Shown: positions 1 through 31,114 of the stretch, in pieces
Position numbering within the stretch: the stretch's first letter is position 1
Layout: the number at the start of each line of letters is the position of its first letter
Virus record (IMG/VR): IMGVR_UViG_3300031952_000095
Span: 1 to 31,114 of that record
Reading direction: 5' to 3' (one strand)
DNA length: 31,114 nucleotides
Source: a virus
Translations under genes and position numbers: made by a program
Notes under the pieces: generated by a model
Seen by the model: only the letters and a program-made list of their open reading frames with translations
The model's database searches: none
Told to the model about the DNA's origin: nothing

Positions 1-430
1 AAACGTCTTGAACTACTTGGTTATAAATCTTCGAGGCATTTGGGATAGTCCTACCTACTATGCGGCCCCTAGATATCAGCTCCTTCCTCTGACTTCTGGT
101 ACTTCTGACACCATCTACGATGTTTCTTATACCTTCTGTGGCTTTAATAATCCTATGCTCACTATTCTTAATTTTTTGTGCTCTCACGGCAACTTGCGCA
201 CCAAGAACGTACGGTCTTGTTGTTTGTACTGAAACGCCATTTGATCGGTTTGGCAGCCCTTGGTCGCTAAGTATCCTAGCAACTCGTAAGAACTTTGGAG
301 TATAGCGATCAATATACCAATCAGACAGGACAACTTTTGCATATTTTGGGATGCGATGAATTTCTTTATTGGGGCCAGTTATCTGAACCGTATGTGGATG
401 AGGATTGACGTATTCTACTAACCTTGACAT
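1..430 (-). CDS. Unknown protein, C-terminus outside window
   Basis: An open frame runs from an ATG at 430 leftwards to the window edge without a stop (about 143 codons visible), so the gene is partial. A GAGGG stretch just upstream of the ATG serves as ribosome site. The visible protein is basic and contains motifs such as HPHTVQITGP near the N-terminus, followed by an Arg/Lys-rich, probably helical region. I recognise no family. It lies 33 bases downstream of the tagged gene at 464-850 in the same direction and probably belongs to the same transcript. The overlapping plus-strand frames here look like shadows. That this is a gene is fairly sure; its function is unknown. Confidence 0.6.
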   Translation of the reverse strand, partial: MSRLVEYVNPHPHTVQITGPNKEIHRIPKYAKVVLSDWYIDRYTPKFLRVARILSDQGLPNRSNGVSVQTTRPYVLGAQVAVRAQKIKNSEHRIIKATEGIRNIVDGVRSTRSQRKELISRGRIVGRTIPNASKIYNQVVQDV

Positions 431-463
431 ACGCCCTCGTGTGCATCTTAACCATTTTATATA

Positions 464-850
464 TCACCGGGATGGCTTTAGGATATGCTCATCATGATGC
501 TTGGCTGGGTTATTTGTGTACCACATTTCACTACCGCCATATGGTTTGGGTTCTATCATACCCTTTGGTATATATAATGGTTTGTTGGTCATTCCACCTG
601 TCTTTTGCGGTTGCCAGACTAATGTTTTGATATTCTTTGGTTGATCACCAACTTGTATAGTTTCCTTTTGAGTTGTTGAGTCCTTCTTTTCCATCAAACC
701 ATCGGTGTAACTGTCGTTTGCATACGCCAAATACCACCTTTGTCTCCCTCTTGGTCTTACAATGTCAATCTTACCATCGCCATCAAAGGCTGCTGGCTTA
801 ATTGCTATGGCACCAACTACGGTCGTCTCATATAATAGATCTAGCTTCAT
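464..850 (-). CDS. Small protein with MKLDLLYE capsid-targeting-like N-terminus
   Basis: The protein is 128 residues and begins MKLDLLYET. This is the same MKLxxLxE pattern seen at the starts of the metalloprotease (23849-24523) and the ART-like protein (26100-26813). L-Y-E matches the (L/I)xE cleavage rule of T4-type prohead proteases, so I infer an internal head protein cut after E8. The body is polar with a short beta-like region (GKIDIVRPRGRQRWYLAYAND) and no recognised domain. The start overlaps the stop of the upstream gene by four bases (ATGA), so the two are translationally coupled. It sits more than 23 kb from the main tagged cassette, which suggests that tagged genes are dispersed in this genome. 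Confidence 0.7.
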   Translation of the reverse strand: MKLDLLYETTVVGAIAIKPAAFDGDGKIDIVRPRGRQRWYLAYANDSYTDGLMEKKDSTTQKETIQVGDQPKNIKTLVWQPQKTGGMTNKPLYIPKGMIEPKPYGGSEMWYTNNPAKHHDEHILKPSR

Positions 851-1281
851 TTCTGCTCTCCTGGAAGCATCGCGCTGACATCATATCCATCTTTAGAAGC
901 CTGCCTAAGAATTCTTTCATTTACTGCGTCGATCACTTTATCTAGTTGACTATTAACGGCTAGTAAACTTTCTCTTGTTGAGAAATCTTTTAACCTCGCG
1001 CCAAGTATGATTCCGATTTTATTGAGATTGGAGATTGATTCTTCTAAATATTCTCTGCATTTTTGTAATAGTTCTACATCACCAATTTCAGGCTGATCAG
1101 CTGGTGGTTCTGTTAGCTCAGGCAGCTCGAGTGTTGCAAGTTCATCACCAGCTGGCTCTGGCTTTGGTGTGGGTTTTATTGTGGGTTTTATTGTGGGTTT
1201 TATTGTGGGTTTTAACTTATCTACCCCAAGCGTCTCTTGCTCGGAAATAATCCTTCGCTGCGCAGATGATAGCCTTCTCAT
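847..1281 (-). CDS. Unknown protein with KPTI repeats and coiled-coil-like C-terminus
   Basis: The protein has 144 residues. Residues about 22-42 are a Lys-Pro-Thr-Ile tetrapeptide repeat followed by PKPEPAG. Then comes an acidic Glu/Pro stretch and a helical, Leu-spaced C-terminal half (about 65-135) that could form a coiled coil. The layout of repeat linker plus helical module suggests a tethered structural or scaffold-type protein, but I recognise no family. It overlaps both neighbours by four bases, which indicates an operon. The repeat is encoded by near-perfect 12-base DNA units and can probably change length by slippage. Confidence 0.7.
   Translation of the reverse strand: MRRLSSAQRRIISEQETLGVDKLKPTIKPTIKPTIKPTPKPEPAGDELATLELPELTEPPADQPEIGDVELLQKCREYLEESISNLNKIGIILGARLKDFSTRESLLAVNSQLDKVIDAVNERILRQASKDGYDVSAMLPGEQK
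1169..1216. repeat. 12-bp tandem repeat, four units (KPTI codons)
   Basis: Four adjacent copies of GTGGGTTTTATT (plus strand; the last ends in AC) encode the KPTI repeats of the gene on the minus strand. Near identity at DNA level indicates recent expansion. Confidence 0.9.
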
Positions 1282-1820
1282 CCCGACCTCGCATAAAGTG
1301 GTAAGAATTTATCTCCTCTTACAATAATTTTGAATGAACTATGTTTTAATATAACTTGGCCCATTGATGGAAGTTCTTTCAGCAAGCCATCGTCTAATTT
1401 TTTAATAGCAATTATCTCCTGTGTTGGGATTATTTTAGAGCATAGTTCTTTAACCATGCCGGGTCCAGACATCTTATCTAAATGTGTTCTAATGTCAACC
1501 AATATATCACCAGAAAAATAAAATTGCGCTTGCGGTATTCTTGCTCGATTCATTAAATCGACTAGTGGACCAACATAATTAGCGGCGAATTTCTTATCTA
1601 ACTTTTCTGGTTCAATTATATTTCCAGCAAAATCACCAAACCTTATTCCGATTTTACCACTATTCCTAAAGATTAATATAGAAGTTCCATCTAGCTTATA
1701 TGATCTTATGATATAAACTAGCCTATCTTTCAGCTCTGGAACTCTATCGATATGTAATATTTCTGGATATGCTATTATGGAAGGGATTTTAGACGTACCA
1801 GACTGTTGCATTTCTAACAT
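1278..1820 (-). CDS. Unknown protein, 180 aa
   Basis: A 180-residue soluble protein with alternating beta-like and helical segments and no signal peptide or metal motif. I do not recognise it. The start is uncertain: ATG at 1820 overlaps the preceding gene by 32 bases, and a second ATG lies nine bases later. No strong SD separates them. It shares a four-base overlap with the KPTI-repeat gene downstream, so it is part of the same minus-strand unit. Neighbourhood and size would fit a minor virion or assembly protein, but nothing in the sequence shows this. Confidence 0.65.
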   Translation of the reverse strand: MLEMQQSGTSKIPSIIAYPEILHIDRVPELKDRLVYIIRSYKLDGTSILIFRNSGKIGIRFGDFAGNIIEPEKLDKKFAANYVGPLVDLMNRARIPQAQFYFSGDILVDIRTHLDKMSGPGMVKELCSKIIPTQEIIAIKKLDDGLLKELPSMGQVILKHSSFKIIVRGDKFLPLYARSG

Positions 1821-2094
1821 TCTTTACAACTGCATATTTACCACCAGTTGACAATTTTATTTCATCTGAGTCAATTTTAGAGATTGATTTGCTCATCTTA
1901 GATTGGCCCATCGTTAGTAACAGAATCGGTATCCCTGCTCTGACAACGCTAACGATACCATTAGGTTCGATTTGGTTTATCAAACCAAACCAATGCACAA
2001 TCCACCCGTGGTATATTATAATATCGCCAACCTCTGGCTCCCACTCTTGAATCGGCATGTACTGCGCCAACCCGACTTGAAATGATTTTATCAT
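1789..2094 (-). CDS. Unknown small protein, beta-rich
   Basis: The protein has 101 residues. Residues about 18-60 (EWEPEVGDIIIYHGWIVHWFG...) look like a small beta-barrel, with the phrase VGDIIIYHG resembling SH3-like or hedgehog/NlpC-type beta strands. The similarity is too short to name. It overlaps the upstream membrane gene by four bases (ATGA) and the downstream gene by 32 bases. Its role is unknown. The size and the tight coupling to a membrane-protein gene hint at a joint function, but this is only context. Confidence 0.6.
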   Translation of the reverse strand: MIKSFQVGLAQYMPIQEWEPEVGDIIIYHGWIVHWFGLINQIEPNGIVSVVRAGIPILLLTMGQSKMSKSISKIDSDEIKLSTGGKYAVVKNVRNATVWYV

Positions 2095-2345
2095 ATAATA
2101 TGTAGTGCCTTTAATCCACCAGACATTAAAATACTAATTGGTATTATGATTGCGCCCCATCTCATAAATGATCTGGGCGTAAGATCACCCGTCACGAGAC
2201 TTCTGATATAGAACCACACCGATGCTATACCGACACCAACAATCGCAACTTCAAGAACTTCTTTCAAGGCAACCACTCCAGGGATCAAATGTGAATTTAG
2301 TCTGGCCAATTGTCCATTGAATCTTAAGATCAACCCTCTCGCCAC
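2091..2345 (-). CDS. Small two-helix membrane protein
   Basis: The product is up to 84 residues with two hydrophobic segments (about EVAIVGVGIASVWFYI and AIIIPISILMSGGL) separated by a short polar loop, typical of a small inner-membrane protein. The listed start is a GTG at 2345 inside the upstream gene. A TTG about 80 bases later, preceded by GGAG, would shorten the overlap and is an alternative. Phage holins can have this shape, but there is no other evidence for lysis function. It forms a chain of overlapping minus-strand genes. Confidence 0.55.
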   Translation of the reverse strand: MARGLILRFNGQLARLNSHLIPGVVALKEVLEVAIVGVGIASVWFYIRSLVTGDLTPRSFMRWGAIIIPISILMSGGLKALHII

Positions 2346-2607
2346 CCATCCTTCTTTTAATGAAGTTATCTAGAGATCTAATTGATAAGTTTAGGTGCAT
2401 TGGAGCTGGCTGGAATTCCCCAAATCTTGTATAGTCAATGTCATCCAATTTACCACTAATTTCTACTCTCTTACGCAACGATTCAAACCCGTCCATTAGA
2501 GTCTTCCGGACGTGGCTCTTGCTCGATGGTTGGAAGTTTACTAATAGTTGGTTCAATTCCGATTCGTTCTTCAGCACCACGTCCGTTATCTGTGGTGGGT
2601 TTTCCAT
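2251..2607 (-). CDS. Unknown soluble protein, 118 aa
   Basis: I place the start at ATG 2607 because GGAGG stands five bases upstream; an earlier ATG at 2628 lacks such a site. The protein is about 118 residues, polar, with a basic middle (SLRKRVEISGK) and a C-terminal beta-like region ending QTKFTFDPWSG. I recognise no family. Its 5' part overlaps the 3' end of the membrane gene at 2483-3049 by about 125 bases in another frame, which is long for this genome. One of the two frames could be shorter than annotated. Confidence 0.55.
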   Translation of the reverse strand: MENPPQITDVVLKNESELNQLLVNFQPSSKSHVRKTLMDGFESLRKRVEISGKLDDIDYTRFGEFQPAPMHLNLSIRSLDNFIKRRMGGERVDLKIQWTIGQTKFTFDPWSGCLERSS

Positions 2608-3049
2608 TGATGCCTCCAACGATGTCATTCGTTATACTGAAATCAGATACTGGTCTAAATGCCATGATGTATGGCATTCGATTGATCCATCTATGAATTA
2701 ATTCGTGCAAACAATTCGAAAACCTATGGAGCACAAATACACTTATTATATAACTAGATACCATAAAAATGATCGGGCAATCAACAATTTCAGATAGCAA
2801 TGACCCCATCCCATCGTTGATAAACTTAGTTGGCACAAATAACGCAACTATTGCGCTAACCCAAACAGACAAACAATATCCACAGCTGAATAACCCGTTT
2901 ATGTACCATCTAATAGTGATGAATCGTGAGTGCTCTGATGGCATAAGCCTGGCGCGGATTGCTTTGAATAGCTCCGATTCTACTTCTATTTCGACTACCG
3001 CCTCTATAAATATTATGGCAGCTACCCATATTGCCATATATTTGGCCAT
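2483..3049 (-). CDS. Membrane protein, DUF1360-like
   Basis: The protein has 188 residues with three or so hydrophobic segments: near the N-terminus (MAIWVAAIIFIEAVVEIEV), around 52-70 and around 88-108. The segment CGYCLSVWVSAIVALF resembles the CxxCxxFW-type signature of DUF1360 membrane proteins, which occur in phages and Bacillus. The assignment rests on that motif only. The last 50 residues are polar, rich in Pro, Glu and Gly, and overlap the next gene. GGAG upstream of the ATG supports the start. The protein probably acts in the host inner membrane; its function is unknown. Confidence 0.55.
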   Translation of the reverse strand: MAKYMAIWVAAIIFIEAVVEIEVESELFKAIRARLMPSEHSRFITIRWYINGLFSCGYCLSVWVSAIVALFVPTKFINDGMGSLLSEIVDCPIIFMVSSYIISVFVLHRFSNCLHELIHRWINRMPYIMAFRPVSDFSITNDIVGGINGKPTTDNGRGAEERIGIEPTISKLPTIEQEPRPEDSNGRV

Positions 3050-3237
3050 TAAATCTTTCTCCGGTAGTTACATTTTGGATTTGAGCATTTCTTTTGGACG
3101 TTTTGTTTTTTGGTTATAGGATCAAAGGCATATATTGTTCTTAGTTGCGTTCCACATACTGGGCATTTATCTCTACCACTCCTAATTCCATTGTTGAGTT
3201 GAATCTTAATTCCGCGAGCTCTTCCACAGCATGCCAT
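3049..3237 (-). CDS. Small zinc-ribbon protein
   Basis: The 62-residue protein has CPVCG (around 25-29) and CSNPKC (around 51-56), a four-cysteine zinc ribbon in a basic context ending NYRRKI. An additional CC pair lies at residues 3-4. Such ribbons bind nucleic acid or act as subunits of larger enzymes; nothing here identifies the partner. It is the first gene of the minus-strand block and faces the divergent HNH gene across 85 bases. Its stop overlaps the start of the downstream membrane gene. Confidence 0.65.
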   Translation of the reverse strand: MACCGRARGIKIQLNNGIRSGRDKCPVCGTQLRTIYAFDPITKKQNVQKKCSNPKCNYRRKI

Positions 3238-3322
3238 GGCGACTCTCCCAAATGACTAAGTTATTTTTGGCACATGGGAGCGCACTAATATATACGCATA
3301 CAAGTGCATAAGTATATATTAT
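3238..3322. promoter_or_regulatory. Divergent intergenic region with sigma70-like promoter (plus)
   Basis: Between the divergent genes, TTGGCA (3267-3272), a 16-base spacer and TATATA (3289-3294) fit a sigma70-type promoter pointing to the HNH gene. No clear partner was found for the minus direction. Prediction by eye only. Confidence 0.35.
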
Positions 3323-3766
3323 ATGAAGCTTAAGAAGAGTAAATTACAAAAGAAGAGGGATGACCACAACTCAAGGTTGTGGAGAAATAAGGCTGACAAT
3401 ATTTGGAGGAAGCTTGTATTTATTGTCGGCAATGGAAAATGCGCGGTGTGCGGCTCAGAAATATATGTCCAAGCACACCATATGATCCCAAGAGAAATGT
3501 ATTCGCATCGCCACGCGGTAATGAATGGCTTGGCGATTTGCGCATCGCATCATAAATATTCGTTTGAGCTATCGCCGCATAAGGCACCGGTGGCGTTTTA
3601 TAAATGGCTTTGTAATAATTTACCAAATAGATGGGAATGGTTATTGGCACAAGAACCAAGTAGGAAGAACCAGATCACATTTAAGGAAACTTTCGAAATT
3701 ATGTCGAAAGAATATGCGCTCATAGAAACTAAACAATCAAAAGTAAGTATGGACGAAGGAGGCTAA
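3323..3766 (+). CDS. HNH homing-type endonuclease
   Basis: The 147-residue protein has a classical HNH layout: CAVC (40-43), AHHMIPRE (51-58) with the general-base histidine, then MNGLAICASHHKYS (67-80) carrying the N, C and H residues. The N-terminus is very basic. The two CxxC-type elements bind structural zinc. It stands alone in the opposite direction to its neighbours, typical of free-standing homing endonucleases that spread between phage genomes, although phage HNH proteins can also serve packaging or recombination. There is no clear SD at the ATG, and an in-frame later start is possible. Confidence 0.8.
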   Translation: MKLKKSKLQKKRDDHNSRLWRNKADNIWRKLVFIVGNGKCAVCGSEIYVQAHHMIPREMYSHRHAVMNGLAICASHHKYSFELSPHKAPVAFYKWLCNNLPNRWEWLLAQEPSRKNQITFKETFEIMSKEYALIETKQSKVSMDEGG

Positions 3767-3767
3767 C

Positions 3768-4013
3768 ATGGCGCAAGTACACGTTGCCTACGTTGGAATG
3801 GTAAGAGTGAAGCCTGGCGGCGGTGTGATTAAAAAGCAGTCCACAATTCAGGAGAATCTATCGTTCGAGACTCAGCATAGAGTCATAGAAGATAACACAA
3901 TCCCAAATACAGCCAATAATCCAACACTTAAAGATTATCTTGAACTAGAAGTGGCTGACGGATTCATACCTAATCACATTGACCAGTATGTCGTGGTGAC
4001 GCTAAAGCCATAA
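3768..4013 (+). CDS. Unknown small protein, 81 aa
   Basis: The ATG is preceded by GAAGGAGG at good spacing, one of the clearest ribosome sites here, so the gene is very likely real. The protein is 81 residues, beta-rich, with a Gly-rich turn (KPGGGV). It has a ubiquitin- or MoaD-like feel in its C-terminal half (LKDYLELEVADGFIPNHIDQYVVVTL), but I cannot assign it. It follows the HNH gene directly and overlaps the end of the convergent FEN gene by 44 bases. That leaves no room for a terminator between the two converging genes. Confidence 0.65.
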   Translation: MAQVHVAYVGMVRVKPGGGVIKKQSTIQENLSFETQHRVIEDNTIPNTANNPTLKDYLELEVADGFIPNHIDQYVVVTLKP

Positions 4014-4893
4014 ATTGTGGTATATATCTTGGTAAATCGGAAGGTAAGCCGCGCACTCTATTCTGATTTGCCATATTTTCAACCTTTTTTTGATCTAAGA
4101 TTATCATAGTTTGCTGTTTATATTCCACATACTCACAATTATCCGCAATGTGCGGGCACCACGATAAATCAATAATTCGTCTATTTCTCATAAACAGCGA
4201 ATCACCTACTACCTTAGGCTCGCCATCAACCATAACAATTGCTTTATTTGACCTAAGGAACTCCTGCATCTTAGGCTTATCTTTAGCCATTTCTGTTGAC
4301 TTGACTGGCCCAATATTGTAATACCCGATAATATTATCTGACTTATCTCCCATAAGCGACTTAACAATTACCACATCGACATCCGGCTTTGGCTCTACCT
4401 GCGGTTCTTTTGATAATGGATTATATATATGAACATGATCCATTTTGTAACTTATCTGCCTGAAATCTTGGTCGCTTGATATTATCACAGTTGATTCGCG
4501 ATTTAGCGTGCAGAATGAATATATAAGATCGTCAGCCTCCATACCTTCTCTATAATATTGTCTACAATTCAAATATTTGAAGGCTACGATTGATAAACCA
4601 ACTTGTCTTTTTAACTCGCTATGAATATCGATTTCAAGATCTTTGTATTTTTCTGCTCTGTGCTCCTTATACTCTTGAATTATCGCTTTCCTCCATATTT
4701 TATCTCTAGGTCCATCCCAAAATATATGTACATTATGAGGATTAAATAATGAAATATAACTACCAATAAATCTAACCATTATTACGAAATAGTCATATCC
4801 GGTCGCTTTAAATGCTGGATCCCCATATCCAGCAAATATAGCACGATATATGGCATTCTTGCCATCAATTAATAGGTGCTCACAGCTTCGCAT
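3970..4893 (-). CDS. 5'-3' exonuclease / flap endonuclease (T4 RNase H type)
   Basis: This 307-residue protein removes RNA primers and 5' flaps during lagging-strand replication. The acidic metal-binding clusters of the FEN/PIN-like family are visible: D10 in LLIDGKNAIYRAIF, EADD (119-122), SSDQDF (139-144) and GDKSDNIIGYYNIGP (182-196), the last being the start of the DNA-binding helix-hairpin region. Its length matches T4 RNase H. It is directly downstream of the ssDNA-binding protein gene (six-base gap), an arrangement that fits a shared role at the fork. The 3' end overlaps the convergent gene. Confidence 0.88.
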   Translation of the reverse strand: MRSCEHLLIDGKNAIYRAIFAGYGDPAFKATGYDYFVIMVRFIGSYISLFNPHNVHIFWDGPRDKIWRKAIIQEYKEHRAEKYKDLEIDIHSELKRQVGLSIVAFKYLNCRQYYREGMEADDLIYSFCTLNRESTVIISSDQDFRQISYKMDHVHIYNPLSKEPQVEPKPDVDVVIVKSLMGDKSDNIIGYYNIGPVKSTEMAKDKPKMQEFLRSNKAIVMVDGEPKVVGDSLFMRNRRIIDLSWCPHIADNCEYVEYKQQTMIILDQKKVENMANQNRVRGLPSDLPRYIPQFMALASPRHTGQCD

Positions 4894-4899
4894 GAAAGC

Positions 4900-6096
4900 C
4901 TATATCTCTTCCCTGACCTCGTTTAGCAGCTTCTTTAGCTCAGGATCATCCACTTCATCTACTGAGCTCGTGGCCTTAGCCTTAGCGGCTGCCGGTGCTG
5001 TGGTCGGAGGAGCAGGCTTTTTGCTGCTTGACGGCATACCATCGTCTTCATCGATGGTGGGTTTTGGCTTTGATGCCTTTGGTGCTGGGGCAGGTGCCGG
5101 TGCCGCAGGAGCAGGTGCCGGTGCCGCAGGAGCAGGTGCCGGTGCTGGTGCCGCCGGTGCCGGTGCCGCAGGAGCAGGGGCCGCTTTCTGCTGAGCAGAT
5201 TTGGATGGTGCTGCCTTTGGTGCGCTCTTCTGCTCTGGAAGTTCTTCGTCTTCGTCGCCATCAGCGCCACTAGTCTTCGGGATTTCGCCTTGACCAACCT
5301 TCTCGAGTAAGTCTGCGAGTTCCTTGGCATTTCTAGGCGGGAACTTGGCTACGATATCGTGGCGCTGATCGAGGATTGCCTGAATTTCCTCTGGTGTTTC
5401 GGCAAGCCTGTGGCGCTTGACCAGGAATTTTGAGCTTTCATAGTTGTTATAACCACTCTTGTGTGTGACTTCAACCTGGAATATTAAACAATCCTCTGGA
5501 TCCCAGAACATGCCGTAGGGTTTTGGGTCATTTTCTGGATCATCGCCAGGACCGTCACGCATCCAACACTCTTCCATCTTATCGAAAACGGTCTTTGGCA
5601 TTTGATACCACATGACCTTCCCATGAAGATCAGCGGGATTGACGTTCGATGGAGGGAAATAAATATTCACTGCAGACATTGTCCTGGGGAGATATAGCTT
5701 GGCGAGTGCTCGCTTTTTGTCTTCAACATCGCACTCTCTGCGAAGTTCAAATCCGAGTTCGCACCAAGGGCATTTAGCTTTATCGAATAACCTTGGACAA
5801 CCATATGGCCTGCGATCAATCCAGTGAAGACCGCCGCTAACGCAGAACCATGGCATCTTCTTAATTGTTCCATCTTCACCGGGCCATTGGCGCTCATCCA
5901 TAGTTGCAGACGCTTCACCAGTGATGCATTTCTGGCCTTTGGCAATACCGGGAAGCACTACAAATCGATACTTAAATGTTTCGTTCGGTTTAGTGTTCGG
6001 AACCCTAAACATCGCTGGGTCCCTAGAGCTGCCCTTTTCGTCCTTCATGCGCTGGCGCATCTTCTCGAGCATTTTCTTCTTTTCAGACTCTTGCAT
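4900..6096 (-). CDS. gp32-like single-stranded DNA-binding protein
   Basis: This 398-residue protein is the likely phage SSB that coats ssDNA at forks and in recombination. It has a basic Lys/Arg-rich N-terminus (residues 1-30), as gp32 uses for cooperativity. A zinc site is formed by H91, C100, C109 and C112 (CPRLFDKAKCPWC), matching the gp32 spacing style. The acidic C-terminal tail ends DDPELKKLLNEVREEI and would dock partners. Between core and tail lies a long Ala/Pro linker (about 290-345), longer than in T4. GGAG precedes the ATG. Neighbours FEN, UvsY-like and polymerase support the assignment. Confidence 0.85.
   Translation of the reverse strand: MQESEKKKMLEKMRQRMKDEKGSSRDPAMFRVPNTKPNETFKYRFVVLPGIAKGQKCITGEASATMDERQWPGEDGTIKKMPWFCVSGGLHWIDRRPYGCPRLFDKAKCPWCELGFELRRECDVEDKKRALAKLYLPRTMSAVNIYFPPSNVNPADLHGKVMWYQMPKTVFDKMEECWMRDGPGDDPENDPKPYGMFWDPEDCLIFQVEVTHKSGYNNYESSKFLVKRHRLAETPEEIQAILDQRHDIVAKFPPRNAKELADLLEKVGQGEIPKTSGADGDEDEELPEQKSAPKAAPSKSAQQKAAPAPAAPAPAAPAPAPAPAAPAPAPAAPAPAPAPKASKPKPTIDEDDGMPSSSKKPAPPTTAPAAAKAKATSSVDEVDDPELKKLLNEVREEI
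5085..5190. repeat. GC-rich Ala/Pro-coding repeat in SSB linker
   Basis: Imperfect 6- to 12-base units of the GCCGGTGCCGCAGGAGCAG type encode the (AP)n linker of the SSB on the minus strand. Local GC content is far above the surroundings. Confidence 0.8.
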
Positions 6097-6107
6097 TTGA
6101 AATCTCC

Positions 6108-6587
6108 TTACGGTGCTGATTGCTCTTGCCTTTTGAATCCAGCCAACGATCGCAATGCCTCAACTTTGAGTTTCATCGCATCGACAATGTTGAAAAGTTT
6201 GCCAAGAGTACGATTAGCCAATATTAATTTGCTCTCAATTTCCAATAGCTTATCGTCTTTTTCGACTAGCTCTCGAAGTATTTTCTCTGGTACTTTAACA
6301 GACTTTTTCTGCGATTCTTCAATTATTAGATCGTATATTTGTGCTCTTCTACGCTTTGATATTCTATCAAGTTTTGCCACATATGCTTTTTGTTCGCTAT
6401 AGACCATCGCCCAGAACGCAAAAGTTTGCGGAGCCGTCATCAATGATTCTTCAAGCGTTTCATAGTCGATCGCTAAGTCTGGCCTAAAATCTCTATCTAC
6501 TACCTGATCCTCACCAATCTCAGCCCTGATACGCACTATACGTTTGGCGATATCCTCTGGCACGTTTTCTGAAAACCAATCCTTCAT
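6108..6587 (-). CDS. Possible UvsY-like recombination mediator
   Basis: The 159-residue protein is largely helical and rich in Lys, Arg and Glu, with no membrane or metal motif. The stretch DYETLEESLMTAP..FAFWAMVYSEQKAYVAKLDRISKRRRAQIYD resembles the pattern of T4-like UvsY proteins: an acidic helix, then an aromatic segment, then a basic helix with closely spaced K/R and Y. UvsY loads the recombinase onto SSB-covered DNA. Position between SSB and polymerase, with RecA in the same block, fits. I see a pattern, not a proven match; a generic coiled-coil protein is the alternative. It overlaps the polymerase stop by four bases. Confidence 0.45.
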   Translation of the reverse strand: MKDWFSENVPEDIAKRIVRIRAEIGEDQVVDRDFRPDLAIDYETLEESLMTAPQTFAFWAMVYSEQKAYVAKLDRISKRRRAQIYDLIIEESQKKSVKVPEKILRELVEKDDKLLEIESKLILANRTLGKLFNIVDAMKLKVEALRSLAGFKRQEQSAP

Positions 6588-7693
6588 CTATATTCCCTAT
6601 ATAGTTTCCACTTCTTCCATTGACGCCCAACATAAACTCTAAGAGGGAACGTATCCATTTCAGTCAATGGTCTTAACATCACCTGTGTTGCTTCTTTTAT
6701 TACGTGCGGCACAAGCCCTGATCTACAAGAGAATATGATTGAGTCATGTGTTTCAGTGAGCATATATGCTTTTAATTTATCAGACAATTTTATTAATGAT
6801 GATTGCATCGCGTGGGCAACCGTCCCTTGCAATACCGCATTAAATACGCTTTTGGTGTCACGACTACCCAATTTAAATTTTCGACCAAGAGGCGAGCATA
6901 AAGAGCCATCCCTTTCCAGCGCGTTTAGCTGATTCTGCATCCACTCTTTTAACTTTGGATATATTTCCAAGATTGGGGAATCAAGATCAATAGAATAAAT
7001 CGTGCGCATATATAGGCGTTTGCATTCATCTCTTGGAATACCAAGCTCCTCCGATAACATCGTATGTGGATCTGATTTTATAAAACTTTCATTTAACAAT
7101 TCATCATGAGACAGTAAGGCTGCAGCCCTAATTTCTGCAGCCATCCAATCGCAGCATATGAATAAGTTATCTGCATCTTCCGTTCTGATTGGAGTGTCTT
7201 CCGGAGCACCTTGGATGTTATAGTTATGACACCTAGATCTACCAGTATAAGTATCAAGTGCGTAGATCGGTTGTACTTTTATTTCATCGAGAAATATCGG
7301 CTTCCTTTCCATTGATATGTATGTGGAGGAACTGGCGCCGAGTAGGTTCCTCCATCTATCTGGTTTAAGGTCAACTAAAGCAATTGAATTAAATAGCTCT
7401 ATATATCTATTGTTGCTTAGTGTGGGTATGGCGGCTGTTAGTTGGTATAGATTATGATTATTTCGTAAATTAAATGCAATTATATGCGATTTAGCGTCAT
7501 TAAGGTACACTGGTTCCTGCGATGAGTCCACGATATTCCCAATAGCAAATATGTCAGAGGTTACATCGTATATCTTCCGGTTGGACCCTTTGGCATATAA
7601 ATAAAAAATTTCCGTCCTGTCGCCAATTTTAAGTAACGACAATAACGGTTTATATGGATATTTTGTGTAGTCGAAGGCTGTTAATAATAACAT
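6584..7693 (-). CDS. Minimal family A DNA polymerase (palm/fingers only)
   Basis: At 369 residues this is far shorter than Pol I (about 900) and shorter than most phage family A enzymes. Visible are TGRSRCHNYNIQGAP (150-164, the TGRLSSxxPNLQNIP region), motif A CDWMAAEIRAAALLS with catalytic D182, motif B remnant R221xxxK225xxxM229xxxY233, NAVLQGTVAHAM (285-296) and motif C ETHDS with D317. All three catalytic-site motifs are recognisable. No 3'-5' exonuclease motifs are seen, and thumb and part of the fingers are missing. It probably fills gaps or acts in repair, because a DnaE-type replicase is also encoded. TAATG coupling links it to the zinc-ribbon gene. Confidence 0.85.
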   Translation of the reverse strand: MLLLTAFDYTKYPYKPLLSLLKIGDRTEIFYLYAKGSNRKIYDVTSDIFAIGNIVDSSQEPVYLNDAKSHIIAFNLRNNHNLYQLTAAIPTLSNNRYIELFNSIALVDLKPDRWRNLLGASSSTYISMERKPIFLDEIKVQPIYALDTYTGRSRCHNYNIQGAPEDTPIRTEDADNLFICCDWMAAEIRAAALLSHDELLNESFIKSDPHTMLSEELGIPRDECKRLYMRTIYSIDLDSPILEIYPKLKEWMQNQLNALERDGSLCSPLGRKFKLGSRDTKSVFNAVLQGTVAHAMQSSLIKLSDKLKAYMLTETHDSIIFSCRSGLVPHVIKEATQVMLRPLTEMDTFPLRVYVGRQWKKWKLYREYR

Positions 7694-8070
7694 TATGCGA
7701 AATACTTCTTGACTGGTGTTTTACCCTTTTTAAGCCGACACTTGAGGTCGTCTGCCTCTCCTCGTTCTCGCATGTGTGCATACGGATCATCTGTTGTCAA
7801 CTTGTGCAAGTTCATGTTCCGTCTGCACCCAGCTTTGTCGAGATAGCCGTAACCTCTTATATAAGATACAGGCGCAAGCACCCCCTCAAGTGTTATTGAT
7901 GCCGCGCCTCTGCATAGAGGGCATTTAATAGAAGGTGTGATTTTAATACTGTGTGCTTCTTCCCAGATCAGCCTACCAGATTTGGCCACAATTATCACAA
8001 CGTCTTTTAGCTCACTCTTGACATCTGACAATTTGCAACCACTCTGGCATGCGTAATTATATCTTGGCAT
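7693..8070 (-). CDS. Zinc-ribbon protein (FmdB-like N-terminus)
   Basis: The 125-residue protein begins MPRYNYACQSGC, similar in style to the FmdB/zinc-ribbon regulatory family, and has a second CPLC pair (about 54-57), giving a four-cysteine metal site. The C-terminal third is basic (RRNMNLHKL...LKCRLKKGKTPVKKYF) and could bind nucleic acid. It lies between helicase and polymerase genes and overlaps the latter, so a replication accessory role is plausible but unproven. Confidence 0.6.
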   Translation of the reverse strand: MPRYNYACQSGCKLSDVKSELKDVVIIVAKSGRLIWEEAHSIKITPSIKCPLCRGAASITLEGVLAPVSYIRGYGYLDKAGCRRNMNLHKLTTDDPYAHMRERGEADDLKCRLKKGKTPVKKYFA

Positions 8071-8079
8071 ATTTATGTC

Positions 8080-9429
8080 CTATGTTATTGACTGCATCTT
8101 ATCTACTTCGACAATCATTGTGCTATAGTCAACTTTGGCACTGATCGTCTTAAATTTAAATCCATTTCTGTTTTTGGCCACATAAAACCTAAATCTACCA
8201 GCAGCATACTCTTCTGAATTCTGATTAATGCTAACCACATAATCAGATGGCATCATCTTACCATACGATTCAGCTGCTCTATTTATATCGATCACGCCGC
8301 CTCCGCCCCCTCCGCCACCCTGGCCACCTCCCTCACTCTTTTCCTTCCTAGCGCCTAATTCTCTATTGGTTTGCGTGGCAGTAAAAACCAGAACGTGCTC
8401 GCTCTGTGCAAGACCTCTAATCTCGGTTGCAACCCTTTTTTGTCTAACGTAGTCATCTTTGTTGTAATAAGACCTTTTGGACATCATTAGTTCTAGATAG
8501 TCAATAATTACAACATCAGCTACCCAATTTTTACTTTTTTTGAGCCACTTTATTATCTGGTATATAGTATCGACACTAATTTCATCTGGTGGAAATTCAT
8601 ATATTATTATGTCGCCAGTATGGCTTGATCTTTCCTTTTCAATCGCCGCTTCAACCTTTTCTTTATTCTGAATTCTTAGAGTTGTCGGTATTCTACTAAA
8701 AACTCCTGCATACCTTATCTTGGTCTTGGTTTTCGAAAGTTCAAGTGTAACATGCAGAACTTTAAGATTAGATCTGAAACACATCGCACCAGAATTGACC
8801 AATGTCAGTGATTTGCCAACCCCTGTTGGTGCCATCCAAACAAATACTTCCCCACGAGTTGGACCACCTTCGTTAATAAGCCTATCTAGATCTCTGAAGC
8901 CAGTCGTTAATTTTTCCTCAAAATCTAGATTGAAAATATCCTTGTAGGTTTTGAAGAATTCATCTCCAGCTTGTGATACATCAACAATTCTCTGTGCGTT
9001 TTCGAATATTTCTGAAATTTTATCATAATCGCCACTCTCATACGCGTCTATAGCCTCTTCATCATATAGCAATCCATATGCCTTACTTCTTGCCCAATCA
9101 ATGACAGTATCTTTAATCGTTGGTATTTCTCTTGGATCCGATGGTCGATCTACTACGTCTAATATTCTTTGATAGTCATCATCCACCGACAATTGCTTCA
9201 TTGCAATGTCGCGCACCATCTCTCGTGTTGGCATCACTTCATGTTTTTCGTATAACGAGCTGATAATTGCGTGCACGAACTTAACTTCTGGTAGATGGAA
9301 ATATTTTGTATCTATATGCTGTCCAACAGAACTAAAGAACTCCGGCGCAGTAAAGGCCAAAGATATAATGGCCTTCTCTTCATTTGGCCCAAATGGCCTC
9401 TCTTCACTTTTCCCCAATACCTCGTTCAT
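8080..9429 (-). CDS. Replicative DNA helicase, DnaB/gp41-like
   Basis: This 449-residue hexameric RecA-fold helicase would unwind DNA 5'-3' at the fork. It has an N-terminal helical domain (about 15-110) like DnaB-N, a linker, and the motor with Walker A APTGVGKS (200-207), the LHVTLELSK motif 1a, Walker B VVIIDYLE and FTATQTNRE (motif 3 with the sensor Gln). Unusually, the DNA-binding loop region before motif 4 contains an almost pure glycine run (GGGQGGGGGGGG). No primase domain is fused and none is seen nearby. It overlaps the upstream gene by four bases. RecA and SSB neighbours support the role. Confidence 0.9.
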   Translation of the reverse strand: MNEVLGKSEERPFGPNEEKAIISLAFTAPEFFSSVGQHIDTKYFHLPEVKFVHAIISSLYEKHEVMPTREMVRDIAMKQLSVDDDYQRILDVVDRPSDPREIPTIKDTVIDWARSKAYGLLYDEEAIDAYESGDYDKISEIFENAQRIVDVSQAGDEFFKTYKDIFNLDFEEKLTTGFRDLDRLINEGGPTRGEVFVWMAPTGVGKSLTLVNSGAMCFRSNLKVLHVTLELSKTKTKIRYAGVFSRIPTTLRIQNKEKVEAAIEKERSSHTGDIIIYEFPPDEISVDTIYQIIKWLKKSKNWVADVVIIDYLELMMSKRSYYNKDDYVRQKRVATEIRGLAQSEHVLVFTATQTNRELGARKEKSEGGGQGGGGGGGGVIDINRAAESYGKMMPSDYVVSINQNSEEYAAGRFRFYVAKNRNGFKFKTISAKVDYSTMIVEVDKMQSIT

Positions 9430-9758
9430 GTCTCAGTTCCTTCTGGGAAATACTTCTTAATTAGTTGATTTACGCGCTTGGTTTTGATATCAAGCGAGCG
9501 TTTCATGAGCAGAAGCGCGTCTTTGTAATTAATGAGTTCACTTTCATCAAAGAATATCTGATCAGTGTTCTTGATGTCTACCATTGACATCACGGTTGGT
9601 TCCGATGGTGGTTTTTGATTGACGTCGATTGTATAAAGCCACCTGCCTCTTGCACGGACTATATTGGAAACCTTATAGGCTTCCAAGAACCCCACTTTTG
9701 CAGACGCTTCAACATAAACTAGATCTCCGATATCCCAGTTAGGCTTTGACGCTGCCAT
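9426..9758 (-). CDS. Small SH3/KOW-like beta-barrel protein
   Basis: The 110-residue protein begins PNWDIGDLVYVEASAKVGFLEAYKVSNIVRARGRWLYTIDV, a pattern of short strands typical of SH3-like/KOW barrels. A helical, basic C-terminus follows (about 75-105). AAAAGGAGAG before the ATG is a strong ribosome site lying inside the end of recA. It resembles the equally placed small gene on the other side of recA (10823-11083) in size and fold, though sequence identity is low. It may modulate RecA or helicase, but there is no direct evidence. Confidence 0.6.
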   Translation of the reverse strand: MAASKPNWDIGDLVYVEASAKVGFLEAYKVSNIVRARGRWLYTIDVNQKPPSEPTVMSMVDIKNTDQIFFDESELINYKDALLLMKRSLDIKTKRVNQLIKKYFPEGTET

Positions 9759-10842
9759 CTTCTTCTCTCCTTTTCCTGTTGGGTATCATCAAATCCAAGA
9801 TCATCTCTTTGAGCTCCTTAGCTATATTTGGATTGTCCTTAAGATACTTAATGGCGGGCTGCTTCCCCTGTCCAAGCTTCTGCGATGCATAGCTAAGCCA
9901 GCTACCTGTCCTTTGGATGATCTTGCACTGCTCACCAAGATTCAAGATGTCAGCTTCTTCGCTGATACCCTTGCCATAATAAATTTCAAATTCAGCTTTT
10001 TTGAATGGTGACGCAACCTTGTTCTTGATTATGTGCGCTCTAACTATGTGGCCAATCGGGGCCTCTTCGCCCTTTGATGACAACCTAATACCCTCAACCT
10101 TTCTTAGATCAACTCTAACTGAAGCATAAAACTTTAGGGCTCGACCACCAGGCGTAGTCTCTGGGTTTCCAAATGACATTCCTGCTTTTTCTCTTATTTG
10201 GTTGATAAAAATCAGAGCAGTTTTACTCTGATTTACAACGCCCTTAATCTTTCTGAGAGATTGTGACATCAATCTTGCTTGCGCTGCGATATGCGAATCA
10301 CCAATTTCACCATCTAACTCTGCCTTTGGTACTATTGCGGCGACTGAGTCAATGATAATAACATCGACTGATTTCGATTTGCATAAGATTTCAGCGATCG
10401 TCAATACTTCTTCACCAGAGTCTGGCTGAGACACTAACAATTTGCTCATATTGACGCCTATATCTTTAGAATACCCAAGATCAAGGGCATGCTCGGCATC
10501 AATATATGCAGCTGTTCCACCGGCTCTTTGTGCACAAGCTACCGTCGAAAGTGCAAGCGTTGTCTTCCCGCTACCTTCCGCACCGAATATTTCACATATT
10601 CTACCCTTTGGGAATCCACCTATCCCAAGAGCTATGTCTACTGCCAACGACCCGCTAGATATAGACTCTATGTCTTTGATAATTGTACCATCACCTCGAA
10701 TAATCGCGCCGTCACCAAATCTCTTTTTGATTGCAGCCATGGCATTTTCTGCACCTTGCAAATCTTCGTTTACTTCATTCTCTTCGTTCTCTGGAAACTC
10801 AGAATCTCCTTCGCCCTTATTTTTATTTCTTTTCTTCGCCAT
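9739..10842 (-). CDS. recA: RecA recombinase (bacterial type)
   Basis: This 367-residue protein forms ATP-dependent filaments on ssDNA and promotes strand exchange. Bacterial RecA motifs are complete: Walker A GAEGSGKTT (87-95), the catalytic Glu in DAEHALDLGYSKDIGV, Walker B VDVIIIDSVAA, loop L1 VPKAELDGEIGDSH, and loop L2 with FINQIREKAGMSFGNPETTPGGRALKFYASVR. It is clearly bacterial RecA rather than T4 UvsX, although the neighbours are T4-like. A Lys/Glu-rich N-terminal extension of about 30 residues (MAKKRNKNKGEGDSE) is unusual. AAAGGAGG before the ATG is a near-perfect SD, which suggests high expression. Confidence 0.96.
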   Translation of the reverse strand: MAKKRNKNKGEGDSEFPENEENEVNEDLQGAENAMAAIKKRFGDGAIIRGDGTIIKDIESISSGSLAVDIALGIGGFPKGRICEIFGAEGSGKTTLALSTVACAQRAGGTAAYIDAEHALDLGYSKDIGVNMSKLLVSQPDSGEEVLTIAEILCKSKSVDVIIIDSVAAIVPKAELDGEIGDSHIAAQARLMSQSLRKIKGVVNQSKTALIFINQIREKAGMSFGNPETTPGGRALKFYASVRVDLRKVEGIRLSSKGEEAPIGHIVRAHIIKNKVASPFKKAEFEIYYGKGISEEADILNLGEQCKIIQRTGSWLSYASQKLGQGKQPAIKYLKDNPNIAKELKEMILDLMIPNRKRREEDGSVKA

Positions 10843-11083
10843 TTTTAGCCTCCTTTGTTAATTTACGGTTTATATAGTCATTCGGGTTGTATGACGCTAT
10901 TAGTCTTATCTCCGAAAGTGGCGTTCTAACTACTGTCTCATCTTTGGATATTAATACGTCGGAGCCGATAAAACCAATTACAGACCAGTTGCCTTGTGGT
11001 GATGCTGGTCTGCCTGGTGGGCCAGATAAGAATTTAATATTCTTAGCTGACTTAATTTGTACTATATCAAATTGTTTAAGCAA
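10823..11083 (-). CDS. Small SH3/KOW-like protein, TTG start
   Basis: The 86-residue frame starts with TTG at 11083; an in-frame TAG lies four codons upstream, and AGGA sits at proper spacing, so TTG is the likely start. The protein has a short-strand pattern (QFDIVQIKSAKN..NWSVIGFIGSDVLISKDETVVRTPLSEIRL) like an SH3/KOW barrel and a basic tail. It overlaps recA by 20 bases, so the pair is coupled. As the first gene of the minus-strand replication block it may have a regulatory role, but nothing more can be read. Confidence 0.5.
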   Translation of the reverse strand: MLKQFDIVQIKSAKNIKFLSGPPGRPASPQGNWSVIGFIGSDVLISKDETVVRTPLSEIRLIASYNPNDYINRKLTKEAKNGEEKK

Positions 11084-11131
11084 TGTTCGATCCTAATCAA
11101 ATGTAAATATAGAAAGAATGAGGAGACTATT
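11084..11131. promoter_or_regulatory. 48-bp divergent region with TGTAAATA box
   Basis: The divergent starts of the minus-strand block and the plus-strand gene are only 48 bases apart. TGTAAATA (11102-11109) differs by one base from the T4 late -10 element TATAAATA and stands 22 bases before the plus-strand ATG. It is suggestive only in AT-rich DNA. Confidence 0.3.
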
Positions 11132-11836
11132 ATGGCTCTTAATCCCAATGAAAAAATGCTGCTCGAGGCGATATCGTCCATGCTGCAGCAAGATGCTCGC
11201 CTCGGAGTTCCTATTCATAATGAAACCTCACATACGTCGCAATTTAGGTGGGAGGGTATAGACGACGCATTCGCGCTAAAAGCAGCTGAATCGCCGTTTG
11301 CCGACTCCCTAACGTCCGCGTTCTTTGCAGTACACAGTCATAAGTACATTGACAACCCAACTTTCAAATTATCTTTCGAGAAAGAGATGTCAGCTAGAGC
11401 CGTTCCAATGGAGGAACGACTTCAGGCTTTGAAATACCTCGACGCAATGGTCAATGAACTATCTCCATCAAAGCCGTCAGAGCAAGACGCTGGATGGAAT
11501 CCAAATATGGATGAGATTGCCGACATGACAAGCCATGCGGATAATAGAAAGCCGCAAACTTCTAAGCCATTCACTGGTGGTGGGCCAGCACCCGAAGGCG
11601 ATAGGGGCGGTAAGGGTGGGATCTATATGGAAGCATTTGAAGATTCAGTTAACGTAAACACCACAAGTGGAATCTGGAAGGTTACATATAAAGTGACGGC
11701 AGATCAAGATCAAAAGATATCGGCGGTGCGTGCTATTAACGAAGAGACTAGTGAATCGATAAATAATGTATATGAGAAACTTGGGATAAACGACGATGAT
11801 TTATGGTCGGCAATAGATAAGGAAATCCGCGAATAA
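11132..11836 (+). CDS. Unknown protein, 234 aa
   Basis: I choose ATG 11132 because GAGGAG precedes it at good spacing; a longer frame back to 11057 lacks a ribosome site. The 234-residue protein has a helical N-terminal half (about 5-110), a Gly/Pro-rich hinge (FTGGGPAPEGDRGGKGG, about 150-166) and a C-terminal beta-then-helix module (WKVTYKVTAD...). I recognise no family. The adjacent genes at 11837 and 12150 follow with no gap, so the three form an operon pointing away from the replication genes, and a virion or late role is possible. Confidence 0.65.
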   Translation: MALNPNEKMLLEAISSMLQQDARLGVPIHNETSHTSQFRWEGIDDAFALKAAESPFADSLTSAFFAVHSHKYIDNPTFKLSFEKEMSARAVPMEERLQALKYLDAMVNELSPSKPSEQDAGWNPNMDEIADMTSHADNRKPQTSKPFTGGGPAPEGDRGGKGGIYMEAFEDSVNVNTTSGIWKVTYKVTADQDQKISAVRAINEETSESINNVYEKLGINDDDLWSAIDKEIRE

Positions 11837-12160
11837 ATGCCTATCCTCAATGAGAAATTGTTGGGTTCATTATCAAACCGCCTACGATATCAGCTCGAAC
11901 GCATCAACATTGGTGGTATTTCTGAATGGGATCCAATATTTTCAAATGCTTACGGAATGGGCAACGGAAATACATTAGTAATATTAATGCGTCCACTCGG
12001 CCCCGACAAGCCAGATATCGCTGACGATGCGCAAAAATCAGAAGAACTGAAAACATTAATTGGTGATATTATTAAGCAAAATAAATTAAATGTGTCGGAC
12101 TTATCATTTCACAAATGGAATACCGGGTTTTTGGCTGCGGTATCACTAAATGAAGCTTGA
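11837..12160 (+). CDS. Unknown protein, 107 aa
   Basis: The ATG immediately follows the stop of the preceding gene. The 107-residue protein has an N-terminal amphipathic helix (NEKLLGSLSNRLRYQLERI), then a possible beta region (NTLVILMRPLG) and a helical segment, with no metal or catalytic motif. I do not recognise it. Spacing indicates coupled translation within the three-gene plus-strand unit. Confidence 0.55.
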   Translation: MPILNEKLLGSLSNRLRYQLERINIGGISEWDPIFSNAYGMGNGNTLVILMRPLGPDKPDIADDAQKSEELKTLIGDIIKQNKLNVSDLSFHKWNTGFLAAVSLNEA

Positions 12161-12431
12161 TTATTTGTATAATATGGGGTTAATCGCCTATAAGGGGCAA
12201 TTTCTAAAACAACAAGACCCGAATAGACCAGAACTAACTGGGCAACCATTGTCGTCAAGGAGCGGCAATCAAGACACGCCGCTAAAGCCAGAACACAGAA
12301 AATTCTTTAATGCGCCATCTCCTGGCACTGCTGGAAAGATAGGGTATCCCGACCAATCGTGGAGTAATATTAAGTCATTCACACCAAGCGGGGCAATAGT
12401 CAGACCATATAATTTATATTCACACCACTAA
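12150..12431 (+). CDS. Unknown small protein starting MKLDYLYN
   Basis: The 93-residue product begins MKLDYLYNMG, strikingly like MKLDLLYE of the gene at 464-850, but the glutamate of the proposed cleavage site is replaced by Asn. It could be an uncleaved or degenerate member of the tagged set, or a chance match. The rest is polar, rich in Pro, Ser and Gly, and looks disordered. It overlaps the upstream gene by 11 bases and its stop overlaps the convergent zinc protein by four bases. Confidence 0.55.
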   Translation: MKLDYLYNMGLIAYKGQFLKQQDPNRPELTGQPLSSRSGNQDTPLKPEHRKFFNAPSPGTAGKIGYPDQSWSNIKSFTPSGAIVRPYNLYSHH

Positions 12432-13174
12432 GGAACAATACCCTCGCCACCGCACGCTATACACGCACTGCCCTTTAATTTGCCAGTGCCACCACAAGAG
12501 TTACAATTGTGCACCAGATAACCACCTCTTATTAAGTCTGGTGGTTTGCTTTTGCTAGTTTCTGCTAGTTGTTTAAACCTTGTCTGTAGTGCAAGATCAC
12601 CGCCCGAGTTAACTATCTTGATATCTGTCTGCCCACCTTCATTATCTATAATTTTTTTGGGTAAGATAATAGACCCACGCGACGGAGTAGTCAATTTCTG
12701 TTGGTCTTTTACTGTCTCTCTTAATGTGGCTTTTGGTAAGTTATAATTGTCGTGTTTTTCAGCGTCACTGGGAGCGTCAGATGACGGAAGAATGATTGGC
12801 TCTGGTTCGGCAACCGCAGTTTTTGCGGTAATTTGATTTCTAGAACCCACTTTTTGAGCTCTAAGTCCAGATGGCAATTTATGTGGTTGTATTTGAGCAG
12901 CTGGAGCCGGAGCAGCTGGAGCCGGAGCAGCTGGAGTTATTGCGGCTACTTTGGTTGGCTCGATTAGTATTAGACCATACTTTTGGGCCACTTCTCTGGC
13001 TTTGCTGATCTCATCGATCTGCTTTGAAATAGCTGCTTTTATTTTCTTGGGAGATGAATCCTCATGGTCTGAGCATATTGCTACATTATATTCAATACTA
13101 TCGATGGTAACAGTCATCTTGGTATTTAAATTAGTTGCCGAATCACAGATGGCGCATCTATTTAATAGGTTCAT
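12428..13174 (-). CDS. Protein with N-terminal zinc site and C-terminal DnaJ-type zinc finger
   Basis: I place the start at ATG 13174 because GGAG stands seven bases upstream; the longer frame would begin with an unrelated hydrophobic stretch. The 248-residue protein has CAIC (7-10) with C34 and H37, then a helix, a long Ala/Pro and polar linker (about 85-190), and at the C-terminus CNSCGGTGKLKGSACIACGGEGIV. The latter is a CxxCxGxG pair as in the DnaJ cysteine-rich domain. No J-domain is present. It may bind partner proteins or RNA. The tethered two-zinc-finger layout suggests an adaptor. I do not know the family. Confidence 0.65.
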   Translation of the reverse strand: MNLLNRCAICDSATNLNTKMTVTIDSIEYNVAICSDHEDSSPKKIKAAISKQIDEISKAREVAQKYGLILIEPTKVAAITPAAPAPAAPAPAAQIQPHKLPSGLRAQKVGSRNQITAKTAVAEPEPIILPSSDAPSDAEKHDNYNLPKATLRETVKDQQKLTTPSRGSIILPKKIIDNEGGQTDIKIVNSGGDLALQTRFKQLAETSKSKPPDLIRGGYLVHNCNSCGGTGKLKGSACIACGGEGIVP

Positions 13175-13190
13175 GGAGTTCTCCAATGGA
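13172..13190. promoter_or_regulatory. Face-to-face ribosome sites of divergent genes
   Basis: CATGGAGTTCTCCAATG carries both starts: ATG on the minus strand (13174) and ATG on the plus strand (13186). GGAG for each gene lies between them on its own strand. Each mRNA must therefore begin within the other gene. Confidence 0.7.
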
Positions 13191-13599
13191 TGACAATCGA
13201 CCATCAAAGGTTGAAATAATTGAAATAGGTTTAGATGAAACCCTAAAATTAGAAATAGAAAGGCAATCAATGTTATCAAATGATATCCAAATTAAACTAA
13301 AAGGCCAATTGGATGGTCTAAGACCGCAGCCGATTAACAAGAAAGAAACTGCACAGCGCAAATGGGAGGGCAAGCTCGACATCATTTTCAAGATACTCGA
13401 TAGCGCACGTGGCGAGACTCCACCGAGGTACGTACCCAAAAATGATCTGACGTCTGCCATATCTTGTGACGATAAAGAATTATCGCCGTTGATGCAAAAA
13501 TTCAAACAATATCTTAGAACAACTAAAGAAGACAAATGGACGTTAACTAAACGCCACATTAAGAACGTTACGTGTTACTCACTTGCCCCGTTTGCTTAA
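13186..13599 (+). CDS. Unknown protein, 137 aa
   Basis: ATG 13186 is preceded by GGAG, so I prefer it to the longer frame. The 137-residue protein is charged and mostly helical: an acidic N-terminus (SKVEIIEIGLDETLKLEIE), then a Lys/Gln-rich segment and a basic C-terminus (WTLTKRHIKNVTCYSLAPF). No family is recognised. It is a single plus-strand gene wedged between two minus-strand genes, with a 32-base tail-to-tail overlap with the UDG gene and a divergent start only 11 bases from the neighbour. Antisense transcription must occur across it. Confidence 0.6.
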   Translation: MDDNRPSKVEIIEIGLDETLKLEIERQSMLSNDIQIKLKGQLDGLRPQPINKKETAQRKWEGKLDIIFKILDSARGETPPRYVPKNDLTSAISCDDKELSPLMQKFKQYLRTTKEDKWTLTKRHIKNVTCYSLAPFA

Positions 13600-14251
13600 G
13601 ATTTTTCATCATTAAACACAGCAATTCGACGCATCTATCAAATCTTTCTTTTCTTTCTTCTACTATCATATTTCTAGGCGACGGATGATATATTGCATAT
13701 ACCTTCTTTTTGATCAATTCTGAGTATGTGAATTTACCAAGTGCCTTAGCGTATAAAGCGTCTGGGCACAATATTTCAAAAGGAACTGCACCAAGCGTAA
13801 TCACAAATTGAGGGCTTATAATTTCTAGCTCCATGAGCAAGAATAACTTACATTTATCTACTTCGCCCGGTTCTGGCTTACGATTGTCTGGCGTATAACA
13901 TTTTACTATATTGGTGATATAAAAATCATTTCTCGTTAGGCCATATTTTTCAATTTCTTGGTTAAACTTTTTACCAGCATCGCCAACGAACGGTTGATCC
14001 TGCTTGCATTCTTCAAAGCCGGGGTTCTGCCCGATCACCATGAACTTACTTGGCACCATGGTGCTAAAAACGTGCGGATCTATACTTTCTTTATGCGCCA
14101 CCTGATGCCCGCGCCCAAGTTGACATAAGACGCAATCCTTGCATGTGTCACGTAGCGACCTGAGCATCGTCATTCTAGCATCATTCATGGGAATCCAATC
14201 AAAATGAGCTCTTTCCCTTTCCATCCTATCTTCTTCATAATCATACATCAT
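13568..14251 (-). CDS. Family 4 (Fe-S) uracil-DNA glycosylase
   Basis: This 227-residue enzyme excises uracil from DNA. Motif 1 GQNPGFEE (74-81) is followed by QPFVGDAGKKF (86-96); TNIVKC (113-118) and the C-terminal YHPSP (188-192) are also family hallmarks. Fe-S ligands are probably C40, C43, C118 and C134, with the 15-residue spacing between the last two typical of the family. Phage versions protect against uracil incorporation or help recombination repair. ATGA overlap couples it to the flavoprotein gene upstream. Confidence 0.9.
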   Translation of the reverse strand: MMYDYEEDRMERERAHFDWIPMNDARMTMLRSLRDTCKDCVLCQLGRGHQVAHKESIDPHVFSTMVPSKFMVIGQNPGFEECKQDQPFVGDAGKKFNQEIEKYGLTRNDFYITNIVKCYTPDNRKPEPGEVDKCKLFLLMELEIISPQFVITLGAVPFEILCPDALYAKALGKFTYSELIKKKVYAIYHPSPRNMIVEERKERFDRCVELLCLMMKNLKQTGQVSNT

Positions 14252-15144
14252 TTTAGTGAAAATAGTTTACTTATACTAGATGCTATATCAAAAAAGTAGT
14301 CCCACCTAGCATTGCTGCCAATACAGAATATTGATTTTGATTCTAATTTCTTAATTATTTCAATTGGGGGTGCGCCGTCTGGAAATGCCTCTTTTATAAT
14401 TGTGTTCGATATTATTCTAAACCTATCTTTAGCTAATAAAGAAAAGACCTTTTCGGCATTAGATACTTCGCTATTGGCAAAAAATTGATATAAATTATTA
14501 TTTAAAACATTAACCTTCCAAAAAGGAATGGCTACGTCACCTATATAACATCTTTGTGCGCCCTCTAAGTTGAAAACGTCAGTCGCCATCAAAAAGACAT
14601 GATAGTCAAGTGATTTTAGAACTGAGTCGTCACCAACCAATTCGAGTAACGCGTTTAATGGAATTGTACTAATTATTCTATCGTATGATATTTCTGTGCC
14701 ATCCGATGTAATAACGCGTTTATCTAATATTCTGATGATTTGTGGTGGAGACTTTAATATTTCATCTTGATATTTTGAGATCAATAAATCGTACAATGAT
14801 TTAGCAGTCAATTCATAGACGTTAAAGTCTCTACATAGCATATTATAGGCAGCTGGATGGCTTTGAAAAACTTTATCGACAATGGTCGACGCCCACGTTC
14901 TTTTATTGAATATTAGCTCGCCGCGATATGACACTGCTACTGGGAAATATTTCTTGCGTAATGGGAGGCCAATAAGTGTGGCCAATCTTGGGCCGTCTTC
15001 GCTTGCTTCGATGTGGTTGTCAGATATCGGGATCTGATGTGAGAAAAAACGAGATTTTTTATATGCAATAAATTTACTCTGCTCGCCCAATATTAAGTGA
15101 GCGAGAAGTCCATTCAACCCACTCCCTAAGATAATATCAGTCAA
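14248..15144 (-). CDS. FAD-dependent oxidoreductase, amine-oxidase/UDP-galactopyranose mutase-like
   Basis: The 298-residue protein starts with a Rossmann dinucleotide motif, IILGSGLNGLLAHLIL (GxGxxG), and residues KFIAYKKSR follow where the second strand of the fold is expected. SYDRIISTIPLNALLEL is the conserved strand-helix of the amine-oxidase/protoporphyrinogen-oxidase superfamily. The C-terminal FCIGSNARWDYFFDIASS matches the FAD-closing GRxxxWxY-like segment of UDP-galactopyranose-mutase relatives. The protein is shorter than typical members (about 360-450). The substrate is unknown; nucleotide-sugar or modified-base metabolism are options. It is unusual in a replication block beside UDG. 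Confidence 0.65.
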   Translation of the reverse strand: MTDIILGSGLNGLLAHLILGEQSKFIAYKKSRFFSHQIPISDNHIEASEDGPRLATLIGLPLRKKYFPVAVSYRGELIFNKRTWASTIVDKVFQSHPAAYNMLCRDFNVYELTAKSLYDLLISKYQDEILKSPPQIIRILDKRVITSDGTEISYDRIISTIPLNALLELVGDDSVLKSLDYHVFLMATDVFNLEGAQRCYIGDVAIPFWKVNVLNNNLYQFFANSEVSNAEKVFSLLAKDRFRIISNTIIKEAFPDGAPPIEIIKKLESKSIFCIGSNARWDYFFDIASSISKLFSLK

Positions 15145-15670
15145 GTTTCATCGCCCCAGATTTGATCGGGTCACTAAATTCAGATAAGTCAGGCTTTGGT
15201 TCTGCCTTTGGTGCCTCAACTGCCTTTGGTGCCTCAACTGCCTTTGGCGCCTCAACTGCCTTTGGTGCCTCAACTGCCTTTGGTGCCTCAATGATCTTCG
15301 ATGTTTCAATTGACTTGGCTTCAGACGATTTTGGCATCGTATTCTGAAGTTTGGTATTCGGCGGTCCAAGCTTTGGTCTGCCACTATTACCAGGCGATAG
15401 GCACCGCTGACATACTACTATATCTTTACCATCTTTAATCACAATGTCTGACGCGCCAAATTGGATCAAATTACCACATTCTGGGCATGTTGTTATATAT
15501 GCAATTGGCAATACGCCTCTACCTGACTCGTCATGTCCTTGGCCATCGTAATCTTTCCCATCCCACTGTACTGGTCTAGATTCAACTTCAGCGCCATTAA
15601 CAAATACGTGGCGTAAACTATACGCTAGAACAGTTTTATCAGACATATTAACTTTCTTCTTCTCGCTCAT
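15137..15670 (-). CDS. Zinc-ribbon protein with EAPKAV repeat tail
   Basis: ATG 15670 is preceded by GGAGGAG; a TTG six bases upstream is not needed. The 177-residue protein has a zinc ribbon (CPECG...CQRC, about residues 60-90). A C-terminal low-complexity tail made of the hexapeptide EAPKAV in about five copies follows, then a short conserved-looking end (LSEFSDPIKSGAMKLD). The tail may be a flexible tether. The protein overlaps the flavoprotein gene by eight bases. The function is unknown; the zinc ribbon and the location suggest nucleic acid contact. Confidence 0.6.
   Translation of the reverse strand: MSEKKKVNMSDKTVLAYSLRHVFVNGAEVESRPVQWDGKDYDGQGHDESGRGVLPIAYITTCPECGNLIQFGASDIVIKDGKDIVVCQRCLSPGNSGRPKLGPPNTKLQNTMPKSSEAKSIETSKIIEAPKAVEAPKAVEAPKAVEAPKAVEAPKAEPKPDLSEFSDPIKSGAMKLD
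15203..15292. repeat. 18-bp tandem repeat, five units (EAPKAV codons)
   Basis: Five adjacent copies of TGCCTTTGGTGCCTCAAC (plus strand, one or two substitutions among them) encode the EAPKAV repeats. Near identity indicates recent slippage or unequal recombination. Confidence 0.9.
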
Positions 15671-16095
15671 GACCAATCTCCTCCTTTACTCTTAGTTTGC
15701 TCCATCTTAGCAAAAACCTGGTTTTTGCAAGATAAACACACATTAAAATCCATGAATTTTCTTTCAACACCCGCATGTCCATCCGAACTAACATCGGCTT
15801 TATCAACCATAACCCTAAAATATACAAACTTGCTGCCGCTTATATATAGCGGGCATAAATCACATTTAATACTACCAGCTTTGAATTTATTGATGTTCTT
15901 TTTACAACTTTCCAATCTGCTGCTATAGCACGATGGACAAATGTCGAATGATCCAATCAAGCCTCCTGGCCTTACTGATTGTCCAACATTATTTACTTCG
16001 ATTGCTCTCCACTCTTCTGAATAATATATAAACTCATTTTTCAGAACCATACCGCAAATATCGCATCTGATGCCGTCTTTAGATTGGAGCAGCAT
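15667..16095 (-). CDS. Zinc protein with four CxxC motifs
   Basis: ATG 16095 follows GGAGAAGAAG, and the upstream TTG start is less likely. The 142-residue protein carries CDIC, CPSC, CDLC and CLSC, which could form two zinc ribbons in tandem (CDIC with CPSC, CDLC with CLSC). The two halves align roughly, suggesting an internal duplication: each has CDxC, a beta hairpin with FxYF/FIYY, then Cys pair two. It overlaps the end of the DnaE-C gene by 17 bases and so is probably translated with it. The role is unknown. Confidence 0.6.
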   Translation of the reverse strand: MLLQSKDGIRCDICGMVLKNEFIYYSEEWRAIEVNNVGQSVRPGGLIGSFDICPSCYSSRLESCKKNINKFKAGSIKCDLCPLYISGSKFVYFRVMVDKADVSSDGHAGVERKFMDFNVCLSCKNQVFAKMEQTKSKGGDWS

Positions 16096-19000
16096 TCTTC
16101 TTCTCCAGTGGCAATACAATTGAGCCTGATCTAACGTTAAAGCTCAAATATTCTTCTTTCCAAGATACTCTCATTCTAACTCCCATGCCTTCCTTGAATA
16201 TATTCTCGTCATTGATAGCAAGTTCATCGGGCCACACCATTACTTTGGCAATTTCAATACCATCTGTGACATTTAATTGTTTAAATGCTCCGTTTTTGCC
16301 TCTCCTAGTATCAATGCTATCAATCACCGCCTCAAGAATCCCAGTAGATCTAGCATCATCTATAGTTTGGTTGGCGCAATTATATATACCAAGAGGCGAG
16401 CTCCAATAATATCCAAGATATTCCTTTTCAAATTTTAGCCTTTCCTCATATGAAAAATCTCCGAACATTTCTTCGAATTGTTGGATTGTCGGATTGTTTT
16501 TCGGTTTCCATTTTTCTATATGAGCTGGTATCTTCTTTTTCCTAGGATAATTGGCTAGAAATTCTTTAGTCTGTCTCAGCCTCTCTTTAGCAATATTCTC
16601 ATCGCTCCACGCTAATTTGGCCGCCACTTCTTCTTTAACGATCTTGGTGTCATTCCCAGATCCATATTTATAAAGATACCAGTTCCATAATGCTTTCCTA
16701 TTTGGGTGTAATTTATCAAATGCGCCGAGTTTAATTAACCGCTCAAATATTATTTTGTTCTTCGATGCTTGTGACACAAATTCATCAAAACTGGTGCAAT
16801 CGCGGTCGCCTTGCGCTTTTAATGCAGCTTTATCGCCAATGCCTTTAATGCTTTCTAACCCCAAAGTAATTGTATCCCCGCTGACCGAGAAAGTCTGGCT
16901 AAGCTGGTTGTAGTCAAGGGAGCCGAATTTCACTCCCTCAGATCTAGCGATTCCCATATACTTAACCAACTTTTCGCGTTTGCAATTCGTCATGACCGAT
17001 GCCCACCATTCTGTTGGATAGTGGGCTTTCAACCACAAACACCTAAATGTAATAACTATATAAGCCATTGCATGTGAATTTGCTTGTATTGGTTGACCAT
17101 CCTGTGGTGAGGTTATGTAATTGTGCTGAATAGATCTCATCTCTGGCGAATATGTCCTCTTAACTCCGATATATCTGATGCTCTTAATATAGCATCCGCT
17201 ACGATTTGCTTCCTTACCAAGAATCTCGTTGCCCCCCTGTAGAGATATCTCAGGATCGGTTTGCACTGTTTTAGGCCAGACCACGCCACAGCGTTCATCC
17301 TCTCTGAATATTCTGTTATCTTGCTCACTCTTACCCTGCAGTGCTTGATTATCGCGTCCCTGAATCCTTTTACTACTTTCGGAGATCCGCAAAATTTTAC
17401 CATAGGATATCCCTTGCCATTTACGATAATCGTTCCGTCTCCATCCATAAGCCCTCTCAGAAGATGGGAAATAAACCGCATGCGTGGCATTATCTCCCGT
17501 CCTTCTTTTCCCTGAATCACACCATATTTGCTTAGGTCCGCTAATAACATCCTGCTGCTGGCTGATATCCTCGATTGCGGACCAGCACGCTGTTTCTTGC
17601 AGATTACCATCTTCCTTGGTGTTTTTATATCTTGGCCAAATTGCTCCACCAGCAATTGATCTTTCGAATTGAGCTGCAAACTTACATATCCCCTCCCGTT
17701 GTGAACGTACCCATCTGCTATCAACATCCCGATCCAATATGCCTTTTCTGGCGAATCTATCTTCGAAAAGTAATAATGGTTCACACTGTTGGATGCTTGA
17801 GTTATAAATGATCTCTGTACGCCATGCTTTTTTATTATTCTCCTTATCGTTCCGTCCGATGAAAATGCTCTTATGTCGTTTTTTATTTCTTTGTATGATG
17901 CACCCTCCTGGTACATCCTTACCACTTCTTTCTCTATTTGCAGATTTAGCTTGTGAAACATATTCTCCTCCAGTCATGCTATCACTTATATATTTGATTG
18001 CATGACCGGTCTTCAAGAGAGACTTAACAGTTTCCATGTTGCCATAAACATTCATAAATTTATGGCCAATAGTCACGTTCTGCGTAAGCCCATTACTAAA
18101 CATAACTTGATATATTGGCAGCATGCCATTGTAGTGTATATTGACCACATCGTCGGCTACTAGTTCACCATTATTAAATGACAACAGCTTGAACGGCTTT
18201 GGATTTAGATATAATTGTTCTATCGTCGTCCTTTCTAATGTTATTGGATTGACAATGGTCGTGTCGCCGTCTAGGCAGGCATTGAAGCAATATCTAGCAA
18301 ATGACTCTATTTTACCCCACCACTCAACCGCCTTATCGTGCCCGATTGTTTTGGTAGCCCCAGCAATCATCTTGTCTTTGATCTTTTTTAGTTGATCGGC
18401 CCACTTCTTAGCTACAGCCTTTCTCGCGGCTTCGGCTTCTGGTACTGTGAATCCACATATTTTGATGAAGAACTTGCTTAGTTGCTCCTGAAAAACTATA
18501 ATCCCGTAAGTGTCTGATAAAATTTCTACTATTTTAGGGTCCTCTTTGGTTTTCCAATCATCATTTTTGGCGTCTCTTCTTGCAACATAATCGTTGACCA
18601 GCGGTAAAGGTCCTGGTCTACCAAGAGACGTATAAATAACCATGTCATAGAAACTTTTTACACCATGCCCCTTTTGGATTATGCTTTTAGCGAGATCTGT
18701 TTCAAATTGGAATATGGTCTCTACTCTTCTCTTATCGGCCATATCTAACGCTAGGTCGTCCTTAAAACTTATGGCGCTCTTGGTGCCATCCGGCAATATT
18801 TCCCACCCGGCCCTATCAACCTCGGGGTCCATATCGCCCCAATCGATTATAACTCCGCGATTTTTCTTTATAAACTGTTTGCATATCCATATATGCAAAA
18901 GGTTGGTTAAGCCAAGTATGTCAAATTTTATAAATCCAAATTTTGACAGTTGAGTGCTTTTGCCTTCCGTCCACGCCGATGTCCATTGCCCTTTTGGTCC

Positions 19001-19666
19001 AGATGGGCTTTTAGTAAGAGGAATATAATCACGTACTGGTACGCTTGATATTATTAACCCACCTGCATGTCTTCCTTGGGACCTAATTAATTTCACTAGC
19101 CTATACGACATTTTGATTACGCTGTCGTTATTGTCCGCAAATGTCTTAAAATTCGGGTAGGCATTACATGCCGCTTCAAAATCCATATCGTCGAATTCAT
19201 CTGGTAGTTCTTTAGTAAGCCTCTGCGCTTCTGTTGGGTCAATCTTCATTACCCTACACACGTCTGTTATCGCCAACTTTGGTTTATATGTCTGCCACAA
19301 CCCAACACTACATACGCGATCCTCACCATATTGTTTTGATGCATATTTTTTAATATGATCGCGTGCTATCGGTAGGAAGTCAGTATCAATGTCTGGATAA
19401 TCTGGTTGATATACAATATTATGTGGTATGCTGCGTTCTATTGGGTTGATGCTGGTTATCCCAAGAAGCAGTGGAAATACCAACCCATTATGGTTGGTGT
19501 CGAACGTTCTTTTACTATCATATAGGTCAATCCAATAATCCTCAGCACCCTGTAACTCTATTTGGTCTAATTCATATCTTAACCTTCCGGTATATTCTGT
19601 AGTTCTACCCTTAAACCTCGTGGCGAGGGTGTTGGCCGCCAATCTTTTCAGTTCCTTCCACGTCAT
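16079..19666 (-). CDS. dnaE: DNA polymerase III alpha, C-terminal half, interrupted by an intein
   Basis: The 1195-residue precursor gives about 795 residues after splicing. It carries the family C catalytic centre: QPDYPDIDTDF (88-97; D94 and D96 correspond to the two metal-binding aspartates), RHAGGLIIS (199-207) and FIKFDILGL (245-253) with the third Asp D249. The fingers follow, with SLGRPGPLPLVNDYVARRD, VFQEQLSKFF and, after the intein, SHAMAYIVITFRCLWLKAHYP. A helix-hairpin and an OB domain (AVIDSIDTRRGKNGAFKQL...) end the protein. The PHP domain and GPARGSAGGS motif are on a separate gene (20795-22207). The ATGA overlap couples it to the RNase H-like gene. Confidence 0.92.
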   Translation of the reverse strand: MTWKELKRLAANTLATRFKGRTTEYTGRLRYELDQIELQGAEDYWIDLYDSKRTFDTNHNGLVFPLLLGITSINPIERSIPHNIVYQPDYPDIDTDFLPIARDHIKKYASKQYGEDRVCSVGLWQTYKPKLAITDVCRVMKIDPTEAQRLTKELPDEFDDMDFEAACNAYPNFKTFADNNDSVIKMSYRLVKLIRSQGRHAGGLIISSVPVRDYIPLTKSPSGPKGQWTSAWTEGKSTQLSKFGFIKFDILGLTNLLHIWICKQFIKKNRGVIIDWGDMDPEVDRAGWEILPDGTKSAISFKDDLALDMADKRRVETIFQFETDLAKSIIQKGHGVKSFYDMVIYTSLGRPGPLPLVNDYVARRDAKNDDWKTKEDPKIVEILSDTYGIIVFQEQLSKFFIKICGFTVPEAEAARKAVAKKWADQLKKIKDKMIAGATKTIGHDKAVEWWGKIESFARYCFNACLDGDTTIVNPITLERTTIEQLYLNPKPFKLLSFNNGELVADDVVNIHYNGMLPIYQVMFSNGLTQNVTIGHKFMNVYGNMETVKSLLKTGHAIKYISDSMTGGEYVSQAKSANRERSGKDVPGGCIIQRNKKRHKSIFIGRNDKENNKKAWRTEIIYNSSIQQCEPLLLFEDRFARKGILDRDVDSRWVRSQREGICKFAAQFERSIAGGAIWPRYKNTKEDGNLQETACWSAIEDISQQQDVISGPKQIWCDSGKRRTGDNATHAVYFPSSERAYGWRRNDYRKWQGISYGKILRISESSKRIQGRDNQALQGKSEQDNRIFREDERCGVVWPKTVQTDPEISLQGGNEILGKEANRSGCYIKSIRYIGVKRTYSPEMRSIQHNYITSPQDGQPIQANSHAMAYIVITFRCLWLKAHYPTEWWASVMTNCKREKLVKYMGIARSEGVKFGSLDYNQLSQTFSVSGDTITLGLESIKGIGDKAALKAQGDRDCTSFDEFVSQASKNKIIFERLIKLGAFDKLHPNRKALWNWYLYKYGSGNDTKIVKEEVAAKLAWSDENIAKERLRQTKEFLANYPRKKKIPAHIEKWKPKNNPTIQQFEEMFGDFSYEERLKFEKEYLGYYWSSPLGIYNCANQTIDDARSTGILEAVIDSIDTRRGKNGAFKQLNVTDGIEIAKVMVWPDELAINDENIFKEGMGVRMRVSWKEEYLSFNVRSGSIVLPLEKKNAAPI
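17078..18277 (-). mobile_element. Intein in DnaE (400 codons)
   Basis: The intein starts at C464 (CLDGDTTI) after FNA and ends at N863 (QPIQAN) before Ser of SHAMAY. Removing it restores FNA-SHAMAY, matching FNKSHSAAY of bacterial DnaE. Block B (NVTIGHKF) and the C-terminal HNYIT block are present, and the +1 Ser is compatible with splicing. The site is a few residues downstream of the cyanobacterial split DnaE intein site. The central part of the frame encodes no recognisable domain because the endonuclease is read in another frame there. Confidence 0.88.
17137..17961 (-). CDS. LAGLIDADG homing endonuclease nested in intein, +1 frame
   Basis: The 274-residue protein has an N-terminal helix-turn-helix (residues about 5-50). 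Two LAGLIDADG helices follow, YWIGMLIADG (75-84, catalytic D83) and LLRGLMDGDG (167-176, catalytic D175), so it is a monomeric double-motif enzyme. The frame is shifted by +1 relative to DnaE. It has its own ribosome site: GGAGGAG at 17965-17971 just upstream of the ATG, so it is translated separately and not by frameshift from DnaE. It would cut intein-less dnaE alleles and spread the intein. The surrounding DnaE frame stays open throughout, so both frames are under constraint. Confidence 0.85.
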   Translation of the reverse strand: MFHKLNLQIEKEVVRMYQEGASYKEIKNDIRAFSSDGTIRRIIKKHGVQRSFITQASNSVNHYYFSKIDSPEKAYWIGMLIADGYVHNGRGYVSLQLNSKDQLLVEQFGQDIKTPRKMVICKKQRAGPQSRISASSRMLLADLSKYGVIQGKEGREIMPRMRFISHLLRGLMDGDGTIIVNGKGYPMVKFCGSPKVVKGFRDAIIKHCRVRVSKITEYSERMNAVAWSGLKQCKPILRYLYRGATRFLVRKQIVADAILRASDISELRGHIRQR

Positions 19667-20022
19667 GAGCTACACAGTTTCCTAATTTCTTCGTTTCTTT
19701 CGAACGTTATTGATGCATTCTTTTCTATTATAAGCTTTCTGATTTCATCTACTAGTTCTTTATTTGATTTTGGCAGTTTTAGCCAATTATCGCCCTCATG
19801 CCTTAAGATATCACATACATAGACGTTTGGTGTTGAAATTATTATTGGTGTAACATTCGAACCAAGTAAAGCAAATTTAACCGCCAATAATTCAACATAA
19901 TTAAGTGTCGAATCTGATTTGACTTCATGCACATACGATCTAATTTCACTACCTATCTTAATTATAACAGCGAACTTCGACCCAGTCTTTTTACTGACTA
20001 TCCCACCAGTCTCAATTTTCAT
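19663..20022 (-). CDS. Degenerate RNase H-fold protein
   Basis: The 119-residue protein follows the RNase HI pattern: an N-terminal hairpin (GGIVSKKTGSKFAVIIKIGS), then the helix LNYVELLAVKFALL in the position of the conserved Glu helix. IIISTPNVYVCDIL corresponds to the xxTDSxYV strand but lacks the aspartate. The first catalytic Asp also is absent. So the fold may be kept while catalysis is lost; a decoy or structural role is possible. AGGA precedes the ATG. It is located between the two DnaE halves and coupled to the second. The family assignment is tentative. Confidence 0.45.
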   Translation of the reverse strand: MKIETGGIVSKKTGSKFAVIIKIGSEIRSYVHEVKSDSTLNYVELLAVKFALLGSNVTPIIISTPNVYVCDILRHEGDNWLKLPKSNKELVDEIRKLIIEKNASITFERNEEIRKLCSS

Positions 20023-20032
20023 GTTTACATTC

Positions 20033-20434
20033 CTAAATTATTCGTGGGAATCCATGGTTGGCATCACTGATGCCATTAATTATCTTAATTAATTGGTCTC
20101 TTGAGCTATGTATGTTTCCCGATTTTGATAATAAGTTTATCTCCTCCCTGACGGCATCTTTATCCATTGCATTTTTGGCAATATCAACATACGTTAATGC
20201 TAATGGCCTTAGCGTGCAAATAATTATGGCCGATAAATCGTCAATCGCGACATCAATTGCTGATTCATTGTCGTTCAATGCCAGCACCAAGCTACTTGTT
20301 ACATCTGGCCACTTAAATAGTGTAATATAAGCGCGAATTGGCAAGTCGTCTCCAACTATGCGTATGTAGTTAGCTTGTGCATGTAGGGCTTTGGCCACCA
20401 GGTCTCGGAGTAGGCTTAACTTCTCTTTGGTCAT
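20033..20434 (-). CDS. Unknown protein, 133 aa
   Basis: The 133-residue protein is helical and acidic to neutral with no recognised motif. The start is uncertain: ATG 20434 overlaps the upstream gene by 65 bases and lacks an SD, and a GTG at about 20398 preceded by GAGA is an alternative. It is one of three small genes separating the polymerase halves, so a polymerase accessory role is possible by context only. Confidence 0.5.
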   Translation of the reverse strand: MTKEKLSLLRDLVAKALHAQANYIRIVGDDLPIRAYITLFKWPDVTSSLVLALNDNESAIDVAIDDLSAIIICTLRPLALTYVDIAKNAMDKDAVREEINLLSKSGNIHSSRDQLIKIINGISDANHGFPRII

Positions 20435-20795
20435 GGATAGTTAATCCTAAAATTTCTCTAGCTATTTTAAGCCCATTAATGGTTCCTTGTATTAATATTT
20501 TATCGGTTGGCAACAAATTCAATGGTATTCTCTTCTGGTTTGATAACTCCCACACATCACCTTTTCGATCATCATACATTTTGACTAATTTTCGTAATGT
20601 ATCACAGGTTTGTGTGAAACCAATCGACCTAAACAAAAACCTTAGTTCTGACGTATATTGCTTATGTGTAATGCTGATATAAACATATGATTCGCCCCAT
20701 ACTTCATTTGAATCTTTATATGATCCATCTGGATCAGCCATTATACTAATGGCGCAAAATCCTCTTCTAAGCAGCTGGTCAATTTCTTTATACAT
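20370..20795 (-). CDS. Unknown protein, 141 aa
   Basis: The 141-residue protein directly follows the DnaE N-terminal half: stop and start share an A (TAATG), so translation is coupled. It has a beta-rich N-terminal half (GFCAISIMADPDGS...ESYVYISITHKQY), a helix, and a Pro/Gly tail. I do not recognise it. Given its position it might help assemble the split polymerase, but this is a guess from context. Confidence 0.55.
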   Translation of the reverse strand: MYKEIDQLLRRGFCAISIMADPDGSYKDSNEVWGESYVYISITHKQYTSELRFLFRSIGFTQTCDTLRKLVKMYDDRKGDVWELSNQKRIPLNLLPTDKILIQGTINGLKIAREILGLTIHDQREVKPTPRPGGQSPTCTS

Positions 20796-22207
20796 TATTC
20801 CATTGATACTTTCAGCATGTTGCCGCCTCGAGACGGCGACATGAACCTATTAAATGATAGGTGCCACTTTAATGGATCAAGCTCGTGGATCCCGATTAGA
20901 AAACAAACCAATGATCCGCCAGCGCTACCTCTGGCAGGACCAACATCCCATCCACTATTAATAGAATATTGTATTAAATCTCGAATCACTAAAAAGTATG
21001 GCGCGAAGCCTTTCGAGATGATCCGACTTAATTCTATCAGGGCTTGCTCTTTATGGGTGACCATCTTTCCATCAACTTCATATTTCTTCTGGCTATTATA
21101 TAACTCCTTATCCTTGAGAGCATTTAATACTAAAACTGTTAGTTTATCACTAGCGTTTTTAATGGCTGGTAATTTTGGTGATAGGTCTGGTTTAAACCCA
21201 TCGCATTTTTCTGCAGCTTCAACAGTGTTATCGCAAATTTCTTCAAATTTAGCCTGACTAACATCTGCATTATAGCCATGCTCGTGGAATATAGCCCTAA
21301 GATGCGATCTGCTCTTAAAATATTGCTCGCTTGAATTGGTGGTGAATAGCTCAGGATCATCTAATGTCTTTTTTTGGTCAACCGCCATCATGCATTTTTG
21401 AACATCAAAGTCTTGTCTGTGAATATAATGGCAATCATTAGTTATGACGGCTTTTATGCCAAATTCATCAGACCATCTCGCGCATGTCGCGAAAGCTTGG
21501 ATTGACCCGTCAAGGTCTTTACCCGGCATTTGCATTTCAATATATAGGTCCTTCCCAAATATTTCGCGCATATCATTTAACCACTGTCTGGCCATCTCTA
21601 AATGCCTACTTGCTTCCGAATTTTGGCCTTTAATGGTTAATTCGTGTGCTGCCCTTATCTCGTGACATACCGGACCATTCATACACCCACTAAGAATAAT
21701 TAGCCCGTCTTTATGGCTATCAAGTATATCCATCCAGATTCTTGGTTTATAATAATGGCCAATTTCCCATGCATTGGTAGTCATATGGATTAAATTTTTA
21801 TACCCAACTTGGTTTTTAGACAAAACAGTTACGTGTCTATGCCTGCGTAATAATTCATATTTTTCTAGGTCCAACAATTTCAAAGATGACCATTTATTAC
21901 CACTTTTTTGGAATTCCTGTAGTTCATTGTGGTGATCATTATAATATATCTCACATCCTGGTATGAATTTTATCTTATATGTTTTGGCCGCAAAATAAGC
22001 GTCTGGGAAAGATGCAAGACACCCATGATCGGTTATGGCAATAGCTGACATACCAAGTTCTCCGCACCTTTTCATATAATCTTCTGGTGATGCAATACCA
22101 TCAAGAGCTGAAAATATAGTATGTGAGTGCAGATGCACCAAATCTTTTGGTCCTGGATATTTAATCTCTATATCATCTATTGCGTCTGGTGTTCTGACAT
22201 CTTCCAT
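20795..22207 (-). CDS. DNA polymerase III alpha, N-terminal half (PHP + start of palm)
   Basis: The 470-residue protein has a PHP domain: HLHSHTIFSALDG (25-37), AIAITDHGC (56-64), the FIPGCEIYY strand, and ITNDCHY with the later metal histidine. It continues with KGFAPYFLVIRDLIQYSINSGWD and GPARGSAGGS (423-432), the nucleotide-binding loop of the palm. It then stops 38 residues later after FNRFMSP, just before where the catalytic PDIDIDF should follow. The PHP histidines appear intact, so it may retain 3'-5' exonuclease or pyrophosphatase-type activity. It is complemented by the gene at 16079-19666. Confidence 0.9.
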   Translation of the reverse strand: MEDVRTPDAIDDIEIKYPGPKDLVHLHSHTIFSALDGIASPEDYMKRCGELGMSAIAITDHGCLASFPDAYFAAKTYKIKFIPGCEIYYNDHHNELQEFQKSGNKWSSLKLLDLEKYELLRRHRHVTVLSKNQVGYKNLIHMTTNAWEIGHYYKPRIWMDILDSHKDGLIILSGCMNGPVCHEIRAAHELTIKGQNSEASRHLEMARQWLNDMREIFGKDLYIEMQMPGKDLDGSIQAFATCARWSDEFGIKAVITNDCHYIHRQDFDVQKCMMAVDQKKTLDDPELFTTNSSEQYFKSRSHLRAIFHEHGYNADVSQAKFEEICDNTVEAAEKCDGFKPDLSPKLPAIKNASDKLTVLVLNALKDKELYNSQKKYEVDGKMVTHKEQALIELSRIISKGFAPYFLVIRDLIQYSINSGWDVGPARGSAGGSLVCFLIGIHELDPLKWHLSFNRFMSPSRGGNMLKVSME

Positions 22208-22233
22208 AGTGGCTCAAATACTCTCTGTATATG

Positions 22234-22267
22234 TTTTGGGCCGCCCCTGTTACGAGGCGGCCCAAAA
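22234..22267. terminator. Strong 12-bp hairpin, possible terminator or leader structure
   Basis: TTTTGGGCCGCC (22234-22245) and GGCGGCCCAAAA (22256-22267) form a perfect 12-bp stem with a 10-base loop, in the 82-base gap between DnaE-N and the upstream 86-aa gene. There is no U-run beyond the A/T end of the stem, so termination is uncertain. It may instead be a 5' leader structure for DnaE-N. Confidence 0.6.
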
Positions 22268-22289
22268 CTGGCCTCAGACGGGACGCTGC

Positions 22290-22550
22290 TTAATTAAATA
22301 AAAAATTTCTGATTGTATCGTATAAATCTCTATCGCCAGGATCAACTAAGTTGCTCGGAAGATAGTTCCACCATCTTGCGAGTATTGAACATTCTCGGTC
22401 ATTTAGCACGATTGGTTTGCTAACCTGGGTAATTTTCCTTTCCATTGCCCTATCTGCCGCAACTATATCACCGATGAACTGATACCAACATTGCGCGGCT
22501 CGTGCTTGGTTTGGCGTTAATACCATTAGTTTTTCTGTTGCTCCCCTCAT
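22290..22550 (-). CDS. Unknown small protein, 86 aa
   Basis: The 86-residue protein is helical with basic and aromatic residues (AAQCWYQFIGDIVAADRAMERK, ILARWWNYLPSN). No motif or membrane segment is seen. A weak GGTGG site precedes the ATG. It is the first gene of the minus-strand polymerase block and is separated from DnaE-N by the strong hairpin at 22234-22267. The plus-strand lipoprotein gene faces away from it over 138 bases. Confidence 0.55.
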   Translation of the reverse strand: MRGATEKLMVLTPNQARAAQCWYQFIGDIVAADRAMERKITQVSKPIVLNDRECSILARWWNYLPSNLVDPGDRDLYDTIRNFLFN

Positions 22551-22688
22551 GATTCACCACCATTAAATTGCTAATAATAAAATACGTTGCGTAGTCTAAA
22601 TCTTCTTTGCTTTATTTTTGTGCTCCTAAATATTTACGCTGCTTGCTCGCGACAAAAATACTGGTAGGTTGAAGTTATAGGAGGCACC
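22551..22688. promoter_or_regulatory. 138-bp divergent intergenic region
   Basis: The divergent starts of the 86-aa gene and the lipoprotein gene lie here. CCTAAATA (22625-22632) resembles a T4 late -10 box; ATAGGAGGCACC just before the lipoprotein ATG is a strong SD. No clear sigma70 pair was found. Confidence 0.3.
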
Positions 22689-23075
22689 ATGCGTTCTATT
22701 CTCGCTATTATCGCTGTCTGCATGCTGTTCGTCGGATGCACTAGTTTTGATGACTTTGGCCCCGGTAATATTATGGCCACAGAAAACCAGGTCAATCTCG
22801 AGAAAAATGTTGTCCGCCAGCTGAACAACTTTGAAAAACTAGCTAAAGCTAATCCGGAGTGGAAGCCTGAGGATCAAGTGATCTTTGATGCCCAGAAGAA
22901 GGCTATTATCGAGCAATTGACTATCAACTATTGTTGGCTTCTGGTCATTAAGGGAGCTGCAGAGTCTGATACATTAGACCCTGCGTTCTTCAGTAGCGTA
23001 ATTCAGGAGCTACCGGCGTGGGTAGCCCAAGGCAAGCAGATTTACGATCTAATCGAATCGAAGAGAGGTAAGTAA
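22689..23075 (+). CDS. Lipoprotein, 128 aa
   Basis: The N-terminus MRSILAIIAVCMLFVGCTS is a signal peptide with a lipobox-like FVGC, so C17 is the likely lipidated cysteine. The mature domain is helical and Lys/Glu-rich without further motif. AGGAGG precedes the ATG. Phage lipoproteins of this size serve as outer-membrane spanins or superinfection-exclusion factors; the sequence does not decide. A small gene follows after one base, and a small membrane-protein gene lies about 630 bases downstream, which together would fit a lysis or host-envelope module. This assumes a Gram-negative host. Confidence 0.7.
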   Translation: MRSILAIIAVCMLFVGCTSFDDFGPGNIMATENQVNLEKNVVRQLNNFEKLAKANPEWKPEDQVIFDAQKKAIIEQLTINYCWLLVIKGAAESDTLDPAFFSSVIQELPAWVAQGKQIYDLIESKRGK

Positions 23076-23076
23076 T

Positions 23077-23268
23077 ATGGGTATTTATGATCAGCTTGGA
23101 CTAGATAAGAAGGTCGACCTCAATTCCTTTTCTGCCGATGACGCAGCTAAGGTCTTCGAGGAGGCTGCCGCTAAGCTTCGCAATTCTAAAGCAACCAAAG
23201 AAACCATCCAGACATTAACAGCAGCTGGTTTCACAGTTCTCAAGATCCTGTCTATGTTCGTAAAATAA
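23077..23268 (+). CDS. Small unknown protein, 63 aa
   Basis: The 63-residue protein is acidic then helical, ending in a hydrophobic helix (LTAAGFTVLKILSMFVK) that could insert in or lie on the membrane. GAGAGG lies before the ATG. It follows the lipoprotein gene by one base and is probably co-translated. It may be a partner of the lipoprotein. No family is recognised. Confidence 0.6.
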   Translation: MGIYDQLGLDKKVDLNSFSADDAAKVFEEAAAKLRNSKATKETIQTLTAAGFTVLKILSMFVK

Positions 23269-23271
23269 CTC

Positions 23272-23448
23272 TTGTCTGCTTTGATACTCTGCTTCCTTCC
23301 AACCGCATCCCAGCCTTGCCCAGCGTATGTGGCAGAGCCGGTTAGAAGAGATATCAAAAAGGTTTCGAAATCGTTAAAGAGGATCGAAATCGAAATGATC
23401 TTTAGATATCTTCTTCACGGTGGTTCTAAACGGTTCGGCGATTCTTAA
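23272..23448 (+). CDS. Possible small secreted or membrane peptide, TTG start
   Basis: An open frame of 58 residues begins with TTG at 23272, four bases after the preceding stop and in the same frame. It starts with a hydrophobic segment (LSALILCFLPTASQPCPAYVA) followed by a basic helix, as in a short exported peptide. There is no SD; translation would need coupling to the 23077 gene. After its TAA the same frame continues open for another 64 codons to 23643. Support is weak. Confidence 0.28.
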   Translation: MSALILCFLPTASQPCPAYVAEPVRRDIKKVSKSLKRIEIEMIFRYLLHGGSKRFGDS

Positions 23449-23463
23449 TTCGCTTCCCCGACC

Positions 23464-23697
23464 CGGCAGAGGCTCAACCGCCGAGCGCCTCTCACGCTCG
23501 AAACTCCCTTTCGAGAGCCACCTCAGGATGCACATGGTCCCGGCTATAAGCAGTTCGAATTCGCCGGGGAGCACTCGCTCCTGCCAGGATTTTACGACGC
23601 CTTTGGCGAAGGCCCGCTCATGAACTGGTTGTTTTACGCCTAACCCGCCGAAGACCTCCGGCGCCTTTAGCCCTTATCAACGGGCGCGGGCTAAAGG
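23464..23697 (+). ncRNA. GC-rich stretch with six successive hairpins, candidate structured RNA
   Basis: In about 235 bases six hairpins follow each other: AGAGGC/GCCTCT (23468-23492), CTCGAAA/TTTCGAG (23497-23515), GGAGC/GCTCC (23568-23581), GCCTT/AAGGC (23599-23613), CGCCG/CGGCG (23646-23663) and CCTTTAGCCC/GGGCTAAAGG (23664-23697). The region is much richer in G+C than its neighbours and has no convincing gene with a start and ribosome site. I recognise no known RNA class; TTCGAAT in it lacks a tRNA T-stem. It could be a noncoding RNA or a structured leader for the small membrane gene. Confidence 0.4.
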
Positions 23698-23699
23698 AG
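23664..23699 (+). promoter_or_regulatory. Hairpin masking the SD of the small membrane gene
   Basis: A perfect 10-bp stem with a 14-base loop includes AAAGG of the AAAGGAG ribosome site (23693-23699) in its 3' arm, six bases before the TTG start at 23706. In the folded state translation would be blocked. There is no U-run, so a terminator is unlikely. Confidence 0.55.
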
Positions 23700-23705
23700 A
23701 ACGTT

Positions 23706-23843
23706 TTGAACGGCGCATTTTTACTTTTGTTTTCGCTTCGCTTAGTAATTCTTTTAACTACTGGTTCAATTTTTGCCATGAATTTCGGTATCGTTTTCAC
23801 TTTGGCTTTATATACATCAGAGACGTGCAAAGGCATTATATGA
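23706..23843 (+). CDS. Small hydrophobic membrane protein, TTG start
   Basis: A 45-residue frame begins with TTG at 23706, six bases after AAAGGAG. The sequence is almost entirely hydrophobic, with two segments, FLLLFSLRLVILLTTG and SIFAMNFGIVFTLALYTS, and a short polar end. Such size and hydrophobicity fit a holin-like or toxin-like membrane peptide. The ribosome site is locked in a hairpin, a usual way to delay a harmful membrane protein. It converges with the metalloprotease gene, with five bases between stops. The start and SD support the gene; the function is inferred. Confidence 0.5.
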   Translation: MNGAFLLLFSLRLVILLTTGSIFAMNFGIVFTLALYTSETCKGII

Positions 23844-23848
23844 AACAG

Positions 23849-24523
23849 CTAAGTTAGATGCTTTTGTATTTTGTCAATAATATCTTGATATACCTGCTCC
23901 AAATCCGCAATATGTGCATATTTGCTTTGTATATCTTTAGATCTAAATTTAATCAGATAACACTGCATCGTCTCGTTATCTTTGTATTGCTGCGCGAGTT
24001 CATTTAATTTGGCATCATCAAGCGGTTGGCCAGGGAACACATGATTATATAGAGTCGCTATTTGTCTAGCGTTTGAATTTATCTCTCCACTATCAGATAA
24101 GTACTTAACGGTTCTTTCCCCAGCGTCGATCACATCTTCATCGGGAGAAGTTCCCTCTTTCTCGAAAATATGAGCCAATTCGTGGGTGATGATTCCATTG
24201 ATATTAGGAATTGCACGCTTTGGGTCTTTTAATATCACATCGGCGTATAATCTTATTGCGCTCCCATGCGCTTCAGCATTAGTCTTACCATCAGCAGATT
24301 CTGGGTATACTACTAGATAAAATTTTCCGTCTGGATCAATATCTTTAGGCAATTGAATTTTATTTCCATGTAATATGCCATTCTGACCAGCAATCGTATA
24401 TAATATCTTGCGCAATTCTGTCGGAGTGCTTGGTTTCTGCTCTAGAGCACGCTTTATAATATTTAATATAAAACGCGATCCGACAGTGACCTTATCTTCT
24501 TCAAATAAAACACTAAGTTTCAC
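23849..24523 (-). CDS. Tagged zinc metalloprotease (HExxH)
   Basis: The 224-residue protein starts at GTG 24523 with MKLSVLFEED: the MKLxxLxE pattern with an L-F-E cleavage-like site after E8. The body holds a zinc-protease motif, ITHELAHIFEKEG (HExxH at 114-118), with acidic residues downstream (DEDVIDAGERTVKYL) that may supply the third ligand. The remainder is helical. As an internal head protein it would be released into the host to cleave a target; this role is inferred. The gene is read opposite to the rest of the cassette and starts 33 bases from the divergent first DPKDIAKL gene. Confidence 0.75.
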   Translation of the reverse strand: MKLSVLFEEDKVTVGSRFILNIIKRALEQKPSTPTELRKILYTIAGQNGILHGNKIQLPKDIDPDGKFYLVVYPESADGKTNAEAHGSAIRLYADVILKDPKRAIPNINGIITHELAHIFEKEGTSPDEDVIDAGERTVKYLSDSGEINSNARQIATLYNHVFPGQPLDDAKLNELAQQYKDNETMQCYLIKFRSKDIQSKYAHIADLEQVYQDIIDKIQKHLT

Positions 24524-24556
24524 ACATTAATTTTGATCATAACGCAAAGATATTGC

Positions 24557-24952
24557 ATGGATCCTAAAGACATAGCCAAATTAATAACTGAAGACCCAGA
24601 TGTGCCAACGGCATCAGATGAGGGGTCGCAGACATATGAAGATGAAACTGGCTTATATGAAATAAACATCAGAAAACTTTGGATAATAACCAAAAACAAT
24701 CCTATAAAGTTCGTCAGCACCAAATCATTATATAAAAATCTTATAAAGAGAGGATGGCAATTTGGAGAAGATAGCGAATGGGAAGCGAGAGCAGATCTTA
24801 ATTACCCGATAATATTAGATGAAACTGGAGATTTAATAGATGGGACGCATAGGATAAGAAAGGCATTAACTATTGGTGCAAAGACAATCAAAGCAACTAT
24901 CGCGACTATCGATCAAATAAAGGAAGCGTCAACGTGGATCCCAAAGACATAG
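24557..24952 (+). CDS. DPKDIAKLITEDPDV-tagged ParB-like protein
   Basis: ATG 24557 is chosen because it gives the tag shared with five other genes; the longer frame starts at TTG without SD. The 131-residue protein has the tag at 1-16 (I-T-E cleavage-like site, E12), a helical middle and a C-terminal ParB/sulfiredoxin-like segment: YPIILDETGDLIDGTHRIRKALTIGAKTIKATI, with DGTHR at 95-99. Such domains bind nucleotides or act as nucleases. Its stop overlaps the next tagged gene by 19 bases. The tag and fold suggest an injected effector. Confidence 0.72.
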   Translation: MDPKDIAKLITEDPDVPTASDEGSQTYEDETGLYEINIRKLWIITKNNPIKFVSTKSLYKNLIKRGWQFGEDSEWEARADLNYPIILDETGDLIDGTHRIRKALTIGAKTIKATIATIDQIKEASTWIPKT

Positions 24953-25428
24953 CTAAACTGATCACTGAAGATCCAGATGTCTTTTGTGAATTAAGACAAC
25001 CGATGGTTGGATATTTAAAAGACACCTTCCCAAAGGTTCCGGATTATGTCATCAAAGATTTTATATATCCTATAATAAAAGATGATCCAAAATGGGCTAA
25101 AGAATGGAAATCAACATGGTTATCTGATTCGACATGGAAATTAGAAACAATAACCGTTACTTTAGACATTTTTATTCCTAGAATACGTCAAAAACTCAAA
25201 AGAAGAATTGAAGGTGAAAACCCAGATTTGGTTCCACGAGACGCAGAAAGGCATCAAAAGCAAAAAGAAATAATAAAAGCAGGACCATCAAAAGAACCGA
25301 TAATAATGATAAAGCGCAACGATGGCTATGAACTGATTGAAGGATGGCATAGAACAATACAGTCTTTGTTGGCGTGGCCAGAAGGATATGAACAAGCCGC
25401 TTGGGTTGCATATCCTTCTGGTGAATAA
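24934..25428 (+). CDS. DPKDIAKLITEDPDV-tagged protein with ParB-like C-terminus
   Basis: GTG 24934 starts inside the previous gene, with GGAAG upstream. The 164-residue protein has the tag at 1-16 (E12 as cleavage-like site), a helical region rich in Trp and Lys, and at the C-terminus PIIMIKRNDGYELIEGWHRTIQSLLAW, with EGWHR (136-140). This matches the DGxHR-type element of ParB-like folds, as in its neighbour. The bodies of the two adjacent tagged proteins are otherwise different, so this is not a simple tandem duplication. The function is unknown; I infer an internal virion protein. Confidence 0.7.
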   Translation: MDPKDIAKLITEDPDVFCELRQPMVGYLKDTFPKVPDYVIKDFIYPIIKDDPKWAKEWKSTWLSDSTWKLETITVTLDIFIPRIRQKLKRRIEGENPDLVPRDAERHQKQKEIIKAGPSKEPIIMIKRNDGYELIEGWHRTIQSLLAWPEGYEQAAWVAYPSGE

Positions 25429-25459
25429 AACTCGGTGCGTTTTACTCTTGGAGTATACA

Positions 25460-26065
25460 ATGATCGATCCCAAAGACATAGCTAAATTGATTACCGAAGA
25501 CCCGGACGTGCCACAAGAGCAGGACGAGCAGACTGCAACGCTCGACGACCGCACCTTCGGGAAGGGCCACGATCCCAAAGATCCGAGTGGCATGAGAGAA
25601 GAAGACAGGATAGAAAAGGCAGCAAAATCCTTGGGATATATCGACACAGACAAAAGCACTGGAGAAAAATTCTGTGGTAATTGCCACAAACCAATTGGAT
25701 CATTATATAAACCATTGTCTTTAGCGTGTAATAGTTGTAAACGTCCATTAAAATATGCAAGCCGTGCAGATGCGATGAATGCCGCAAAAACACAACCAGC
25801 TCAACAACCAGCTCAACAACCAGCTCAACAACCAGCTCAACAACCAGCTCAACAACCAGCTCAACAACCAGCTCAACAACCAGCTCAATCTCAAGCCAAG
25901 AAACAATATGTCGCTTGGGTAGAAGAACAATTTCATGCTGCTATAGAAAAACTTAAAAAGCAGAGGGAAAGTGGGCAGATGACTGGAGAACAACAAAAAG
26001 CCTACCTACCAAAGTTGAACGAGTGGTATAAAAACGCGTTACAAGCGGCACAAAACAATAGTTAG
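25460..26065 (+). CDS. Tagged zinc-ribbon protein with QPAQ repeats
   Basis: ATG 25460 follows TTGGAG at good spacing and gives the tag; the longer upstream frame overlaps the prior gene. The 201-residue protein has the tag (2-17, E13 after I-T), a charged region, a zinc ribbon (CGNC 72-75 and CNSC 90-93), then eight QPAQ units (about 112-143) and a basic helical C-terminus. The repeat probably acts as flexible linker between zinc ribbon and helix. An injected DNA- or RNA-binding protein is a reasonable idea; the sequence proves only the tag and the ribbon. Confidence 0.72.
   Translation: MIDPKDIAKLITEDPDVPQEQDEQTATLDDRTFGKGHDPKDPSGMREEDRIEKAAKSLGYIDTDKSTGEKFCGNCHKPIGSLYKPLSLACNSCKRPLKYASRADAMNAAKTQPAQQPAQQPAQQPAQQPAQQPAQQPAQQPAQSQAKKQYVAWVEEQFHAAIEKLKKQRESGQMTGEQQKAYLPKLNEWYKNALQAAQNNS
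25793..25888. repeat. 12-bp tandem repeat, eight units (QPAQ codons)
   Basis: Eight identical CAACCAGCTCAA units encode (QPAQ)8 inside the tagged gene. Exact identity implies recent expansion; length may vary between isolates. Confidence 0.95.
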
Positions 26066-26099
26066 CAATTGATCGAAGTGTTAGTTCTTGGGCAGACCG

Positions 26100-26813
26100 A
26101 TGAAATTAGCTGTATTACTTGAAGATGAACGATACACACCTAACTTCGTAGATCTCTTAATGTCCGAATTTGAAGATCTTGGATATAAAGTCGACGCTAA
26201 ACATGAAATAGGATTGACTGCCGATCATGATTTTAGGGTGTTATGGGTTAGTAAGAAAGACAACCCACACATTATAGCAAACATTGGAACGCACGTACTG
26301 TATTTCTCAAACGTCAAAGAAATAATAATTAACATATCAAAAGATGACAAAATAATTGATAGTTTTGCGGTCCCATGGGATCCATATAAGCAAGGAAATA
26401 CTGAAGATTTAATAAAGACCGTTTGTGATCGATTAGATAATCAAGATGTGCCAAAACCAATGAAAGTTGATGGCCCTGTTCCATCAGACAACCGCCACGT
26501 ATATCACATAACTAATCTAGAAAATGCCCTGCAGATTGCAAAGCAAGGCTTATTAACACATAGTCCATCATATGGAACTGACCAGGAAACGTGGCCAGAC
26601 GGCACATCAGGAAGAAGAAGTTATTGGATGAACAGTGCTGAACACATATGGCAGTTCGCGCCAGATGAAGGTCAGGCAGTGCTCTTAAGAGCACGGCTAG
26701 ACCATAATTTTGAAATAGAACACACAACAAACGACTATTATGCCACAGACACAATCTGGCCACACCTTATTGATATATATTGCGAGGATGGAAAGTGGCA
26801 TAGTTTGGTATAA
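26100..26813 (+). CDS. Tagged ADP-ribosyltransferase-like protein
   Basis: ATG 26100 begins MKLAVLLEDE (tag with L-L-E, E8). The 237-residue protein has an N-terminal domain (about 10-120) of unknown type. The C-terminal domain has HVYHITNLENALQIAKQGLL (VYHIT at 134-138), then GRRSYWMNSAEHIW and a final TIWPHLIDIY. This order is typical of ADP-ribosyltransferase-fold proteins such as DarT- or Tpt1-like ones: first (Y)HxT strand, hydrophobic helix ending GL, then S/Y strand, then acidic strand. The catalytic Glu is not certain. T4 packages ADP-ribosyltransferase Alt in its head with a similar cleavable N-terminus, a good functional parallel. No strong SD. Confidence 0.62.
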   Translation: MKLAVLLEDERYTPNFVDLLMSEFEDLGYKVDAKHEIGLTADHDFRVLWVSKKDNPHIIANIGTHVLYFSNVKEIIINISKDDKIIDSFAVPWDPYKQGNTEDLIKTVCDRLDNQDVPKPMKVDGPVPSDNRHVYHITNLENALQIAKQGLLTHSPSYGTDQETWPDGTSGRRSYWMNSAEHIWQFAPDEGQAVLLRARLDHNFEIEHTTNDYYATDTIWPHLIDIYCEDGKWHSLV

Positions 26814-26820
26814 ATGGTGC

Positions 26821-27057
26821 ATGATGAATCCACAAGATGCTAACTTTATAGACCCATGTAACCCAGTGAGATGCAATAATCTGCATACTGCGGATTGCAA
26901 CGACAATATGGTGTACTGTCAAGATTTAGATGAAACTATAGGTATGGTTGGTATATCAAATTTGATAATCATCAGATTTGGGAAATATACTATTGTCGCG
27001 CACCGCAGCAGAATAGAAGATGTCAAAAAGATGATCGACATATTTATAAATAAATAG
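26821..27057 (+). CDS. Unknown small protein, 78 aa
   Basis: The frame is open upstream, but ATG 26821 right after the preceding stop seems the best start. The 78-residue protein begins MMNPQDANFIDPCNPVRCNN, has three or four cysteines in its first 40 residues and a beta-rich C-terminal half (SNLIIIRFGKYTIVAHRS). The start resembles the tag only loosely (NPxD) and lacks the (L/I)xE site, so I do not count it as tagged. Its function is unknown. Confidence 0.5.
   Translation: MMNPQDANFIDPCNPVRCNNLHTADCNDNMVYCQDLDETIGMVGISNLIIIRFGKYTIVAHRSRIEDVKKMIDIFINK
27045..27052 (+). promoter_or_regulatory. TATAAATA box, T4-late-promoter-like
   Basis: An exact match to the T4 late -10 consensus TATAAATA lies nine bases before the ATG at 27061, so transcription from it would give almost no leader. 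It overlaps the end of the previous gene, and chance is possible. Confidence 0.25.
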
Positions 27058-27060
27058 CGT

Positions 27061-27906
27061 ATGATTAACTTTCCAAAAAGAAATGTAGCCCAGCCAGTAA
27101 TCCAACCTTCCAAAAACACTGAAGTAGTTGTTTCACACCAGCAGCTTCCAGAATCCCAAAAACAAGTAAAACACTCATGCCCAGGAGCTATATGGAACGA
27201 TAAGTTATATCCATCAGAATTATGGCAGATGCATGATGACTTAGATAAACTCGCTTATAGGAAATTATCGCAAAAGGAAGCTGACGAAATTAGGGAGAGA
27301 ATTTGTGTGTCGTTAAGTCAAGCCGAATTGATAGCCGATGATAAGTTATTTAAATTCGTGCAAGACTCAATAAATTCAGTTGGGATCGACCAATATTCCA
27401 ATATGCTTAAACAAGCAATGACCTCAGACTCGCAGATATTATTGGCTCTTAGATGTTATGCGGCTGCGACGTCTGAATTTCGCGCTCGAGACACCATAGA
27501 GATATATTCAAACAAGAGTATGAACTCAATTGAGTTTTTCCCATCATCTTGCCAGGTAGACTCTACCTGCCTAATTGACAGACCTGAATCTGATGACGAT
27601 GACCCATATTGGAGGTCTAAAAATCATAGTAGCTCAAAGCATCGCAAAATTAGAAGTATAATGACTGACCCAGAACCAACCGAGAGAGACAAAATGCCGT
27701 CCTCTATCGCAGGGCAGATGTCTAACATATTAAGCGGATTCGGAATCAATGTCCAAACTAATAGAGATGCTTGGGACGTACTAAGTGTTAAATCTAAAAC
27801 ATCATCTGTTGAAGACCGAATCATCTCGAGAATCGCATATTTAATCATGAATGCCAATGTGCGAAAAAATATAATAGCTAATCATAAATTAGCGGGACCA
27901 GCATAA
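27061..27906 (+). CDS. Unknown protein, 281 aa
   Basis: The 281-residue soluble protein has an N-terminal Pro/Gln/Lys-rich stretch, a helical core (about 55-140) and an acidic/basic charged tail region (PESDDDDPYWRSKNHSSSKHRKIR), then a helical end. No motif is recognised and no tag is present. It lies between tagged genes and could be a head or scaffold component, but that is only neighbourhood. No SD stands out; the ATG is four bases after the preceding stop. Confidence 0.6.
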   Translation: MINFPKRNVAQPVIQPSKNTEVVVSHQQLPESQKQVKHSCPGAIWNDKLYPSELWQMHDDLDKLAYRKLSQKEADEIRERICVSLSQAELIADDKLFKFVQDSINSVGIDQYSNMLKQAMTSDSQILLALRCYAAATSEFRARDTIEIYSNKSMNSIEFFPSSCQVDSTCLIDRPESDDDDPYWRSKNHSSSKHRKIRSIMTDPEPTERDKMPSSIAGQMSNILSGFGINVQTNRDAWDVLSVKSKTSSVEDRIISRIAYLIMNANVRKNIIANHKLAGPA

Positions 27907-27926
27907 GTTGGTGGCGGACTAAACTA

Positions 27927-28445
27927 ATGAATCCAAAGGATCCTAAAGACATAGCTAAGTTAATAACTGAAGACCCAGACATTCTGTCTGAGGAATATTG
28001 TAATTCGTGTGGTGGGTGGGACAAGAAACAGGGTGGTACTGGACATAAATATGGTTGTCCTAAAGGTGGTGCTGGTACACCAATCGCCGCTTTGGTTGAT
28101 GACACCAAAGAAATAGCATTATCAATACGCGATCAAGTAATAAATGCACTTCACCAAAATAAGAGTGGATGGTATGTTGAACCATGGGTAGATGCCCTTA
28201 ATAAATATCTAACTAAATATACTTTAGCAATGTCTGTTGATGAAAACGACGACGTTAAACTTACGTTATACGACTACATCGATGATCCTGTTGCTATGAA
28301 TAAACCAGGAATAATGGTTGGTATACCAGATATAGAACGAGCTGAGATATATGCTGCTAGTAAAAATATGGTAGCTATTGATCATGTTTGTAAGAGAATG
28401 ACCGAAATGATGGCTGATGCTTATAAAATGGATACCAAAAGCTAA
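27927..28445 (+). CDS. Tagged protein with small zinc site
   Basis: The 172-residue protein begins MNPKDPKDIAKLITEDPDI, in which the DPKDIAKLITE tag is preceded by an extra NPK (cleavage-like E15). Behind the tag, CNSCGGWDKKQGGTGHKYGC (25-44) offers a C-C-H-C zinc site. The rest has helical and beta segments with no recognised domain. The stop overlaps the ATG of the next tagged gene in TAATG. The first 35 codons are thus tag plus zinc finger, possibly a DNA-binding tip left after cleavage. Confidence 0.7.
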   Translation: MNPKDPKDIAKLITEDPDILSEEYCNSCGGWDKKQGGTGHKYGCPKGGAGTPIAALVDDTKEIALSIRDQVINALHQNKSGWYVEPWVDALNKYLTKYTLAMSVDENDDVKLTLYDYIDDPVAMNKPGIMVGIPDIERAEIYAASKNMVAIDHVCKRMTEMMADAYKMDTKS

Positions 28446-28969
28446 TGGAACCAGCAGATATAGCTAGGTTTATTACAGAAGACCCAGATATACCAAATAG
28501 GCCAATGCTATATATGCCAATTGGACCTTCTGGTATTGGTAAAAGTACATTTCTAAACAAGCTTAAAAGACACAATCCAGATATTGAAGTCTTTTCGCTT
28601 GATATTCTTCGCCACCGCTGGTACGACCCAAAAGATTATGCTGTAGCTTGGAAGAAATCGTCTGAAGACTTGCAATTTTCAAATAAAGCTAATGATGAAT
28701 TTATAAGATTGATTCAAACTGGGAAAGACATATATGTTGATAATACCAATCTGACACCTAGGCGTAGGTCTTTTTATATTGAGAACGCTAAGAAATTTGG
28801 ATACGTAGCTATTGCAATAACATTCCCAGGCGCGGACGTCGAAACTCTGGTAGCTAGACAACTAACGCGTGGAGACAAGAGAGTGCCGGAGGATGCCGTG
28901 CGTGGGCAATTTAATGCTCTGATACCACCAGAGGAAGAAGAATTTGATTACACCATGCAGGCATCATAA
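28445..28969 (+). CDS. Tagged polynucleotide-kinase-like P-loop protein
   Basis: The 174-residue protein has the tag variant MEPADIARFITEDPDI (cleavage-like E12), then Walker A GPSGIGKST (27-35), FSLDILRHRW, a helical lid and DNTNLTPRRRSFYIENAKKFGY, which matches the DxTN(L/T) and R-rich elements of T4 PNK-like and AAA_33 kinases. A late lid Arg pair (QLTRGDKR) also fits. It would phosphorylate 5'-OH ends or a small substrate. Only about ten residues separate the predicted cleavage site from the kinase fold, so cleavage would leave the enzyme whole. Confidence 0.78.
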   Translation: MEPADIARFITEDPDIPNRPMLYMPIGPSGIGKSTFLNKLKRHNPDIEVFSLDILRHRWYDPKDYAVAWKKSSEDLQFSNKANDEFIRLIQTGKDIYVDNTNLTPRRRSFYIENAKKFGYVAIAITFPGADVETLVARQLTRGDKRVPEDAVRGQFNALIPPEEEEFDYTMQAS

Positions 28970-29014
28970 ATATCTTACTGACGACAGGCTCACTCGTAAG
29001 TCATAGGACTAAAT
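28970..29014 (+). promoter_or_regulatory. Short gap with CATAAATA box
   Basis: CATAAATA (28965-28972) differs by one base from the T4 late -10 consensus and stands 43 bases before the ATG at 29015. A CTTAC/GTAAG pair that could form a weak hairpin follows. Confidence 0.3.
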
Positions 29015-29353
29015 ATGAAACTAATACAATTAATTGGCGAAGGCTGGGATGAGATGGGCATACAAGATCCTGGGATATATGATGTTATCGAAGCTCATGA
29101 CCATTCGATTTCGAATCAAAGTGAAATATTAAGAAGCAAACAGTGTGGGTGCTTCTACTGTGGTATGATATTCCCACCATCTGAGGTCACCGATTGGATG
29201 AATGAAAATCCACATCCTAAAACCGGTAAGCCACGCGAACCGACTGCCCCATGCCCATATTGTAACAAAGATACTGTGATAGGAGATGCGTCAGGATACC
29301 CAATAAATCAAGAATTTCTAGATAAAATGTATGAACATTGGTTTGGAAGATGA
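29015..29353 (+). CDS. Tagged zinc protein of a bacterial cytoplasmic family
   Basis: The 112-residue protein begins MKLIQLIGEG, a variant tag with I-G-E. The body (about 20-112) matches from memory a small bacterial family often annotated as cytoplasmic protein: an N-terminal HxxSxxxxxEI helix, then CGCFYCGMIFPPSEVTDW (CFYC 46-49) and CPYCNKDTVIGDASGYPIN (CPYC 80-83), ending FLDKMYEHWFG. The two CxxC pairs bind zinc. Thus a host-type domain seems fused to a phage tag, a sign of module capture. Its function in bacteria is unknown to me. Confidence 0.7.
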   Translation: MKLIQLIGEGWDEMGIQDPGIYDVIEAHDHSISNQSEILRSKQCGCFYCGMIFPPSEVTDWMNENPHPKTGKPREPTAPCPYCNKDTVIGDASGYPINQEFLDKMYEHWFGR

Positions 29354-29391
29354 ATGTTTGTTTTGATGGGCCATCTGGAGTGTATTAGAAG

Positions 29392-29919
29392 ATGAACACT
29401 ATTCCAGAAGATATGGCGAGATTAATCACTGAAGATCCTGATGTGCACGATTCAGATTATATATCGGTGATCATTACGAGCACTGGGGACATCGTAAGAT
29501 ATCGCTTCGTGATCGAAGGAAATGAAATGGGCTTGAACGATGCGCGCAGGTTACTAGAACGCGCTGGATTTTCCGGAGCAGAAGCCATAGAATATATTCG
29601 CGCTCTGCGAGAGAAGAAATTTGTCCAACAACCTGATGGTACATTAGAACCAATTGATGAAAAGCAACCAGTGCGTGAGTCAGATATTTCAATAGAAGGG
29701 AAAGAGTGGTTTAATATACTAAAAGATAAAGAGCAAATCATAATAAAACAAGCGCTTGCAACTACTTCTAAGATCTCAGCACCACTTTGGCACTTTAGCG
29801 ATCTGGCTGTTCGCCAATTTGTTTCTGATACATTCAATTTCACAAAATTATGTAACCACGTCGAAAAACAAATTGGGTCGCCACGTGATAGAATAATTTT
29901 ATGGTTAACCCAAGGATAA
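29392..29919 (+). CDS. Tagged protein, 175 aa, unknown body
   Basis: The protein begins MNTIPEDMARLITEDPDV, a divergent version of the tag (PEDMARLITE, cleavage-like E14). The body has a helical region with RRLLERAGFSGAEAIEYIRALREKKF, an acidic linker and a helical C-terminal part. It shows no recognised enzyme motif. It overlaps the following kinase gene by 19 bases. The tag alone places it in the proposed packaged set. Confidence 0.7.
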   Translation: MNTIPEDMARLITEDPDVHDSDYISVIITSTGDIVRYRFVIEGNEMGLNDARRLLERAGFSGAEAIEYIRALREKKFVQQPDGTLEPIDEKQPVRESDISIEGKEWFNILKDKEQIIIKQALATTSKISAPLWHFSDLAVRQFVSDTFNFTKLCNHVEKQIGSPRDRIILWLTQG

Positions 29920-30491
29920 TTCACCTATTGTGTGGTGGACACAATTCTGGGAAGACGACGTTTGCTAGATATATGCAAATTGGGAAGAAGAATATTTATA
30001 GAATATCTATTGAAGAACTTGCTTTTAGCATAGGATTCGGAGACAACGACTATGAGATCCTCCAGCAGCTCATTGCATTTTTTATAGTTAGAGGAGATAT
30101 CATAATAGATACAACGATATATAATAAACTTTCACATAGGAAATCGATAATCGACATAGCAAGAAAACTTGGGGCGGCAATATGCGCCTATGTTGTAACT
30201 CGCCCAATTGATCAATGTTCCAGTGATGATTATACAAAAGAAGAAATAGAAGAAAGTCATGATATAGATATGCCGAAATTGCTCGAAGGATTTTCCAAAG
30301 TTATAACTGTATCGTGGATCCAATCGATTGACTTAATCTCAGTCGATAACACCATAATTAATGCTAAACCAATAATTACGGTTATAGAGCACATTCCAGA
30401 CAATATGCCTATATCTGTTAAGCAAAAGAAGAAAATAATCAAACATAACTTGGAACGTGGTAGGCAAAACCTATTTAGGCCAAAACCATGA
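29901..30491 (+). CDS. Untagged P-loop kinase
   Basis: The 196-residue protein opens with MVNPRIIHLLCGGHNSGKTTFARYM, with the Walker A GGHNSGKTT at 12-20. IIIDTTIYNKLSHRKSIIDIARKLG follows, the DxT(N)...R-type element of PNK-like kinases. The C-terminus is basic (KQKKKIIKHNLERGRQN). It is a second kinase of the same superfamily as the tagged one at 28445-28969 but lacks the tag. That suggests one acts inside the virion or early after injection and the other in the infected cell. The start lies in the previous gene without a strong SD. Confidence 0.7.
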   Translation: MVNPRIIHLLCGGHNSGKTTFARYMQIGKKNIYRISIEELAFSIGFGDNDYEILQQLIAFFIVRGDIIIDTTIYNKLSHRKSIIDIARKLGAAICAYVVTRPIDQCSSDDYTKEEIEESHDIDMPKLLEGFSKVITVSWIQSIDLISVDNTIINAKPIITVIEHIPDNMPISVKQKKKIIKHNLERGRQNLFRPKP

Positions 30492-31114
30492 CAGAAGAAT
30501 TAACACCGTCTCCGCCCAAACTGCCATCCAGGGGGATGAAAGATGGCGACCAAATCATCGATGGTAATGGTAATATATTCGAGTATAATACTGAGCATGA
30601 TACGTGGGTATACAAGGGCAGGATTGAATCTCCAGATCTTGTTACTAGATATAACGATGGTTTGGTATACCCGTCGCTTTATAAGAGAATGTTATTAATT
30701 CAAGAATTAATAGACAAAGGAATGGATTTTGGTTTATTCAAACTCGATACTCCAGGTGACATTCCTTATTATTATTTCTTCTATTCGTCTGATGATCTAA
30801 TAAGATTTTATCCAAGGCCAAATGGTAAGTTGCAAATTGAACTTGATAGGAATAGGTTATACCAGAAGCTCCTACGTAGTTGTTGTGCCGGTCCGAAAGG
30901 ACAAGTTGGGTTAAAAGGCATAACTGGTAGAGATGGTATACCAGCAGAGCGCGAGCGATATTTCCTACCAACGCATGCTTCTGACAACCAGTTTGAATTT
31001 GAAACTACAGTCGACACACCAATAGATGCGGACATATCACTTAGATTATATCGCGCCAATACGATCCTAGTTGAATATTTAATTAGGATATCTGGGGGGA
31101 CGTCGCCAATCGTA
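30488..31114 (+). CDS. Collagen-like virion structural protein, C-terminus outside window
   Basis: ATG 30488 overlaps the preceding stop (ATGA). At least 209 residues are visible, open to the window edge. Near the start, MKDGDQIIDGNGNIFEYNTEHDTWVYKG is a repeat style seen in phage tail or neck proteins. GPKGQVGLKGITGRDGIP shows collagen-like Gly-X-Y triplets, common in trimeric phage fibres. The end has beta-rich sequence. It marks entry to a structural gene region, in line with the tagged genes being late genes. Exact identity unknown. Confidence 0.65.
   Translation, partial: MTEELTPSPPKLPSRGMKDGDQIIDGNGNIFEYNTEHDTWVYKGRIESPDLVTRYNDGLVYPSLYKRMLLIQELIDKGMDFGLFKLDTPGDIPYYYFFYSSDDLIRFYPRPNGKLQIELDRNRLYQKLLRSCCAGPKGQVGLKGITGRDGIPAERERYFLPTHASDNQFEFETTVDTPIDADISLRLYRANTILVEYLIRISGGTSPIV

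Follow-up and report, generated by a model that had tools for sequence, protein, structure and literature searches.

The DnaE gene of an uncultured phage is likely to carry a cis-splicing intein with a homing endonuclease encoded by a nested gene in another frame, which is initiated separately, while selection keeps the intein frame open. A probability of about 0.85 is given to this reading, in which splicing, internal initiation and cleavage are inferred. The window, as the whole analysed stretch is called here, comprises the 31,114 nucleotides of IMG/VR record IMGVR_UViG_3300031952_000095. When an alignment of the endonuclease family was used as a query, a second carrier was obtained: L022, a contig of 370,804 bases from a distantly related phage.

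The host gene (16079..19666, minus strand) is an open reading frame of 1195 amino acids without an in-frame stop, which encodes the C-terminal part of a DnaE-type DNA polymerase III alpha together with the intein. It matches DNA_pol3_alpha (2.7e-34), the finger domain (1.2e-27) and HHH_6 (1.7e-11) in Pfam, and phrog_405 (1.3e-125). DnaE of the window is split into two genes, the PHP/N part at 20795-22207 (minus strand) and the catalytic part at 16079-19666, with three small genes between them, one of which is RNase H-like (19663-20022). The layout of small genes and catalytic part is repeated among the relatives L012-L022, and the preceding N part was seen in the window and in L022.

The intein comprises 400 residues (464-863 of the frame; 17078..18277, minus strand) with the extein junctions RYCFNA/CLDGDT and PIQAN/SHAMAY. 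It contains Cys1, the block B motif TIGH, a C-terminal block TYSPEM...HNY..., a final Asn and Ser+1, and the empty site RYCFNLSHAIAY is found in L012, a 68%-identical relative. The expected Cys or Ser at position 1 and terminal Asn followed by Cys, Ser or Thr are present (C464 ... N863/S864) and are the same in L022; the TxxH block B is likewise present in both as VTIGHKF. Homology to known inteins of the Hint fold is supported by an hmmsearch profile of the intein (A5), which matches structure 2keq, the Npu DnaE intein, at 4e-13 with both N and C blocks covered, and by Foldseek matches of the intein model, of low depth, to a RecA intein (4.5e-5) and a DnaE intein (1.1e-4). The insertion is missing from the homologous host genes of 14 empty relatives. 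The penultimate His of block G is not found: this residue is Ala in both carriers and Lys/Arg in L014, L122 and L125. Several natural inteins lack the penultimate His. The element does not fit a large intein with an in-frame endonuclease domain, as the endonuclease lies in frame +1 in both carriers, and neither carrier is a split intein with its halves on separate reading frames, a layout met only in L014, L122 and L125.

The N-terminal splicing half, 105 codons at 17962..18277 (minus strand), contains Cys1 and the TIGH block B and is 51% identical to that of L022. It scores 15.8 bits against TIGR01445, under the curated cutoff of 24.5 bits; the N-inteins of L022 and L014 are above this cutoff and that of L122 is at it. 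In the AF2 model the blocks of the N half have pLDDT values mostly about 80; the underlying alignment is shallow, with only 8 sequences, and confidence is low outside the N half. The C-terminal splicing block IKSIRYIGVKRTYSPEMRSIQHNYITSPQDGQPIQAN (17078..17188, minus strand) is supported by alignment with the C-inteins of L022, L014, L122 and L125. Between the two lies an unconserved linker, or filler, overprinted on the endonuclease gene (17189..17961, minus strand), with no stop and with pLDDT mostly under 50.

The nested gene (17137..17961, minus strand) starts with ATG, ends with TGA and encodes 274 amino acids with an N-terminal helix-turn-helix and two LAGLIDADG motifs, LIADG (D83) and LMDGDG (D175). 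Both acidic residues are unchanged across 20 relatives. The protein matches phrog_4645 (1.2e-44) and PF14528 (1.9e-7), and its AF2 model (pLDDT 91) resembles I-Tsp061I (6.7e-9) and I-AniI (4.6e-7) in Foldseek; a PDB search with the endonuclease sequence as sole query gave no match, although a profile query did. Motifs, catalytic acidic residues, family matches and fold thus identify a LAGLIDADG homing endonuclease, for which cleavage of an intein-less allele is inferred, without biochemistry. A Shine-Dalgarno-like GGAGGAG (17965..17971, minus strand), read as Gly-Gly-Glu in the intein frame, ends 3 nt before the ATG, with a spacing of 5 nt from its GGAGG core; the L022 gene has GGAG at 6 nt. 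The endonuclease stop (CCAGAGATGA) falls within the TYSPEM codons, and the last 52 nt of the overlap, which are the first 52 nt of the C-terminal splicing block, encode this block and the endonuclease tail simultaneously. One stretch of 822 bases thus serves twice, for an enzyme in one frame and, in the other, for a linker that has no meaning but is obligatory.

Much of this had been claimed in a preliminary description made from the sequence alone. Its placement of a 274-residue endonuclease at +1 of the intein frame held (the offset of 1705 is 1 mod 3, and the relation recurs in L022), as did the overlap of the last endonuclease codons with the splicing block and the openness of the DnaE/intein frame throughout. 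The GGAGGAG ribosome site held as a sequence. The claim that the nested gene is translated independently of splicing is strongly suggested by its own start, Shine-Dalgarno sequence and stop and by its being out of frame; this remains an inference, with no experiment behind it. The description of the intein frame as filler that must stay open also held, and is directly supported by the comparisons below.

Openness of the intein frame was evaluated with a null model in which the endonuclease protein was fixed and synonymous codons were drawn from the other genes of each phage. The model predicts 22 stops in the intein frame and none is observed, the exact probability of no stop being 5.7e-13 for the window and 4.7e-13 for L022. 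Codons with a final T ahead of AA, AG or GA are absent from the overlap (0/66 in the window, 0/63 in L022) and are common elsewhere in the same genes (48/146 and 69/143, respectively). When the other genes of the window were counted, the same frame contained 0.109 stops per codon, which would give 30 in 274 codons, and its longest stop-free run was 70 codons. Selection thus keeps the intein frame open across the overlap. About 80 other members of the endonuclease family contain 5-62 stops in that frame, with the sole exception of L099, which has zero, is 71% GC and is not an intein; L026, L032 and L089 have 5-7 stops at 54-62% GC. Openness as a by-product of GC content or of the family was considered and rejected on the basis of these relatives. 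The third frame of both nested genes contains 36 stops, while 27.6±3.3 are expected in the window and 21.6±3.0 in L022, the expectation being conditioned on stop avoidance in the intein frame. This excess is unexplained and counts against the main reading.

The divergence between the window and L022 reveals which frame is selected at the protein level. At the first, second and third codon positions of the DnaE frame it is.37/.29/.66 (N-extein) and.41/.34/.66 (C-extein) in the exteins,.34/.26/.55 (N-intein) and.26/.15/.50 (C-intein) in the splicing halves, and.62/.38/.28 in the overlap. The fastest-changing position switches frame between codons 560-579 and 840-859, which are the ends of the nested gene, and the overlap therefore evolves as endonuclease codons. 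Amino acid identity of the filler between the two carriers, in register, is 24.7%, as against 23.0±2.0% (P = 0.25) under a null in which synonymous codons were shuffled within both endonuclease genes with stops forbidden; no conservation of filler residues beyond the endonuclease constraint is detectable in this comparison. The endonuclease frame is selected on its protein sequence and the intein frame only against stop codons, so that the pair qualifies as overprinted, with both frames under selection.

The out-of-frame endonuclease inside the intein is a real arrangement. The region is identical in two further IMG/VR assemblies, with one SNP relative to the window in 13.6 kb. In L022 a DnaE/intein frame of 1261 codons holds a 273-residue endonuclease (L022 3001-3822) in the equal alternative frame and at the equal place, and the intein frame has no stops across it. 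A paired frameshift error is excluded by the agreement of these two assemblies with the window and by the identical arrangement in L022. Neither of two outcomes that would have refuted the earlier claim has materialized: no corrected sequence places the endonuclease in the intein frame, since the other assemblies and a relative 53% identical keep the arrangement, and no stops appear in the intein frame of L022. The endonucleases of the two carriers are 53% identical and the DnaE proteins about 47%; the similar divergence of endonuclease, intein and DnaE suggests that the overlap is probably old. The arrangement is known from only two independent lineages, both metagenomic and from uncultured phages. 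A search for further carriers with the intein N-half gave none beyond these two, the whole intein frame as a query had no match among known phages, no relatives were found in bacterial or archaeal genomes, and plasmids contain distant endonucleases only. Among the few long-ORF relatives inspected, no in-frame intein with this endonuclease subfamily was recognised.

DnaE scans gave nineteen comparable genes, the window included, of which fourteen are empty at the same site, two are the overprinted carriers and three (L014, L122, L125) contain a homologous but split intein. In these three the N-half ends at a stop and the C-half has its own ATG, while another endonuclease gene between the halves overlaps the N-half; in L122 and L125 it encodes 511-514 amino acids with a weak Vsr-like match. 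In L014 (7688-8480) the endonuclease between the halves is apparently internally deleted and has an early stop, and the typical C-terminal sequence (FQKHKL...LDNFD...NMF..GYR) comes afterwards in another frame. The two overprinted carriers belong to separate, well-supported groups of the DnaE tree and each of them has intein-less sisters, a pattern expected of a mobile element that has been gained or lost repeatedly.

In the proposed mechanism, ribosomes initiating at dnaE would read through to yield a precursor made of the N-splicing half, about 260 meaningless linker residues and the C-splicing half. A contiguous precursor is indicated by the stop avoidance, which a split intein would not need. 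Since Cys1, TxxH, Ser+1 and the terminal Asn are all intact, the intein is inferred to excise itself, after which the polymerase would be joined. Other ribosomes may initiate on the same message at the Shine-Dalgarno sequence and ATG inside the intein, giving the 274-residue LAGLIDADG endonuclease. The enzyme presumably cuts intein-less dnaE alleles, and repair would copy the intein with its nested gene, as inferred from the sporadic distribution. Against this reading stand the score of the window N-intein below the curated TIGR01445 cutoff and the penultimate Ala of both carriers; an unstructured linker of 260 residues could also slow splicing.

Other explanations are considerably weaker. An assembly or sequencing artefact, in which two compensating indels displaced an ordinary in-frame endonuclease domain, would account for an out-of-frame endonuclease in a normal intein, and can be all but dismissed: two other assemblies are identical here, L022 has the same frames, the endonuclease has its own ATG, Shine-Dalgarno sequence and stop, and, had the endonuclease been in frame, about 22 stops would be expected in what is now the intein frame, where there are none. 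Similarly, there is next to no room for a group I or II intron inside the intein, with the endonuclease as intron ORF and the frame open by chance. The nearest annotated endonuclease relatives (I-MsaII) are indeed intron-encoded; however, no Rfam group I or II match was obtained in the intein at the gathering or a relaxed threshold, the ORF fills the entire space between the splicing halves and leaves none for a ribozyme, and the stop avoidance would be unexplained.

Two further possibilities are not quite so remote, though both are very improbable. The intein might really be split, with its halves translated separately around a free endonuclease gene and the open frame incidental; exactly such a layout exists at the same DnaE site in three relatives (L014, L122, L125). 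Yet an open frame found twice at P of about 5e-13 is not incidental, and the C-block of the window lacks an in-frame start codon directly upstream, unlike the ATG of the split relatives. Programmed ribosomal frameshifting could instead make the endonuclease as part of the intein, given that the frames are adjacent (+1) and that phages use frameshifting. However, each carrier has an ATG preceded by a Shine-Dalgarno sequence at the same position, and a stop within the C-block; members of the endonuclease family are free-standing or encoded in introns and have an N-terminal HTH of their own.

If the main reading of a cis-splicing intein with a nested gene is accepted, its origin is a puzzle, as an endonuclease gene of the usual kind would introduce some 20 stops into the intein frame. 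Two routes fit the data, and each is no more than possible: the overlap could derive from a split layout of the L122 kind, or it could have originated in a GC-rich genome, where the intein frame is nearly open by default (cf. L026, L032, L089). A bolder reading, which could as easily be wrong as right, is that of a stable, undescribed intein architecture in which the endonuclease has moved into a fully overlapping, internally initiated gene, mobility and splicing reside on separate polypeptides and the linker is kept only as a stop-free frame. This architecture may also be an evolutionary neighbour of the split inteins at the same DnaE site.

The nearest published counterpart is the ShiLan domain / Pacc40 gp60 insertion, in which DNA methylases of phages contain HNH endonucleases out of frame (Arsenault, Gosselin, Gogarten 2025, PMC11855218). 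As in the window, a selfish endonuclease gene lies in an alternative frame of a stop-free in-frame insertion, whose product in the host frame is meaningless. ShiLan differs in having no splicing domain, in its 195-residue HNH enzyme with a GTG start and no detectable RBS, and in occurring in mycobacteriophages (PMC11855218). The window has splicing halves and so is not of the ShiLan type: its host is a true intein and its enzyme a LAGLIDADG protein with a Shine-Dalgarno sequence and ATG. Moreover, at 39-43% GC openness requires active stop avoidance, which is shown in two lineages. The claim that the arrangement is very unusual accordingly holds for true inteins in the literature searched, while the frame trick itself has a precedent (PMC11855218). 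The latter paper also cites a 2025 preprint (10.1101/2025.01.02.630785) that deals with “non-canonical architecture” in the inteins of actinobacteriophages and may describe something similar, and novelty is qualified to that extent.

Large inteins such as PI-SceI and PI-PfuI also have splicing halves flanking an endonuclease-coding region at a canonical insertion site, but their endonuclease is part of the spliced-out protein, whereas the window encodes it as a protein of its own in another frame. Fractured genes, in which a free homing endonuclease gene lies between the halves of a split intein (Dassa et al. 2009, cited in PMC7090010), share the free-standing gene between intein halves and are matched in layout by L014, L122 and L125; in the window, the intein is one continuous ORF completely overlapped by the endonuclease. 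HTH-LAGLIDADG enzymes of the I-MsaII type, from recA group I introns of Staphylococcus phages, belong to the same family, sharing about 27-28% identity along about 90% of the protein, but are located in RNA introns, where the host frame is free to close.

The overlap provides a case where selection for the absence of stop codons and nothing else is measurable, the linker sequence being apparently free. It also indicates that a homing gene can live within coding DNA unfused to the element that hosts it, with expression governed by a ribosome site of its own instead of by splicing. The presence of split, overprinted and empty alleles at one DnaE site among related phages makes the order of contiguous and split intein events testable. 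Annotation pipelines which retain only the longest ORF hide such enzymes.

Several other elements were observed in the window and its relatives. At 24533-29919 of the window, many small neighbouring ORFs share the near-identical N-terminal peptide MxPKDIAKLITEDPDV, and the role of this repeated module is unknown. In five relatives (L006 609-1720, L017 6304-7420, L020 6240-6600, L013 6220-6620 and L018 4950-5380) a Hint-like element in two pieces, which lacks Cys1/block A and a terminal Asn, interrupts DnaE just upstream of the catalytic PDIDxDF motif. Its N-fragment ends in GEVLEI.LDNG...VP..A.V....G...AKDL.IGDEL and a stop, and the second piece is encoded separately, by a small ORF with the pattern MKIVKINIIRGNVRKISSGAYNASGITILPHIG-IPHRIEYxxDxPDI, also followed by a stop. 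After this PDI stop DnaE continues in another frame in four relatives and in the same frame in L018, and in L006 and L017 an antisense TnsA-like endonuclease gene lies between the pieces. The element may be a non-splicing derivative of a split intein that holds the polymerase pieces together. In L030 (2002-4104) a LAGLIDADG endonuclease of the window's family is fused in frame to an apparent DNA methyltransferase in a 700-residue ORF, which is perhaps another unusual insertion.
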